DNA from: Blautia sp. Marseille-P3087 | Lineage (GTDB): Bacteria; Bacillota; Clostridia; Lachnospirales; Lachnospiraceae | Direction of reading: 5' to 3' | NCBI RefSeq assembly: GCF_900120195.1 | Contig: NZ_LT635539.1 | Coordinates: 2,575,441-2,639,440, forward strand | Length of the DNA: 64,000 nt | Shown here: one piece after another, positions 1 through 64,000 of the stretch | Layout of the letters: every line of letters starts with the position of its first letter | How positions within the stretch are numbered: the stretch's first letter is position 1 | Program-made: the position numbers and the translations under genes | Notes under the pieces: model-generated | Seen by the model: only the letters and a program-made list of their open reading frames with translations | Databases searched by the model: none | Told to the model about the DNA's origin: nothing

Positions 1-198
1 AGAAACCACGGAAGAAGAAACCGCCGGAAATTATCCAGTGTGATGGCGATGATTCTCGGAGCCTTTGTTACGATTGAGATTATGATCATGGGAGCGATGC
101 TTTTGAAAGTCGATTTTCATTCTGTGGACAGGATTGCTCTGGCTCTTGGTTTTATGGTATTATACTCGGGAGTGGTAGCTGCTTTGACTGACAAATAA
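1..198 (+). CDS. C-terminal end of an unidentified membrane protein (5' truncated by window)
   Basis: An open frame runs from the first base to a TAA at 196-198, giving 65 residues. It starts with a basic stretch (RNHGRRNRRKLSS), followed by two hydrophobic segments that look like transmembrane helices (around MAMILGAFVTIEIMIMGAML and IALALGFMVLYSGVVAAL). This suggests the last two helices of an integral membrane protein with a cytoplasmic positive loop. The upstream part is missing, so no family can be named. The next gene starts 10 bases later, so the two may be co-transcribed. Confidence 0.6.
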   Translation, partial: RNHGRRNRRKLSSVMAMILGAFVTIEIMIMGAMLLKVDFHSVDRIALALGFMVLYSGVVAALTDK

Positions 199-208
199 GG
201 AGTAATTC

Positions 209-1207
209 ATGCCGAAATCATTTAATCAGAAACTGAAAATTTTATATCTGATGCAGGTATTTATGGAGAAGACAGACTGCGGACATCCGATGTCTGTTCC
301 GGATCTTATTCAGTATCTTGACGGATATGGAATCAGTGTGGAGCGTAAGACTGTCTATGATGATATAGAGACACTGCGTATATTTGGCATGAAAATTGAG
401 AACCGCAGGGAAAAACCGTCCGGTTATTATCTGGCAGACAGGGAGTTTTCGTTTCCGGAGCTTAAGATTCTTATGGATGCGGTACAGTCGTCACGTTTTA
501 TTACAGAGCGGCAGTCCCGGGAGCTGGTACGCAAGCTGGAACACCTGACAAGTATAAGTGAAGCAAAGAGATTGCAGAGCCAGGCTTCAGTGCTTTCAGG
601 GAATAAGGCAGTCAACCACGAGATATACGACAGCATTCAGAGGATATGTGATGCTATGGCGGATAACCGGCAGATCTGTTTCAACTATTATGAGTGGGAT
701 TTTTCCAGAGAACTGAAGCCAAAGCGGGATGGAGCACGTTACCGGGTAAGCCCGTGGAAGATGATCTGGAACAACGAAAATTATTATCTGATCGGACTCG
801 ACGAACGAAATGGTATCGTGAAGCATTATCGTGTTGATAAGATCATGCATGTAAGTATCGAATCACAGAAACGAAATGGAGAGGATATTTTCCGAAACTT
901 TGATTTTCAGAAATATATTTCCGGTACATTCGGCATGTTTGGCGGGAAAGAGCAGATCGTCAAGATGGAGTTTGAGAATCATTTTGTAGGAGTGGTATTG
1001 GATCGGTTCGGACAGGAAGTCATGTTAATTCCGAAAGATCAGGAGCATTTTACCATGCAGGCGCGCATCAGCATCAGCCCGCAGTTTTACGGATGGCTTG
1101 CCGGTCTGGGGACAGGAGCGGTGATCGTATCACCGGAGAATATCCGCAGGGATTACATATCCTTTTTGAAAAAGACTCTTAGAAATTATGGAGAGAATAA
1201 TATATGA
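209..1207 (+). CDS. WYL-domain transcriptional regulator with N-terminal HTH
   Basis: A 332-residue protein with an N-terminal winged helix-turn-helix of the HTH_11/DeoR type (about residues 7-60, with RKTVYDDIETLR as the likely recognition region). A WYL domain follows (about 155-215), seen as the run SPWKMIWNNENYYLIG and then KHYRVDKI. WYL proteins bind ligands, often nucleic-acid related, and act as repressors or activators. The ATG at 209 sits behind AAGGAG. The stop overlaps the start of birA by 4 bases (ATGA), so the two are translationally coupled. The regulated genes cannot be deduced from the sequence. Confidence 0.85.
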   Translation: MPKSFNQKLKILYLMQVFMEKTDCGHPMSVPDLIQYLDGYGISVERKTVYDDIETLRIFGMKIENRREKPSGYYLADREFSFPELKILMDAVQSSRFITERQSRELVRKLEHLTSISEAKRLQSQASVLSGNKAVNHEIYDSIQRICDAMADNRQICFNYYEWDFSRELKPKRDGARYRVSPWKMIWNNENYYLIGLDERNGIVKHYRVDKIMHVSIESQKRNGEDIFRNFDFQKYISGTFGMFGGKEQIVKMEFENHFVGVVLDRFGQEVMLIPKDQEHFTMQARISISPQFYGWLAGLGTGAVIVSPENIRRDYISFLKKTLRNYGENNI

Positions 1208-2172
1208 CAGTTAAATCAAGACTATTGGAGATTCTGGAGAAACAGAAGGGTGAGACACTTTCAGGAGAGAAGCTTGCCGAGGAACTTCACTGTACCAGAG
1301 CAGCAATCTGGAAGGCTGTGAAGTCCCTGCGGGAAGAAGGATACAAGATAGAAGCAGGACAGAATAAAGGCTATATGCTGGCGAAAGCGAATGATCGGCT
1401 TTCCGTTGAGGCAATACGGCCTTTTTTATTATCTCCGGAGGTTTATATCGGGGTATATCAGGAAGTTGATTCTACGAATCGTGCAGCAAAAGCAGCTGCG
1501 GTGAATGGAGAAGCAGGGCATGGAAGCTTCGTTCTGGCGGGAAGTCAGAGTGCCGGACGCGGCAGGAGAGGCAGGAGTTTCTATTCGCCACAGGATGCGG
1601 GCATCTATCTCAGTGTGATCCTTGAACCGAAGGGAAGTATTCAGGAAAGTCTGCTTCTCACTGCTGAGGCAGCTGTGGCGGTCTATAAGGCAGTAAAGAA
1701 GGTGACAGGAATTTCTCTGGATATCAAATGGGTGAATGACCTTTATCATAACGGCAGGAAGGTATGCGGCATCCTTACAGAGGCAGTTACCGACTTTGAG
1801 AGCGGTAATATTGAATTTGCAGTGGTTGGAATCGGACTGAATTTATTTGAAGCGTCTGATGGATATCCTGATGCACTGCAGGAAATTGCCGGAGGCATTT
1901 ATGAAAGTCGTGAGGCAGCTGCAGGCCTCGACCGAAGCCGTCTGGCAGCGGAGATCGTGAATACTCTTCTGGAAGAAACGAAGGAATTAAAGCTTCCGGA
2001 CGAATATATACAGCATAATATGGTGCCGGGAAGGGAAATATGTATTTCAGACGGAAATAGTATCCGCAGGGCAAAAGCACTGGAAATCTGCCCGGATGGA
2101 CGTCTGAAAGTACAGGAAGAAGACGGCACCGTATCCATTTTATCCTACGGAGAAGTATCAATTATAATATGA
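1204..2172 (+). CDS. birA: Bifunctional biotin protein ligase / biotin repressor BirA
   Basis: A 322-residue group II biotin ligase. Residues 1-60 form the winged HTH (SGEKLAEELHCTRAAIWKAVK) that lets BirA bind operators of biotin genes. The catalytic core has the biotinyl-AMP loop GRGRRGR (about 118-124), KWVNDL (175-180) and the lysine of GRKVCGIL. A C-terminal SH3-like domain follows. It joins biotin to carboxyl-carrier proteins in the cytosol through biotinyl-AMP. No biotin synthesis genes occur in the window, so the repressor targets are elsewhere. Coupled by ATGA overlap to the preceding regulator. Confidence 0.95.
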   Translation: MTVKSRLLEILEKQKGETLSGEKLAEELHCTRAAIWKAVKSLREEGYKIEAGQNKGYMLAKANDRLSVEAIRPFLLSPEVYIGVYQEVDSTNRAAKAAAVNGEAGHGSFVLAGSQSAGRGRRGRSFYSPQDAGIYLSVILEPKGSIQESLLLTAEAAVAVYKAVKKVTGISLDIKWVNDLYHNGRKVCGILTEAVTDFESGNIEFAVVGIGLNLFEASDGYPDALQEIAGGIYESREAAAGLDRSRLAAEIVNTLLEETKELKLPDEYIQHNMVPGREICISDGNSIRRAKALEICPDGRLKVQEEDGTVSILSYGEVSIII

Positions 2173-2247
2173 AATTATATTAAATATAATTGTGAAAAAT
2201 GTATAAATTTCGACATTCCTTTTTGGACAAAATAGGGAGAATGAATA

Positions 2248-2277
2248 TTGACTTTTTTTTGACGAAGAGCGTAAAAT
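2248..2277 (+). promoter_or_regulatory. Putative sigma-A promoter of the ATP synthase operon
   Basis: TTGACT (2248-2253), an 18-nt spacer and TAAAAT (2272-2277) lie in the only sizeable gap before the atp genes. This is a good match to the vegetative consensus and would give a leader of about 65 nt before the ribosome binding site AAGGAGGG at 2339-2346. Confidence 0.6.
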
Positions 2278-2352
2278 AATGGCATCAAATGGCAGACCGG
2301 TCATACCAATTTTAAATATGTTTGAGCGGTCGAGAGAAAAGGAGGGAGAAAG

Positions 2353-3039
2353 ACGGGAAATTTATCAGCCACACTGGCAGAAGAGCTGGAAAGCAAGACT
2401 GCCTTTACGATACCGGTGTTTGGCGGAGTGCCGATCGCAGAGAGTGTAGTTGTTACATGGGTGATCATGGCGGTTTTACTTATACTTTCTCTGGTACTGG
2501 TTCGTAATCTCAAGGTTGAGAATCCGGGCAGGAAACAGCTTCTTCTGGAATCAGGAGTAAGTTTTCTTCAGGATTTCTTTATGGGAATTCTGGGAGAAGA
2601 GGGGAAGAGATATATCCCTTATCTGATGTCTACCGTAATTTATATCGGAATAGCCAATATTGCGGGTGTGTTTGGTTTTACACCACCTACCAAGGATATG
2701 AATGTGACCATAGCACTTTCGCTTATGAGCATAATTCTGATTGAGTACTCAGGTTTTCACAAACGGGGACTTAAAGGTTTTTTGCATAGTTTTGCAGAAC
2801 CGGTTCCAATCATGCTTCCAATCAATATACTGGAACTGGCAATCAGGCCGACATCATTATGTATGCGATTATTTGGTAACGTTCTTGGAAGTTTTGTAGT
2901 TATGAAACTGTTGGAGTTTATATGTCCGGCAATTCTTCCATTACCATTCAGCCTGTATTTTGATTTCTTTGACGGATTCATTCAGGCGTACGTATTTGTG
3001 TTCTTAACATCACTGTTTATCAAGGAAGCAATCGAGTAA
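2353..3039 (+). CDS. atpB: F1Fo ATP synthase subunit a (non-canonical ACG start inferred)
   Basis: Subunit a of the membrane Fo sector, which forms the half-channels feeding the c-ring. The stator arginine is visible in the C-terminal motif CMRLFGNVLGS, and five or six hydrophobic helices are present. The homologous N-terminus (GNLSATLAEELESKTAFTIP) is encoded upstream of the first GTG at 2416, yet no ATG, GTG or TTG occurs in frame between the stop at 2323 and 2416. An ACG at 2353 lies 6 nt behind a perfect AAGGAGGG and is my inferred start, giving 228 residues. A GTG at 2416 has no ribosome binding site and would remove conserved sequence; CTG at 2374 or 2386 is less likely. Family call certain, start uncertain. 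Confidence 0.85.
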   Translation, partial: TGNLSATLAEELESKTAFTIPVFGGVPIAESVVVTWVIMAVLLILSLVLVRNLKVENPGRKQLLLESGVSFLQDFFMGILGEEGKRYIPYLMSTVIYIGIANIAGVFGFTPPTKDMNVTIALSLMSIILIEYSGFHKRGLKGFLHSFAEPVPIMLPINILELAIRPTSLCMRLFGNVLGSFVVMKLLEFICPAILPLPFSLYFDFFDGFIQAYVFVFLTSLFIKEAIE

Positions 3040-3107
3040 ACAGATGTTTAAGCAGGATTCAATATTTATTTGAAATTTAAATTTTGTCAATTCAGGAGGA
3101 AAAAATT

Positions 3108-3332
3108 ATGTCAACATTAGTAGCAATCGGAGCAGCTATCGCAGTACTTACAGGTATCGGAGCAGGTATTGGTATCGGTATCGCAACCTCTAAGGCAGTA
3201 GAAGCTATCGCAAGACAGCCAGAAGCAGAAAGCAAAATCAGTAAGAACCTTCTGTTAGGATGTGCACTTGCCGAGGCAACAGCTATTTACGGTTTCGTAA
3301 TCGGTCTTCTGATCATCATCATGCTCGGCTAA
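3108..3332 (+). CDS. atpE: F1Fo ATP synthase subunit c
   Basis: A 74-residue hairpin of two membrane helices joined by the polar loop ARQPEA, forming the rotor ring. Helix 1 is glycine rich (GIGAGIGIGIATS). Helix 2 carries the ion-binding glutamate in LAEATAIYG. Compared with the well-studied Na+ ring of Ilyobacter (ligands Gln32, Glu65, Ser66, Thr67, Tyr70), the Gln position is Ile and the Ser position is Ala here, while Glu, Thr and Tyr are kept. I therefore favour proton coupling, as inference only. The ATG at 3108 follows AGGAGG. Confidence 0.95.
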   Translation: MSTLVAIGAAIAVLTGIGAGIGIGIATSKAVEAIARQPEAESKISKNLLLGCALAEATAIYGFVIGLLIIIMLG

Positions 3333-3374
3333 TAACGATATGGAATTAATCAGGAGAGAGGCAGGTGGACAACG

Positions 3375-3875
3375 GTGATAAAGATTGACATCAACCTTGT
3401 CTTTACGATCATCAACCTGTTGGTTCTGTATCTTTTGATGAAGAAGTTTTTATTCGGACCGATCATAAATGTGATGGACCAGAGAAAAGCTATGATCGAC
3501 CAGCAGTTTGCAGAAGCTAAGGAACGACAGGATAATGCAAAGGAACTTCAGGAACAGTATGAGGGAGCTTTGAGATCCGCAAAAGAAGAATCCTACCAGA
3601 TCATGGAGCAGGCAAAGAAAGAAGCGAAGGCACAGGCAGAAAACACTGTCAAAGAGACAGAAGCCAGAGTGGATGCGATGCTTGCAAAGGCACAGGAAGA
3701 TATCCGCATGGAGCGTGAGAATGCAATGCGTCAGATGAAAGGCGATGTAGCATCCCTTGCCATGGAGGCAGCAGCCAAGATCATTGGTAAGAACAGTGGA
3801 GCAGATCAGGATTTATCCTTATATGATCAATTTATAGAAGAAGCAGGTGATCCGGATGACAGTGACCGCCGTTAA
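3375..3875 (+). CDS. atpF: F1Fo ATP synthase subunit b
   Basis: A 166-residue peripheral-stalk protein. It has one N-terminal membrane helix (IDINLVFTIINLLVLYLLMK), then the conserved FLFGPI turn and a long charged alanine/glutamate-rich coiled coil that reaches subunit delta. The GTG start at 3375 gives the expected N-terminus, but its ribosome binding site is weak (GCAGG, with AGGAGAG further upstream). The 3' end overlaps atpH by 20 bases, so the stalk subunits are probably coupled in translation. Confidence 0.93.
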   Translation: MIKIDINLVFTIINLLVLYLLMKKFLFGPIINVMDQRKAMIDQQFAEAKERQDNAKELQEQYEGALRSAKEESYQIMEQAKKEAKAQAENTVKETEARVDAMLAKAQEDIRMERENAMRQMKGDVASLAMEAAAKIIGKNSGADQDLSLYDQFIEEAGDPDDSDRR

Positions 3876-4359
3876 TTATGCAAAGACATTGTACGAGCTT
3901 TCTGTTCCCGCAGAAGCTGTACAGACAACAAAAGAAATATTCCGTGAGGTTCCGGGACTTAAAGCAAGTCTCGCGAATCCACTGGTGCCTTTTGAGGCAA
4001 AGAGCAGAGTGATTGACCGGGTAATTCCTGATGAAATGAAAAATTTCATAAAGGTTGCCTGCAAACACAGAAATATAAGTCTTTTTGAAGAAATTTTTGA
4101 AGATTATGAGGAAATATGCCGGAGACAGAAACGTATCCTTCATGCAGTGATTCGATATGTGACGCCGCCGAAAGCTCAGCAGCTCGAAGGCATCAAAGCA
4201 TTTTTGTGCCGGGAATTTCAGGCAGAGAGCGCCGAAATAGAAATGATAGAAGACAAAAGTCTGATCGGAGGATTTATCCTTCAGGCAGACGGACGTGAAT
4301 TTGACTGGAGCATGCGAGGACGTTATCGTATGCTGCAGCAGAAACTGACCCGGAGGTGA
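3856..4359 (+). CDS. atpH: F1Fo ATP synthase subunit delta
   Basis: A 167-residue delta (OSCP) subunit linking the b stalk to the top of F1. The N-terminal helical bundle begins YAKTLYELS, and the conserved C-terminal region reads [20 protein letters not shown]. The ATG at 3856 is preferred because AGGTGA lies 5 nt upstream; an in-frame GTG nine bases earlier is possible. It starts inside the end of atpF and stops just before the atpA start. Confidence 0.93.
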
Positions 4360-4364
4360 AATCG

Positions 4365-5879
4365 TTGAGCGCAATTAACCCAGAAGAGATTATTTCTATT
4401 CTGAAGGAAGAAATAGAAAATTATGATGAGATCAGCCAGAATCAGGAAGTGGGAACGGTTATCTCCGTAGGTGACGGAATTGCTACCGTATACGGAATTG
4501 ACCATGCCATGTATGGTGAGGTTGTAGTATTTGAAAACGGACTCAAGGGAATGGTTCAGGATATCCGTACCAACAGCATGGGATGTATTCTGTTTGGTAA
4601 AGATACAGGAATCAAAGAAGGTACAAAGGTAACCCGTACCGGCAAACAGGCAGGTATTCCTGTCGGCAACGGTTATGTAGGCAGAATTGTCAATGCCCTT
4701 GGTGCTCCAATCGACGGAAAAGGTGAAATCAAAGAAGAAGGATATCGTCCGGTAGAAAATCCGGCACCTGGAATCATTGATCGTAAATCCGTCACAGTAC
4801 CGCTGGAGACAGGTATCCTTTCATTGGATTCCATGTTCCCGATCGGTCGTGGACAGCGAGAACTGATCATCGGTGACAGACAGACCGGTAAAACATCACT
4901 CGCAATTGATACCATCCTGAACCAGAAAGGTAAGGATGTAATCTGTATTTATGTAGCAATCGGACAGAAAGCATCCACCGTAGCGAAGGTTGTATCCAAC
5001 CTTGAAAAATACGGCGCGATGGAATATACAACTGTATTTTCTTCAACAGCTAGTGACTGTGCACCGCTTCAGTACATTGCTCCTTATGCAGGAACTGCAC
5101 TTGCTGAGTTCTTTATGTATCAGGGCAAAGACGTACTGATCGTTTATGATGATCTTTCCAAACATGCAGTTGCATACAGAGCTTTGTCACTGTTACTTGA
5201 ACGTTCCCCGGGACGTGAGGCATATCCTGGAGACGTATTTTACCTGCATTCCAGACTTCTGGAGAGATCCAGCCGCCTGAGCGATAAACTTGGAGGAGGT
5301 TCTATTACCGCACTTCCGATTATCGAGACACAGGCAGGTGATGTTTCTGCATATATTCCGACCAACGTAATTTCTATTACAGATGGTCAGATTTTCCTTG
5401 AGAGTGACCTGTTCTTCTCAGGAATGAGACCGGCTGTTAATGTTGGTCTTTCTGTATCGCGAGTTGGTGGTGCAGCGCAGACAAAAGCCATGAAGAAAGC
5501 TTCAGGAAGCGTTCGTATCGATCTGGCTCAGTATCGTGAGATGGAAGTATTTACCCAGTTCAGTTCAGATCTGGATGATGCGACTAAAGCACAGCTTGCA
5601 TATGGCGGCTGTCTGATGGAACTTCTGAAACAGCCACTGTGTAATCCACTGAAACTTCACGAGCAGGTTATCACATTGTGGACAGCTACTCACAAAAAAC
5701 TGGTTCATGTGGATAAAAAGGATGTAAAACAGTATCAGAAAGATCTGCTTGCATATTTTGATAATGTTTATCCGGAAATCGGTAAAGAAATTGATGAAAC
5801 CGGACTACTCAGCGATGAACTTGGAGAGAAGATCCTTCAGGTTGCCGATGAGTTTAAAGACCGTGCAGCTACCAACTAA
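4365..5879 (+). CDS. atpA: F1Fo ATP synthase subunit alpha
   Basis: The 504-residue regulatory alpha subunit of the F1 hexamer. The P-loop GDRQTGKTS, the region [10 protein letters not shown] and the family signature [14 protein letters not shown] are present. The TTG at 4365 is chosen as start because GGAGGTGA (4352-4359) lies 5 nt upstream. The in-frame GTG at 4356 falls inside that ribosome binding site. Length and motif order match a typical bacterial alpha subunit. Confidence 0.96.
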
Positions 5880-5940
5880 TTTATGTGTATAGAATGCCGC
5901 CACTGTTTCCGATATATACAGTGAACGACAGGAGGAACTT

Positions 5941-8228
<2,288 letters not shown>

Positions 8229-8240
8229 GGAGTGAGGCTT

Positions 8241-8654
8241 ATGCAGAATACATTCGGTCTTGAAATATACGCTGCGAACAGACAGTTCTTTGCGGGAAGA
8301 GCCAGCTCACTGATCATTCCGGCAGAAGACGGACAGAAAGAATTTCTTGCCCATCATGCCAATATGATCTGTGCGATCGTTCCGGGAGAACTCAAATTTG
8401 AGGATTCCGAGGGAAACTGGACAGAGGTAGCAGTCAGCTCCGGATTTGTTGAGATGATCAATAATCGTGCGAAGTTGTTCTGTCTGACGGTAGAACGTCC
8501 GGAGGAAATTGACATACGAAGAGCGGAAGAAGCACGTGACCGTGCCGAAGAACAGCTTCGTCAGAAGCAGAGTATTGTAGAATATCACAGAAGTCAGGCA
8601 GCTCTTGCAAGAGCAATGACAAGGCTTCGCGTGACCAAAAACCTGAAAAATTAA
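8241..8654 (+). CDS. atpC: F1Fo ATP synthase subunit epsilon
   Basis: A 137-residue epsilon subunit with an N-terminal beta sandwich (FGLEIYAANRQFF, then DGQKEFLAHHANMICAIVPGEL) and a C-terminal two-helix arm rich in Ala, Glu and Arg that can inhibit ATP hydrolysis. The ATG at 8241 is preferred, with AAGGAGTGA ending 5 nt upstream; GTG 8232 lies within the ribosome binding site. Last gene of the operon, followed by a terminator. Confidence 0.94.
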   Translation: MQNTFGLEIYAANRQFFAGRASSLIIPAEDGQKEFLAHHANMICAIVPGELKFEDSEGNWTEVAVSSGFVEMINNRAKLFCLTVERPEEIDIRRAEEARDRAEEQLRQKQSIVEYHRSQAALARAMTRLRVTKNLKN

Positions 8655-8706
8655 AATTCCAGGCAATAATATTTACAAGAAACATTGACATAAAAACTTT
8701 TGAAAG

Positions 8707-8741
8707 AGACAGACGGTACATGATGCCCGCCTGTCTTTTTC
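8707..8741 (+). terminator. Rho-independent terminator of the atp operon
   Basis: Arms AGACAGACGG (8707-8716) and CCGCCTGTCT (8727-8736) pair with one mismatch around a 10-nt loop and run into a T tract. It lies 53 bases after the atpC stop. Confidence 0.8.
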
Positions 8742-8831
8742 TGTTCAGGAAACAAAAGCTGTGCTATACTGAAAACAAAAAAGAAGTTTTATACAGTGCA
8801 GATAATTTATCAGAAAGAAGGATCAGGCAGC

Positions 8832-9983
8832 ATGAGTGAGACAAGAAAACTTTACTACGAAGATGTATACAAAAAGGAATTTACCGCAAAAGTCCTGGAA
8901 TGCGGCGAATGTGAAAAAGAATTTGCGGTCATTCTTGATCAGACCGCTTTTTATCCAGAGGGTGGCGGCCAGCCATGTGATCTCGGTACATTAAACAGGA
9001 TAGCAGTTTTGGATGTGCAGGAAAAAGATGGGGAGATCGTACATTATACAAAAGAAGCAGTTGAAGCAGGCAGTGAAGTGATCGGAAAAATTGACTGGGA
9101 TCGAAGATTTGATCTGATGCAGCAGCATTCCGGAGAGCATATTGTCAGTGGTCTGGTGCATGAGGCGTATGGATATGATAATGTGGGATTCCATATGAGC
9201 AGTGACGTGCTCACAGTAGATTTAAGCGGTGTGCTGACAGAGGCACAGCTTGCGGAGATTGAAGCAGAGACCAACAAAAAAATCTGGGAAAACAGCGAGG
9301 TGGAGATTACTTACCCATCAAAAGAAGAACTGGAGAAACTTTCCTACAGAAGCAAGAAAGAACTGACCGGACAGGTGCGTCTGGTACGTTTTCCGGGATC
9401 GGATCTCTGTGCCTGCTGTGGAACGCATGTCACGCATACAGGAGAAATCGGAGCAGTCAAGATCCTTACAGTCGAAAATTTCCATGAGGGTATCCGTCTG
9501 ACAATGATCTGCGGTAAGAGAGTCATGGATTATCTGAATATGGTTAATGACCAGAACCGACAGGTTTCCGTGAAACTTTCTGCAAAGATCGGCGAGACTG
9601 CTGCGGCTGTAGGACGGCTTCAGGATGAAAACTTCCGCCTGAAAGGACAGGTTGCACATGTGGTGGATGAACTCTGCAAAGCTGAAGCAGACCGGTGGGA
9701 AGGAGAGGGAAGTGTTCTTCTTTTCCATGATGGACTGGAGGCAGATCAGGTGCGTAAGATGGCAGATGCTGTGATGCAGAAATGTTCTGGATGTTGTGCT
9801 GTGTTTTCCTCAAACGGAGATGGCAGCTACAAATATGCGATGGGTGAATTGAATGGAGATCTCAGACAGTTCACAAAAGAAATGAACGCGGCACTGAATG
9901 GCAGAGGCGGTGGAAAGCCGTTCTTTGTGCAGGGCTCTGTAAAGACATCCGAAGAAGAAATCCGTCAGTTTTTCCGTCAGTGA
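8832..9983 (+). CDS. AlaX-type alanyl-tRNA editing hydrolase with DHHA1 domain
   Basis: A 383-residue free-standing editing factor of the AlaX long form, expected to hydrolyse Ser-tRNA(Ala) or Gly-tRNA(Ala). The zinc site of the second-additional-domain fold is complete: HSGEH (HxxxH) and CCGTH (CxxxH). PEGGGQPCD near the N-terminus is the typical substrate loop. A helical linker leads to a C-terminal DHHA1 domain with GGGKPFFVQGSV. The ATG at 8832 is preceded by AAGGATC. A TATACT at 8765-8770 could be its -10 box. The amidohydrolase gene follows after 17 nt. Confidence 0.85.
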   Translation: MSETRKLYYEDVYKKEFTAKVLECGECEKEFAVILDQTAFYPEGGGQPCDLGTLNRIAVLDVQEKDGEIVHYTKEAVEAGSEVIGKIDWDRRFDLMQQHSGEHIVSGLVHEAYGYDNVGFHMSSDVLTVDLSGVLTEAQLAEIEAETNKKIWENSEVEITYPSKEELEKLSYRSKKELTGQVRLVRFPGSDLCACCGTHVTHTGEIGAVKILTVENFHEGIRLTMICGKRVMDYLNMVNDQNRQVSVKLSAKIGETAAAVGRLQDENFRLKGQVAHVVDELCKAEADRWEGEGSVLLFHDGLEADQVRKMADAVMQKCSGCCAVFSSNGDGSYKYAMGELNGDLRQFTKEMNAALNGRGGGKPFFVQGSVKTSEEEIRQFFRQ

Positions 9984-10000
9984 TCGGTAGGTGACAGAAG

Positions 10001-10870
10001 ATGTTTGGAGAATGTCATGCACATATATTTATGAACGGCACTGATTACCGGAAAGCGGTTCAGACGCATAAAGTACAGGCGAATGAAGCATCTGTGCGCA
10101 GTGCGCTGGAGGCGTACAGAAAAGCAGGTGTGACATATGTACGCGAGGGCGGTGATCCGTATGGAGCATCTTTGCTTGCAGGCAGACTTGCATCAGAGTA
10201 CGGAATTGAGTATCGTTCCCCGGTATTTGCTATACATAAAAACGGACACTATGGGAAAATTGTAGGACGCGGGTTTGATACACTGAAAGAATACCATCAG
10301 AGAGTTCTGGAAGCAGCGTCAGAAGGAGCAGATTTTATCAAGATAATGACTACCGGACTTCTGGATTTTAATGATGACGGAAAAGTGACGGGAACTCCTG
10401 TAGATGAAGCGGAAGTCAGAGAGATGGTACACATTGCCCATGAAGAGGGCTTTGCCGTTATGAGCCATACGAACGGGATTTATGGTACAAGAGCTGCAAT
10501 CGAGGCAGGTGTGGACAGTCTGGAACATGGCAATTACATGGATGCCGAAACGATAGCTATGCTGGCAGACAGCAATACCGTATGGGTACCAACACTTGTC
10601 ACGGTAAGAAATCTGGTAGGCTGCGGGCGTTATGAAGACAGTGTTTTAAATCCGATCATTCATCAGGCAGAAGTACTTGTGCGGCTTGCTTATCAGAAAA
10701 AAGTAAAAGTAGCACCGGGAAGCGATGCCGGAGCCTATATGGTGCCTCATGGAAAGGGCATTTTACAGGAATGGGAGGCATTCCGGCAGATTCTTGGCGA
10801 TTCCGGCGAAGTGAAAGAGTGGCTGAAGACCGGAGAAAAAGAAATCCGGGATAGGTTTAAAAGAAAATAA
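10001..10870 (+). CDS. Amidohydrolase-family metal-dependent hydrolase
   Basis: A 289-residue TIM-barrel hydrolase of the amidohydrolase superfamily. Metal-binding features are visible: the N-terminal HxH (CHAHIF), a candidate carboxylated lysine in FIKIMTTG, histidines in MSHTNG and LEHGNY, and the late aspartate in APGSDAG. The protein is shorter than imidazolonepropionase-like relatives because it lacks the N-terminal beta-sandwich. The substrate cannot be predicted. It closely follows the AlaX gene and ends before a bidirectional terminator. Confidence 0.8.
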   Translation: MFGECHAHIFMNGTDYRKAVQTHKVQANEASVRSALEAYRKAGVTYVREGGDPYGASLLAGRLASEYGIEYRSPVFAIHKNGHYGKIVGRGFDTLKEYHQRVLEAASEGADFIKIMTTGLLDFNDDGKVTGTPVDEAEVREMVHIAHEEGFAVMSHTNGIYGTRAAIEAGVDSLEHGNYMDAETIAMLADSNTVWVPTLVTVRNLVGCGRYEDSVLNPIIHQAEVLVRLAYQKKVKVAPGSDAGAYMVPHGKGILQEWEAFRQILGDSGEVKEWLKTGEKEIRDRFKRK

Positions 10871-10910
10871 AATAGAGAAAAGGACAGGCAGAAAGAGTGT
10901 CTGGACGTAA

Positions 10911-10945
10911 ATAGAAGATCTGCGATCACAGATCTTCTATTTTTA
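10911..10945. terminator. Bidirectional terminator between convergent genes
   Basis: A perfect 12-bp stem (ATAGAAGATCTG, loop CGATCA, CAGATCTTCTAT) is followed by T residues on the plus strand and preceded by A-rich sequence. The stop codon of the minus-strand lipoprotein gene (10926-10928) lies in the loop, so the last codons of that gene form half of the hairpin. Confidence 0.85.
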
Positions 10946-12065
10946 TTGCGGTATAAATATTGGTTTCCTTTGAATCAGCAGGGTTGAATGTGATCTTTAC
11001 GGAACTTCCTGTCAGCAGTCCACCGGATGAAGAGTTGGTGGCTTTTTCTGTATTGCAGGTAATATCTGCGCCATCGTAAGTACGGAGTGTGATCGTGTTG
11101 GCTGTAGAAGCAATGATGTCTCCGGAAATGGTAAAGCCGATTCCACGCTCAGTCAGTTTATCCGGGTTTTCACCGGTAATTCCGAGAACACTGATACCGT
11201 CCAGAGTAGTACCGTTAAAATCTCCTGTGTAAATGATATTTACATGTGATCCGGTCTCAGCACCGCCTTTGAAATAGCAGGGGAGTGCAGACATGTCCAG
11301 ATTCAGGACATTGGTGGTGTTTTCGATGGATACCTGTAAAATATTGGTCTGAATGCTTTGAATCACGGCACGTAGTTTATTGTCTTTTTTGACTTCTGTT
11401 CCTTCCTGTGGAGCAGGAGTTGGTGTCGGTGCCGGAACATCAAATGGATCTATATCTGAGACACTGGAAGTCTTTGTGTGGGAACCGTCGGCAGTCGCAG
11501 TATTTCCGTCCGCAGAAGCAACAATGTTGCCTTTATAGTGGATGTATACCCAGTTGCCTGGTTTGATTCCGGCCTGATAATATTGCTCGGTGCCGGTGAC
11601 CGGGAAAGTGACAGTCTGATTTTTATCTGATTTGACGGTGATGGAATTGGCTGTCAGTACCTGTATCTGTCCGCGGAAAGTCTGATCTTCGAGAGTAGCT
11701 GTCTGATGATAGTCATCGACGACTTTCAGGGCATGCACTGCTCCTGTGTCGGTGCTGTCAAGCTGTCCTTCATATACGACGCTGACAGCATCTCCGGCAA
11801 GCATGCCGTTACTGCATTCCAGAGTTGCCTGCGAAATGTCAAAAGTATAAGATTCATTATCACTTAAGAGAGTAATCTGATTGCCGGTAAAGTTCTGGAG
11901 TTCTCCACGGATCTCATCCATATAAACACGGGTAATTTCAGGATTAATGTCCTGAATGGCAGCGTCATCTGAAGCGGTAAAACGGTCGATCACACTTCCG
12001 AGACTGCATCCGGAGAGAGAAAGCGAAAGCAGACAGCCGATGCCGATAGTAACTATTTTTTTCAT
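10926..12065 (-). CDS. Putative lipoprotein with four OB-like beta repeats
   Basis: A 379-residue protein with a type II signal peptide and lipobox (LSLSLSGCS, lipidated Cys about residue 20), so it is probably anchored outside the membrane. The mature part has four degenerate repeats of about 65-70 residues. Each follows the pattern 'G-x-I-x-x-x-N-x-I-T-L ... D/N-x-x ... G-x-x-V-x-I-x-Y-x-G'; examples start near GNQITLLSDN, ANSITVKSDK, TNILQVSIEN and ANTITLRTYD. A proline/threonine-rich linker (PAPTPTPAPQ) lies between repeats 2 and 3. Function unknown. Its ATG overlaps the stop of the acetyltransferase gene (ATGA), so the two form one operon. Confidence 0.75.
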   Translation of the reverse strand: MKKIVTIGIGCLLSLSLSGCSLGSVIDRFTASDDAAIQDINPEITRVYMDEIRGELQNFTGNQITLLSDNESYTFDISQATLECSNGMLAGDAVSVVYEGQLDSTDTGAVHALKVVDDYHQTATLEDQTFRGQIQVLTANSITVKSDKNQTVTFPVTGTEQYYQAGIKPGNWVYIHYKGNIVASADGNTATADGSHTKTSSVSDIDPFDVPAPTPTPAPQEGTEVKKDNKLRAVIQSIQTNILQVSIENTTNVLNLDMSALPCYFKGGAETGSHVNIIYTGDFNGTTLDGISVLGITGENPDKLTERGIGFTISGDIIASTANTITLRTYDGADITCNTEKATNSSSGGLLTGSSVKITFNPADSKETNIYTAIKIEDL

Positions 12066-12832
12066 TTGATATTGTTCTCCTTTGTGGTATCAGGCTGTAC
12101 ACGGAACCAGTAAGTATAGGAATCTGTAAAACCAAGAGAAGTGTACAGATTTTTGGCGGCTGTATTTCCCTGTACTACCTGAAGGTAGGCCTTTTCGGCG
12201 CCTTTTTTCATACCTTCACTCAGAAGAGCGGTACAGATCTGGCGGGCATAACCCCTGCCACGGTATTTTTCCTTGACATGGATCGCATAAATACCAATGT
12301 AGTCACGGTCAAGGATTCCAAGACCGGTAGCAATGATCTTGTCTTCTTTCCAGATAGAAGTACAGATGGTTTCTTTCGGGATTGCACGGTACATGGAAGG
12401 TACGACTGCCCGGTGGATCGGATTGGTCATTCCCTTCAGGTCAAAAAGGCTGTTGATCCAGATATCAGGTATTTCATCTGTCAGGGTAACATCCGGATAA
12501 GGTGTATCAATATGTGCGTCTGACAGAGCCATTGTCATAACCTCAGTCGTATGCTGGATTTCGTACCCGCGGTTTTCCAGTGTATAATCAAAATCCGGTG
12601 ACACGACAGGACTGATCTTAAAGATGGCAGGGGAGCCGAGACGCTTGTAGACGTTTTCACAGTAGGCGACTTTTTCTCTCCATGGAAGCGTGGAAACTCC
12701 GAATTGTTCTACGCTGTTGGTACGGTGTGTATAAAAATAAGAAAAGCGCAGAATCCAGCCGTCATAAAGCTCCATTTTGTGTGATGGCCATGCATTCAGC
12801 GACATATCTTCGATTTTTTTGATGTTTTCCAT
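12062..12832 (-). CDS. GNAT-family N-acetyltransferase
   Basis: A 256-residue protein with a C-terminal GNAT fold. The acetyl-CoA binding motif A is KEKYRGRGYARQICTALL, followed by QVVQGNTAAKNLYTSLGF, the usual motif B with the Asn/Tyr pair. The N-terminal half (AWPSHKMELYDGWILRFS) resembles the larger two-domain GNAT proteins common in Firmicutes. The acceptor is unknown. I chose ATG 12832, preceded by GGGGG at a long 12-nt distance; an ATG at 12857 would add eight residues. Confidence 0.8.
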   Translation of the reverse strand: MENIKKIEDMSLNAWPSHKMELYDGWILRFSYFYTHRTNSVEQFGVSTLPWREKVAYCENVYKRLGSPAIFKISPVVSPDFDYTLENRGYEIQHTTEVMTMALSDAHIDTPYPDVTLTDEIPDIWINSLFDLKGMTNPIHRAVVPSMYRAIPKETICTSIWKEDKIIATGLGILDRDYIGIYAIHVKEKYRGRGYARQICTALLSEGMKKGAEKAYLQVVQGNTAAKNLYTSLGFTDSYTYWFRVQPDTTKENNIK

Positions 12833-12941
12833 GGCAGTATGTGTCCCCCTTTTCATGCTGTCTTTTATTATACAGAAGAGAGCGTGATTGTGCAACCTGC
12901 GCTGATGTCAGATTCTGGGAGAATTTGACGAACGAATTTTC

Positions 12942-12970
12942 TTTACAAGAAGAACACAGCGCTCTATAAT
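12942..12970 (+). promoter_or_regulatory. Sigma-A promoter of the Tad pilus operon
   Basis: TTTACA (12942-12947), a 17-nt spacer and a perfect TATAAT (12965-12970). It is the only strong promoter seen ahead of the tightly packed Tad genes. Confidence 0.75.
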
Positions 12971-12977
12971 AAGACTC

Positions 12978-13033
12978 ACCAGAAATCTTCTGGTATTCCT
13001 TCCGTCAGATCTGACGGGTAATCCCAATTTTTT
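12978..13033 (+). promoter_or_regulatory. Hairpin-rich leader of the Tad operon, possible attenuator
   Basis: Two hairpins follow the promoter. ACCAGAA pairs with TTCTGGT around 3 nt (12978-12994). The perfect palindrome CCGTCAGATCTGACGG lies at 13002-13017. GGG (13016-13018) can instead pair with CCC (13023-13025) just before a run of six T (13028-13033). Alternative pairing ahead of a T tract suggests attenuation, but the terminator form is weak. Confidence 0.4.
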
Positions 13034-13052
13034 ATTTGTTTGAGAAAGGGGT

Positions 13053-13571
13053 GTGAGTAAAGTAATCATTCGTCAGATGCTGCTTCTGACGATTGCGGGC
13101 ATCGCAGTGTTGATGGATCTGTATGAGATGCGGATAAAAAACAGCTGGATCATCTGCTCCTTTATTGCAGGGCTGATTTACAGTATATGGCCCGGAAACC
13201 GACATGGCATAGTGCAGTTTGTTCTTGGAATGACTGTGCCGCCTGTGCTTCTGGGGTGGCTGTTTTATTTTCGAATGCTCGGTTCGGGTGACATAAAGCT
13301 TTTCTGCGTGCTTGGCGGTCTGATGGGACCGTATCACATATTATGGTGTATGTGGTATGCAATTCTTGCAGGAGCAGCACTATCGCTGGCAATCTTGTTT
13401 TTTTGCGGCGGCTTCCACCAAAGATTCCATTATCTGGAACAATACGTAAGACAATTTATCGAAACTGGTAGACAAAATCCGTATTATCGGACAGGAACTG
13501 CTTTTGAAAACATTCATTTTACGATTCCAATATTTATGAGTGTGATGTTGTATACGGGAGGTATCTATTGA
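13053..13571 (+). CDS. Tad prepilin peptidase (A24 family, CpaA/TadV-like)
   Basis: A 172-residue integral membrane aspartyl peptidase. The two catalytic aspartates are recognisable: Asp in MDLYEMRIKN (the D-x5-R-I-x-N motif) and the GSGDIKL motif. It would cleave the leader of the Flp pilin and pseudopilins at the inner face of the membrane. The GTG at 13053 follows AAAGGGG closely; ATG 13077 is an alternative. First gene of the Tad operon; its stop overlaps the next start by 4 bases. Confidence 0.85.
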   Translation: MSKVIIRQMLLLTIAGIAVLMDLYEMRIKNSWIICSFIAGLIYSIWPGNRHGIVQFVLGMTVPPVLLGWLFYFRMLGSGDIKLFCVLGGLMGPYHILWCMWYAILAGAALSLAILFFCGGFHQRFHYLEQYVRQFIETGRQNPYYRTGTAFENIHFTIPIFMSVMLYTGGIY

Positions 13572-14581
13572 AAAAACAAATTTTTGCAGTCTGTGATCTC
13601 GAGGCAGAATATGCCCGCAACTTCATGGATTATCTCAACCAGAAAAAGAATATCCCTTTTGAGATTCAGGCGTTTACCAATGTCAGCAGTTTTGTAGCAT
13701 ATGCAAAAGAAAATCCGGTCGAACTTCTTCTGATCTCAGCGGAAGCGATGTGCAGGGAGGTCGGTGAGCTGGATATCGGCAAGATTGTCATTCTGACCGA
13801 GGGCAGCAAGCCGGAAGAGCTGGACAAATATGCCGATGTTTATAAGTATCAGGCATCCTCAGATATCGTCCGTGAGGTGATGGCATGTTATGGCGCAGAA
13901 AAGGCCGTGCTTCCGGCACAGATGCCTGCACTCAAGAAGACAACGGAGCTTTTTGGAATTTATTCACCGCTCGGATTCTGCGGGCAGACATCCTTTGCGC
14001 TGGCGCTGGCCCAGATCCTGGGCAGAGAGAAGCCCGTTCTTTATCTTAATATGGAAGAATACTCCGGATTTGAAGAGCTGTTTGAAAAAGAATACCCTTA
14101 TACACTCAGTGATCTTCTGTATTTTGTACGACAGGAGCAGGCTGGCATCACCGTAAAGATGAACAGTATGATTCAGAGCATGGGAAGCGTGGATTTCATC
14201 CCGCCGGTACAGTCTCCGGAGGACATCCGGGGAACGAGGTGGCAGGACTGGGAGCGTCTTTTGCAGGAAATCATTCTGCACAGTTCCTATGAGGCTGTCG
14301 TATTGGATGTAGGTGACGGGATTGAAGAAGTGTTTCAGATTCTTGATCTGTGTACGAAGGTATATATGCCGGTGCGCGATGACCGTATCTCAAAGTGCAA
14401 GCTGGAACAGTTTGAAAAGCTTTTGCGACTGCGTGACTACTCGCAGTTACTGGCAGGAATAGAAACAGTAGTGCTTCCGATACTGTCCCAAAATACGGAT
14501 AATTCGTTTTGGATAGAAGAACTGGTCTGGAGTGAGTTGGGAGATTTTGTAAGAGAATTGCTTGAGAAAGAAAAACTCTGA
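13568..14581 (+). CDS. TadZ/CpaE-like pilus-localisation protein with degenerate P-loop
   Basis: A 337-residue protein with an N-terminal receiver-like region (about 1-115) and a C-terminal MinD/ParA-like fold (about 125-330). It sits where TadZ/CpaE occurs in Tad loci, between the peptidase and the TadA ATPase. The deviant Walker A expected as KGGxGKT reads SPLGFCGQTS: the key lysine is Gln, so ATP hydrolysis is doubtful. AVVLDVGDG is the Walker B-like strand. The TTG start at 13568 has GGGAGG 6 nt upstream. Probably a polar scaffold for the pilus machine. Confidence 0.75.
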   Translation: MKKQIFAVCDLEAEYARNFMDYLNQKKNIPFEIQAFTNVSSFVAYAKENPVELLLISAEAMCREVGELDIGKIVILTEGSKPEELDKYADVYKYQASSDIVREVMACYGAEKAVLPAQMPALKKTTELFGIYSPLGFCGQTSFALALAQILGREKPVLYLNMEEYSGFEELFEKEYPYTLSDLLYFVRQEQAGITVKMNSMIQSMGSVDFIPPVQSPEDIRGTRWQDWERLLQEIILHSSYEAVVLDVGDGIEEVFQILDLCTKVYMPVRDDRISKCKLEQFEKLLRLRDYSQLLAGIETVVLPILSQNTDNSFWIEELVWSELGDFVRELLEKEKL

Positions 14582-14606
14582 AGATGATTTTCAGAAAGGA
14601 AAGCAG

Positions 14607-15797
14607 ATGAGCAGGGAACTATTTCAGGAACTTCGTGCGCTTCTGATGGAGCGGCTGGATCTTGCAAGAGAGCTGAGCGATGAGGAAATCCTTGAAGAGA
14701 TCGATGATCTGATACTCGGGCGGATGCGGGAGTATTGCCTTTCATTGAAAGAAAAGGTACAGCTTCGCCAGGAACTTTTTCATTCTGTCCGAAAACTTGA
14801 TGTTCTGCAGGAACTGATCGAGGATGAGACAGTGACGGAGATTATGGTGAACGGACCGGATGCCATCTTTGTGGAACGTGCCGGAAAATTGACAAAGTGG
14901 GACAAAACATTTACCTCTGGAGAAAAGCTTGAAGATGTCATTCAGCAGATTGTAGGTAAGTGCAACCGGGTGGTCAACGAATCAATGCCTATTGTGGATG
15001 CCCGACTGGACAACGGAGCCAGAGTTAATGCGGTGATCCGTCCGGTAGCGCTCAATGGACCGATCCTGACAATCCGGCGTTTCCCCGATACACCGATCAC
15101 GATGGAAAAGCTGATCGCACTTGGAAGTCTGCCGTCGGAATGTGCCGAATTTCTTGCAGCACTTGTGCGGGCGCGATATTCGATGGTAATCGGAGGCGGA
15201 ACGGGAAGTGGAAAGACGACGTTTCTTGGTGCGCTGTCCAATTATATTCCGCCGGATGAGCGGCTGATCACGATCGAAGACAATGCAGAACTCAAGATAC
15301 AGGGAATTGCCAATCTGGTGCGTCTTGAAGCAAAGATGGCAAACATGGAAGGTGCAGCATCCATTACGATTCGTGATCTGATTAAGACAGCGCTTCGTAT
15401 GAGACCGGATCGGATCATTGTCGGAGAGGTACGTGGTGGTGAAGCTGTCGATATGCTTCAGGCTTTGAATACCGGACATGACGGCAGCTTAAGTACAGCA
15501 CATGCCAATTCTGCTTCGGACATGCTCTCAAGACTTGAGACTATGACACTGATGGGTGTGGACCTCCCGCTTGAGGCTATCCGAAGGCAGATTGCTTCCG
15601 GTGTTGATATTCTCATTCATTTGGGAAGAATGCGGGATAAAAGCCGTAAGGTACTCGAGATAACAGAAATATGCGGATTTGAAAATCATGAAATAAAGAC
15701 ACGTACGCTTTATCGCTGGCAGGAGGGAAAAGGACTGGTACAGACTGCTGAACTTCTGAACAGAGAAAAGCTGGTACGGGCAGGAGTGACCATATGA
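14607..15797 (+). CDS. Tad pilus assembly ATPase TadA/CpaF
   Basis: A 396-residue secretion ATPase that forms a cytoplasmic hexamer and powers pilin extrusion and retraction. It has the N-terminal helical domain, the P-loop GGGTGSGKTTFL, the Asp box (ITIEDNAELKIQ), Walker B RPDRIIVGEVRGGEA and the His box TGHDGSLSTAHANSA. The ATG at 14607 is preferred because AAAGGA lies 6 nt upstream. The stop overlaps the tadB start (ATGA). Confidence 0.93.
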   Translation: MSRELFQELRALLMERLDLARELSDEEILEEIDDLILGRMREYCLSLKEKVQLRQELFHSVRKLDVLQELIEDETVTEIMVNGPDAIFVERAGKLTKWDKTFTSGEKLEDVIQQIVGKCNRVVNESMPIVDARLDNGARVNAVIRPVALNGPILTIRRFPDTPITMEKLIALGSLPSECAEFLAALVRARYSMVIGGGTGSGKTTFLGALSNYIPPDERLITIEDNAELKIQGIANLVRLEAKMANMEGAASITIRDLIKTALRMRPDRIIVGEVRGGEAVDMLQALNTGHDGSLSTAHANSASDMLSRLETMTLMGVDLPLEAIRRQIASGVDILIHLGRMRDKSRKVLEITEICGFENHEIKTRTLYRWQEGKGLVQTAELLNREKLVRAGVTI

Positions 15798-16537
15798 AGC
15801 AGAGTTATGAAGAGTATCGTTTTTCCATGACAGAGATTTTTAAGTATATGGTGCAGAGCTTTTTGCTGTGTGGGGTGCTGGATTACCTTTTTTATCAGAA
15901 TCTCTGGCTGATGTTTCTTGCATTGCCGGTCACAGTGTTTTTTTTGAAATGGAAGAAGAAAGGACTGATCCGTGAACGTAAAAAGAACCTGAATTATCAG
16001 TTTAAAGATGCTTTGAATGCGTTGAGTGTTTCAGTACAGGCAGGATATTCCGTAGAAAATGCGGTTATAGCATGCTCCAGAGACTTGGAACGGCTGTATC
16101 CGCAGGAAGCGGATATTGTGCGGGAATTTCATTACATGGAAACACAGTTAAAGGTAAGCGTACCGGTGGAAGAGCTTTTTATGAGTTTTGGTGACAGAAG
16201 CGGGATTGAAGATATTGAAAATTTTGCAGCAGTATTTTATACCGCCAAGAGAACCGGTGGTGATATGAACCGGATCATACAGACTTCTTCGAGGATGCTG
16301 GGTGACAAGATTGATGTGCGTAAAGAAATCGAGACGACACTGGCGGCAAAAAAAGCGGAACAGATGATCATGAGTCTGATGCCGGCCGGAATCATTCTGT
16401 ATCTTAAGATGACTTCGCCGGGATTCCTTGAAGTACTCTATGGAAACCCGTTCGGAATTCTGGCGATGTCCCTGTGCCTTGGAATTTACGGGCTAGCTTA
16501 CTGGCTTGGAAGACGGATCGTAGATATTGAAGTTTAG
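15794..16537 (+). CDS. Tad platform membrane protein TadB
   Basis: A 247-residue type II secretion F-domain protein. Two short N-terminal hydrophobic segments precede the cytoplasmic helical bundle (NYQFKDALNALSVSVQAGYS), and two C-terminal membrane helices follow. With TadC it forms the inner membrane platform driven by TadA. Start overlaps the tadA stop by 4 bases. Confidence 0.88.
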   Translation: MKQSYEEYRFSMTEIFKYMVQSFLLCGVLDYLFYQNLWLMFLALPVTVFFLKWKKKGLIRERKKNLNYQFKDALNALSVSVQAGYSVENAVIACSRDLERLYPQEADIVREFHYMETQLKVSVPVEELFMSFGDRSGIEDIENFAAVFYTAKRTGGDMNRIIQTSSRMLGDKIDVRKEIETTLAAKKAEQMIMSLMPAGIILYLKMTSPGFLEVLYGNPFGILAMSLCLGIYGLAYWLGRRIVDIEV

Positions 16538-16571
16538 AAAGGAAATGCGGGAGAGCCGCACAGAATAAAAT

Positions 16572-17597
16572 ATGTGGGTACATATCATAATCTTTGTGCT
16601 GACTTTTGGAACCGTGCTTGTATGGAAAGCAGGCTGGATCCGGCTGGACGGAATCGCAGATCGACAGAGCATGCGGCTGTTTCTGCTCGTTGCGGTCTGC
16701 GGAAATCTTCTGGGAATGGCACTGACCATGACAGACGGTAAAGATGTGGTCTATCAGGAAGGGCACCGCATGGAGAAGAATCCGGATGGTGCATACACGG
16801 AAGAACTTGAAGTGTCTGTGGATGGTCGGAAACCGCAGAAGTTTGATGTGGAGATTCCGGAGAAAGAGACGGAGGAGACGGAAGTCGAACCGGAGCAGGA
16901 AGTAAATGAGGCAGAACAGAGACAAAAAGAATTAAAAGAAATCATTGAAGAATATAATCAGCAGAAACAGGATCCGGATTATTATTATCTGCCAGATCAG
17001 TGGGACGGTCAGAAACTTACCTGGCAGAAGTCCGGAGACCGGACAGGATCCCTTCTGGCATCACTTGCATTTTTTGCAGCGTTTGTTGTAATGCTGAAAA
17101 AAGCAAAAGAGCAGCAGGAAGAAATGGCAAAACGCGCAGAGCAGCTACTGATGGATTATCCGTCACTGATCATGAAGTTCACACTTCTGATTCAGGCAGG
17201 AATGACAGCTCGCAAGGTGTTTCAGAAAATGAGTGCAGATTATATAAAAAACCGTCCAAAGACCGGACGATATGCGTATGAGGCAATCACGATCATGTGT
17301 CATGAGATGGACAGTGGCGTTGCAGAACTGGAAGCATATCGGAGATTCGGAGAAAGGTGCGGACAGATGAAGTACAAGACCTTTTCCACGATTCTGATAC
17401 AGAATCTGCAAAAAGGCAGCCACAGGATGACGGATCTTCTGGAAAAAGAAGCACTGGAAGCGTGGGATGAAAGGAAGCGAAAGGCAAGAGTGCTGGGTGA
17501 GACAGCGGCTACAAAGCTGCTCGTACCGATGGTCATGATGCTTGCGGTGGTGATGGCGATCATCATGATACCGGCATTTTTAGCTTTCTATGGATGA
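16572..17597 (+). CDS. Tad platform membrane protein TadC
   Basis: A 341-residue membrane protein. Two N-terminal membrane helices are separated from the T2SF-like part by a highly acidic segment (about 85-120, rich in EETEVEPEQE). The conserved domain (about 185-335) has LIQAGMTARKVFQKMS and ends in a hydrophobic helix. The acidic insertion is unusual and might contact a partner. The ribosome binding site is weak. Its stop is 41 nt before the pilin gene. Confidence 0.82.
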   Translation: MWVHIIIFVLTFGTVLVWKAGWIRLDGIADRQSMRLFLLVAVCGNLLGMALTMTDGKDVVYQEGHRMEKNPDGAYTEELEVSVDGRKPQKFDVEIPEKETEETEVEPEQEVNEAEQRQKELKEIIEEYNQQKQDPDYYYLPDQWDGQKLTWQKSGDRTGSLLASLAFFAAFVVMLKKAKEQQEEMAKRAEQLLMDYPSLIMKFTLLIQAGMTARKVFQKMSADYIKNRPKTGRYAYEAITIMCHEMDSGVAELEAYRRFGERCGQMKYKTFSTILIQNLQKGSHRMTDLLEKEALEAWDERKRKARVLGETAATKLLVPMVMMLAVVMAIIMIPAFLAFYG

Positions 17598-17638
17598 TGG
17601 AGCAGCAGGAAAGAGCAGATAGAATAAGGAGGCAGAAT

Positions 17639-17818
17639 ATGAGTGCATGTATGCGGACAGCAAGAGAGTTTATGAGTGAAGAAGATGCGGTAGGCGTCGT
17701 TGAAATCATTTTGATACTGGTGGTATTGATCAGTCTGGTAATCATTTTTAAGGAACAGCTGACCAATCTGGTGAGAAGTATTTTAAGCAAGATTACGAAG
17801 CAGAGTAATTCTATCTGA
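17639..17818 (+). CDS. Flp1-like type IVb pilin
   Basis: A 59-residue protein of the Gram-positive Flp1-like pilin group. A short polar leader (about 1-15) precedes a conserved Glu and a single hydrophobic helix (AVGVVEIILILVVLISLVII), then a short basic tail. It would be cleaved by one of the two A24 peptidases and polymerise as the main pilus subunit. The ATG at 17639 has AAGGAGG 6 nt upstream. Confidence 0.85.
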   Translation: MSACMRTAREFMSEEDAVGVVEIILILVVLISLVIIFKEQLTNLVRSILSKITKQSNSI

Positions 17819-17837
17819 GAAGGAAAGGAGTATGCCA

Positions 17838-19355
17838 ATGGAGAAAAAAGGAAGTATCACTGTTTTTCTGGCGCTGATTCTGAGTTTGCTGCTGTCGCTT
17901 GTTACGACCGGAATCCAGTCAGTACAGGCTGCGGCGGCAAGGACTCAGATTCTGAACAGTATGGATATCGGCCTCTATTCTCTGTTTGGACAGTATGACC
18001 GTTTCCTTATGAATGAATATGACCTGTTTTTCATTGACGGGACACAGGGAAGCTCCGGATTAAATCTGGGGGCAGTATATGACAACCTGGAATCTTACAT
18101 GAAACCTGTTCTGAAGCAGAACAGTCAGAAACTTACTCTGAAACAGGGTGGATTTACAGGCTATCGTCTGGCAACCGATGAAGATGGAGAAGTTTTTTTT
18201 CGTCAGGCAGTGACATTTATGAGAGATACACTGGGAAGTCAGGGGGTGGGACTTCTTCTTGACCGCTACCACAAAAAAGAAGAAAAGATCAGACAGGCGG
18301 AAGAAGCCGGACGTCAGAGTGAGGATGGCAACAGCCTCGAAAATTATGATGCAGAGATGGATTCGGCAGCACAGAAAAGTCAGGAAGCCGAAGCTGCCTC
18401 GAAGGCAGAAAACGGCTCAGGTGCCAACGATATATTTGGAAGTGGCGAAGAATCAGGTGGAAATACCGGCGGCAATGAGATAGTGGAAGCACCGAAGCCT
18501 TCTGCAGTCACGAATCCGATCCCGGTCATAAAACAGATTCGAAAAATGGGGCTGCTTGATCTGGTCGTTCCGGCTGACCATGGTATTTCTGAGAATCAGG
18601 TTTCCCTTTCGGATCTTGTATCGCACCGACAACTGCAGGAAGGAATCAACCTTCCGGCAGAGAATATCCGGACATCTTCTGCGACTTCACAGATACTCTA
18701 CCAGCAGTATCTGATGGAACATCTGGGAAATTACCGGGAACCGTCCACCGCAGGACTTAAATATCAGATTGAGTATCTTCTGGGTGGAAAATCCAGTGAC
18801 CGCGAAAATCTCCAGACAGTTGCCAGACGACTCCTTCTGATTCGCGAAGGGATCAATGTATCGGCACTGATGACTGATGTATCAAAGAGAGCGCAGATAC
18901 AGGCGCTTGCGCTGGCTGTGGCATCCGGTTTTCTGATCCCTCCGGCAGCAGTGGTGATTGAAACTGCGCTGATTCTGTGCTGGTCATTTGCGGAGAGCAT
19001 TGTGGATCTGAGAGAACTGTTTCATGGAGGAAAAGTACCGCTTGTGAAAACAGCGGCAGACTGGCAGCTGTCACTGGAGAATCTTCCGAATCTCCTGCAG
19101 AAGATGGACAGTGAGCGTAAAGACGTGGAGGGCGGCATGTCATATGAAGATTATCTTCAGGTACTTCTTTTATCCACTTCACGTTCGCAGAAACTTAAGC
19201 GTGGAATGGATATGATCGAGGCGGAGATCCGTGCCGCAAAAGGCAGAGAACAGTTTCGTCTGGACTGTTGTATCGAAGCGATTGAGGCATCCGTGGATGT
19301 GAGGGCAAACAGAAGCAGGACATATACCGTAACAAAACAATACAGCTATATCTGA
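17838..19355 (+). CDS. DUF5702-type pilus-associated membrane protein
   Basis: A 505-residue protein starting MEKKGSITVFLALILSLLLS, an N-terminal pilin-like helix after a short basic leader, as in TadE/TadG-type minor subunits. The region ILNSMDIGLYSLFGQYDRFLMNEYDLFFID is typical of DUF5702 proteins in clostridial Tad loci. A polar low-complexity stretch rich in Glu, Gly and Asn spans about 155-220, and a membrane-compatible segment lies near residue 360. It is probably an extracellular minor subunit or adhesin anchored by its N-terminus. ATG 17838 (AGGAAAGGAG 7 nt upstream) is preferred over ATG 17832. Confidence 0.7.
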   Translation: MEKKGSITVFLALILSLLLSLVTTGIQSVQAAAARTQILNSMDIGLYSLFGQYDRFLMNEYDLFFIDGTQGSSGLNLGAVYDNLESYMKPVLKQNSQKLTLKQGGFTGYRLATDEDGEVFFRQAVTFMRDTLGSQGVGLLLDRYHKKEEKIRQAEEAGRQSEDGNSLENYDAEMDSAAQKSQEAEAASKAENGSGANDIFGSGEESGGNTGGNEIVEAPKPSAVTNPIPVIKQIRKMGLLDLVVPADHGISENQVSLSDLVSHRQLQEGINLPAENIRTSSATSQILYQQYLMEHLGNYREPSTAGLKYQIEYLLGGKSSDRENLQTVARRLLLIREGINVSALMTDVSKRAQIQALALAVASGFLIPPAAVVIETALILCWSFAESIVDLRELFHGGKVPLVKTAADWQLSLENLPNLLQKMDSERKDVEGGMSYEDYLQVLLLSTSRSQKLKRGMDMIEAEIRAAKGREQFRLDCCIEAIEASVDVRANRSRTYTVTKQYSYI

Positions 19356-19362
19356 TGGCTGA

Positions 19363-19382
19363 GGGCGGCATTTACGCCGCCC
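19363..19382 (+). other. Stable hairpin between Tad genes
   Basis: GGGCGGC and GCCGCCC pair around a 6-nt loop in the 48-nt gap between the DUF5702-type gene and the next Tad gene. There is no T tract, so it is more likely an mRNA-processing or stability element than a terminator. Confidence 0.5.
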
Positions 19383-19403
19383 GCTAAAAGGAGGTGCAGA
19401 AAG

Positions 19404-20207
19404 ATGCTTTTTCAGAAGGCACAAAAAAAGCTCAATGGGAATCAAAACAAGATAGACAGAAAGAATAAAGAAAGGACACGCTCTCTGAACAGATGGTATC
19501 TGTCGTCCCCGATAGGCAGAATCCTCCTGACGCTTTCTGAAAAGGTATCTTTGTGTACCTCGGGTGAGAAGATAAAAAAGGCAGGACTGTCAGTAGAGAC
19601 AGCACTTGTACTTCCGCTGTTTTTTCTGGGTATGGTGACAATGATTTCCTTTATGGACATTTACAGTCTGCAGACGACACATTTGCAGGCGTTGTGTGAA
19701 AAGACGAAGGACGCGGGAATGTATGCATATGTAGCAGATGGAAATGGTCCGGAGGAGATTACACTGCCAGATGTGTATTCATATAGTCCGGTTGGTGCGC
19801 TGATACCACTTCCGAAAGTCTGGATGCATAATACCGTGAAAGTCCATGCATGGACAGGTGCAGAAGAAGGCGTGAAAGGCTCCGGTGACAGTACAGAATC
19901 TGAGGAAATGGTTTTTGTGACGGAGAGCGGGTTGGTATATCACACAAAGGCGGGCTGCCGATATCTGAACTTGTCCATTACACAGGTGTCTGGAAGCAGC
20001 GTATCACAGAAACGAAATGATAACGGAGAAAGATACAGACCCTGTGAGATTTGCAGCCATCATCAGAATCCCTCCGGGACTGTTTATATTACGGGTTCCG
20101 GGAACCGTTATCATAATAATGCTTCCTGCAGTGGACTGAAGCGTACTGTTCGACTGGTCAAGAAATCACAGCTCGGAGATATGCATGTATGCAGCAAATG
20201 TGGTTAG
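19404..20207 (+). CDS. Pseudopilin-like Tad protein with C-terminal tandem Cys modules
   Basis: A 267-residue protein. A long basic N-terminal leader of about 60 residues ends before a TadE-like hydrophobic helix (LSVETALVLPLFFLGMVTMI). The extracellular C-terminus carries two similar small modules: YHTKAGCRYL ... YRPCEIC and YHNNASCSGL ... MHVCSKCG. This His/Cys spacing resembles small metal-binding or Ada-like modules. Strong AAAAGGAGGTG site before ATG 19404. Probably a minor pilus subunit. Confidence 0.75.
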   Translation: MLFQKAQKKLNGNQNKIDRKNKERTRSLNRWYLSSPIGRILLTLSEKVSLCTSGEKIKKAGLSVETALVLPLFFLGMVTMISFMDIYSLQTTHLQALCEKTKDAGMYAYVADGNGPEEITLPDVYSYSPVGALIPLPKVWMHNTVKVHAWTGAEEGVKGSGDSTESEEMVFVTESGLVYHTKAGCRYLNLSITQVSGSSVSQKRNDNGERYRPCEICSHHQNPSGTVYITGSGNRYHNNASCSGLKRTVRLVKKSQLGDMHVCSKCG

Positions 20208-20292
20208 AAATCTGATGGAATATCATTGAATTATAAGTAGTAATCACAAAAATTATAGAACAGAATGCTAAGAAGAAAGAAGGAAAAGAGAA

Positions 20293-20703
20293 ATGGAAAG
20301 ATACGGGACACTGCTCTTTCTGCTTTTCAGCAGTTTTCTTGATATCCGAAAAAGGGAAATCTCAATACCGGTCACATTGCTTTTTGGACTGGCAGGAGTG
20401 GTATACAGCGTCAGAACCGGAAGAACAATGACGGACTATCTGATTCCGCTTGGTATCGGCATTCTTATTCTTGGGGGTAGTGTCCTGACACGGGGACAGG
20501 TAGGAATGGGAGACGGATGGATGCTTCTGGCGCTGGGATGCATGTTACGAATGGAATTCTATATTCAGATGGCATGTATCGGAGTGCTGCTCGCAGCGGC
20601 ATATTCCGGTGTTCTGATGCTGGTATTTCGAAAGAACAGGAAGACAGAGATTCCACTGGTACCGTTTTTATTGCTGGGATATGTAGGAGGGATGATCATA
20701 TGA
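20293..20703 (+). CDS. Second A24-type prepilin peptidase of the Tad locus
   Basis: A 136-residue membrane peptidase with both aspartates in context: FLDIRKREISIP (D-x-R-x-R/K-x-I) and GQVGMGDGWML (GxGD). About four membrane helices. Two A24 enzymes in one Tad cluster suggests separate substrates, such as the pilin versus TadE-like subunits. ATGA overlap with the following gene. Confidence 0.82.
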   Translation: MERYGTLLFLLFSSFLDIRKREISIPVTLLFGLAGVVYSVRTGRTMTDYLIPLGIGILILGGSVLTRGQVGMGDGWMLLALGCMLRMEFYIQMACIGVLLAAAYSGVLMLVFRKNRKTEIPLVPFLLLGYVGGMII

Positions 20704-21212
20704 GGAAAAAACCCAAAAAAAGTTACAGATACAGGGTTACAAACTCAATATATAAGCAATATAGAAATAATCCGTGTAAGGGCAGTTTTACCATAGAAGC
20801 TGCATGCGTCATGTCTATTGTACTTCTGACCGTTATGGGAATTATTTATCTGTCGTTTTTTGTACATAACCGGGCCTGGCTGACGGCAGCTGCCTGCGAA
20901 GCATCATTGAGTGGAAGTATGGAAGCAGTACGTCAGGACGGACAATCACAGGCGGCAGCAGAAATCCGCGGTGAGGAGCTTGGAAACGTAGGATTCTTTG
21001 GTGCGGAAAATCTGCGATGCCATGTAAATGCAGGAAAAAAGAACGTCAGTGTAACTTATGAGGCAGATACGATTGCAGGTTTTGGAGGCTTTAAATGGAC
21101 ATTAAAAACAGAAGGAAGCTCAAAAGTTATTCAGCCGGTAAAGTGGATCCGCAGGATTAAGGCTGCAAAGGAAGCAATTGGTATAACCAGAGATCAGGAT
21201 ATCGGAGATTAA
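20700..21212 (+). CDS. TadE-like minor pilin
   Basis: A 170-residue protein with a basic leader of about 30 residues, then GSFTIEAACVMSIVLLTVMG. This is a typical pseudopilin cleavage context with Glu at +5 after Gly/Ser-Phe, followed by a single hydrophobic helix. The remainder is small and polar, probably extracellular. The start codon overlaps the stop of the peptidase gene, which fits its being that enzyme's substrate (inference). Confidence 0.75.
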   Translation: MRKKPKKSYRYRVTNSIYKQYRNNPCKGSFTIEAACVMSIVLLTVMGIIYLSFFVHNRAWLTAAACEASLSGSMEAVRQDGQSQAAAEIRGEELGNVGFFGAENLRCHVNAGKKNVSVTYEADTIAGFGGFKWTLKTEGSSKVIQPVKWIRRIKAAKEAIGITRDQDIGD

Positions 21213-21215
21213 AAT

Positions 21216-22754
21216 ATGTATGCAGAATATAAAAGAGATGTAAGTCACAATTATTTGATCCTGCGAGAAGACGAAAAAGTGAATACAGCATCCTATCAGG
21301 TACGAATGCTGACGGGAAATGTAATTCCCTCTATATTAAAGTGCAGAATACAGGGGCTGGACGGAAATCTATTGTTTTATTATGACATCACATCCAGACA
21401 GTCACTGGCATCCTTCTATGAGCAGCGGAAATTTCACAGCAAAGACCTGCACATGCTGTTTGGAGGATTTATCCGTGTGATGGAAGAGATGGCAGAGTTT
21501 CTTATGAACACCGATCAGCTTCTTCTTTGCCCGGAGTATATCTTTCTGGACATAGAGAAGAGAGAAGTGAAGTTCTGCTGTCTTCCGGATTATCATCATC
21601 CGATACAGGAACAGTTTCGGGAACTGACGGAATACCTTCTTCCGAGACTTGATCATGAAGATCCTCTGGCGGTGAGCATGGGCTATGGGGTCTATCGGAA
21701 AGCAATGGAGACAGGATTTCAGCTTGAACATATAAAAGAGGCGATTTATCAGAACAGAGAAGCTACAGGAAAAAATGACAATAAAGAATCTGCACAGAAG
21801 CAGGAGCAGAAGTTAACAGGAAACAATCTGGATGGTGTGGATAATTTTGGAGAAGAAATACAGAAGAAGACGGATGTTTCACAATTATTGAAGACAGATA
21901 TGGAAGATAAAACTTCGAAAAGAAAAGACAAAAAGAAAGAAGAATCTGTGTCTCACAAGTCCGCTAACGAATGGACGGCTGCTTTGCTCTGTGTCTCCAC
22001 AGCGGCAGTTATGATCATTCTTCTTATACTTCGCTATCTGGGATATCTTCCTGGGATTCCGGCGGAAGCTATCTTCGGAGGCGCCATCATCCTTTTGGCT
22101 CTCGCCGCATTCCTGTCATGGACAGCCGAAAAGAAGAAACAGAAAAAGCAGATGAGCGCAGAGTGGAGACAGAAAGTGCAGCGGGAACTTGCGGATACGA
22201 AGGAAAGTGACGATAAGAAAAAGCGAGCGGAGAGAAACTCGGAAAATTTGTATGAGGCAGATATATCACAGAGAAAAATGTCGGAATGGGGTGAAGAAAA
22301 GTATAAAATGTCGGAATGGACAGGGGAAACAGGAGCTAACCGTCTGGAAAATTCACAGAATGTATACCGGGAAACAGTGCAGCAGAATGAGAACTACGAA
22401 ACTGAAAAGACAGAAAACTATGGTGAGACAGTCGTCTTATCCGCCGGACAGACTGAAGGACCGGCCAGCCTTGTAAGCCGTGAACCGGGAGAACTTGCGA
22501 CAATCTATCTTGACCGTGACCTTATGGTAATCGGTAAGATGGAAAATGCTGCCGATGCAGTGATCTCCCTTCCGACAGTCAGTCGTATTCATGCAAAGAT
22601 TCGGAAAGTAGATGAGGAATATTATCTGTCTGACCTCAATTCGAGAAACGGAACATCAGTAAATGGAAGACTACTGAAAACAGGAGAGGAATATAAACTG
22701 CAGGATGAAGATCAGGTGGAATTTGCACAGGCCCGGTACATATTTTTAAAATAG
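21216..22754 (+). CDS. Membrane FHA-domain protein with DUF6382-like N-terminus
   Basis: A 512-residue protein. The N-terminal domain (about 1-180) matches the DUF6382 type often found next to clostridial Tad genes. A charged linker leads to two membrane helices (about 250-300), another Lys/Glu-rich linker, and a C-terminal FHA domain (about 425-512). The FHA core residues are visible: MVIGKM, the SRIHAKI binding loop and LNSRNGTSVNG. FHA domains bind phosphothreonine, so this may link Ser/Thr kinase signalling to pilus function. It starts 4 nt after the TadE-like gene. Confidence 0.8.
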   Translation: MYAEYKRDVSHNYLILREDEKVNTASYQVRMLTGNVIPSILKCRIQGLDGNLLFYYDITSRQSLASFYEQRKFHSKDLHMLFGGFIRVMEEMAEFLMNTDQLLLCPEYIFLDIEKREVKFCCLPDYHHPIQEQFRELTEYLLPRLDHEDPLAVSMGYGVYRKAMETGFQLEHIKEAIYQNREATGKNDNKESAQKQEQKLTGNNLDGVDNFGEEIQKKTDVSQLLKTDMEDKTSKRKDKKKEESVSHKSANEWTAALLCVSTAAVMIILLILRYLGYLPGIPAEAIFGGAIILLALAAFLSWTAEKKKQKKQMSAEWRQKVQRELADTKESDDKKKRAERNSENLYEADISQRKMSEWGEEKYKMSEWTGETGANRLENSQNVYRETVQQNENYETEKTENYGETVVLSAGQTEGPASLVSREPGELATIYLDRDLMVIGKMENAADAVISLPTVSRIHAKIRKVDEEYYLSDLNSRNGTSVNGRLLKTGEEYKLQDEDQVEFAQARYIFLK

Positions 22755-22859
22755 ACGGAGAATGCCTGAAAATACGGTTGAAGGAAAAGTGGTTATATAG
22801 ACTTTTATAATATGGTATGCTATACTTTCTGAAAGAAAAATGAAAGGGAAATATAACCC

Positions 22860-24341
22860 ATGAAAAAGAAAAGTAAGGTATGCTGGTTGATATATATAGC
22901 GGCATTTGTTGTATTTTTATATATCGGATATAAGGTACCATACTGCCATGATGAATGGCAGTGGGGTCTGGATGAACGGATAGAACTTATGAAAAACGGT
23001 TTTAAAGATTATAATGGCCGTTATCTGGGAGATCTTCTGGCACTTTTGATTACCAGAAGCGTACTGGCAAAGGCTGTGGTACTTGCTGCAGGTGTTGTGT
23101 GGCTTTTGGATGTTATGTATAAAAATATACGTTTCGAAGAAGAAAGCAGGACAAAAGAAAATACATTTTTATTATTGGGAGTTTTTTTTCTTTTGATCTC
23201 AATTCCATCAACGTTGTTTCAGCAGAGCTATGGCTGGCCGGCAGCATTTGTAAATTTTGTTCCACCGGTTTTTCTGTTTTTGATTTATTATAACTGGACG
23301 GAATGGGTGTATACGAAGCAGAAGCAGCCTGCTATTCCTGTCTGGGAAACAATTATGGTAATTCCACTTGGTATTTCTGTGCAGTTGTTTTCTGAGAATA
23401 TTACAGTGTTTGTGGTTTTTTTTGCAGTATGGATTGTCGTGTATACACTGATCCGTTATAAAAAAATTCCGCTTATAGAATTAAATTTTTTATGGGCTTC
23501 TATAGCGGGGGCGCTGATTATGTTTTCTAATGGTGCCTATTCAAGAGCTGCTGACGGATCAGACGGATATAAAGAAATTCACACAACTGTCAGTGGAATG
23601 GCAAGACAGTTTATTAGCAATATCTGGTATCATTTATCAATAAATAACTGGGTGTTAAATATACTTTTGATTATCGTCTTGTTGATTTTGATTCAGAAAA
23701 GTGGGCGAAAAACTTTTGCCACAATAGAAATGACGGTAGTATTTTGTGGGTACAGTGTATATAGTGTCTTTCATAAAATTTATCCACAATGGGTATTTGA
23801 CAGTGATCAAAATCTGAATAATGCGATCAATACCATGCTTGCGATTTTGTTTTTTGCAAATGTGCTTTTGTGCATCTGGAAAAATGTAGACAGGAAAGAG
23901 GGAATTTCCATGTGCATTCTTTATCTGTCATCGGGAGCTGTGGCGGCGCCGCTTCTGGCGGCGAATCCTATTGGTGCGAGATGTTTTTACGTATCTTATA
24001 TTTTTCAGGCGCTGGTGCTGTTGAAGCTTCTCAGATATCTGACAGGCAGATACAGGACAGAGTTGTTCTATCCTATACTGATAACAGGAATGGCGGTCTG
24101 TGTTCTGTGTGTGATATATGTAAGAATGTTTTTGGCAATCGGTCAGGTAAACGATTACAGAGCACAATTGATACAGACGGGAATAGAGCAGGAACATAAG
24201 GAAATTGTGCTGCCTGTTCTGCCGTATCCGGAATATTTCTGTCAGACTATACCGCCAAATGAGCGATGGGCAAAACGTTTCAAGAAATTCTATCATATCC
24301 CGGAGGATGTGACAGTGAGATTTGAACAAATTCTGGAGTAA
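22860..24341 (+). CDS. DUF6056-like polytopic membrane protein
   Basis: A 493-residue integral membrane protein with about ten hydrophobic helices. The first extracytoplasmic loop has YCHDEWQWG, an acidic motif in the position where GT-C type glycosyltransferases carry their catalytic Asp/Glu, and then NGRYLGDLL. This layout resembles DUF6056/GtrII-like proteins that move sugars from lipid carriers onto surface polymers. The acceptor is unknown. An AT-rich stretch with a TATACT-like box (around 22822) precedes it. The stop overlaps the rhomboid start by one base. Confidence 0.65.
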   Translation: MKKKSKVCWLIYIAAFVVFLYIGYKVPYCHDEWQWGLDERIELMKNGFKDYNGRYLGDLLALLITRSVLAKAVVLAAGVVWLLDVMYKNIRFEEESRTKENTFLLLGVFFLLISIPSTLFQQSYGWPAAFVNFVPPVFLFLIYYNWTEWVYTKQKQPAIPVWETIMVIPLGISVQLFSENITVFVVFFAVWIVVYTLIRYKKIPLIELNFLWASIAGALIMFSNGAYSRAADGSDGYKEIHTTVSGMARQFISNIWYHLSINNWVLNILLIIVLLILIQKSGRKTFATIEMTVVFCGYSVYSVFHKIYPQWVFDSDQNLNNAINTMLAILFFANVLLCIWKNVDRKEGISMCILYLSSGAVAAPLLAANPIGARCFYVSYIFQALVLLKLLRYLTGRYRTELFYPILITGMAVCVLCVIYVRMFLAIGQVNDYRAQLIQTGIEQEHKEIVLPVLPYPEYFCQTIPPNERWAKRFKKFYHIPEDVTVRFEQILE

Positions 24342-24943
24342 TGATCTATATGGAAGAAATAAAAAAAGAGCCGGTGACAGTCGGCCTGATCCTGATCAAT
24401 ATTATTGTGTTTCTCGCGGTGGAATTCACCGGCAGTTCACAGAACACGATGCATATGCTGGACTGCGGCGCAGCCTACACACCGATGATCATAGAAGGTG
24501 GGGAATATTACCGACTGTTTACCTGTATGTTCCTGCATTTCGGAATCGAACACCTTTTGAATAATATGCTGGTTCTGTTTGTTCTGGGAAGCCGTCTTGA
24601 ACGTGTGATCGGCAAGATAAAATTTCTGATCATCTATATTGTAGGCGGACTTCTCGGCAATGTGATCTCAGTGCTTATTGAGCTGAAATCTATGGATTTT
24701 GCCGTATCAGCGGGCGCTTCCGGTGCAGTTTTTGCTGTTATGGGAGCGATGATTTATATTGTGATCCGCAACAAAGGATGGCTCGGAGATCTGTCTGCAA
24801 GACAGATTCTTGTCATGGCATTTTTTTCTCTTTATTATGGATTTACCAGTACAGGAGTAGACAATACAGCCCACGTTGCAGGGCTGGTTTGTGGAATGAC
24901 GATTTCCATTCTTCTGTATCATCCGAGAGGCAGAAGAATATAA
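24341..24943 (+). CDS. Rhomboid-family intramembrane serine protease
   Basis: A 200-residue six-helix rhomboid. The catalytic serine is in SAGASGAVFAVMGA (GxSG) and the histidine in NTAHVAGLVCG. The conserved HFGIEHLLNNM motif lies in helix 2. It cleaves membrane proteins within their transmembrane segments. The start at 24341 is supported by GGAG 4 nt upstream and the TAATG overlap. The last 25 bases overlap the 3' end of the convergent histidine kinase gene. Confidence 0.92.
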   Translation: MIYMEEIKKEPVTVGLILINIIVFLAVEFTGSSQNTMHMLDCGAAYTPMIIEGGEYYRLFTCMFLHFGIEHLLNNMLVLFVLGSRLERVIGKIKFLIIYIVGGLLGNVISVLIELKSMDFAVSAGASGAVFAVMGAMIYIVIRNKGWLGDLSARQILVMAFFSLYYGFTSTGVDNTAHVAGLVCGMTISILLYHPRGRRI

Positions 24944-25599
24944 AAGATTGTTCCTTCACCGGGTACACTTTCGACGCGGAGCGTCCCATGGTGTGCTTCG
25001 ATAATCTGCCGGGTGACAGCAAGCCCGAGACCTGTGCCGCCGGGCTTGTACGTTACGAAAGGAAAAAAGATCTGTTCCGTCTGCTGGGCAGTCATACCAC
25101 AGCCATTGTCATGGACGGTGATCTGTATTCCATCTGAAACAGCAGAAGCGGCAATCTGGATTTTTCCGTGTGCGTGCTGAATGGCCTCCTGTGCATTGCG
25201 GAGAAGATTAAAAAGAGCCTGACGGATTTTTGTCTGATCCAGTTCAAGATGGGGAAGATCCTTAGGGATGTCAGTCTCAAGTACAATGCCCAGATAATCC
25301 AGTGCAGGTCGAAAGGTATTGGTAATTCGATCAAGCCACAGGCTTGTATCTGTTGATACGAGAGAGAGATGTCCTGCATTCTGGTACCGGGAAAGTTCAT
25401 CGAGAAGCTCGCGGATGTAATTCAGATTTTCCATAATGTTGTCCCAGTGTTCATCCAGACAAAGCTGCGGATGATGGTCGGATAACATCTGTAACTCACT
25501 TGTGATAAGAGCGAGGGGGTTACGTATCTCATGTGAGAACATCGAGAGTGTCGACTGAAATTCTTTTTTCTGCTGTTCAAATTTGTTCTTTTCCTGCAT
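24919..25599 (-). CDS. Short soluble sensor histidine kinase (orphan)
   Basis: A 226-residue kinase consisting of a HisKA dimerisation domain with the phospho-acceptor in FSHEIRNPLALI (about residues 21-32) and a HATPase domain: N-box NLLRNAQEAI, G1 DNGCGM, G2 GGTGLGLAV. No membrane helix and no recognisable PAS or GAF domain; only about 20 charged residues precede the HisKA helix. No response regulator gene lies nearby. A strong GAGGTGA site precedes the start. Confidence 0.88.
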   Translation of the reverse strand: MQEKNKFEQQKKEFQSTLSMFSHEIRNPLALITSELQMLSDHHPQLCLDEHWDNIMENLNYIRELLDELSRYQNAGHLSLVSTDTSLWLDRITNTFRPALDYLGIVLETDIPKDLPHLELDQTKIRQALFNLLRNAQEAIQHAHGKIQIAASAVSDGIQITVHDNGCGMTAQQTEQIFFPFVTYKPGGTGLGLAVTRQIIEAHHGTLRVESVPGEGTIFYILLPLG

Positions 25600-25736
25600 A
25601 ATCTGTCACCTCATGGGAAGTGTATCATCATAAAATACCATAATCAACAAATTTCGTATTGAAAAATTCGCACAAATACGAGACAATATAGTTATTAAAC
25701 AGTTATTTTTACAGAATTCTGAAGGAGGAATTTATC

Positions 25737-26141
25737 ATGGAAAATTGTATTTTTTGTAAAATTGCGAATGGAGAAATTCCATCCGCTACATTATATGAGG
25801 ACGAAGACTTCCGCGTGATCCTGGATCTGGGACCGGCTGCTAAGGGACATTCCCTGATTCTTCCAAAATCACATGCTGCCAATATTTATGAACTTCCGGA
25901 TGAAACCGCAGCGAAAGCAATGGTTCTTGCAAAAAAAATGGCAACAAAACTCAGAGATGGACTGAACTGTGACGGATTTAATATCGTGCAGAATAATGGC
26001 GAGATTGCAGGACAGACCGTATTTCATTTCCATATGCATCTGATTCCGCGTTACGAGGGAGACCAGGTCGCTCTGACATGGAAACCGGGCGAGCTGACTG
26101 ATGAAATGAAAGAAGAGATTCTGAATAAAGTCAAAGCATGA
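25737..26141 (+). CDS. HIT-family nucleotide hydrolase
   Basis: A 134-residue histidine-triad protein with the catalytic triad HFHMHL at residues 97-102 and the N-terminal CIFCKIANGEIPS typical of the HINT/Hit branch. These enzymes hydrolyse nucleoside phosphoramidates or dinucleoside polyphosphates. ATG 25737 follows GAAGGAGGAA. Downstream, a 55-nt AT-rich gap leads to the sigma factor gene. Confidence 0.93.
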   Translation: MENCIFCKIANGEIPSATLYEDEDFRVILDLGPAAKGHSLILPKSHAANIYELPDETAAKAMVLAKKMATKLRDGLNCDGFNIVQNNGEIAGQTVFHFHMHLIPRYEGDQVALTWKPGELTDEMKEEILNKVKA

Positions 26142-26196
26142 GTCATACAGAATACGTAAGAAAAAACAACAAAATAAAACGAAAGCGTAAATACGA

Positions 26197-26736
26197 ATGA
26201 CGATTGAGAATTTTAATCAGTTCTATGATGAATACCAAAGATTCTCAGCATATGTTGCATATTGTATCACGAAGGATAAACTTCTGGCAGAAGATATCAG
26301 TCAGGAGATCTTCATCACGTTTTATAAGATGAAAGAAAATCTGGACTATTCAGATCGTAAGAAACTGAAGGCGCTGGTTCTTCGCGCAACTACAAACAGA
26401 TGCAACGATTATTTCAGAAAATCTTCAACAAAACAGGAAATGTGCACATTCGACGAAGAGGGTGTGGAAGAGACTCCCGACGAAAGTGGAGATCCGGAAG
26501 CACGGCTTCTGCGCATGGAAGAAGAAACTTATCAGAGACTTGTTCTTCGGAAACTCAGAATGAGAAATCCACAGAACTACGATATTTTGATGAAAACCAA
26601 GTTTCACAGGATTCCGGCCTCGGAAGTAGCTGAGGAATACGGAATCACCACGAACAATGTAAACAATCGTAATCTGCGTTCAAAGGCGTGGATTATAGAA
26701 GAACTGGAGAAACTAAGAAGGCAGTCACACATGTAA
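26197..26736 (+). CDS. Sigma-70 family (ECF-like) RNA polymerase sigma factor
   Basis: A 179-residue protein with region 2 (about 10-75: YVAYCITKDKLLAEDISQEIFITFYK, with the DAED-like motif) and region 4 (about 120-175: ILMKTKFHRIPASEVAEEYG, then a recognition helix NNVNNRNLRSKAW). The ribosome binding site is poor. Its last codons form the left arm of a terminator. In related genomes such factors often sit next to DUF4367-type membrane proteins. Here the nearest one (28002) is separated by murG on the other strand. Confidence 0.82.
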   Translation: MTIENFNQFYDEYQRFSAYVAYCITKDKLLAEDISQEIFITFYKMKENLDYSDRKKLKALVLRATTNRCNDYFRKSSTKQEMCTFDEEGVEETPDESGDPEARLLRMEEETYQRLVLRKLRMRNPQNYDILMKTKFHRIPASEVAEEYGITTNNVNNRNLRSKAWIIEELEKLRRQSHM

Positions 26737-26750
26737 CTGCCTTCTGTTGC
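26716..26750. terminator. Bidirectional terminator between sigma factor and murG
   Basis: AGAAGGCAGT (26716-26725) pairs perfectly with ACTGCCTTCT (26736-26745) across a 10-nt loop. The left arm and loop lie inside the end of the sigma gene, and the murG stop begins at 26751. Confidence 0.7.
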
Positions 26751-27821
26751 TTATCTGGATAATACACATTCCTCAATAAGAGAAAAGATATGATGAATGG
26801 AATCCATCTGTTTGCCACCTGCCATTGCTTTTTCGAATGTGTGGCGGTTTTTGTATAACTGATGGATGGTATCGAGGAGCTTTTCATCAGTGATTTCCTC
26901 CTCTTCAAGTACCATGCTGAATCCCTGTTTTTCAAAAGAGCGGGCATTCAGAATCTGGTCACCGCGGCTTGCATTTGCAGAGAGCGGAATCAGAAGATTT
27001 GGTTTGTGAAGAGCGCTGATTTCACAGATTGCATTCGCGCCTGCACGGGAGATCACGACATCGGACAGTGCGAAGAGATCCGGGAGTTCTTCCTTGATGT
27101 ATTCATACTGTACATAACCTTCAGTACCATTGAGAGACTCATCCATTTTGCCTTTGCCGCAGAGATGGATGACCTGGAATTCTTTCAGAAGTTCCGGAAG
27201 GATCTTGCGGACATGGTCGTTGACCGAGGCTGCACCGAGGCTTCCGCCGATTACCATAAGGACCGGTTTGTCGGAAGTGAATCCGCAGAACTGTCTGCCG
27301 GCTTCTTTGTCACCTTTCAGAAGTTCCTGACGGATCGGAGTACCGGTGAGAACTGCCTTGTCTGCCGGAAGACTGCTGACTGTCTCAGGAAAGTTACAGC
27401 ACACTTTAACTGCGGAAGGGATACAGAGCTTATTGGCAAGACCCGGAGTCATATCTGATTCATGAATAATTGCTGGAATCTTGCATTTTTTTGCAGCGAT
27501 AACAACCGGGACGGTTACGAAACCGCCCTTGGAAAATACAACGTCAGGTTTCAGTTTCTTAAGAAGCTTTTTGGCTTCGTGGAAACCTTTGAGAACCCTG
27601 AACGGATCGGAAAAGTTCTTAGGATCAAAGTAACGTCTGAGTTTGCCTGAGGAGATTCCGTAATAAGGAATTCCCATTTCTTCGATGAGCTTACGCTCAA
27701 TACCTTCATAGGATCCAATATAGGAAATCTGATATCCGGCTGCTTTGAGTGTCGGAATCAGGGCAATATTTGGGGTAACGTGGCCGGCAGTACCGCCGCC
27801 GGTAAGAACAATATGTTTCAT
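26751..27821 (-). CDS. murG: UDP-N-acetylglucosamine--lipid I GlcNAc transferase MurG
   Basis: A 356-residue GT28 enzyme that makes lipid II on the cytoplasmic face of the membrane. The N-terminal glycine loop [28 protein letters not shown] and the donor-site motif [13 protein letters not shown] are all present. The start is ATG 27821, behind AGGAGGAATTC; an upstream in-frame ATG would only add non-conserved residues. It lies alone and opposite to its neighbours, not in a dcw cluster. Confidence 0.96.
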
Positions 27822-28001
27822 AGGGAATTCCTCCTGAAAAATCTTTTTATTAACCATAACTATGAACCACCGGGACAGAATTGTCAAGGAGAGATAGAGC
27901 TGTCCGCTGTCTGAGATGCTGTGAAAATCATCCGGAACGTGGGAAATGGTAATTCGCAGAAAAGTCTACAGTGGGAAATAGCGGCAGCAGGAGATTATGT
28001 A

Positions 28002-29132
28002 ATGAAAGAAAAGTTTGAAAAAGAACAGAAAGACAATTATATAGAAGATCCGATGTTGGACATGCCGGATATGGAGGATGACGAAAAGTTCCGGCAGTGG
28101 CTGGAGGAGACATACATTGATGAGGCAGAGCTGATAGAGAAATCTCTGCTTGCCGGACAAGAGTATGAGAAAAACCTCGATATCGCAGAAGAGCTGAGCG
28201 TCCCCAGAGAAAAATTCTACCAGCGTCTGAAGGAAGAAGGGCTGTATGAGGATGAGACAGAGGCAGATGATTCTGCGTCCAAAAAGTACGATGCTTCTAT
28301 TTTAAAGACAGCCGGAGAGAAAATTATTTCTATGGAGGCGAGAACTTCGAAGGAGGCTGGCGGCGAGGAAAAAGCAGTTGCGGATAAAGCTGTCTCTATG
28401 GAGCCGGAAAGTTCAAAAGAGGCTGGTACCGCAGCAAGGGCAACAGCAGGTTTCAATTCGCCCGTGAAGACAGAGACAGTAGCAGTGTCTGATATTGGGG
28501 TATCGTCGGAGAATGGTTCAAAGAATGACCGTCCGGTCAGAAAGAAGCGGAGTTATCTGCGGCTGGGTAAAGTCGCGGGTGTGGCAGGCGTATGTCTACT
28601 GTGCGTGTTTGCCGCGAGTATGACAAGTGAGGCGAATAGGAATTATTGGGTCAGAGGATTTAAGTATCTGACTGGGAATGATACAAAAGTAATAGTTGAT
28701 AATGATGAGAATAATGAAATTGCCAATGTGGATGAAGATAAAGCAATACAGGATATAGAGGATAAAATAGGTGTTAAAGTTCCTGAGTTTTATTATAGAC
28801 CAGATGGGATGAAACTTTTGGATTATGTTATTAGCGAAGAAACGTCAGTTGTTCAAATGGAATATCAATGTGAAGAAACAATTTTAATGCTTTATATTAA
28901 TAAGCAGAATGACATTACTTCAAGTAATATATATAGTTTGCATGGAGATGTTCAGGAAAGTATTGTTGCCGGAGACGAAAAAACAAAAGTTGCAATTGAG
29001 AAAGTATATGATGAAGGGGAGGATACACCAAGTTATACTGCGAATTGGACCAAAGATGATGTTATGTATGCCTTGTCTGGTCGAATTGATATAAATGAAT
29101 TAAAAAAAATTATAAAAGAAATGAGATTTTAG
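28002..29132 (+). CDS. Single-pass membrane protein with DUF4367-like C-terminal domain
   Basis: A 376-residue protein with an acidic helical N-terminus (about 1-95), a low-complexity Ala/Glu/Ser linker with two related segments (KIISMEARTSKEAG and AVSMEPESSKEAG), a basic patch (RPVRKKRSY), one membrane helix (about 205-222) and an extracellular domain similar to DUF4367. Such proteins commonly partner with ECF-like sigma factors, which suggests a role in envelope signalling (inference). Base composition changes mid-gene: from about 28640 onward codons are clearly more A/T rich. ATG 28002 has CAGGAG 8 nt upstream. Confidence 0.6.
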   Translation: MKEKFEKEQKDNYIEDPMLDMPDMEDDEKFRQWLEETYIDEAELIEKSLLAGQEYEKNLDIAEELSVPREKFYQRLKEEGLYEDETEADDSASKKYDASILKTAGEKIISMEARTSKEAGGEEKAVADKAVSMEPESSKEAGTAARATAGFNSPVKTETVAVSDIGVSSENGSKNDRPVRKKRSYLRLGKVAGVAGVCLLCVFAASMTSEANRNYWVRGFKYLTGNDTKVIVDNDENNEIANVDEDKAIQDIEDKIGVKVPEFYYRPDGMKLLDYVISEETSVVQMEYQCEETILMLYINKQNDITSSNIYSLHGDVQESIVAGDEKTKVAIEKVYDEGEDTPSYTANWTKDDVMYALSGRIDINELKKIIKEMRF

Positions 29133-29202
29133 AGTGATTTTTTGCGATTTCTTACGTATATATTATGTAGGGGTATGTTTACATAGCGAAAGGAAGTGAG
29201 AA

Positions 29203-29700
29203 ATGAGCAAAAGAAAGAAATTACTTGGTCTTCTTATGGCAGTCGGAATGTTAACATCTATGTGTACGACACCGGTATTGGCAGAGACAACCAGTATTCT
29301 GGATGAGATTACAGAGGAAGAGTTCACCGATGAGGAAACTACAGAGGACTTTTCTGAGGATACCAGTTATAGTGTCCTTCGTGGAACCAATCTGAATCTG
29401 GGCAATGTAAAAATCCAGAAAGTAAACAGTGGAGAACTGGCTATTTTTGGATTGACACAGTGTCATAAGAAATGCGCTAAAGTATATTTGTCACTTTATC
29501 TGGAACGTAAGGTAAATGGAAGCTACAGCACTTACAAATACTGGAACTTTACAGCAAACAATGCAACCAGTCTCAGCAGAACCATAGATGTTATCGTTCC
29601 GAGTGGCACCTACTACCGTGTGCGTGGATATCATGCAGCCAGCAATGGTGGCCTGAAAGAGTCCACATCCACACTTACAAGTGGCATTATGATTAAGTAA
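29203..29700 (+). CDS. Small secreted DUF6147-like protein
   Basis: A 165-residue protein with a clear Sec signal peptide (KRKKLLGLLMAVGMLTSMCTTPVLA, cleavage after ALA near residue 27). A short acidic segment rich in Glu, Thr and Asp and a compact beta-rich domain follow. Two cysteines (CHKKC) could form a disulfide. Architecture and length fit the DUF6147 family of clostridial secreted proteins. No cell-wall anchor is seen. The ATG at 29203 follows GAAAGGAAG. Confidence 0.65.
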   Translation: MSKRKKLLGLLMAVGMLTSMCTTPVLAETTSILDEITEEEFTDEETTEDFSEDTSYSVLRGTNLNLGNVKIQKVNSGELAIFGLTQCHKKCAKVYLSLYLERKVNGSYSTYKYWNFTANNATSLSRTIDVIVPSGTYYRVRGYHAASNGGLKESTSTLTSGIMIK

Positions 29701-29849
29701 TTCCAATCATTCAACAGTAACTATTAACCCAAAAACAACATTTAAGAGAAAACCAAAAACCAACTAAAAACCAAATTTTTTAAACCATGTAAAACCAATT
29801 AACAAATTAAAACTTTAAAAACCTAAGACAAAATTTTTAAACCAAACTA

Positions 29850-29934
29850 CTGCGGGCATCACGGACACCGGAGAATGTAAACTAATAAACCGTGTAAACA
29901 TCCGTTACCTTTCGATGGGACGAGATGCCTGCAG
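29850..29934 (+). ncRNA. Candidate structured RNA of unknown class
   Basis: An 11-bp helix (29850-29860 with 29924-29934, one G-U pair) closes an 85-nt domain. Inside it ACGGA (29861-29865) pairs with TCCGT (29901-29905), and a small CC-TTTCGA-TGG hairpin may form at 29908-29918. The domain is embedded in A-rich, structure-poor sequence full of AAACC/ACCAA motifs and is followed by a strong terminator at 29968. It has no open frame. This looks like a transcribed RNA, either an independent sRNA or the 3' UTR of the preceding gene. I could not match it to a known riboswitch. Confidence 0.4.
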
Positions 29935-29967
29935 ACTTTTAAAAACCAAACCAAAATCATGTAAAGG

Positions 29968-30003
29968 CAGGGCGGGATTTCAGATCCCGCCCTGTTCCTT
30001 TTC
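29968..30003 (+). terminator. Strong Rho-independent terminator
   Basis: An 11-bp GC-rich stem (CAGGGCGGGAT / ATCCCGCCCTG) with a 5-nt loop is followed by a T-rich tail. It ends the transcript carrying the secreted protein gene and the candidate RNA. Confidence 0.85.
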
Positions 30004-30006
30004 TTA

Positions 30007-30043
30007 CTTTAGCAGGAAATTACTCCGTAATGTTTCAATAAAG
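30007..30043. repeat. Dispersed palindromic element, copy 1
   Basis: The core GGAAATTACTCCGTAATG starts at 30015 and continues with TTTC; it folds into a short hairpin. Short flanking arms CTTTA and TAAAG extend the symmetry. It lies directly behind a terminator. Near-identical cores occur at 59330 and 63372. Confidence 0.7.
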
Positions 30044-30128
30044 CAAAAATATTTTTCCAGACATATCCAGACTTTATTGGCCGGAGAGACAGATACTATT
30101 TTTGAAGCCATCTAAATATCCGTACGTG

Positions 30129-30385
30129 ATTGACTTGATTAGAACTTCCTTATGTGGAAACCACCTGATTTACCTGAAATAATTGACTTGATTAGAACTT
30201 CCTCATGCAGGAGTCATTCGATTTTAGAAAATTTGTGGACTATGAGAAGACTAAGTGTCATACAAGTCAATTATGCGCCCGAAATCGGTAGACTATGTAA
30301 GAAGTTAGTACTAAACAAGTCAACTTAGCGTCCGTAAACGGTGGACTACATAGGAACTAAGTATGTGTAAGGTCAATCCAGCAGG
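30129..30385. repeat. Array of 53-bp-period repeats, two units inverted relative to three
   Basis: Units 1 and 2 start at 30129 and 30182 and share ATTGACTTGATTAGAACTTC plus CTxATG. Units 3, 4 and 5 start at 30235, 30288 and 30341 with GTGGACTAT or variants and contain ACAAGTCAA, the reverse complement of the TTGACTTG core. All start points are exactly 53 bp apart, including across the orientation switch. No coding frame. Nothing else recognisable is seen between 30386 and the -10-like TATAAT at 30501. Confidence 0.65.
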
Positions 30386-30557
30386 TAATTCCACTTTACC
30401 AATCTTTCCCGTTTCTGTAATTACAGACATCACAAAATCTTCTCCTGTATTTCTCCTGTGATTTTACACAAAAAGACTGTTAAAAAACAAGCAAACCGTG
30501 TATAATGGTTACAACAATATATATTTACATGATTTTTCAGACAAAGGGGGCTCGCAC

Positions 30558-32177
30558 ATGAAGATAACCTTTATTGGGGCGACACATGAAGTGACCGGAA
30601 GCTGTTATTATCTGGAAGCTGCCGGTAAGAAGTTTCTTGTAGACTGTGGTATGGAACAGGGACCCGATTATTATGAAAATCAGGAAATACCGGTTAAGGG
30701 AAGTGACCTTGATTTTGTTCTCCTGACTCACGCACACATGGATCATTCCGGAAATCTGCCGGCAATCTATGCAAAAGGTTTTCAGGGACCGATTTATGCG
30801 ACACAGGCGACCTGCCATCTCTGTGATATTATGCTTCGAGACAGCGCCCATATTCAGATGTTCGAGGCAGAATGGCGAAACCGTAAGGGACGTCGTCAGG
30901 GCAAGCCGGAATTTATACCGGCATATACAATGGAGGATGCACTGGGGGTTCTGCAGAATTTTGTTCCGTGTCCATATGAAAAGACAATCACACCGGCAGA
31001 GGGCATCCGTGTACGATTTGTCGATGCCGGACACCTGCTTGGCTCTGCAAGCATTGAAGTGATCATCAACGAAGATGGAAAAGAGAAAAAAATTGTATTC
31101 TCCGGTGACATCGGAAATCTCAATCAGCCACTGATCAAAGACCCGGTATACCTTCACGATGCCGATTATGTTGTGATGGAATCGACCTACGGTGACAGAA
31201 GCCATGGCGACCGTCCGGATTATGTGGGACTTCTGAGTGAAGTGATCCAGAGAACCTTCGACCGCGGAGGAAGCGTCATTATTCCGTCATTTGCGGTAGG
31301 ACGTACACAGGAGATGCTTTATTTCATTCGCCAGATCAAAGAAGAAGGACGCGTCCATGGACACGACAACTTCAAGGTTTATGTGGACAGTCCGCTGGCA
31401 AATGAAGCGACAACCATTTTTAATGAACATATTTATGACTGCTTTGATGAAGAAGCCATGGCACTTGTAAATAAGGGCATCAACCCATTGATGTTCCCGG
31501 GACTGAAAACCTCGATCACAAGTGACGATTCCAAAGCAATCAACTTTGACGAAGACTGCAAGGTAATTATTTCTGCGAGCGGTATGTGTGATGCCGGTCG
31601 AATCAAACATCACCTGAAACACAATCTGTGGAATCCGAACAACACGATTCTGTTTGTCGGTTATCAGGCAATCGGTACCCTCGGAAGATCACTTCTCGAA
31701 GGTGCTACAGAGGTAAAACTTTTCGGCGAGACTGTTTATGTTGGTGCAGAAATCTGCCAGATGCCGGGTATCAGCGGTCATGCCGATGTAAACGGACTGA
31801 TGACCTGGATCAAATCTTTCAGTCAGAAACCGGCGAAAGTTTTTGTTACACATGGCGATGATGAAGTGACGGAGATTTTTGCAAGACGTCTTGAAGAAGA
31901 ACTTGGACTGGATGCGATGGCACCGTTCAGCGGCACTGTCTTTGACCTCGCAGAAAACGTCTGCATCTATGAAGCACAGGGCATCAAGATCACGAAAACT
32001 GCTGTTTCACCGAAGACTTCGAAGGCTGCACGTGCATTCCAGAAACTGGTTGCCATGGGACAGCGCCTTATGTCTGTTATCCGCAAGAGTGAAGGGATTC
32101 CGAACAAAGATCTCGACCGCTTTACGAGAGAAGTGCAGTCACTGTGTGATAAATGGGACCGTGATGATCTGTCATAA
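30558..32177 (+). CDS. MBL-fold beta-CASP RNA/DNA hydrolase
   Basis: A 539-residue metallo-beta-lactamase/beta-CASP nuclease. The metal site HAHMDHSG (HxHxDH), the later GHLLGSASIE and GDIGN, and the beta-CASP motifs FVGYQAIGTLGR and ISGHADVNGL are present. Related CPSF-like proteins degrade or process RNA. The C-terminal extension of about 80 basic residues has no clear domain. The ATG at 30558 follows AAAGGGGGC; the upstream in-frame ATG is unlikely because it precedes the ribosome binding site. A TATAAT at 30501 may be its -10 box. Confidence 0.9.
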   Translation: MKITFIGATHEVTGSCYYLEAAGKKFLVDCGMEQGPDYYENQEIPVKGSDLDFVLLTHAHMDHSGNLPAIYAKGFQGPIYATQATCHLCDIMLRDSAHIQMFEAEWRNRKGRRQGKPEFIPAYTMEDALGVLQNFVPCPYEKTITPAEGIRVRFVDAGHLLGSASIEVIINEDGKEKKIVFSGDIGNLNQPLIKDPVYLHDADYVVMESTYGDRSHGDRPDYVGLLSEVIQRTFDRGGSVIIPSFAVGRTQEMLYFIRQIKEEGRVHGHDNFKVYVDSPLANEATTIFNEHIYDCFDEEAMALVNKGINPLMFPGLKTSITSDDSKAINFDEDCKVIISASGMCDAGRIKHHLKHNLWNPNNTILFVGYQAIGTLGRSLLEGATEVKLFGETVYVGAEICQMPGISGHADVNGLMTWIKSFSQKPAKVFVTHGDDEVTEIFARRLEEELGLDAMAPFSGTVFDLAENVCIYEAQGIKITKTAVSPKTSKAARAFQKLVAMGQRLMSVIRKSEGIPNKDLDRFTREVQSLCDKWDRDDLS

Positions 32178-32208
32178 AGAACTGAAAATAAAAAACAATG
32201 TCAAGAAC

Positions 32209-32250
32209 GCAAAAACCGGAGAGCCGATGTGGTTCTCCGGTTTTGCAATT
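32209..32250 (+). terminator. Terminator of the beta-CASP nuclease gene
   Basis: AAAACCGGAGA pairs with TCTCCGGTTTT around a 10-nt loop, extended by flanking GC/GC. The tract TTTTGCAATT follows. Confidence 0.75.
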
Positions 32251-32251
32251 G

Positions 32252-32300
32252 ATGCCAAAGTATGCGAGAGAAGCTGTCAGTGGCAGGTTCTCTGTATGTA
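32252..32300. repeat. Second dispersed repeat, long copy
   Basis: ATGCCAAAG (32252-32260) and TGGCAGGTTCTCTGTATGTA (32281-32300) reappear with one and two changes at 55597-55625. There the 20 bases between them are absent. Both copies start a few bases after a terminator. Confidence 0.6.
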
Positions 32301-32334
32301 CTTATATACAGCATTAGCTGTACAGGAAAAAAAT

Positions 32335-32577
32335 TTAGTTTAAAGCTTCTTTCAGAGCTTTGGAAAGCTGGTCCGGACAGGATGTTGGTCTGAATCCGCA
32401 GCGGATCCCTTCGAGTCTGCTGATTGCTTCTTTGGCATCCATGCCTTCGATCAGTTTGGCTACGCCCTGTGTGTTGCCGGAGCATCCGCCCTGAAATTTT
32501 ACATCATGAACTTTTCCCTGTTCGTCAATTTCAAATGAGATGGCGCTTGAACAGACGCCGGATGTTTTATATACCAT
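32335..32577 (-). CDS. TSCPD-domain protein (TIGR03905 type)
   Basis: An 80-residue protein with GVCSSAISFEID, FQGGCSGNTQGVAKLIEG and the eponymous RPTSCPDQLSKAL near the C-terminus. Small proteins of this type are widespread in clostridia; the domain also occurs at the end of some class II ribonucleotide reductases. Conserved cysteines suggest metal or thiol chemistry, but the function is not established. ATG 32577 follows AAGGAGGTTG. Confidence 0.88.
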   Translation of the reverse strand: MVYKTSGVCSSAISFEIDEQGKVHDVKFQGGCSGNTQGVAKLIEGMDAKEAISRLEGIRCGFRPTSCPDQLSKALKEALN

Positions 32578-32808
32578 AATATCAACCTCCTTGAGACAGT
32601 ATAGCAGAAAAGAAAAAAAGTTTCCATATAAACGCAACATTTGGTATAATAAAAAAGTATATTTAAAGTTGCTGTGAACGGAGTGAACAGTAACTATTTA
32701 AACTTAACAGAACTGTTCATGACAGAATAACATATGTGAAATGTTAAAAGTAGAATGATATGTCTGGGAACAGTACAGAATACAGAAAAAAGACGGGAGA
32801 ATTTTATT

Positions 32809-33513
32809 ATGAGATGTATTGGTATCATAGGAGCAATGGAAGTAGAGGTTGCAAGCCTTAAAGAGCGTATGCAGGATGTGGAGATCACACACAAAGCTTC
32901 CATGGAATTTTATGCAGGTGTTTTGGAGGGCAAAAAAGTGGTTGTTGTCCGTTCCGGAATCGGTAAAGTAAATGCAGCAATTTGCACACAGATCCTGATC
33001 GACGATTTCCATGCAGAAGTCGTGATCAATACAGGTATCGCAGGAAGTCTGAATGCAGATATCAACATCGGTGACATCGTAGTTTCCAAAGACCTTATCC
33101 ATCATGATATGAATGCAGTAGCATTTGGCTATCCGGTAGGTCAGATTCCGCAGATGGATGCATTTTCTTTCCACAGTGATGATGCACTCCGCAAGCTGGC
33201 AGTGCAGGCATGCAAAGAAGTCAATCCGGACATCGAAGTATTTGAGGGACGTATCGCATCCGGCGATCAGTTCGTTGCAGACCAGGGTGTAAAAGATTTC
33301 GTCGTAAAAGAATTCGGTGCATATGCCGTTGAAATGGAGGGCGCAGCAATCGCTCAGGCAGCATACCTTAACAATGTTCCGTTCCTTGTGATCCGTGCGA
33401 TCTCCGACAAAGCAGACGGAAGTGCAGAAATGGATTATCCGACATTTGAGGCAATGGCAGCAGAGCACAGCTTCAAACTGACACTTCGCATTCTGAAAGG
33501 CATCCAGGGCTGA
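32809..33513 (+). CDS. mtnN: 5'-methylthioadenosine/S-adenosylhomocysteine nucleosidase
   Basis: A 234-residue MTA/SAH nucleosidase (Pfs) that cleaves adenine from MTA and SAH in the activated-methyl cycle. N-terminal GIIGAMEVEV carries the catalytic Glu; VEMEGAAIAQAA binds ribose; IRAISDKADG carries the catalytic Asp. The ATG at 32809 has GGGAGA 8 nt upstream and gives the canonical N-terminus. Full length. Confidence 0.96.
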   Translation: MRCIGIIGAMEVEVASLKERMQDVEITHKASMEFYAGVLEGKKVVVVRSGIGKVNAAICTQILIDDFHAEVVINTGIAGSLNADINIGDIVVSKDLIHHDMNAVAFGYPVGQIPQMDAFSFHSDDALRKLAVQACKEVNPDIEVFEGRIASGDQFVADQGVKDFVVKEFGAYAVEMEGAAIAQAAYLNNVPFLVIRAISDKADGSAEMDYPTFEAMAAEHSFKLTLRILKGIQG

Positions 33514-33578
33514 TTGCGGCACATTTCGTATAGTCCTGCATAAAATGATAGGGACGATGGTAAAGCAGGAGCCTGTCC

Positions 33579-33944
33579 ATGTATTACGACAAGTTTTTAC
33601 CATTTTATCTGACTTATGCCAGTCCGGCGCTTTATAGCGGAGAACGCATGCAGGAAAGAGAATTTGCCCTGATGAAATCTTATTTTCCGGATACAGCACT
33701 TAAAGTGCAGGAAAAAGTAGAAGAAGAATGTGAGCTTCTGGATTATGAAGGAAGCAGACTTTATGACGAATATCCCGACAGACTGATGATGCACAGCCTG
33801 TGCAGACAGATACGCGAGCAGGTTGCAGGGGAACTTGAGCTGCAGGAGATTTCGGATCGCTTTTTAGATGATCTGATCGAAGTACTTCTGTATCAGGAAA
33901 TTTCAAGGAGACGCTGCAGACGGCGCAGATGTCGGAGATTCTGA
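33579..33944 (+). CDS. Conserved small protein with Arg/Cys-rich tail
   Basis: A 121-residue protein of a type I associate with Lachnospiraceae. A Tyr-rich N-terminus (MYYDKFLPFYLTY) is followed by an acidic helical region containing EEECELLDYEGSRLYDEYPDR and a strikingly basic C-terminus (RRRCRRRRCRRF). The tail could bind nucleic acid or metal. No function is known to me. ATG 33579 has AGCAGGAG about 8 nt upstream. It lies 66 nt after mtnN and 56 nt before the methyltransferase gene. Confidence 0.7.
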   Translation: MYYDKFLPFYLTYASPALYSGERMQEREFALMKSYFPDTALKVQEKVEEECELLDYEGSRLYDEYPDRLMMHSLCRQIREQVAGELELQEISDRFLDDLIEVLLYQEISRRRCRRRRCRRF

Positions 33945-33999
33945 CAGGAAGCTTTGTATCACAGATGTACAGTGTGACAGAAAGAAAGATTTATTTTAT

Positions 34000-35175
34000 A
34001 TGATGACATTACAGGAATTTTTGAAAAAACAATTTGATGAAGAGCTGATGCTTGCAGTATTAAGTGGTCAGAGAAGCAAGGAAAAAGATGCTCCGTCCCG
34101 TGTGCGGATACGCCCGATCAAACTGAAAGGCAGTGTCTGTTATCAGGCATCCTCGACGGTGGGAACGAAGGTGCTCCACTCGAATTATACAAGAGAAGAA
34201 ATCATTTCCTATGTGGAGGCAAACCTTGGCGAAGGCTGTTTTTCGCAGTTTCAGATACAGGGAAGATGCGTGGATGGGACGGTTCTGGTCAGCAAAAAAG
34301 GCAGGCAGACAATCAAAGTCAAAAAGCATCCGGCGCGGGAAACAGTCAGGATCCAGGCGCATAACCGGGTGAAACAATATATTCTAAAAGAAGGGACGGC
34401 AGTTCCGTTTCTTGTGGACCTTGGCGTGATGAACCGTGAGGGCAAAATCCACAATACTTCTTATGACAAATTTAAGCAGATCAACCGTTTTCTGGAATTT
34501 ATCGAGGATATTCTTCCGGCGTTGTCCAGAGAACGGGAGATCACGATTCTGGATTTCGGATGTGGCAAATCTTATCTGACCTTTGCCATGTATTATTATC
34601 TGAAAGAACTCAAAGGATACGATGTCAATATCATCGGCCTTGATCTGAAAGAAGATGTTATTAAGAAATGTAACGGCCTTGCTCAGAAATATGGCTATGA
34701 CAAGCTGCATTTCCTGCATGGTGATATTGCAGATTATGAGGGTCTACAGAAGGTCGATATGGTTGTGACACTCCATGCCTGTGACAAGGCGACAGATTAT
34801 GCGCTTGCAAAAGCTGTCGAGTGGGATGCGCAGGTGATCTTATCTGTGCCGTGCTGCCAGCATGAGCTGAACAGTCAGATCCACAATGAACTTCTGGAGC
34901 CGGTGCTGAAATACGGCATCCTGAAAGAACGTATTTCGGCGCTTCTGACAGATGGTATCCGTGCAGAACTTCTTGAAGCGAAAGGTTACAGCACACAGAT
35001 CCTTGAATTTATTGATATGGAACATACCCCGAAGAATCTTCTGATCCGTGCGGTCAAAAATGAAAAAGCTCATTTCCCGGAGGGACTTCCTGCGATGAAC
35101 GATGCGCTGAACAGCCATCTGACACTGGAAAAACTGCTTTATCCGGACGGGCTGCACCTTAAGAAGGGAGTCTGA
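34000..35175 (+). CDS. SAM-dependent methyltransferase (Methyltransf_32-like)
   Basis: A 391-residue protein with an N-terminal accessory domain (about 1-130) and a class I Rossmann methyltransferase domain. Motif I is ILDFGCGKSYLTF (about 183-195), the acidic loop is IGLDLKED, and motif IV is DMVVTLHACDKATDYAL. CCQHELN follows the next strand. Relatives are poorly characterised and probably modify RNA. The start (ATG 34000 or 34003) lacks a strong ribosome binding site. Four nt separate it from the next gene, so they share an operon. Confidence 0.82.
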   Translation: MMTLQEFLKKQFDEELMLAVLSGQRSKEKDAPSRVRIRPIKLKGSVCYQASSTVGTKVLHSNYTREEIISYVEANLGEGCFSQFQIQGRCVDGTVLVSKKGRQTIKVKKHPARETVRIQAHNRVKQYILKEGTAVPFLVDLGVMNREGKIHNTSYDKFKQINRFLEFIEDILPALSREREITILDFGCGKSYLTFAMYYYLKELKGYDVNIIGLDLKEDVIKKCNGLAQKYGYDKLHFLHGDIADYEGLQKVDMVVTLHACDKATDYALAKAVEWDAQVILSVPCCQHELNSQIHNELLEPVLKYGILKERISALLTDGIRAELLEAKGYSTQILEFIDMEHTPKNLLIRAVKNEKAHFPEGLPAMNDALNSHLTLEKLLYPDGLHLKKGV

Positions 35176-35179
35176 AACC

Positions 35180-37633
35180 ATGCTAAAAGTACTGAAAAGG
35201 TTTTTGATCCTTCTGGTAATCTTCATACTGGGAGTGACCGGTACGGTGTTTCTTATGAATAACGAAACGACGGATGACCGTTCAGATATGAATAATCCGA
35301 CGCTTCCGGAAGTGATGGTGGATTTTAATGGAACGCTTGCAAACCGCATGTATGGTTACCGACAGCCGATGGAAGCAGATTTTGTCCGTGACAGCGTGAC
35401 ACCACTTGATACAACTAAGAAGCTGACAATCGCAATCAATCCTTATGACGAAAAAGTAAAGAGCCTTTCTTATGAGGTGCGTACTTCCGATGGAACAAAG
35501 ATCGTCGAAAACCGTAAGATCAAAGATCTGAATTCTTCAGGATCGGACGGTTATCTCCGTGCACAGATTGAGATCAATTCCGGGCTTCTGATGAATCAGG
35601 AGTATTCCATGCAACTGACGGTCGATACAAATGATGGAGAAGCCTATTATTATACGAGAGTCGTTTCAAGATCCTCTACAAATACGCAGGCTTATGTGAA
35701 ATTTGCATCTGATTTTGCGCAGATGTGTATGGAAAAAACTTCGGCAGATAATCTTGCCGCATATCTGGAATCTGCAGATTCAGCGACGACAAATTTTGCA
35801 TCCGTTTCCATTAAATCACCACTTTCTGTGATAAGCTGGGGCAATTTAAATCCGCAGATCACAAAGAAAGGGATACCGGTCATCAAAGAGATCAATGAGA
35901 CGACTGCAAGTATTTCACTGGAATATGAAATCTGTGCCGCAAATGAAAACGGTGGTGCAGAATATTATAATGTAACAGATTTTTACCGCCTGCGTTATTC
36001 GGAAGACCGTATTCGTCTGCTTGATTTTGAGCGGTCCGCAGGACAGGTATTTGACCCGAAACAGTCAGTGATCACGGATGACGGATTGCTGCTCGGAGTC
36101 CGTAACAAAAACGTGACCTATCTTACAAATACAGAGGGAAGTGTGACGGCTTTTGTGCAGGAAGGGGCACTCTGGACTTATACACAGAACAACGGCAAGT
36201 TTGCACAGGTGTTTGATTTCCGTAAGGCGGCAAAAGGAGATTTCCGTGATTCACATACGGAACATGACATTAAGCTTCTGAGCGTGGAAGACGACGGCGA
36301 TGTCAATTTTATGGTCTATGGTTACATGAACCGCGGAAACCACGAAGGCTACTGCGGAGCCGGAATCTATCATTATAATCATGACCAGAATGTAGTTGAG
36401 GAGAAAGTATTTATCCCGACGACAGAGTCGTTTGAGTTTTTGAAATCCGATCTCGGTACATTGAGTTATGTAAACAAGAAAAACCAGCTGTTCCTGCTCC
36501 TTTCCGGAAGTCTTTACCAGATCAATATTGATGACAGCGAATATAAAGTTCTGGCAGAAAACATCGACAGTAATCAGTTTGCCGTATCTGAGACGAATGC
36601 ACATGCGGCATGGAGAATCACGGACGGTGATCAGGCGGGACAGATCGAATACATTGATTTTGACTCACTTAAGACAAGAAATAATACACCGGATGCTTCG
36701 CAGCAGTTTCGGGTACTCGGTTTTATGAATGAAGACCTGATTTATGGAAATGTGCTTGACGGGGACAGCCTTACTGATGAAAACGGACATACGGTCGACG
36801 GAATTACATCAATAAAGATAGAAGATTTTGACGGAAATATCAAAAAAGAGTATCATCAGGATGGATATTATATTACAGACGTGACGGTCGGAAGTTCTAT
36901 GATGGAATTTAACCTGTCAGAAAAGAATGGAAATGCGTACACCGTAAAGAATAAAGACAATATCATGAACAATAAGAAAACTTCGGCAGATCTGGTTTCT
37001 GTGGAGCAGACGAGTACGACACGTCAGGGTGTTATCGTCAAGCTGGTATTCACTGACAAACCGGAGGCCGATGAACCGCTGATTCTTACCGCCAAAATAA
37101 AAAACGGCAGCGAGAATATTGTTCAGGTCGAAGTGGACAAGAGCCAGCTTGGAAACGTTTATTATGTATATGCCCGCGGTGGATTGGACAGTGTGTGGAC
37201 TGATCCGGCACAGGCAGTACTGCAGGCAGACAGCCGGACAGGTGTGGTTTTGAACAGGGCACAGCAATATGTCTGGGAACGTGGAAATATGAAAACACAG
37301 CTTACGTTGAATACGGAGGATGTTCCTGAAATCATCCGAAGTGGTTCATGGGATAAAGACAAGCTGCAGGAAGGTCTGGGAGATTCCGGAACTGTGATCG
37401 ATCTTACCGGATGCAGTCTGGAAAATGTCCTTTATGAGATCAGCGCACAGCGTGCAGTTATAGCAAAAACCGGTGCAGATACCAGTGTCGTGATCGTCGG
37501 ATATGACGCATACAATACATGGCTTCTGGATCCTGCGACAGGCGAAGTCAGCCCGTATGGAATGAACGACAGTACCGCTCTTTTCCAGCAGGCGGGCAAT
37601 GTGTTTATTTCTTATCTTGATAACCAAAAATAA
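35180..37633 (+). CDS. Large membrane-anchored extracytoplasmic protein of unknown function
   Basis: An 817-residue protein with one N-terminal membrane helix (VLKRFLILLVIFILGVTGTVF, about 4-26). The long Asp/Asn/Thr-rich remainder looks beta-rich and has no further membrane segment. Sections such as LYQINIDDSEYKVLAENIDS and DGDVNFMVYGYMNRG resemble beta-propeller blades, but I cannot assign a family. It sits between a methyltransferase gene and galT on the same strand with gaps of 4 and 20 nt, so the three are co-transcribed. Confidence 0.7.
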   Translation: MLKVLKRFLILLVIFILGVTGTVFLMNNETTDDRSDMNNPTLPEVMVDFNGTLANRMYGYRQPMEADFVRDSVTPLDTTKKLTIAINPYDEKVKSLSYEVRTSDGTKIVENRKIKDLNSSGSDGYLRAQIEINSGLLMNQEYSMQLTVDTNDGEAYYYTRVVSRSSTNTQAYVKFASDFAQMCMEKTSADNLAAYLESADSATTNFASVSIKSPLSVISWGNLNPQITKKGIPVIKEINETTASISLEYEICAANENGGAEYYNVTDFYRLRYSEDRIRLLDFERSAGQVFDPKQSVITDDGLLLGVRNKNVTYLTNTEGSVTAFVQEGALWTYTQNNGKFAQVFDFRKAAKGDFRDSHTEHDIKLLSVEDDGDVNFMVYGYMNRGNHEGYCGAGIYHYNHDQNVVEEKVFIPTTESFEFLKSDLGTLSYVNKKNQLFLLLSGSLYQINIDDSEYKVLAENIDSNQFAVSETNAHAAWRITDGDQAGQIEYIDFDSLKTRNNTPDASQQFRVLGFMNEDLIYGNVLDGDSLTDENGHTVDGITSIKIEDFDGNIKKEYHQDGYYITDVTVGSSMMEFNLSEKNGNAYTVKNKDNIMNNKKTSADLVSVEQTSTTRQGVIVKLVFTDKPEADEPLILTAKIKNGSENIVQVEVDKSQLGNVYYVYARGGLDSVWTDPAQAVLQADSRTGVVLNRAQQYVWERGNMKTQLTLNTEDVPEIIRSGSWDKDKLQEGLGDSGTVIDLTGCSLENVLYEISAQRAVIAKTGADTSVVIVGYDAYNTWLLDPATGEVSPYGMNDSTALFQQAGNVFISYLDNQK

Positions 37634-37653
37634 TTTTACAGGGGGACAGGCTT

Positions 37654-39144
37654 ATGTTAAACAAAGGCATCGCAAAACTTGTACAGTATGGAGTTGAGTC
37701 AGGACTGGTTCCGGAGTGTGAGAAAAATTACACAACGAACCTTCTTCTGGATGTATTTCACGAAGATGAATACACCGAGCCGGAAGAGAAATTTTCCGGT
37801 GTGGATCTGGAAGAAACTCTGAATGAACTTCTGGATGAAGCAGTAAAGAGGGGACTGATCGAAGACAGTGTGGTCTACCGTGATCTTTTTGACACCAGAC
37901 TGATGAACTGCCTGATGCCCCGTCCGGCACAGGTTCAGAAAGAGTTCTGGGACAGATATCAGGATGATCCGCAGAAAGCAACGGATTATTTTTACAAACT
38001 GAGCCAGGACAGCAACTATATTCGCCGTTATCGTGTAAAAAAAGACCAGAAATGGAAAGTGGACAGCCCGTATGGAGAAATTGATATCACTATCAACCTT
38101 TCCAAACCGGAAAAAGATCCGAAAGCGATCGCAGCAGCAAAAAATGCCAAAGCAAGCAGTTATCCGAAATGTCTGCTCTGCCCGGAAAATGAGGGATATG
38201 CAGGACGTGTAAACCACCCGGCAAGACAGAATCACAGAATCATTCCGATCACGATCAATGATACACCATGGGGATTCCAGTATTCTCCGTATGTATATTA
38301 CAATGAGCACTGTATCGTGTTTAACAGCAAACATACCCCGATGAAGATCGAGAGAAATGCATTTATCAAGCTGTTTGATTTTGTCAAACTGTTTCCACAT
38401 TATTTCCTGGGTTCCAATGCGGATCTTCCGATCGTTGGCGGCTCCATTCTGAGCCATGACCATTTCCAGGGCGGTCATTATACATTTGCAATGGCAAAAG
38501 CTCCGATTGAGAAACATGTGACGATCCCGGGTTATGAGGATGTAGAGGCTGGCATCGTTAAGTGGCCGCTGTCAGTGCTTCGTATCCGTCATAAAGACTC
38601 TGACCGTCTGGTCGATCTTGCGACACATGTACTGGAAGTTTGGAGAGGATATACCGATGAAGCAGCATTTATTTTTGCTGAGACAGACGGTGAACCGCAC
38701 AACACGATCACTCCGATCGCACGTAAAGTCGGTGACATGTATGAACTGGATCTGACACTTCGAAACAACATCACAACCGAAGAAAATCCGCTTGGTGTAT
38801 ATCATCCGCATGCGCAGTATCATCACATCAAAAAAGAAAATATCGGTCTGATAGAGGTCATGGGACTTGCCGTACTTCCGGCACGTCTGAAAGAAGAACT
38901 GGAACTTCTTGAAGAATACATTCTGGAAGGCAAAGACATCGCTTCCAACGAAAAGATCGAGAAACATGCGGCATGGGCAGCAGAAGTGCTCCCGAAATAC
39001 AAGGACATCAACAAAGACAACATCCATGAAATCCTCCAGAAAGAGGTCGGCAATGTGTTTGTACATGTACTCGAAGATGCCGGTGTATACAAATGCACAC
39101 CAGAAGGAAGAAAAGCATTTATGAGATTCATCGAGACATTATAA
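37654..39144 (+). CDS. galT: UDP-glucose--hexose-1-phosphate uridylyltransferase (long Firmicutes GalT)
   Basis: A 496-residue GalT of the long low-GC Gram-positive type. It transfers UMP from UDP-glucose to galactose-1-phosphate in the Leloir pathway. The region LPIVGGSILSHDHFQGGHYTF contains the active-site HxHxQ equivalent (HDHFQGG), and CLLCPENEGY is conserved. ATG 37654 follows CAGGGGGACAGG. No galK or galE is nearby. A terminator follows. Confidence 0.95.
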   Translation: MLNKGIAKLVQYGVESGLVPECEKNYTTNLLLDVFHEDEYTEPEEKFSGVDLEETLNELLDEAVKRGLIEDSVVYRDLFDTRLMNCLMPRPAQVQKEFWDRYQDDPQKATDYFYKLSQDSNYIRRYRVKKDQKWKVDSPYGEIDITINLSKPEKDPKAIAAAKNAKASSYPKCLLCPENEGYAGRVNHPARQNHRIIPITINDTPWGFQYSPYVYYNEHCIVFNSKHTPMKIERNAFIKLFDFVKLFPHYFLGSNADLPIVGGSILSHDHFQGGHYTFAMAKAPIEKHVTIPGYEDVEAGIVKWPLSVLRIRHKDSDRLVDLATHVLEVWRGYTDEAAFIFAETDGEPHNTITPIARKVGDMYELDLTLRNNITTEENPLGVYHPHAQYHHIKKENIGLIEVMGLAVLPARLKEELELLEEYILEGKDIASNEKIEKHAAWAAEVLPKYKDINKDNIHEILQKEVGNVFVHVLEDAGVYKCTPEGRKAFMRFIETL

Positions 39145-39172
39145 TTACATAGTGTAAAAGCATCAGAAAGTG

Positions 39173-39201
39173 GAACCCGGAAGAAATTTCGGGTTCTTTT
39201 T
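39173..39201 (+). terminator. Terminator after galT
   Basis: GAACCCG pairs with CGGGTTC; the stem extends inward by GAA/TTT and is followed by TTTTT. Confidence 0.85.
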
Positions 39202-39322
39202 GTATATATTCAGAAAAATTTTTACAGCCATGCAACAAAACCATGCTAAAATGACACTAATATACAGATGCATCAAACAGAACACAGAACCGGCGGGGGC
39301 CGGGCAGAAACAGAGGTGAAAC

Positions 39323-39793
39323 ATGGACGATTTAAAAAAGCCTGAAGTATTTGCCGCATATTATGAAAAGGTGTATAGGGAGCTGTACTATTTTGCACTC
39401 CACACCCTGAAGAATCCGCAGGATGCGGAGGATGCCGTGAGTGAGGCAGTGGCAGATGCGTTTGCAACAGTGGAGAAGCTGCGTGATAATGAGAAATTCC
39501 GGGTATGGATTTTTCAGATACTGTCCAACAAATGCAAGCGCAAACTAAAAGAATATACCCAAAAGACGGTTGAACTGCCGGATGACCTGCCGACAGGCGA
39601 TGCGACGGAAGAATCGTTGCAGGTACGGGAGGCACTGGATCGTCTGGACGAAACAGAGCGGCGGATCATCTGCCTCAATGTCATTGGCGGATTCAAGAGC
39701 CATGAGATCGGAGAAATGATGCAGATGAACCACAATACGGTCCGTTCGCGGATCAGCCGCGGGCTGAATAAGATGAAAGAATTTCTTGCATAG
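39323..39793 (+). CDS. ECF-type sigma factor
   Basis: A 156-residue ECF sigma factor with region 2 (FALHTLKNPQDAEDAVSEAVADAF, about 24-48) and region 4 (ETERRIICLNVIGGFKSHEIGEMM, then HNTVRSRISRGLNKM). ATG 39323 follows AGAGGTG. It lies 15 nt before a gene for a membrane protein with a cytoplasmic N-terminus, an arrangement typical of a sigma/anti-sigma pair. Confidence 0.92.
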   Translation: MDDLKKPEVFAAYYEKVYRELYYFALHTLKNPQDAEDAVSEAVADAFATVEKLRDNEKFRVWIFQILSNKCKRKLKEYTQKTVELPDDLPTGDATEESLQVREALDRLDETERRIICLNVIGGFKSHEIGEMMQMNHNTVRSRISRGLNKMKEFLA

Positions 39794-39808
39794 AAAGGAG
39801 GCAGCAAT

Positions 39809-42148
39809 ATGGATGACAGAGAATTGATGGATAAGATCAGGAAATCAATGGAAGATACTCCGGTGCCGGATTCCCTGAAACCGGAGAATGTACAGAAAAT
39901 GCTCGAAGAGCAGAGCAAAAATCAACAGCCAAATGAAGCAGCCCGGACGGAGAAAGAAGATCAGCCAAAAGGCACCGCCACACACAGATTCTGGAATGCC
40001 CGAACTTCCCGATATATCGGTGCAGCAGCGGCAGTCGTTGTAATTGCAGCCCTGGGAATCACTCCGGGGATGTTAAAGACGCGTACCGGGGCAAAGTCAG
40101 GAGACACAACATATACAGCAGGTAATGATGCACAGACCGCCTCGGAGTCTGCTAATGAAACGGCACTGGAACAGGCAGATATTCAAAGTGCCGAAGAATC
40201 CGACACAACAGAATTTGACACAGTTTCACCGGAAGCAGCCGAACCTGTCAAAGTTGCACAGGCGACAGATCCGGTCTCAGGCATTGCCCATATGGACAGC
40301 TATGATGATCTGTACAACATGCTTAAAGAATGGAATGAAAACCCGACTACCAGTAACTATGCCCGTGTAATGACAATTGAAGAATCGGCCGACACTGGAA
40401 GCGCAAATACAGCGGCAGCATCAGATATGGCGTCAGCGGATGCAGCTTCCCCGGACAGCGTAATTGCTGCGTATCCTGAGGGCGAAATCGATTCTGCTTT
40501 CAGTTATGATGAAAAATCAGATTCGGGTGATTATTCATCAACCAATACGCAGGAAGAAATGGTCGACGAAGCAGATATTGTAAAGACAGACGGAACCTAC
40601 ATTTATGCGATGGACAGCAAGGGCACAGTCAGGATCGTAGACGCGGCGTCCATGAAGCTGATTGGAACGATTAACGGCGAAAACAGCGCTGATTACAAAG
40701 AAATGTATGTGGAAGGAAACTGCCTGCAGTTAATCCGCCAGCAGATAGAATACGTCACTTACAAAGGAGAACTGAATCTTCCGTCAGCGAGTGATGAGGA
40801 CTCCGACAGCGACAGTACGCAGTCAGTACGCTCAAGCTACAGCATGCCGGTGACGACCGTTTCTGTTTTGACATACGATATATCGGACAGAACTGCTCCG
40901 AAACTGACAGGAACTTATCAGCAGGACGGTTCCTATCTCTCATCCAGACAAAGCAACGGTTATTTGTATCTTTTTACTTCCTACATGCCGGATACGGGAA
41001 ACAATGCAGATCAGCTTGAGTATTATGTCCCAAGAAGCGGACAGGAATATATCGCATACGATCATATCTACCTGCCGGAGCAGGAGGGTTCGGATGATTT
41101 TGCCTACAATGGAAAGGCATATCTGGTTTCCGGCGCAGTTGCAGTTGGGACACCGGATCAGGCTTCTGATATTATGGCAGTTGTCAGCGGTGCAGAAACC
41201 TTCTACGTGAGCGAAAACAATATTTATTCCGCAGTATCGACCTGGAACGAAAAAGAGACCCGTACAGAACTTGTACGCATTGGTTATGCAGACGGCAAAT
41301 TCACGGACGGAAGCACCGGCTCCGTCGCAGGAGAACTCAATGACAACTTTTCATTAGACGAATACGCAGATCATCTCCGCGTGGTAACGACTGTGGAATC
41401 CTGGAGTTCCGATTACAGTGATTTTTCACGGAGCAACAGCCTGTACGTGCTGGATTCTTCAATGAAAACAGTTGGTAAGATTGAGAATCTTGCAGAAGGT
41501 GAAGAAATCAAATCTGCCCGTTTTATGGGGGAGACCGGATATTTTGTCACGTACAAAAACACAGACCCGCTTTTCTCCGTCGATCTTTCAGACCCGGAAA
41601 ATCCGAAAGTGCTCGGCGAGCTGAAAATTACCGGATTTTCCTCTTACCTGCACTTCTATGGCGAAAACAAACTGCTCGGAATCGGATGGGAGACAGATCC
41701 GGACACCGGAAATACGATTGGAATGAAATGCTCAATGTTTGACATCAGCGATCCGTCCGATGTAAAAGAGACTGACCGTTTTGTACTGAAGGACGTTTCT
41801 TTCTGCGATGCACTTACAAATTACCGTTCAATCCTGGCTGCACCGAAGAAAGGCCTGTTTGGTTTTGCCTACGGTATGTATGGAAGCAATTCGGATATCT
41901 ATGATTCAAGTGAAAACTTCTATTACAGTGTATTCTCCTTTGATGAAGAAGATGGTTTTGTTCCGAACGCTTATGTGAAGATGAACGACTGTGGCCTTTT
42001 TGACGATAGAATGGAATGGCAGGACTACCGTACTGCACGCGGTATTTATATCAAAGATACTTTTTACCTTGTGACCGAGAAAGGAATTGCTTCTTATAAT
42101 ATGGCGGATGATTATTCTGCTGCCGGAATCCTTAAGTGGAACGAATAA
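39809..42148 (+). CDS. Membrane-anchored beta-propeller protein, candidate anti-sigma factor
   Basis: A 779-residue protein. About 65 charged N-terminal residues are followed by one membrane helix (YIGAAAAVVVIAALGITPGML), a low-complexity Ala/Ser/Asp/Glu spacer, and a C-terminal secreted beta-propeller domain (about 250-779; EEMVDEADIVKTDGTYIYAM is typical of PF09826 proteins). The position directly after an ECF sigma gene and the cytoplasmic acidic N-terminus make an anti-sigma or sensor role likely (inference). Strong AAAGGAGG site. Confidence 0.85.
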   Translation: MDDRELMDKIRKSMEDTPVPDSLKPENVQKMLEEQSKNQQPNEAARTEKEDQPKGTATHRFWNARTSRYIGAAAAVVVIAALGITPGMLKTRTGAKSGDTTYTAGNDAQTASESANETALEQADIQSAEESDTTEFDTVSPEAAEPVKVAQATDPVSGIAHMDSYDDLYNMLKEWNENPTTSNYARVMTIEESADTGSANTAAASDMASADAASPDSVIAAYPEGEIDSAFSYDEKSDSGDYSSTNTQEEMVDEADIVKTDGTYIYAMDSKGTVRIVDAASMKLIGTINGENSADYKEMYVEGNCLQLIRQQIEYVTYKGELNLPSASDEDSDSDSTQSVRSSYSMPVTTVSVLTYDISDRTAPKLTGTYQQDGSYLSSRQSNGYLYLFTSYMPDTGNNADQLEYYVPRSGQEYIAYDHIYLPEQEGSDDFAYNGKAYLVSGAVAVGTPDQASDIMAVVSGAETFYVSENNIYSAVSTWNEKETRTELVRIGYADGKFTDGSTGSVAGELNDNFSLDEYADHLRVVTTVESWSSDYSDFSRSNSLYVLDSSMKTVGKIENLAEGEEIKSARFMGETGYFVTYKNTDPLFSVDLSDPENPKVLGELKITGFSSYLHFYGENKLLGIGWETDPDTGNTIGMKCSMFDISDPSDVKETDRFVLKDVSFCDALTNYRSILAAPKKGLFGFAYGMYGSNSDIYDSSENFYYSVFSFDEEDGFVPNAYVKMNDCGLFDDRMEWQDYRTARGIYIKDTFYLVTEKGIASYNMADDYSAAGILKWNE

Positions 42149-42175
42149 AAACAGCGGTTCTCCCTGATTTACTCC

Positions 42176-42204
42176 TTGCAGGAATCCGTTGAATAGTCTA
42201 TACT
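42176..42204 (+). promoter_or_regulatory. Promoter of asnS
   Basis: TTGCAG (42176-42181), a 17-nt spacer and TATACT (42199-42204). The implied leader of about 40 nt is too short for a T-box, so asnS does not appear to be T-box controlled here. Confidence 0.65.
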
Positions 42205-42249
42205 AGAAGTCAATTGGATGAGAAATGAATAAACAGAGAGGTATAGATT

Positions 42250-43641
42250 ATGAAGCTCACAACGGTAAAAGAAATTTATAAAAACAGAGAAGCATACCTG
42301 AACAAAGAGGTATCCGTAGGAGGATGGGTACGAAGTGTACGTGGATCCAAAGCATTTGGATTTATCGTACTTCATGACGGTACTTTTTTTGAGACTCTGC
42401 AGGTCGTATATCATGACAACATGCCAAACTTTGCAGAGATCAGCAAATTAAATGTTGGTGCTGCGATCATTGTCAAAGGTACACTGGTTCCGACACCGGA
42501 AGCAAAACAGCCATTTGAAATTCAGGCAGAAGAAGTACAGGTAGAGGGTGCATCTGCTCCGGACTATCCGCTTCAGAAAAAACGCCATACACTGGAATAC
42601 TTAAGAACCATGACACATTTAAGACCGAGAACCAACACTTTCCAGGCAGTGTTCCGTGTACGTTCTCTTTGTGCATATGCGATCCACAAATTCTTCCAGG
42701 AGAAGGGATTTGTATATGTACACACTCCACTGATCACAGGAAGTGACTGTGAGGGTGCAGGAGAGATGTTCCAGGTTACTACACTTGACATGAAAAATCC
42801 TCCGATGAATGAGGATGGTACTGTAGATTACAGCCAGGATTTCTTTGGCAAAGAGACCAACCTTACTGTAAGCGGTCAGCTCAACGGTGAGACTTATGCA
42901 CAGGCATTCCGTAATATCTACACATTCGGACCGACTTTCCGTGCTGAGAACTCCAACACGACACGTCATGCAGCAGAGTTCTGGATGATCGAGCCGGAAT
43001 GTGCATTTGCAGATCTGGATGACAACATGGACCTTGCAGAAGAGATGCTGAAATACGTGATCCGTTATGTCCTTGAGAATGCTCCGGAGGAAATGAACTT
43101 CTTTAATTCCTTCATCGACAAGGGACTTCTGGATCGTCTGAACCATGTAGTAAATTCTGAATTCGGTCATGTAACTTACACAGAAGCAATTGAACTTCTG
43201 GAGAAAAACAACGACAAATTCGATTACAAAGTATTCTGGGGCTGTGACCTTCAGACAGAGCATGAGCGTTATCTGACAGAGCAGATCTTTAAGAAACCGG
43301 TATTTGTTACCGATTATCCGAAGGAAATCAAGGCATTCTATATGAAACAGAACGAAGACGGCAAGACCGTTGCCGCTATGGACTGCCTTGTTCCTGGAAT
43401 CGGCGAGATTATCGGTGGAAGCCAGAGAGAGGATGATTATGACAAGCTGAAAGCCCGTATGGATGAGATGGGGCTGAAGGCTGAGGAGTATCAGTTCTAC
43501 ATGGATCTGCGTAAATACGGTTCTACCCGTCATTCCGGATTCGGACTTGGATTCGAGCGCTGCGTAATGTACCTGACAGGTATGGGCAACATCCGTGACG
43601 TCATTCCATTCCCGAGAACAGTAAACAACTGCGATTTATAA
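42250..43641 (+). CDS. asnS: Asparaginyl-tRNA synthetase
   Basis: A 463-residue class IIb synthetase that charges tRNA(Asn). The N-terminal OB fold binds the anticodon ([17 protein letters not shown]). Class II motif 2 is [21 protein letters not shown] and motif 3 is [15 protein letters not shown]. Full length. ATG 42250 has AGAGAGG upstream. Confidence 0.96.
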
Positions 43642-43654
43642 GGAGTAGTTTTGC

Positions 43655-44734
43655 ATGATAAGATTTATTCATCTTTCTGATGTGCATTTGGGCGCAGTTC
43701 CTGACCGGGGCTGCCCCTGGAGCCACGAGAGAGAAGAAGAAATCTGGGAAACATTCCGCCGGGTTATTGCGGGTATCCGCAAGAATCCGGTGGATTTGTT
43801 GTTTATAGCCGGAGATCTTTTTCACCGGCAGCCACTGCTTGGCCAGCTTCGACAGGTCAATGAATGGTTCGCCGCAATTCCGGAGACCAGAATCTTTCTC
43901 ATGGCAGGAGACCATGATTACATAAAAGAGGACTCTTTTTACCGGACATTTCGCTGGGCGCCGAATGTCACATTTTTTGACACGCAAGAGCAGCGCTGCG
44001 TGGAGATTCCGGAGAAAAATATATTTGTCTATGGACTTAGTTTCGAACACAAAGAGGTGCGTACACCGCTGTATGACGAGTGGAAACCGCTCAACAAGCC
44101 TGGATTCCATGTACTTCTTGCGCATGGTGGGGATTTAAGCTGCTGTCCGATAGATTTTACCGGACTTGCAGCAGCCGGCTTTGACTATGTGGCGCTTGGA
44201 CACTCTCATAAGCCTCATACGGTCTGTCGCGACAAGATTGCCTATTCTGGCTCGCTGGAGCCGCTGGATCGAAATGATCTCGGTAAACACGGCTATATTC
44301 AGGGAGAATATGAGAATGGCAATGTGAAGGTGCGTCTTGTGCCGTGTGCAAACCGTTCCTATCAGAATCTTGTTCTGAACGTGGACAGTGATACGACGCA
44401 GTACAAGCTTGAAGAAATGCTGCGCAGTGAAGTGATGCGCCGTGGCGGCAGAAACATATACCGGCTTATTCTGAAAGGCAGGGTTTCTCCGGACAATGTA
44501 CTGTTGACCGAGAGATTGCATGGACTGGGTAATATTGTCGAGATTATGGATGAATCCAGACCGGCATATAAAATAGAGGAACTTTACCGTCAGTATCGAG
44601 GAACACTGATTGGTGATTATATAAACAAATTTCTGAACAAAGATCTGACTGTTGTAGAAAAGAAGGCACTGTATTATGGATTACAGGCACTTTTGAGTAC
44701 ACAGGTACTGGCAGATGACAGGAAACGATTATGA
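43655..44734 (+). CDS. SbcD/YhaO-like metallophosphoesterase
   Basis: A 359-residue calcineurin-like phosphoesterase related to the SbcD/Mre11 exonuclease subunit. Metal motifs are FIHLSDVHLGA, FIAGDLFHR, MAGDHDYI, LLAHGGD and LGHSHKPH. The usual GNHD reads GDHD, replacing a metal-ligand Asn with Asp. A C-terminal capping domain follows. Strong AAGGAG site; its stop overlaps the next gene by 4 bases (ATGA), the usual pairing with a YhaN/SbcC-like ATPase. Confidence 0.88.
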   Translation: MIRFIHLSDVHLGAVPDRGCPWSHEREEEIWETFRRVIAGIRKNPVDLLFIAGDLFHRQPLLGQLRQVNEWFAAIPETRIFLMAGDHDYIKEDSFYRTFRWAPNVTFFDTQEQRCVEIPEKNIFVYGLSFEHKEVRTPLYDEWKPLNKPGFHVLLAHGGDLSCCPIDFTGLAAAGFDYVALGHSHKPHTVCRDKIAYSGSLEPLDRNDLGKHGYIQGEYENGNVKVRLVPCANRSYQNLVLNVDSDTTQYKLEEMLRSEVMRRGGRNIYRLILKGRVSPDNVLLTERLHGLGNIVEIMDESRPAYKIEELYRQYRGTLIGDYINKFLNKDLTVVEKKALYYGLQALLSTQVLADDRKRL

Positions 44735-46215
44735 AAATCAGACAGATAGAAATCAAGGATTTCGGATCAATAAAAAACAAAACACTGAAATTTACATCCG
44801 GTCTGAATGTACTGTACGATGAAAAAGAACAGATGCGGGAGGAAGTACGCACATTTATAGAAAAAATGCTTTTTGGCAATGCGGAATTTCCATATGCCGG
44901 TGTGCTCTGGTTTGAAAGCGGCGGAAGAAATTACCGTCTGACACGTGATCTGCACCGGGAGACTCCGTACAGCGAGCTTCTCTGTGAAACAAGCGGAGAG
45001 CTGATAGATGCGGACCGAATCTGCGATTCAAAGGTAGCTCAGGGAATCAGTGAATCCGTTTTTGAGAATGCAATCTGTATTGCACCCCTTAAAGGCAACA
45101 CCGGATCAGAGATCGTACGTGAGGTGCAGCGACAGATTGCGGGATTCCAGTGGAGCGCGGACAGGACAGTGGACCTTCGCCGTACTTCTCAGAGACTTAA
45201 GATGACCCGTAAAGGATATCAGGTGCAGGTAGAGCGCCGCAAAAAGGCAGATCAGCTTGAAAAAGGCAAAGTAAGCAAGGCGATTCGCCGCCTGCGCGAA
45301 GAAATCAACGATCTGGAGGATCAGAAGCAGCAGATTGGAGAGCAGCAGAGTGCGCTTAAGACAAGTGGAGACAGCAATGGCTTCCAGATACTGGATGGAC
45401 GTATCAGTGAACTGGAAAAAAAGAACCGCACGCAGATCATTATAATGTGCGCTACCGTTATTGCCGTTTTTTCAGCAGCAATTTATATGGGAATGAACAT
45501 GCAGACAGTGGTTCCGGCAGTCCTGGTGGGAATTGCGGGAGCGCTTGTCTTTATGGCAGAGACTAATTTTGAAATGCGTACCGTGCGTGAGCTGGAAAAA
45601 CGTAAACGTATGAAGAGCAGATGGCTGGCGAAGCAGAATAAGCTTCAGGACGGCAGGAATGAACTGGATGATGAGCTTCACGAAAAGAATACGGCACTTG
45701 CCAATCTGACAGAGGAACTTCAGGAGATGGAAGAATATGCATATCTTCCTCTGATAGATGAGATAGAGATCGATTCTATTAATTATGCAATGGATACGAT
45801 CGAGAAATTATCTGCCAGAATCTACGAGAAGACAGGAAACCGTCTGGTTGAGACCATGTCAGAGATTCTACGCGGAATCACAGGTGGAGAGTGCAGGGAA
45901 CTTTTGATTGATGAAGACTTCCATATCCGCGTAGATACGGGAAGTGATCTTGTATCGATAGAGAATCTCCGGCTGATCACAGTAGGACAGATATATCTTT
46001 CTCTTCGCCTTGCTATGGGTGAAATCCTGTGCGGTGCTGAGAAACTTCCTGTACTGCTGGAAGAAATGTTTGGAGCATATGATCTTGAAAATGCTGCTCA
46101 GACTGTTGCATGGCTTACCGGAGATCAGAGACAGGTAATCGTAAGTACCGGTAAGAAAAAAGAATTAGAAATATTGAAGAATACAGGCATTGCCTGCAAT
46201 ACAATAACGATATAA
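44731..46215 (+). CDS. YhaN/SbcC-like coiled-coil membrane protein with degenerate ATPase motifs
   Basis: A 494-residue protein with the start typical of this family (MKIRQIEIKDFGSIKNK ... GLNVLY). At the Walker A site it reads DEKEQMREE in place of the usual GPNESGKTT: no glycine loop and no lysine. Coiled coils flank two membrane helices (about 233-275). The C-terminal ATPase half keeps ITVGQIYLSLRLAMGE and LPVLLEEMFGAYD, where the Walker B Asp is Glu. It may be a structural partner of the SbcD-like enzyme rather than an active ATPase. Shorter than usual YhaN proteins. Confidence 0.75.
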   Translation: MKIRQIEIKDFGSIKNKTLKFTSGLNVLYDEKEQMREEVRTFIEKMLFGNAEFPYAGVLWFESGGRNYRLTRDLHRETPYSELLCETSGELIDADRICDSKVAQGISESVFENAICIAPLKGNTGSEIVREVQRQIAGFQWSADRTVDLRRTSQRLKMTRKGYQVQVERRKKADQLEKGKVSKAIRRLREEINDLEDQKQQIGEQQSALKTSGDSNGFQILDGRISELEKKNRTQIIIMCATVIAVFSAAIYMGMNMQTVVPAVLVGIAGALVFMAETNFEMRTVRELEKRKRMKSRWLAKQNKLQDGRNELDDELHEKNTALANLTEELQEMEEYAYLPLIDEIEIDSINYAMDTIEKLSARIYEKTGNRLVETMSEILRGITGGECRELLIDEDFHIRVDTGSDLVSIENLRLITVGQIYLSLRLAMGEILCGAEKLPVLLEEMFGAYDLENAAQTVAWLTGDQRQVIVSTGKKKELEILKNTGIACNTITI

Positions 46216-46221
46216 CAATAA

Positions 46222-46259
46222 AGAAAACCCCTGTGGAAGAGATTCCGCAGGGGTTTTCT
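46222..46259. terminator. Bidirectional terminator
   Basis: AGAAAACCCCTG pairs with CAGGGGTTTTCT, extended by GGAA/TTCC; A and T tracts on both sides suit termination in both directions. It lies between the YhaN-like gene and convergent prs. Confidence 0.8.
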
Positions 46260-46308
46260 GTCGTCAAATATCCGGCTGCATAAACTTCTGACCGGGATAT
46301 CTGAAAAA

Positions 46309-47493
46309 TTATTTTTCGTACTGAGCCATATAGTTGCTGACGCAACGTTTGATTCTGTCAGCAGGATTCAGAAGATGGCTGACAGACATATCATGATTCA
46401 GCGTATCAATGATCAGTGCGATATATTTGCTCATATCGCATGTGATGTAATACGGTTTGGAGAGAAGCTCCGGTGTCTGATAAACAAGGTTTGTAGTAAG
46501 AAGTTTATCAAAGATACCGTTCTGGTAAGCTTCGTCAAATTTTTCCATTCCTTCGGTGAAGAGACCGAAAGTGGTACAGATAAAGATCTTGCCGGCGCCG
46601 CGTTTCTTAAGAAGAGATGCGATCTCAAGGATGCTCTTACCGGAAGAAATCATATCATCGATCAGGATGACATCTTTGCCTTCAAGCTTTGGTCCGAGGA
46701 ACTCGTAAGCTGCGATCGGATGACGGCCTTTGACCATTTTGCTGTAGTCAAGACGGCGGTAGTACATACCCATGTCCACACCAAGGACGTTGGCAAGATA
46801 GATGGCTCTGCGCATGCTTCCCTCGTCCGGGCTGATGATCATGAAATGGTCATTGTCAATATGAAGACCTTCCACATTGTGGAGAAGGGCTTTTATAAAC
46901 TGATATGACGGCTGGATCGTCTCGAATCCGTGAAGAGGAGTTGCGTTCTGTACACGGGCATCGTGTGCATCAAATGTAATGATATTCTCTACACCCATGC
47001 CGGTGAGTTCCTGAAGTGCGGAAGCACAGTCGAGAGATTCGCGGCCGACACGTTTGCTCTGGCGGCTTTCATAGAGATACGGCATGATGACATTGATTCT
47101 GCGGGCTTTGCCGCCGATTGCAGCAATGGCACGCTTCAGATCCTGGAAGTGATCATCCGGGGACATCAGGTTTGTGAAACCGCTGATTCTGTAGGAAAGA
47201 CTGTGGTTGCATACATCCACCATAAGGTAAATATCGTCACCACGGACGGATTCACCGATCTCACCTTTACCTTCACCGGAACCAAAACGTGGTGTTTTGA
47301 CATCAACGATGTAAGAATCACGTCTGTATCCCTCAAATGCAAAAGAATCTAATTCAGGGCTGATGCGTTCTTTTCTCCATTGTACAAGCCACTCGTCAAC
47401 TTTCTCGCCAAGTGGGCGGCAACTCTGGAGGGGAATCAGTCCAAGTCTGCCTACCGGAAGTGTTGTCAGTTCTTTGCTGTTAAGCTGTGCCAT
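46309..47493 (-). CDS. prs: Ribose-phosphate pyrophosphokinase (long clostridial form)
   Basis: A 394-residue PRPP synthetase, longer than the common form of about 315. It keeps the PRPP-binding loop DVILIDDMISSGKS and FDAHDARVQN. The ribose-5-phosphate region reads ISPDEGSMRRA instead of the common SPDxGGxxRA. A long N-terminus (about 1-90) is characteristic of clostridial versions. PRPP feeds purine, pyrimidine, NAD, His and Trp synthesis. It starts 3 nt after the helicase-loader gene and is probably co-transcribed. Confidence 0.9.
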   Translation of the reverse strand: MAQLNSKELTTLPVGRLGLIPLQSCRPLGEKVDEWLVQWRKERISPELDSFAFEGYRRDSYIVDVKTPRFGSGEGKGEIGESVRGDDIYLMVDVCNHSLSYRISGFTNLMSPDDHFQDLKRAIAAIGGKARRINVIMPYLYESRQSKRVGRESLDCASALQELTGMGVENIITFDAHDARVQNATPLHGFETIQPSYQFIKALLHNVEGLHIDNDHFMIISPDEGSMRRAIYLANVLGVDMGMYYRRLDYSKMVKGRHPIAAYEFLGPKLEGKDVILIDDMISSGKSILEIASLLKKRGAGKIFICTTFGLFTEGMEKFDEAYQNGIFDKLLTTNLVYQTPELLSKPYYITCDMSKYIALIIDTLNHDMSVSHLLNPADRIKRCVSNYMAQYEK

Positions 47494-47496
47494 CGT

Positions 47497-48486
47497 TTAT
47501 TTTCCTCCTAAAAATATTTTCTGGATTCGGATATCTTTGCCAATAAGTTTCAACATCTGATAATTGCTTGCTATCCGGGAAAAAGTTCTCTCGGAATAGG
47601 TGGCTGAAAAGTCTTCCAGTTTCAGGTTCGTCGAAATGATCGTGGATTTGCGGCGTGCGATACGCTCGTTAATACACAGGAACAGCTGCGACGAAACAAA
47701 ACTGTTGGTCAGTTCAGTCCCGAGATCATCTATAATAAGAAGATCGCAGTTAAAAATAAAATCATCGCCCATATCTGTCTCGGGTTTCTTCGAGAAAGCT
47801 GTCTGCGCCAGACGGTCAAACAGGTCAAATGCAGAAAAGTAAAGAACACAATGTGCGCTTTCAAGAAGAGCATTGGCTATGCAGTGTGAGAGGAAGGTCT
47901 TTCCGACTCCGGTGCTGCCGTACAGAAACAGGTTTTGTGAGCGTGTATCAAAATCCCGGACAAAGTTTACTGCGGCATCGTAAGCACGTTTGGCGGTCTC
48001 GCGGGCAGTCAGTCCGGTAGCTTCATTTTTTATTGTATCAGAATACCAGTCAAAAGAAAAGTGTTCAAAGTTCTCTTTTTTGAGAATCTCGGTGAGATTG
48101 GACTGTGTATAGAGCAATTCGATCTCAGCTTTCTTAAAACAGGTGCATTTCTGACCACCAGTATATCCCGTGTCCTGACAGATCGGACAGAAGTAATGCG
48201 GTTCAAGATAATCTTCGGAAAAACCGTTTTTCTTAAGAAGGGAACGGCGTTCAGCAGAGAGCGCAGCCACATCTTTCTTAAGGTCGTCGACAGATCCAGG
48301 CTCACCCTGAAGCAGAGAACGGGCTTTCTGCGCGCTTAAAGCTGCTACTTCACTGTCAATCTCCAGAAGCCTCGGCACACGTGCAAAAGCCTCGGCACGG
48401 CGTTCTTCAAGGTCATGCTGTACCTGAGACTGGCGGCGGTTATACTCTCTCATGATAATATCGTACTGAAAATTCTGCAGTGCCAC
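47497..48486 (-). CDS. DnaI/DnaC-like replicative helicase loader
   Basis: A 329-residue AAA+ ATPase. The N-terminal part has a Cys cluster (FCPICQDTGYTGGQKCTC) that probably binds zinc and contacts the helicase, as in DnaI. The ATPase core has Walker A LYGSTGVGKTFLSH, Walker B LLIIDDLGTE and the arginine-finger region SERTFSRI. It loads the replicative helicase at origins or restart sites. It lies 12 nt downstream of the DnaD-domain gene, its expected partner. Confidence 0.9.
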   Translation of the reverse strand: MALQNFQYDIIMREYNRRQSQVQHDLEERRAEAFARVPRLLEIDSEVAALSAQKARSLLQGEPGSVDDLKKDVAALSAERRSLLKKNGFSEDYLEPHYFCPICQDTGYTGGQKCTCFKKAEIELLYTQSNLTEILKKENFEHFSFDWYSDTIKNEATGLTARETAKRAYDAAVNFVRDFDTRSQNLFLYGSTGVGKTFLSHCIANALLESAHCVLYFSAFDLFDRLAQTAFSKKPETDMGDDFIFNCDLLIIDDLGTELTNSFVSSQLFLCINERIARRKSTIISTNLKLEDFSATYSERTFSRIASNYQMLKLIGKDIRIQKIFLGGK

Positions 48487-48498
48487 GGTTTTCTCCTT

Positions 48499-49563
48499 TT
48501 ACTGGTTCAGCAGGTGCTTTTCGTATTCGTCGAAATTATATTCACGCTGCTGGAAATTGTTGAATCGGTTGTTGGATGCCGGTGCCGGACGGGAGTCTCG
48601 GGCAGCCTTTTTTTCCTGACGTTTTTTCCTGTGTGCGCTGTCCAGAGAACGGATGTCGTCCATCGTGCGGACCTCTTTCTGCTTCCAGCCTTCAAGAATC
48701 TTGTCGGTGTACTGGAAACTTGCCTGTCCGGTCTGGAGGACGGTTCGGTTACATGCCTCCTGAATGATCTCCATGGAAAAACCATAGGTCTTGAGCCAGG
48801 TGTCCATCAGTGTGATTTCTGTCTCGACCGGATTACGGTTGGTGATGCCCAGTGCCTTCAGAATGGAAAAATAATCCTTATTATATCGGGAACCGGACTG
48901 TTTTGCCTCTTCAACGGATGTGATGCCTTCCTGTGCCCAGGCAAGAGCAACCTTTTCGATGTAGCGGATGCTCTTGTGATTGTGTCCGACGCAGTACTCG
49001 ATCAGATAGTCGATCAGGTCTACGGACATACCAAGACCGTCATAGAAAAACAAAAGCTTCTGAACCTCTGTAGGAGAGAGGGTCTTACCGAGATACTGTT
49101 CGGCAACGTAAAGAAGCTGGATGATGTCCTCGTTTTGTTTGAGTTCACTTACACGCTCCGGAGTAAGCGCTTCCGGGCGGGCAGAAGACGGCTTTGCAGA
49201 TGCTTTTGTCGGAACCGGTTCGGCAGTGCCGCTGATCTCTGCCGCAGCGCTGTCAGAAGGCGTAGCGGAAGGGGAGAGCAGGGCAATCCCGCATAATTTA
49301 TTATTGTCTGTAAAATCGAGAGTCAGAAGCTCCTGCTTTGCCCAGTATTTCAGCGCGCGGAGAATGTCGCGCTCTGTACAGAGAAGCCGGTCAGCCATCT
49401 GCTCCAGACTGAAAGAAACCGGAGCACTGGAAAGGGCGCGTAAAAGATAGATATAAACTTTTACAAATTCTCCATTGGCCTCCGGCATATAATTGTCGAT
49501 AAATGTATTAGATAATATTGTTACCTCCGGATGGGAGGTGTTATGTAATGTGATCATTGACAT
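48499..49563 (-). CDS. DnaD-domain replication initiation/restart protein
   Basis: A 354-residue protein with an N-terminal winged-helix (about 10-100; VYIYLLRALSSAPVSFSLEQMADRLLCTERDILRALKYW), a low-complexity Ala/Ser/Pro linker, and two copies of a DnaD C-terminal-like (DnaB_2) domain (about 140-220 and 230-310, with YNKDYFSILKALGI and EAC motifs). It would act with the helicase loader. Start ATG 49563 chosen; ATG 49557 is nearly equal. The ribosome binding site is weak. DnaA boxes lie 150-350 bases upstream. Confidence 0.85.
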   Translation of the reverse strand: MSMITLHNTSHPEVTILSNTFIDNYMPEANGEFVKVYIYLLRALSSAPVSFSLEQMADRLLCTERDILRALKYWAKQELLTLDFTDNNKLCGIALLSPSATPSDSAAAEISGTAEPVPTKASAKPSSARPEALTPERVSELKQNEDIIQLLYVAEQYLGKTLSPTEVQKLLFFYDGLGMSVDLIDYLIEYCVGHNHKSIRYIEKVALAWAQEGITSVEEAKQSGSRYNKDYFSILKALGITNRNPVETEITLMDTWLKTYGFSMEIIQEACNRTVLQTGQASFQYTDKILEGWKQKEVRTMDDIRSLDSAHRKKRQEKKAARDSRPAPASNNRFNNFQQREYNFDEYEKHLLNQ

Positions 49564-49716
49564 GATAGATCGCTCGCTTTCTAAACGAAAATATCTGCGT
49601 GAACAGACATTACGGGTACCGCGTAAACAGCGGTATATCTGGAACACTAGGATTATAGCACAAGATTTTTCAAATGAGAATAGGGTATTTTTCTACAGGA
49701 GATTTCCACAAAGAAA

Positions 49717-49911
49717 TGTGGATAATGTGGATAATGTGGAAATCGAATTTTGCTGTAAATTATTTGTAACCTCATAAAATGACGAAGTTTGTTGTATTTC
49801 CGCGAAAATTGCGATAAATCGACAGGATATTATGTAAAGTAAAATGGCAGAAAAAATCCACATGTCATACACGGTGAAAAATGTGTATAAACATGTGGAT
49901 AATGTGGATAA
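49717..49911 (-). promoter_or_regulatory. Cluster of five perfect DnaA boxes
   Basis: TTATCCACA occurs on the minus strand at 49717-49725, 49726-49734, 49894-49902 and 49903-49911, and TTATACACA at 49882-49890. All match the DnaA-box consensus TTATNCACA, point the same way and sit in one gene-free 349-bp gap between murC and the dnaD-like gene. The first two and last two are head-to-tail in 9-bp steps, and the intervening 147 bp is A/T rich. Likely a DnaA-binding regulatory or titration site. Confidence 0.75.
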
Positions 49912-49912
49912 C

Positions 49913-51292
49913 TTATTTGCCAAGGAGCTGTTCGCCAATGTTTACAACGTCTCCGGCCCCCATAGTTATCAACAGGTCGCCCTGTGTACAATTTTCGAGT
50001 AAAAAGTTTTCAATCTCATCGAAAGTCGGAAAATATTCGCACGGAGTGCCGAGTTCCCTGATATGTTTCTGAAGATCTGCAGAGGAAATTCCGAGGTTAT
50101 CGGTTTCGCGCGCTGCATAAATATCTGCAAGGACTACGTGATCTGCAAGTGTCAGAGCCTTTGCAAATTCCGGAAGCAGAGCTTTTGTACGTGTATAAGT
50201 GTGAGGCTGGAAGACACACCAGATCTTTTTGTGTGGATAATTATGTGCTGCATGAAGTGTAGCCTCGATCTCTGTCGGATGGTGTGCGTAGTCATCAATG
50301 ATGGTGACTTCACCGACTTTGCCCTTGTACTGGAAACGACGGTCTGTACCACCGAAATCTTTCAGTCCGGCGAAGATCACTTCATTATCAAGACCAAGAA
50401 GTCTGCCTGCTGCGATGGAAGCGAGGGCATTGGATACGTTGTGGATGCCCGGTACTTTCAGGGAACAGGTACCGATGTCTTCGCCATTATGAAGAACATG
50501 GAAAGTCGGATGTCCGAATTCGTCATAAGTGATGTCAGAAGCGGTATACTCAGCATCGTGTTCAAGACCGTAGGTGATCACTTTACATGGAAGGTTTTCG
50601 GCAACCATTTCGTATTTCGGTGTATCTGCATTGATGATGAGCGCACCGTCAGCAGGAAGAAGCTCTGCAAATTTACGGAAAGAATGACGGATGTCATCAA
50701 TATCCTTAAAGAAATCCAGATGGTCGGCATCCATATTTAAAATGATTCCGAGTGTCGGGAAAAAGCTGAGGAAGCTGTTGGTGTATTCACATGCTTCTGT
50801 CAGGAAGGTCTCGGACTGTCCGACACGGATATTGCCGCCAATTGCAGGAAGGATACCGCCGACACTGATCGTCGGGTCGCATTCGCCCTTCAGAAGAATG
50901 TGTGACAGCATAGAAGTGGTTGTGGTCTTTCCATGTGTACCGGCAACTGCGATAGAAGTATCGTAGTTACGCATGATCTGTCCGAGAAGCTGGGCTCTTG
51001 TCAGCATCGGGAGACCTTTTTCCTTCGCGCAGGCGAATTCCGGGTTGTCCGGATGGATGGCAGCTGTATAAACAACAACCTGAACAGAATCGGAAATATT
51101 GGAAGCGCGCTGACCATAGTAGATCTTTGCACCTTTGCTTTCCAGAAGACTGGTCAGGGGGCTTTTCTTGGAGTCAGAACCGGAAATTGTGAAACCCTCT
51201 TCCAGAAGTATTTCAGCAAGTCCGCTCATACTGATACCGCCAATACCGATAAAATGGATAGAGAGCGGTTTATGGAAGTCTATCTGATACAT
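49913..51292 (-). CDS. murC: UDP-N-acetylmuramate--L-alanine ligase
   Basis: A 459-residue Mur ligase that adds L-Ala to UDP-MurNAc in the cytosol. N-terminal HFIGIGGISMSGLAEIL binds UDP; the ATP loop is GTHGKTTTTSML; DDYAHHPTEIEA and FQPHTYTRTK are conserved. The start is supported by AAGGAG. Its stop codon lies 1 base from the last DnaA box. Confidence 0.97.
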   Translation of the reverse strand: MYQIDFHKPLSIHFIGIGGISMSGLAEILLEEGFTISGSDSKKSPLTSLLESKGAKIYYGQRASNISDSVQVVVYTAAIHPDNPEFACAKEKGLPMLTRAQLLGQIMRNYDTSIAVAGTHGKTTTTSMLSHILLKGECDPTISVGGILPAIGGNIRVGQSETFLTEACEYTNSFLSFFPTLGIILNMDADHLDFFKDIDDIRHSFRKFAELLPADGALIINADTPKYEMVAENLPCKVITYGLEHDAEYTASDITYDEFGHPTFHVLHNGEDIGTCSLKVPGIHNVSNALASIAAGRLLGLDNEVIFAGLKDFGGTDRRFQYKGKVGEVTIIDDYAHHPTEIEATLHAAHNYPHKKIWCVFQPHTYTRTKALLPEFAKALTLADHVVLADIYAARETDNLGISSADLQKHIRELGTPCEYFPTFDEIENFLLENCTQGDLLITMGAGDVVNIGEQLLGK

Positions 51293-51531
51293 AATATAAT
51301 CTCCTTATCTTTAATATTTCTATTATAACGCGGTCGACTAAAAATGAAAAGTGTTACTTTTGGGGGTATTACTGTGCATTTGTTCTGAAACAGAATGACG
51401 GAAATTGTCGAAAATGCACATAAAAACAAACATATTGAAACGGTATGAAACAAAAACGTGTGCAATAGATATAAAAAAAATGAAATACTCACAAATTATT
51501 TGTAAAAAATGTTCACTAATATTTGGAAGTA

Positions 51532-51540
51532 TGGTATAAT
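51532..51540 (+). promoter_or_regulatory. Extended -10 promoter of glgC-glgD
   Basis: TGGTATAAT (51532-51540) is an extended -10 element. The -35 position is poor (TTCACT, 51512-51517). The rest of the 281-bp gap before glgC is A/T rich with no other clear element. Confidence 0.55.
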
Positions 51541-51573
51541 GGGACATCATAATATACAAGAGGTGATTGCGCG

Positions 51574-52851
51574 ATGATGAAGAAAGAAATGATTGCCATG
51601 CTTTTAGCTGGCGGTCAGGGCAGCAGACTGGGCGTATTGACACAAAAAGTAGCAAAACCAGCAGTCGCTTTTGGTGGGAAATATCGCATTATTGATTTTC
51701 CGTTGAGTAACTGTATCAATTCAGGAATCGATACAGTCGGTGTTCTGACACAGTATCAGCCGTTGCGGCTGAACACCCATATCGGCATTGGTATTCCGTG
51801 GGATCTGGACAGAAACGAGGGCGGTGTGACCGTACTTCCTCCATATGAAAAGAGTACCAACAGCGAATGGTATACCGGGACGGCCAATGCAATTTTTCAG
51901 AATCTGGATTATATGCAGCAGTACAATCCGGATTATGTACTGATTCTCTCGGGAGATCATATTTATAAAATGGATTACGAAGTTATGCTGAACTATCACA
52001 AAGCAAACAAGGCTGACATAACGATTGCCTGTATGCCGGTTCCGATAGAAGAAGCAAGCCGCTTCGGCATCATGGTTACAGATGAGACAGGACGCGTGAC
52101 GGAGTTTGAAGAAAAACCGGAGAAACCGAGCAGTAATCTTGCTTCCATGGGTATCTACATATTCAGCTGGCCGGTGCTCAAAGAAGCACTGATCGCGCTG
52201 AAAGATCAGAGCAGTTGCGATTTTGGCAAGCATATCCTTCCTTATTGTAAGGACAAAGGACAGAGACTTTTTGCCTACGAATACAACGGCTACTGGAAAG
52301 ATGTCGGCACACTGGGATCTTACTGGGAAGCAAATATGGAACTGATCGATATCATTCCGGAATTCAATCTGTACGAAGAATTCTGGAAAATCTATACAAA
52401 GGGAGACATTATTCCACCACAGTATATTGCTGAGGATGCCGTGACAGACCAGTGTCTGATTGGAGAAGGCGCCGAGATCTATGGTGAAGTATATCATTCT
52501 GTGATCGGGCCGAACGTAGTGATCGGCAGGGGTACTGTTGTGCGGGATTCGATCATCATGCGTAATTCGCAGATCGGGGAAGATACTGTTCTTGATAAGG
52601 CAATCGTAGCAGAGGATGCTGTGATCGGAAATAAAGTTACACTGGGCTTCGGAGAAGAAGCAGCAAACGTACTGAAACCGGCAGTTTATGCATTTGGTCT
52701 GGCGACAGTCGGAGAACGGAGTGTAATTCCTGATAATGTAAAAATAGGTAGAAATACTGCCATATCCGGAGTGACTACAGCAGAAGATTATCCGGGAGGA
52801 ATCCTGGAGAGCGGACAGGTGATTAAAGCAAAGGATGGTGAGCAGGCATGA
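51574..52851 (+). CDS. glgC: Glucose-1-phosphate adenylyltransferase GlgC
   Basis: A 425-residue ADP-glucose pyrophosphorylase making the donor for glycogen synthesis. The nucleotidyl loop [12 protein letters not shown], the catalytic-site stretch [17 protein letters not shown] and YWKDVGT are all present. A C-terminal left-handed beta-helix (about 295-420) follows. It overlaps glgD by 4 bases. Confidence 0.96.
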
Positions 52852-53966
52852 GAGCAATAGGTATTATTCTGGCTGGCGGAAACAACAGCCGTATGAGAGA
52901 ACTGTCGGATAAGAGGGCTATCGCAGCGATGCCTGTAGCGGGAAGTTACCGCAGTATTGATTTTGTACTGAGTAATATGGCGAATTCTCATATTCAGAAG
53001 GTCGCTGTACTGACACAGTACAATGCCCGTTCGCTGAATGAACATTTAAGCTCCTCGAAATGGTGGGATTTTGGACGTAAACAGGGCGGTCTGTTTGTAT
53101 TTACACCTACGATCACGAAGGACAATGGCCTGTGGTATCAGGGAACAGCAGATGCCATCTATCAGAACATTGATTTTCTGAAAGAAAGTCATGAACCATA
53201 TGTAGTTATCGCATCCGGTGACTGTATATACCGGATGGATTATAATAAAGTGCTTGAGTATCATATCGCAAAGCGTGCGGATATCACTGTCGTCTGCACC
53301 ACCTGTGAAGATCAGAAAGAAGTAGAACGCTTTGGTGTGGTACGTATGAATGATGACGACAGAATCGTAGAGTTCGAAGAAAAACCAATCGTTTCTTCCT
53401 ATAATACAATTTCTACCGGTATCTACGTAGTACGAAGAAGACAGCTGATCGAGCTTCTGGAGCGCGCGGCACTTGAAGGCAGACATGATTTTGTAAACGA
53501 TATTCTGATCCGTTACAAAAATCTCAAGAGAATCTACGGATACAAGACAGATGCTTACTGGAGCAATATTTCTACTGCAGAAGCATACTATCGTACCAAC
53601 ATGGATTTCCTGCGGCATGATATCCGGAATTATTTCTTTAAGCAGGAACCGTCGATCAAGACCAAGATTGACGATCTTCCACCGGCTAAATATAATCCGG
53701 GGGCAGTTGTTAAAAACAGTCTTGTTTCAAGCGGATCGATCATCAACGGAACCGTCGAGAATTCTGTTTTGTTTAAGGATGTCTATGTAGGCAACAACTG
53801 TGTGATTAAGAACTCTGTGATTCTTAATAATGTTTATATTGGGGACAATACACGTATCGAGAACTGTATTGTTGAGAGCAGGGATACCATTCGTGCGAAT
53901 TCCTGCTACTGCGGCGAAAACGAGATTAAAATCGTCGTTGAGAAAAATGAGAGATACGCATTATAA
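52848..53966 (+). CDS. glgD: GlgD, regulatory ADP-glucose pyrophosphorylase subunit
   Basis: A 372-residue homologue of GlgC, as usual for Firmicutes GlgD. The N-terminal loop is altered ([15 protein letters not shown]) and the substrate-site [10 protein letters not shown] of GlgC becomes [11 protein letters not shown]. It forms heteromers with GlgC and modulates its activity. C-terminal beta-helix present but shorter. Translationally coupled to glgC. Confidence 0.94.
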
Positions 53967-54009
53967 TGCGAACTCATAAATGCGTATGAAAATGAAAGGG
54001 GCAGACACG

Positions 54010-54300
54010 ATGAATATTACAGACGTACGTGTAAGAAAAGTAGCAAAAGAGGGAAAGATGAAAGCAGTTGTTTCTATCACGATTGATGAGGAATTTGTAG
54101 TTCATGATATCAAAGTGATCGAAGGCGAAAAAGGACTGTTTATCGCTATGCCGAGCCGCAAGGCCACAGACGGAGAGTACAGAGACATTGCTCATCCGAT
54201 CAATTCCGGTACGAGAGACATGATCCAGACACTGATCCTCGGCAAATATCAGGAGATGTTGGATGCAGAACCTGCCGAAGCAGTTGAAGCAGCAGAGTAA
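54010..54300 (+). CDS. spoVG: Septation/regulatory protein SpoVG
   Basis: A 96-residue SpoVG with the diagnostic N-terminus [35 protein letters not shown] and [12 protein letters not shown]. It binds RNA and DNA and affects sporulation septation and virulence genes in other Firmicutes. ATG 54010 follows AAAGGGG. Confidence 0.96.
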
Positions 54301-54368
54301 ACCGGAACAGAATGTATGGGCTGGGATTAAATAAAGAAAATACAAAAACAATAAAATAAAGAGAAGGT

Positions 54369-54433
54369 ATGCCCGGATGGAGAAAATTACTTACAATTGA
54401 AGTGAGAGATGTTTCCCGTCCGGGTATTTTTTT
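54369..54433 (+). terminator. Terminator after spoVG
   Basis: ATGCCCGGATGG (54369-54380) pairs with CCGTCCGGGTAT (54416-54427) with two non-Watson-Crick positions, over a long loop, and seven T follow. Confidence 0.7.
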
Positions 54434-54482
54434 CGTGACTAAATTCGTGACCAGATGAATTTTGATGCTTTTTATGCCAACG

Positions 54483-54521
54483 CAAAAAAACACCGAAAGC
54501 CTTATCTCTAAAGCTTTCGGT
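54483..54521 (-). terminator. Terminator of the tRNA-Pro gene
   Basis: CACCGAAAGC pairs with GCTTTCGGTG around a 12-nt loop; on the minus strand a run of seven T follows. Confidence 0.85.
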
Positions 54522-54536
54522 GCCCCTGCCAAGTAG

Positions 54537-54610
54537 TCGAAGTGACAGGATTTGAACCTGCGACCTCTGCGTCCCGAACGCAGCGCTCTACCAAACTGAG
54601 CCACACTTCG
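54537..54610 (-). tRNA. tRNA-Pro (anticodon CGG)
   Basis: The minus strand folds as a standard cloverleaf: acceptor CGAAGTG/CACTTCG, D arm GGCTC...GAGC, anticodon stem CTGCG/CGCAG with loop TTCGGGA (anticodon CGG, reading CCG), and T arm with GGTTCAAATCC. The 3' CCA is not encoded. Single gene with its own promoter and terminator. Confidence 0.95.
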
Positions 54611-54646
54611 TTATTTGATTTTGCTTCGTCGCTTGACGCAAGACAT

Positions 54647-54675
54647 ATTATATTATAGTGAAATGCAAATGTCAA
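54647..54675 (-). promoter_or_regulatory. Consensus promoter of the tRNA-Pro gene
   Basis: On the minus strand, perfect TTGACA (54670-54675), 17 nt, and perfect TATAAT (54647-54652). It lies 37 bases before the tRNA. Confidence 0.85.
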
Positions 54676-54834
54676 CAACTTTTTTGAGATTTTTTAAAAA
54701 AAATTTAAAAGTACACTCAACACATGTTTTGTCGGTGTTCTTTCTTGCAAACGAGTACATAATACGTTATATTTATATCAAAGATCTGTTCAGGATGATT
54801 CGATATGAACATCAGAACAGAAAGGAGTTTTCTC

Positions 54835-55551
54835 ATGATTGATGTAAAAAGTATCAGCACACATTGTACACGGACAGAATTTGTGGGGACCACCGTTCTT
54901 GACACGATTGGACTGGTGATTTCCGGAATTGATGATACATTATTAAAAGAAATGAATGTGGGTACCAGGTATCATGCACTCGGACTTTTCAGTTCAAGGA
55001 CAGGCGCGGCAGGACAGATCACAGCGATCGATGATGCGGTCAAAGCAACCAATACGGATGTGCTTTCCATCGAATTTCCGCGTGATACCAAAGGCTGGGG
55101 TGGCCACGGAAACTATATCGTGATTGGTGGTAATGATGTTTCAGATGTACGGCATGCGATTGAACTGGCACTGGAACTTACAAAGAAAAATGCCGGTGAA
55201 CTTTATATCAGTGAGTCCGGTCATCTGGAGTTTACTTACTCAGCCAGTGCTGGCGCCGCATTACAGAATGCATTTCATGCAGTTCCCGGTGAAGCATTCG
55301 GATTCATGGCGGGTTCCCCGGCTGCAATCGGTCTTGTAATGGCAGATACCGCAATGAAGGCATCAGCAGTAAATATTACCTGCTATATGACACCAAGTAT
55401 CGGAACCAGTCATTCCAATGAAGTGATCCTTGGTATTTCCGGCGATGCCAGCGCAGTTAAGGCAGCTGTACTTGAGGCACGCCAGGTTGGCCTGGAGCTT
55501 CTGATCGGTATGGGTTCATATCCGGAAATCCCCGGTACACCATATCTCTAA
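54835..55551 (+). CDS. PduB-like bacterial microcompartment shell protein (orphan)
   Basis: A 238-residue protein with two tandem BMC domains matching the PduB/EtuB trimeric shell family. Characteristic runs are TEFVGTTVLDTIGLVISGID, SSRTGAAGQITAIDDAVKAT, SIEFPRDTKGWGGHGN and VIGGNDVSDVRHAIE, and the second domain ends SNEVILGISGDASAV. It lacks the longer N-terminal extension of PduB. No other shell protein, signature enzyme or microcompartment gene is in the window. ATG 54835 has AAAGGAG 8 nt upstream. It is flanked by its own terminator. Confidence 0.88.
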   Translation: MIDVKSISTHCTRTEFVGTTVLDTIGLVISGIDDTLLKEMNVGTRYHALGLFSSRTGAAGQITAIDDAVKATNTDVLSIEFPRDTKGWGGHGNYIVIGGNDVSDVRHAIELALELTKKNAGELYISESGHLEFTYSASAGAALQNAFHAVPGEAFGFMAGSPAAIGLVMADTAMKASAVNITCYMTPSIGTSHSNEVILGISGDASAVKAAVLEARQVGLELLIGMGSYPEIPGTPYL

Positions 55552-55564
55552 AATAACGTAACGC

Positions 55565-55597
55565 AAAACAGCAGACCTTCATGGCCTGCTGTTTTTA
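55565..55597 (+). terminator. Terminator after the PduB-like gene
   Basis: AAAACAGCAG pairs with CTGCTGTTTT across an 11-nt loop and runs into T residues. Confidence 0.8.
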
Positions 55598-55625
55598 TGC
55601 CAAAGTGGCAAGTTCTCTGTATATA
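55597..55625. repeat. Second dispersed repeat, short copy
   Basis: ATGCCAAAG directly followed by TGGCAAGTTCTCTGTATATA, matching the two outer parts of the copy at 32252-32300. It begins at the last T of a terminator. Confidence 0.6.
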
Positions 55626-55638
55626 TTAAAATTCCCCT

Positions 55639-56952
55639 TTAGTTTAACTGGTACACATCTGCATACTGTAATCCGAAGCTCAGTGCCTCGCTATGGCTGC
55701 CGCAGTAAATATCAACATGTCCATAAGGAGTTCCAAGGTCTTCTACGGTATAAACGGTACCATTGATCAGAAGCTGTGTTCCAAAAGGTACACCAGCCAT
55801 TGCTACGGTATGTCCTGCTGTTGGCATAACACCGCTTGCTGTTGCATTTCCTGCTGTTCCGCAGCACTGTGCGCAGTTACAATATCCTGTCAGCATAAAG
55901 TTTCCAAGGTATGTTCCCTGGCTGGAAGAACCGGAATCGGAAGAACTGCTGTCAGAACTGTCTGAAGATGTGTCCTCAGCAGATGAAGTATCCGCAGATG
56001 TATCGTCTGAAGTGCTGCTGTCTTCTGCGCCGGATGTATCCTCCGTCGCATCAGAAGATTCAGAGCTGCTATCGTCTGTAGAAATTTCTTCTGCATCTGT
56101 TGTCGCTTCCTCAGAACTGTCGCCTTCATCAGCTGCACCAGTATCTTCTGTATCCCGGGCTGCTTCTGCTGCCACAGCCGCTTCAGCCGCAGCTTCCTCT
56201 GCTGCACGTTCCTGCTCTGCCTGTTCCATCAACTGTGAAATGCTGCTGTCTGCACTGTTTACCTGTGCCATCAGTGCACTTGCCTCTTCCTGACTTGCAC
56301 TGATCTGGTTTACATAGGAACTGATATTATCGTTGGTAGTGGATACCAGATTCTGAACTTCCTGCTGCTTGGAGCTTTTTTCTGTAAGAAGATTGCTGAT
56401 GGAAGTAGATTCTTCCGCCACCTGTGCCTCCTGAGTTTTGATTGCGTCCTGTGTTTCTTCATATTTCTTAAGCATATTTCTGTCATATGTAGAAATAGAA
56501 GCGATGTTGCTTGCTTCATTTAAGAAATCTGAAAGATTGTTCGAAGAAAGAAGAAGCTCAAGCATTGAGCTTCCGCCATTTTCGTACATATATTTAATAC
56601 GGATCTTCATGGCTTCATACTGATCCTGTGCATCCTGTTTTGCTTTTTCAAGCTCCGCCTGCACATTTTTCAGTTCTTCTTCTTTTTCAGCGGCTTCTAC
56701 ACTAAGCTGTGAAATACTGTCTGTAAGTTCTGTATATTGAGTATTCAGTTCTGACAGGTAGGATTCAAGTTCCTGTTTCTTGCTTTCCAGATCACTGATG
56801 TTCGCCTGTGCCTGAGCAAGTCCTGCCTGCGCCTCCTGCTTCTGTTCCTGTGCTGCTGCAATCTGATCTTCTGTGGAAGCAAATACGGTTGTTCCCATAG
56901 ATACGGTCACTGCACATGCAAGAAGCAGTGAAAGAACTTTTTTGCTTTTCAT
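55639..56952 (-). CDS. Secreted coiled-coil protein with C-terminal 3D domain
   Basis: A 437-residue secreted protein. The signal peptide ends TTVFAST near residue 25. A long coiled coil (about 27-265) resembles the regulatory region of CwlO/PcsB-type hydrolases. A Ser/Asp/Glu/Thr low-complexity linker (about 265-350) follows, and then a 3D/RlpA-like double-psi barrel (about 355-437) with TGYCNCAQCCG, TASGVMPTAGHTVAMA and GTPYGHVDIYCGSHSEA. 3D domains act on peptidoglycan. The start is ATG 56952 after AAGAGGTG. Role in wall remodelling inferred. Confidence 0.82.
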   Translation of the reverse strand: MKSKKVLSLLLACAVTVSMGTTVFASTEDQIAAAQEQKQEAQAGLAQAQANISDLESKKQELESYLSELNTQYTELTDSISQLSVEAAEKEEELKNVQAELEKAKQDAQDQYEAMKIRIKYMYENGGSSMLELLLSSNNLSDFLNEASNIASISTYDRNMLKKYEETQDAIKTQEAQVAEESTSISNLLTEKSSKQQEVQNLVSTTNDNISSYVNQISASQEEASALMAQVNSADSSISQLMEQAEQERAAEEAAAEAAVAAEAARDTEDTGAADEGDSSEEATTDAEEISTDDSSSESSDATEDTSGAEDSSTSDDTSADTSSAEDTSSDSSDSSSSDSGSSSQGTYLGNFMLTGYCNCAQCCGTAGNATASGVMPTAGHTVAMAGVPFGTQLLINGTVYTVEDLGTPYGHVDIYCGSHSEALSFGLQYADVYQLN

Positions 56953-57253
56953 AAAATAACACCTCTTAAATATTTTGTACGCTAAGTATAACACATTTTC
57001 GTAAATAATCAACACTTTCATTTTAATTTTGTAACAAACATGTAACATTTCGCATCTTAAACACATCTTTCACAGCAGAATGCCACATGAAAATTCCAAA
57101 TTATTACAAAAACATTTCATTTCCCAATCAAAGTTCAAATTTCCGGTCTCGTATTATAGTGCTAAAAAGTACTAAATATCTACTGGTCGGATTGATGATT
57201 TACTGGTATAATATACAAAAATGTGTGTATATTCATTCAGAGGGGTGTCTGAC

Positions 57254-59257
57254 ATGAAAGAACATAAGCGATATACTATTGGAATTCTGATTGGTGGTGT
57301 ACATACATACTTTCCGAAGGAACATATCCTTGGAATTGCAGAGGCAGCAGAAGAACTGGATGTCAATGTCTGTTTTTTTCTCGGAACGCAGACAAAAGAC
57401 TTTTTCGAGGATATGCTTGGCGGAACACATAAGAATTCTTTTGACTATCAATTTAATACAATTCACGATTACAGTCTGATTGGTGGACTTGACGGTCTGA
57501 TCATCAATTATGGTACACTCGGACTTCAGCTGAAAAACGAAAGCGCCGAGCAGTTTGCATTGAAATTTAATTCCATTCCGACAGTATTTCTCACAGAAAT
57601 CGTGCATGAGCCAAACTGCCATTCGCTGATCTGTGACAACAAACAGGGAATCCGGCTGGTTATGGCGCACCTGATTGAGGAACATCATTGCAGCAATATT
57701 CTTTTTGTATCCGGACCGGCACAGAATACCGATGCAAAAGAGCGAAAAGCCACCTATTTTGAAATGATGGAAAGATATCATCTTCCGGTCAGTGACAAGA
57801 TGATCGCACAGGGTGATTATTCCGAGTTTATTGACCGTCAGGTAGATCAGCTTCTTGATGATAATCCGAATGCCGAGGCAATTGTATTTGCCAACGATGA
57901 AATGGCATTTGCCGGTTACCGTGTATGTGAAAAGCGTGGACTGAAAGTAGGAAAAGATATCCTGATCACCGGATTTGATGACTGCGAGCGAGCATCGGGC
58001 ATGGATCCTGCACTTACAACTGTTGTGCAGGATGGTGTTCTGATGGGCAGAATGGCGGTCTACGATCTGATTTATAAGCTTGACGGAAAGGATGCACTGT
58101 CAAGACGTGTCCCGGTTTCTCTGTGTGTCAGGGAGTCCTGTGGATGTCAGGAAAAAAACGGCAAAACACAGAATACACCACTGAATCTTGGCGATCAGAT
58201 ACATAAATTAAACCGTACCATTACAAATATGAAACTGGAACTGATCAATTTTCAGAGAAAGTCCTGGTTTATTCCGTCTCTTGCACGAAATTTAAATGAC
58301 TGCATGGATGATGAACATGCTTTTCTTTTGGAAGCGATGGAAAATATGCGGGAACTTCGGACTAAATGTACTTATCTTTTCCTTTTGGACGAGCCTGTTG
58401 TCTATCGCAAAGATGACGAGTGGAAATGTCCGGAAAATCTGCGTCTTGCAGCATATTACAAAAAAGAAGAAGTAGATGCATTTCATCTTTATGACCGTCC
58501 GTCGGTTTCAAAAGAAGGTGGAATCTGTCAGCTTATGGAGGATGGAGAGAGACATCAGTTTATGATTTTTTTGCTGTTTTCCGGCGAAAGACAATACGGC
58601 TTACTGGCATGTGATATTCAGCAGGAAGAATTTCCGTTCTTCTATGTGATCAGTCTGCAGATCGGGCTTTCTCTCCGCTATCTTGAAATAAGTAAGGCAG
58701 AAGCGGCGAGACGCCGTGAGATGACGAAAGACCTTGAGGTGATCCGGGAACGTAATCGGATTCTGGGTATCATGTCTGCGAATGACGAGCTGACCGGCCT
58801 TTTGAATCTCAGAGGATTTACAGAAGAAGCAAAAAAAATCTGTCATGAAGAACAGGAACAGCGTGCTTATATGATCTGCGGAGATCTTGACCATCTGAAA
58901 GAGATCAATGATAACTGGGGACATCCGGCAGGAAACTTTGCACTTCGAAGTGTGGCGGAGATTCTGAGAGGATGCATTCGAAGCGATGACGTTCTGGCGC
59001 GTGTGGGTGGAGATGAATTTCTGATTCTTCTGAAATGTACCGAAGAAGGGTATCAGGAAACATTCCGTAAACGTGTGAAAGACGCCTGCATATATTTTAA
59101 TGAAAAATCAGATAAACCGTTTCTGGTGGAGATCTCTCTCGGAATCGCTGAGTTTTGCTCCGGGCCGCAGACGGATATTCAGCAGGTGATCGCGACAGCA
59201 GATCAGTTTCTCTACGAAGCAAAGAAACATCGGCGGAAGTCGATACGGCGACCGTAA
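57254..59257 (+). CDS. Diguanylate cyclase with N-terminal LacI-type sugar-binding-like sensor domain
   Basis: A 667-residue soluble protein. Residues about 5-305 have the fold of LacI/periplasmic-binding effector domains (YTIGILIGGVHTYFPKEH; NEDE-like segment AIVFANDEMAFAGYRV; ITGFDDCERAS) but no HTH or signal peptide. A helical linker (about 320-500) leads to a GGDEF domain with GDLDHLKEINDNWGH and VGGDEF (about 583-588). RSDD, five residues before, is an intact inhibitory I-site (RxxD). It probably makes c-di-GMP in response to an intracellular small molecule. An extended -10 promoter (TGGTATAAT, 57204-57212) precedes it. Confidence 0.88.
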   Translation: MKEHKRYTIGILIGGVHTYFPKEHILGIAEAAEELDVNVCFFLGTQTKDFFEDMLGGTHKNSFDYQFNTIHDYSLIGGLDGLIINYGTLGLQLKNESAEQFALKFNSIPTVFLTEIVHEPNCHSLICDNKQGIRLVMAHLIEEHHCSNILFVSGPAQNTDAKERKATYFEMMERYHLPVSDKMIAQGDYSEFIDRQVDQLLDDNPNAEAIVFANDEMAFAGYRVCEKRGLKVGKDILITGFDDCERASGMDPALTTVVQDGVLMGRMAVYDLIYKLDGKDALSRRVPVSLCVRESCGCQEKNGKTQNTPLNLGDQIHKLNRTITNMKLELINFQRKSWFIPSLARNLNDCMDDEHAFLLEAMENMRELRTKCTYLFLLDEPVVYRKDDEWKCPENLRLAAYYKKEEVDAFHLYDRPSVSKEGGICQLMEDGERHQFMIFLLFSGERQYGLLACDIQQEEFPFFYVISLQIGLSLRYLEISKAEAARRREMTKDLEVIRERNRILGIMSANDELTGLLNLRGFTEEAKKICHEEQEQRAYMICGDLDHLKEINDNWGHPAGNFALRSVAEILRGCIRSDDVLARVGGDEFLILLKCTEEGYQETFRKRVKDACIYFNEKSDKPFLVEISLGIAEFCSGPQTDIQQVIATADQFLYEAKKHRRKSIRRP

Positions 59258-59280
59258 GAATTTAGATCAGTTTTGATATA

Positions 59281-59322
59281 ACAGACATTATCTGTGTGCA
59301 AACAGGTAGTGTCTGTTTTTTA
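59281..59322 (+). terminator. Terminator of the diguanylate cyclase gene
   Basis: ACAGACA pairs with TGTCTGT, extended by an inner CTGT/ACAG, and six T follow. Confidence 0.75.
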
Positions 59323-59329
59323 TGTAATA

Positions 59330-59351
59330 GGAAATTACTCCGTAATGTTCC
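59330..59351. repeat. Dispersed palindromic element, copy 2
   Basis: GGAAATTACTCCGTAATG followed by TTCC, the same core as at 30015 and 63372. It lies 8 bases after the T tract of the preceding terminator. Confidence 0.7.
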
Positions 59352-59435
59352 AATAACGTAGAAATTTGATGACAGAAGTCCATAATGGACTAAGGAAAAA
59401 GAGAAAATTATAAGAAGCAAAAAAGAACGAAAAAA

Positions 59436-59684
59436 TTATTTTAATTTAATCAGATCTTTGAAAAAGTCCCCCACTTCGCAGTGAAAGATATCTGCCAGTG
59501 CCATCAACTCGCTTACCTTGATGTTCATGCGGTTGGTTTCAATCTTGGCATAGCTGCTTTTGGAGATTGGGAGACCCATCAGATTCATGCGGGCAATTAC
59601 CTGCTCCTGTGTGAGTTTATTCTGGTAGCGCATCTTCTGGATGTTGCTGCCAATGCTCATGTCCATTCTGATTTTCTGTATCAT
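59436..59684 (-). CDS. XRE-family HTH transcriptional regulator
   Basis: An 82-residue protein that is essentially one HTH_3/XRE domain: IGSNIQKMRYQNKLTQEQVIARM, KSSYAKIETNRMNIKVSELMALADIF. ATG 59684 is chosen since GGGGA lies 6 nt upstream; an ATG at 59696 adds four residues. It is divergent from the HicB-like gene, and two matched inverted repeats in the shared gap are probably its operators. Confidence 0.88.
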   Translation of the reverse strand: MIQKIRMDMSIGSNIQKMRYQNKLTQEQVIARMNLMGLPISKSSYAKIETNRMNIKVSELMALADIFHCEVGDFFKDLIKLK

Positions 59685-59703
59685 AATTATCCCCATATCC
59701 TGA

Positions 59704-59781
59704 TATTTCGTAATAAAGAAACATCTATGTATTGATGATATCGAGGAATTTCGTTATAATGTTTCGTAATAAGGAAACATT
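59704..59781. promoter_or_regulatory. Divergent control region: promoter with two inverted-repeat operators
   Basis: Operator 2 (59758-59781) has perfect 8-bp arms AATGTTTC and GAAACATT around GTAATAAG. Operator 1 (59704-59724) has TATTTC and GAAACAT around GTAATAAA. Between them lies a rightward promoter, TTGATG (59732-59737), 17 nt, TATAAT (59755-59760), whose -10 box overlaps operator 2. Autoregulated repression by the adjacent XRE protein is the simplest reading. Confidence 0.7.
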
Positions 59782-59849
59782 TGCCGCTATAGCACAAAGG
59801 AAAAGCTAACGGTGAAAGTTTTTTTGTATGGACGTGTGGAGGAGAAAAA

Positions 59850-60344
59850 ATGAATAAGGACTGGGGAAAAGCAATTGCACAGCTTTGCGTCATAATACAG
59901 AACAATACGGACTTGAAAAAGCCTGTATTACAGTATGTGGAGTTTATGAAAACAATATACGGTATAGATGGAGCGGATTTTCTGGATATCTACAGAGAAT
60001 GGGAACGAAGTGGAGAGATTGTGGATAAACGTGAAAAAGTGAGCTGTACCGGTCTGGAAAATATGGAAAAGAACTTGTACCCGAAGAGTATGGACGGACT
60101 GTGTCGGCTATATGATGAAGGAATACTTGAAGAAGACGCATTTTGCGAGACTTTGTTTGAAGAAGATTATGAGATAAAGAATGGGGCTGATGGAAAATTT
60201 ATTGGATTTTATCCGCAGTATCCAGGATGTATCGGCTTTGCGGATAGCAGAGAAATGCTGGATATGAAAATGCAGAAATCCCTGAAAAACTGGATCAGAG
60301 CGGCATATATTTTCTGGAAAGAGAATAAGATTCTTGTGAAATAA
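59850..60344 (+). CDS. Protein with C-terminal HicB-like segment, divergent from XRE regulator
   Basis: A 164-residue protein. The C-terminal third reads DGKFIGFYPQYPGCIGFADS followed by a helix with LKNWIRAAYIFW, which resembles the partial RNase-H fold of HicB antitoxins (a GF-x-P-x-x-PGC core). The N-terminal 100 residues are helical and acidic with no family I recognise. No HicA-like toxin frame lies next to it. ATG 59850 follows GGAGGAG. Controlled by the promoter/operator region at 59704-59781. Confidence 0.55.
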   Translation: MNKDWGKAIAQLCVIIQNNTDLKKPVLQYVEFMKTIYGIDGADFLDIYREWERSGEIVDKREKVSCTGLENMEKNLYPKSMDGLCRLYDEGILEEDAFCETLFEEDYEIKNGADGKFIGFYPQYPGCIGFADSREMLDMKMQKSLKNWIRAAYIFWKENKILVK

Positions 60345-60362
60345 AAAGCAGGAGGGAGCTGT

Positions 60363-61469
60363 TTGGCAGCGTATCGGCGTTTTGTAGCATATTTGTATGA
60401 ATACCGAAAAGACAAAAAAGGGGTAAACTGTGGATTCGTGCGGATTGAAGCATGGAGGAATGTATGCAGGATAGAACTGCATCTTCTGTGTCCGGGACTG
60501 GTTTCGGGCTCAGAATGCAGTGTTTATGGATTTGTCCGGAAAGATGAAAGTATAGACGGAATCCTTCTTGGTGTGTGTGAGACAGCAAAAGAAGAGATTA
60601 ATTGCATACTGGAGAGCTCTGTTGAACATATGGGGGACAGTGAACATTCCCTGGAGGAAATGGGAGGAATGATCATTACGACTGACCAGGGTGGATTTTT
60701 CGGAACAGAGTGGGATGATATGCCGATTCGACCGGAAAAATTCCGGGTTGTTCCGAGAATACAGGAGGATACGTCGGAAAGTGCAGTGTCAGATGGAAAG
60801 GCAGAAACTGATGAGATGGTGAAATCCGGCAAAGATGAAGAAAATAGCAGAACAGAAAGCAAAGAAGATAAAGAACATCCGAAGAAAGATAAGTCAGCTG
60901 CAGAAATAGCAGACACAGAGATGCAGAAAGCAGAAGCTGCACAGACAGAAGTGAAGACACCGGAGAGTCAGGAACTCCACACACAGTCAGTGACAGAGCC
61001 GGACAGTACATTAGTTCAAAATTCTGAAACAGTATCGCCGGATCAGGAAGTGATGAATGTGCAGGAGAAGAAATCACCGGATCGAAAACCACAGGAGCGA
61101 AAGTCTCAGAACTATCGGAGATGCGGAACTCCGTGTGAAGTGTTTCAGGATGGGGAATTGCATGACTGCCATAAAATATCTCCACAGGATCTTTGCAGTA
61201 TGGGACGGCGGACCTGCCTTCTGCGAAATAATCGTTTCGTCCAGTATGGCTATTATCATTTCGGACATCTTCTACTGTGTCAGAACCACTGTGGTCAGCC
61301 GGTACTCGGCGTACCGGGAAGATATGATCAGCAGGAGAGGTTCATGGCGAACATGTTTGGCTTCCCATATTTCAAAGAAAGCAGCGAGATTCAGGTGCCG
61401 GGCGGTAAAGGCGGCTACTGGTACCGCCTAATCGATTCCACGAATCCCAACAACGGGAATGGTTGTTAA
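60363..61469 (+). CDS. DUF6128-type protein with long acidic linker
   Basis: A 368-residue protein starting at TTG 60363, supported by AGGAGGGAGC. The N-terminal domain (about 1-135) is beta-rich (FVRIEAWRNVCRIELHLLCPG; GFFGTEWDDMPIRPEKF). A charged low-complexity linker (about 140-255) follows. The C-terminal domain (about 260-368), with DLCSMGRRTCLLRNNRFVQ and HFGHLLLCQ, matches the DUF6128 type known from Lachnospiraceae. Function unknown. Its last 42 bases overlap the 3' end of the opposing radical SAM gene. Confidence 0.65.
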   Translation: MAAYRRFVAYLYEYRKDKKGVNCGFVRIEAWRNVCRIELHLLCPGLVSGSECSVYGFVRKDESIDGILLGVCETAKEEINCILESSVEHMGDSEHSLEEMGGMIITTDQGGFFGTEWDDMPIRPEKFRVVPRIQEDTSESAVSDGKAETDEMVKSGKDEENSRTESKEDKEHPKKDKSAAEIADTEMQKAEAAQTEVKTPESQELHTQSVTEPDSTLVQNSETVSPDQEVMNVQEKKSPDRKPQERKSQNYRRCGTPCEVFQDGELHDCHKISPQDLCSMGRRTCLLRNNRFVQYGYYHFGHLLLCQNHCGQPVLGVPGRYDQQERFMANMFGFPYFKESSEIQVPGGKGGYWYRLIDSTNPNNGNGC

Positions 61470-62126
61470 AAGAATTTTACGAAAATGTTCCAGTTCTTCC
61501 AGAGAATAACTGCTGAAACCGGGCTGCAGGACTTCTTCGGAGTCCTTGTATGCCTGGAGATAGTAGCCCCTGGCTCCTTTTAACCACTGACCGATGCGGA
61601 CGAAATCTTCTTCATTGTGAAGCTCTTTGACAACGGTTGTCCGGAATTCATAATCAAGATTTCCGTGAAGCAGAAAATCAACTGTCTCACGTACAGCATC
61701 CAGTGGAGGATGCAACAGGCCGGACAGAGAAGGATAATTTTCCGGACAGGCTTTGATGTCCACAGCAGCTTTCTGGATCAGACCTTTATCAGCAAGATTT
61801 TTCAAAACTTCCGGATGCGTGCCGTTTGTGTCAAGCTTGACAGAATAACCGAGATCGTGGATTTTCTGTATAAAGTCTTCAAGGTCAGGAGAAAGTGTTG
61901 GTTCGCCGCCGGAGATACAGACACCTTCAAGGATTCCCTGACGCCTTTTTAAGAAAGAAAGAACTTGTTCTTCCGGAATCTCAGGTTCTGCTGCCGGATT
62001 TAATACGAGAGCGCTGTTCTGGCAGAACGGGCAGCGGAAATTGCAGTGTCCCAGAAAGATCGTTGCGGCGATTCGTCCGGGATAATCAAGTAAAGTTGTT
62101 TTGTTTAAACCATGTATTTTAGGCAT
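61428..62126 (-). CDS. Radical SAM activating enzyme, anaerobic RNR-activase type (NrdG2-like)
   Basis: A 232-residue radical SAM protein. The cluster motif is CNFRCPFC (CxxxCxxC), followed by ISGGEPTL, LDTNGTHPEVL and KAAVDIKACPENY. Length and N-terminus (LNKTTLLDYPGRIAATIF) fit the NrdG2/TIGR02495 group that activates glycyl-radical enzymes such as class III ribonucleotide reductase. No nrdD or pfl-like partner lies in the window. Ends overlap the convergent DUF6128-type gene. Confidence 0.85.
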   Translation of the reverse strand: MPKIHGLNKTTLLDYPGRIAATIFLGHCNFRCPFCQNSALVLNPAAEPEIPEEQVLSFLKRRQGILEGVCISGGEPTLSPDLEDFIQKIHDLGYSVKLDTNGTHPEVLKNLADKGLIQKAAVDIKACPENYPSLSGLLHPPLDAVRETVDFLLHGNLDYEFRTTVVKELHNEEDFVRIGQWLKGARGYYLQAYKDSEEVLQPGFSSYSLEELEHFRKILLTTIPVVGIRGID

Positions 62127-62179
62127 GTTTATACTTCCTGTCTATCTGAAATTTATAGGTCTATTCTAATTTTTATTCA

Positions 62180-62208
62180 TTGATTTTGCAACCGGCATTT
62201 ACTATACT
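62180..62208 (+). promoter_or_regulatory. Promoter of the tRNA deaminase gene
   Basis: TTGATT (62180-62185), 17 nt, TATACT (62203-62208). Confidence 0.6.
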
Positions 62209-62259
62209 GGATAAAACAGGACGATAGTTCGAAAGAATTGCGATTTGGAGGAAATCCCT

Positions 62260-62775
62260 TTGACAGAACAGGAAAAATATATGAAAGAAGCTATCCGGCA
62301 GGCCAAAAAGGCACGCGTACTGGAAGAAGTGCCGATCGGATGCGTGATCGTTTCGGATGGTAAGATCATAGCAAGAGGTTATAACCGGAGAAACACAGAC
62401 AAAAATACGCTGTCTCATGCGGAACTGAATGCAATACGAAAAGCAAGCAAAAAACTTGGTGACTGGCGTCTGGAAGGGTGTACCATGTATGTGACACTGG
62501 AGCCATGTCAGATGTGCGCCGGAGCGCTGGTGCAGTCGCGAATTGATGAAGTTGTGATTGGCAGCATGAATCCGAAGGCAGGATGCGCTGGTTCGGTGTT
62601 GAACCTTCTGGAGGTGGACGGTTTCAATCACAAAGTAAAAATCACACGGGGAGTTCTGGAAGAAGAGTGTTCTGCAATGCTGTCTGATTTTTTTAAGGAA
62701 CTCCGTGAAAAGAAAAAACGCCTGAAAATGCTGGCAAGACAGCAGGCGCAGGAAGCAGCGGACGGGGACAGATAA
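62260..62775 (+). CDS. tadA: tRNA-specific adenosine(34) deaminase
   Basis: A 171-residue zinc deaminase converting A34 to inosine in tRNA-Arg(ACG). HAE (residues 53-55) and PCQMC (82-86) form the zinc/proton shuttle site; MYVTLEPCQMCAGALVQSRI is the family block. TTG 62260 is chosen since GGAGGAA ends 6 nt upstream; TTG 62245 overlaps that site. Unrelated to the Tad-pilus ATPase that shares the same symbol. Confidence 0.94.
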   Translation: MTEQEKYMKEAIRQAKKARVLEEVPIGCVIVSDGKIIARGYNRRNTDKNTLSHAELNAIRKASKKLGDWRLEGCTMYVTLEPCQMCAGALVQSRIDEVVIGSMNPKAGCAGSVLNLLEVDGFNHKVKITRGVLEEECSAMLSDFFKELREKKKRLKMLARQQAQEAADGDR

Positions 62776-62849
62776 ACGTCTGAACACTTGTTTTTTGACG
62801 GAAAAGTGATATGATGATAACAGTTTAATGAACGAGGAGGAATCTTGAA

Positions 62850-63287
62850 ATGACACTGGAAGCATTAAGAAAAGATATGGTTGCAGCCATGAAAGCAAAA
62901 GATAAAACAACAAAGGAGGCAGTTTCTTCTCTTGTATCCGCAGTCAAAAAAGCTGCCATCGACGAGGGATGCCGTGACGATGTACCGGAAGCACTTGTTG
63001 ACCGTGTGATCCTGAAAGAAATGAAAACTGTAAAAGAACAGCTGGATACCTGCCCGGAAAGCCGTGATGACCTTCGTGCAGAATATCAGGCAAGATATGA
63101 TGTAATTGCGAAATATGCACCGCAGCAGATGAATGCAGATGAGATCCGTACTTATCTTGAGGGAAAATTTGCCGAAGTTCTTGCAACAAAGAACAAAGGA
63201 CAGATCATGAAAGCTGTTATGGGAGATCTTAAAGGCAAGGCAGACGGCAAACTGATCAATCAGGTCGTTGCTGAAATCTGCAAATAA
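62850..63287 (+). CDS. yqeY: GatB/YqeY-domain protein
   Basis: A 145-residue YqeY protein with the helical domain also found at the C-terminus of GatB: MTLEALRKDMVAAMKAKDK, IAKYAPQQMNADEIRTYL and IMKAVMGDLKGKADGKLINQVV. The GatB-tail domain binds tRNA; the role of the free protein is unclear. ATG 62850 follows ACGAGGAGG. A possible promoter TTGTTT-N16-TATGAT lies at 62788-62815. Confidence 0.93.
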   Translation: MTLEALRKDMVAAMKAKDKTTKEAVSSLVSAVKKAAIDEGCRDDVPEALVDRVILKEMKTVKEQLDTCPESRDDLRAEYQARYDVIAKYAPQQMNADEIRTYLEGKFAEVLATKNKGQIMKAVMGDLKGKADGKLINQVVAEICK

Positions 63288-63320
63288 AGGCCGGCAGGCC
63301 GCTGAGCCGCCAATATGAAT

Positions 63321-63363
63321 AATACCCTCCTTACCGGGAAGAACCGGCCGGGAGGGTATTTTT
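63321..63363 (+). terminator. Terminator after yqeY
   Basis: Perfect 10-bp arms AATACCCTCC (63321-63330) and GGAGGGTATT (63351-63360), with an inner CCGG/CCGG pairing, and T residues after. Confidence 0.85.
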
Positions 63364-63401
63364 GCTTTATAGGAAATTACTCCGTAATGTTCCTATAAAG
63401 C
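63364..63401. repeat. Dispersed palindromic element, copy 3 (longest)
   Basis: The core GGAAATTACTCCGTAATG starts at 63372. Here it is enclosed by perfect arms GCTTTATAGGAA and TTCCTATAAAGC, making a nearly complete 17/18-bp hairpin with a 3-nt loop. It starts one base after a terminator tract and lies before the SRP RNA terminator. Confidence 0.75.
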
Positions 63402-63412
63402 AAAAAATGGAT

Positions 63413-63449
63413 AAAAAAATACTCCGTGGAAATGATATCCACAGAGTAT
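63413..63449 (-). terminator. Terminator of the SRP RNA gene
   Basis: On the minus strand, ATACTCTGTGGA pairs with TCCACGGAGTAT (one mismatch) and is followed by seven T. Confidence 0.85.
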
Positions 63450-63461
63450 GAAATAATCTCT

Positions 63462-63727
63462 TTTTCCGCGCGCCGCACCTCGAAATGTTCCCATGGACGT
63501 TACCTTTACAGTTAACTCGGCCCAGGCACCCTCACGGCACACAAGAGCTTCTGCTTAGTGCTGCTGCATTCCTGCCCTGACACGGTTCACAGATTCCTGT
63601 TGCGTGAGACCCAAACGTCAACGCCACTTATAAAGGGCAGCTCCACAGGAGACAAACCTCAGATTGGCATCACCCCTGCTGTAGCGGATTGCAGGTACAG
63701 GGCACCGCTATCTCCCCGGCTGCGCGG
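63462..63727 (-). ncRNA. ffs: Signal recognition particle RNA, large Gram-positive type
   Basis: About 266 nt on the minus strand, matching the Bacillus/Clostridium scRNA layout. The 5' domain has GGGGAGATAGCGGTGCCCTG with its pseudoknot loops, then GTTGACGTTTGGGTC. The Ffh-binding helix 8 has GTCAGGGCAGGAATGCAGCA with the GGAA tetraloop. GCCTGGGCCGAGTTAACTG follows. The 5' CCGCGC can pair with the 3' GCGCGCGG. Ends are approximate, set from the promoter and the terminal helix. Confidence 0.95.
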
Positions 63728-63733
63728 ACTTTA

Positions 63734-63762
63734 AGTATAGACGATTTTTGAATACTTGTCAA
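63734..63762 (-). promoter_or_regulatory. Consensus promoter of the SRP RNA gene
   Basis: On the minus strand, TTGACA (63757-63762), 17 nt, TATACT (63734-63739), about 7 nt before the RNA start. Confidence 0.85.
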
Positions 63763-63870
63763 GTGGGGGTAAAGTATTATATAATAGTAAACAAATAGGC
63801 TGCTGTCTTTAAACGGGCGGTAACGGCATACCATTTTGTGCAGATGAGCACAGTGAGGAGGAAATGTACT

Positions 63871-64000
63871 ATGATCAAAAGAATTGGTTTATTAACAAGC
63901 GGTGGTGACTGCCAGGCTCTGAATGCTACAATGAGAGGCGTGGTAAAGGCACTGTCAAACGCAGTAGATGACCTTGAAGTTTATGGATTTGATGATGGAT
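63871..64000 (+). CDS. pfkA: 6-phosphofructokinase (3' truncated by window)
   Basis: The first 43 residues are visible: [20 protein letters not shown] and then MRGVVKAL...LEVYGFDDG. The nucleotide loop TSGGD is clear; the usual PGMN that follows is QALN here. The phosphoryl-donor positions (around residues 104 and 124) lie outside the window, so ATP versus pyrophosphate dependence cannot be judged. ATG 63871 follows GAGGAGG. Confidence 0.88.

Follow-up and report, generated by a model that had tools for sequence, protein, structure and literature searches.

A conserved DnaA-box cluster is a probable DnaA-binding control region of the helicase-loader operon in Lachnospiraceae

We describe here a cluster of DnaA boxes in Blautia sp. 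Marseille-P3087 that is probably a conserved control region of the helicase-loader operon with putative DnaA binding. Within the window, that is, the whole 64-kb stretch of DNA analyzed (C2:2575441-2639440 of the 3.30-Mb genome), five perfect copies of TTATNCACA lie within 195 bp, on the minus strand throughout, as two abutting pairs plus one (49717-49725, 49726-49734, 49882-49890, 49894-49902, and 49903-49911). They occupy the gap between murC and a DnaB/DnaD-like–dnaI–prs operon. A sequence-only reading of the same DNA had described precisely this arrangement and had proposed that it might serve DnaA control of the primosome genes, DnaA titration, or a secondary origin. Overall, that reading is borne out in part: conservation, strand, promoter anatomy, and helical phasing all favor the first proposal, and the simplest account suggested by these features is that DnaA controls its own downstream machinery.

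All genes flanking the boxes are on the minus strand. The upstream gene, murC (49913 to 51292), encodes Pfam Mur ligase domains, and a single base separates its stop codon from box 1; a sixth perfect minus-strand box lies inside murC (50232-50240), and several relatives also have boxes in their murC ends. The operon itself comprises genes for a DnaB/DnaD-like primosome protein (48499 to 49563, ATG start), a DnaI/DnaC-like AAA+ ATPase of family NF005304 (47497 to 48486), and a PRPP-synthetase-type protein of family NF005299 (prs; 46309 to 47493). The assignment of these genes as dnaD-like, dnaI-like, and prs therefore holds, with the refinement that the "dnaD-like" protein, which is 82% identical to its counterpart in Blautia sp. 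MSJ-19, matches DnaB_2 in two stretches. Since no second PF07261 (DnaB_2) protein was found in the genome at an E of ≤0.001, the operon appears to hold the only DnaB/DnaD-type protein of this genome, along with a DnaI-like partner. The DnaA protein of this genome keeps the stretch RDHTTV, which we take to be the box-recognition stretch. According to PMC5295017, B. subtilis DnaB is laid out with two DDBH2 domains, and the two-domain (DnaB_2) layout of the protein described here is alike.

The box density at this locus is far above background outside oriC. The window contains 13 boxes, compared with a mean of 2.7 in shuffled sequences, none of 100 of which reached 13, and 22 boxes were counted in 400 kb sampled elsewhere in the genome. 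Genome wide, 190 perfect copies of TTATNCACA were found and placed (89 forward and 101 reverse), and only three groups of at least three boxes within 300 bp exist: one of four boxes at oriC, upstream of dnaA (2177220-2177420), one of five at a second, noncoding element (2496261-2496353), and the group of five at the helicase-loader operon (2625157-2625343). By a Poisson estimate, the probability that any of the 190 has at least four others within 195 bp is about 1e-7. The sequence-only reading would have lost its force had such density been common in the genome, which it is not.

The DnaB/DnaD-like gene was matched in 119 of 120 family genomes, each from another genus, and loci were compared for the best-scoring 70 of these 119 genera. 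The 500-bp upstream regions of the 70 genera (35.0 kb) contain 193 boxes, 178 of them on the strand of the gene, versus 39 in the other 345.3 kb, an approximately 49-fold difference relative to comparison DNA that is largely coding. At least one box is present upstream in 62 of the 70 genera, at least two in 48, and at least three in 37; 14 genera have a single box, and 8 have no perfect box within 500 bp. Two abutting boxes make an 18-mer for which 74 of the 120 genomes together have 131 places, with none for the reversed control, and 69 of these places, in 48 genomes, are upstream of the DnaB/DnaD-like gene, every one on the strand of the gene. Among 23 named relatives, the 420 bp upstream contain at least five boxes in 16 and at least three in 20, the poorest being L203 and L214 with one each and L217 with none, and in 18 other families of the order (L187, at a contig end, was omitted), the same gap has at least two boxes in 9 and none in 9. 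Consensus boxes upstream of the promoter are thus retained in relatives, whereas a lack of conservation would have counted against the sequence-only reading, and on this comparative evidence the cluster is a conserved module of the family. The module is laid out as abutting boxes at the murC stop codon, an interval of about 80 to 180 bp, a proximal array, and a sigma-A promoter with an extended -10 element.

The proximal array consists of box 4 (49726 to 49734) and box 5 (49717 to 49725), both reading TTATCCACA on the minus strand, with a degenerate box carrying two mismatches (ATTTCCACA, 49735 to 49743, same strand) in register with them (L005 array). Box 5, the last, starts 68 bp before the -10 hexamer of a predicted minus-strand promoter, which combines the extended -10 element TGCTATAAT (49652 to 49660) with the predicted -35 element TTCTCA (49675 to 49680) across a 17-bp spacer. 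When 58 genera were aligned by their best TGNTATAAT-like match, so that the -10 but not the -35 element was picked by score, the consensus TTYTCW-17-TRTGCTATAAT emerged. The distance from the last proximal box to the -10 element is mostly 58, 68, 77 to 79, or 88 bp. For the 53 of these 58 genera with a distance of <160 bp (L016, L045, L051, L063, and L069 fall out; L047, whose computed value comes from a stray box, was left in), the best period is 9.8 to 9.9 bp, with an R of 0.67 that none of 2,000 jittered sets reached, and a P value of 0.0025 is obtained from the distinct values alone.

A gene-independent search of 397 family genomes for the pattern of a box, a gap of 31 to 91, and TRTGNTATAMT matched 155 genomes, with the reversed control matching 5. 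Among the 118 of the 155 that were listed, the R is 0.72 at 10.0 to 10.1 bp, where the shortest match per genome was kept, second or off-locus matches were left out by eye (G076:C449, G083:C30, G156:C19, G271:C1:38073, G272:C151, and both of G224), and G148 and G282, which may be chance matches, were retained. The 89 listed genomes outside the 70-genus set, 14 of which share a genus with that set, gave an R of 0.70 at 9.9 bp, and none of 1,000 sets was as high. A period of 9, the pitch of the array, also gives an R of 0.56 to 0.58 in the pattern-matched genomes. Among 26 disjoint sister pairs, there were 19 differences of at least 4, of which 12 were within 2 of a multiple of ten and seven were exactly 10, and because the P value here is 0.18, shared ancestry may inflate the other phasing tests. 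In the tests across genera and across pattern-matched genomes, the position of the last box is constrained relative to the promoter with a period of about 10 bp. Spacing in steps of one turn usually marks a protein that has to meet polymerase on one face of the helix. The phasing therefore suggests that DnaA acts on RNA polymerase from a single side of the helix, which makes operon control the most likely role of the boxes.

The distal array is formed by boxes 1 (49903 to 49911) and 2 (49894 to 49902), which abut and both read TTATCCACA, and by box 3 (TTATACACA, 49882 to 49890), which follows box 2 at a 12-bp pitch; all three are on the minus strand. The place of the distal pair within the murC terminator had escaped the sequence-only reading. 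A terminator-like hairpin with a T-run follows murC (49851 to 49900, minus strand; model match E of 4.6e-11), in which box 2 is the 5' arm, box 3 lies within the hairpin, and the closing arm TGTGGAT is followed by the T-run; the segment 49851-49911 folds at -21 kcal/mol with a z of -6.65. The hairpin loci, 31 of the 70, were chosen by the TGTGGAT arm, which fixes the seven box pairs, so that the extension pairs alone are informative. In 26 of the 31 loci (L012, L062, L063, L067, and L069 were omitted, three of which pair poorly), the five stem pairs past the box covary, with 46 both-side-change cells versus 12.2 after shuffling and 0 of 500 shuffles as high, and the signal is lost when the partner arm is slid. 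Across all 31 loci, 31, 27, and 28 pair at the first, second, and third extension positions, respectively, versus 15.6, 12.8, and 15.5 after shuffling. A stable hairpin with a T-run, predicted from the sequence, is therefore kept by covariation. A model of this hairpin matched in 87 of the 120 genomes at an E of ≤0.01, with a same-strand match before the DnaB/DnaD-like gene in 74 genomes and 26 matches elsewhere. At an E of ≤1e-5, it matched before this gene in 58 genera and at two places elsewhere, one in G044 close to the end of a contig, the gene itself lying at the end of a different contig, and the other at the second element in G106. Rfam gave two weak matches, far below gathering scores, and none above.

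Since the model matches mostly before this gene and the stem covaries, box 2 is both a DnaA consensus site and part of the predicted terminator of murC. It is very improbable that the distal boxes are merely terminator sequence that resembles DnaA boxes by chance, even though a covarying hairpin has box 2 for its 5' arm: box 1 lies outside that hairpin yet is equally conserved in the aligned loci, which were chosen for having a box, the composite model is nearly confined to this gene at the stricter threshold, and the proximal array would be unaccounted for.

In light of this, we propose that DnaA would bind the abutting boxes of the proximal array, whose downstream edge is in a fixed helical phase with the sigma-A promoter, and would from there most likely contact RNA polymerase, and that it would also bind the distal array built into the terminator of murC. 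The amount or the ATP state of DnaA would then set the transcription of the genes for the DnaB/DnaD-like protein, the DnaI-like loader, and PRPP synthetase, and loader supply would thereby follow the initiator. Activation is weakly favored as the sign of this control, since the array lies upstream of a poor -35 element and seldom overlaps the core promoter. The same explanation with the opposite sign, in which abundant DnaA would reduce loader supply through negative feedback, either by obstructing polymerase or by looping the distal and proximal arrays, is possible but rather unlikely. DnaA appears to repress several targets in B. subtilis and E. coli, its own gene included, as described in PMC4447404 and PMC11317965, and two arrays with nonrandom spacing could loop; boxes at the core promoter are rare, with a total of two perfect boxes within -50 to +20 of the -10 element across 58 genera. 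The distal-to-proximal spacing gave a period near 11 bp in 31 loci, which is confounded by the 9-bp pitch of the array, and loop phasing is not claimed. A more elaborate form of activation, in which DnaA at the distal boxes helps to stop read-through from murC while DnaA at the proximal array turns on the operon promoter, possibly with the arrays looped, is unlikely in our view. If true, the initiator would gate the per-cycle supply of the only DnaB/DnaD-type protein and the DnaI-like loader, and loader supply would be uncoupled from the transcription of a cell wall gene.

Dense boxes outside oriC are also a feature of the B. subtilis DnaA-box clusters and of E. coli datA, the latter with an IHF site; the boxes described here differ in that their operon, strand, and promoter phase are fixed. 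Besides this locus, which is 447 kb from dnaA, the genome has only one box cluster outside oriC, and it is reported that B. subtilis initiates early when six non-oriC clusters are removed together (PMC13220808 and PMC5295017). That the boxes mainly hold free DnaA and delay initiation, with the adjoining operon incidental, is nevertheless improbable. A site that only absorbed DnaA could work beside any gene, on either strand, and at any helical phase, whereas 69 of 69 upstream 18-mers are on the strand of the gene and the spacing from array to promoter is phased, and the second element, which adjoins different genes, fits a sink better. Titration, as the sequence-only reading had offered it, is thus possible but would not by itself account for boxes that keep one place, one strand, and one phase relative to a promoter; the operon locus may titrate DnaA in addition to exerting control. 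The remaining proposal, a secondary replication origin, could draw on the box cluster and on the A/T-rich DNA between the distal and proximal arrays, but it is extremely improbable. GC skew changes from -0.115 at 2.155 Mb to +0.164 at 2.183 Mb, with dnaA between the two, and every sample from there up to 3.26 Mb is positive, the operon locus and the second element included, the other sign change being between 0.2 and 0.5 Mb. The sign does not change at the operon locus, which also does not adjoin dnaA-dnaN, and neither a main nor a strong secondary origin is supported there, skew being blind to a rarely used origin.

Control of the loader operon by DnaA would be a new variation on DnaA-controlled promoters, which include sda (activated) and ywlC and ywcI-sacT (repressed) in B. 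subtilis and nrdA and dnaA in E. coli (PMC4447404 and PMC11317965). As in those cases, boxes are located upstream of a cell cycle or DNA synthesis gene; the differences are the target, here a helicase-loader operon, and the abutting boxes in helical phase with the promoter. We regard it as new among these promoters because dnaB and dnaI are absent from the rows listed in Table 1 of PMC4447404, which gives the strongest B. subtilis DnaA regions, and because we found no report in the open-licence literature of DnaA control of the dnaB/dnaD-dnaI operon in Lachnospiraceae; the main text of PMC4447404 contains neither dnaI nor nrdR. Same-strand pairs of TTATCCACA at promoters are also known as the E. 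coli double DnaA box, for which 2 to 3 bp between the boxes is preferred (PMC11317965). Here, in contrast, 53 of 73 same-strand neighbors within 30 bp have 0 bp between them (9-bp pitch), 9 have 3 bp (12-bp pitch), and 2 have an 11-bp pitch, which makes the abutting boxes a contrast case for the E. coli rule. In lying where a transcription unit ends, the distal boxes recall the DnaA roadblock at E. coli asnC, cited in PMC11317965, with the difference that here the box itself is an arm of a putative intrinsic-terminator hairpin. Such a box doubling as a terminator arm adds to the interest of the locus, as does a control region with readable geometry at one operon of a large gut family, where the phasing of about 10 bp predicts that an insertion of half a turn would break control and that one of a full turn would not. 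To our knowledge, loader supply in relation to initiator activity has hardly been studied outside E. coli and B. subtilis.

The second noncoding element (G000:C2:2496261-2496464; L004:3762-3965) lies outside the window and consists of a box, about 45 bp, a TTATnCAC-like box, an abutting pair, about 50 bp, and GTTTTGT...ATAAA. The 62 other 18-mers, in 50 genomes, belong mostly to this element among those read; four are around dnaA in G088, and at least two (L094 and L113) are unlike it. Its neighbors vary (S30AE/HPF, SecA, MecA, NlpC/P60, or trxB and V-ATPase D). A model of the element matched in 112 of the 120 genomes at an E of ≤0.01, some of these matches being at the operon locus, and off the operon locus in about 91 genomes at an E of ≤1e-8, as counted from the listing, typically as a single strong match in each genome. 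In genomes with the element and dnaA on one contig, the distance between them is 39 to 319 kb for six, two of whose contigs were assumed to be circular, and 985 kb for G036. The element is perhaps a titration or DnaA reactivation site, a role that it fits better than the operon locus does.

Several other motifs accompany the boxes. The Spo0A-like TTGTCGAA near the 18-mers of the operon locus (1 in 16.2 kb versus 3 in 174 kb) is not convincing. CCYTTGWWTTT is located between the proximal array and the promoter in some relatives, e.g., L020, L024, and L043; 6 of the 70 upstream regions have it, and it occurs nowhere else in these loci. The conserved motif TTTACATAA (49830 to 49838, minus strand) precedes the gene in 21 of 70 genera and occurs 6 times elsewhere; as a -35 element it was rejected, as judged by eye no -10 element stands at 17 bp. 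It recurs in all three DnaA-box clusters of the genome (49830-49838, L003:3383 at oriC on the other strand, and L004:3886). At the second element, the 14.6 kb of sequence lying no more than about 200 bp from the 18-mers contain TTGTCGAA 15 times, for example, at L004:3700-3760, versus 3 times in 115 kb elsewhere, and the element is a possible meeting point of sporulation and initiation control.
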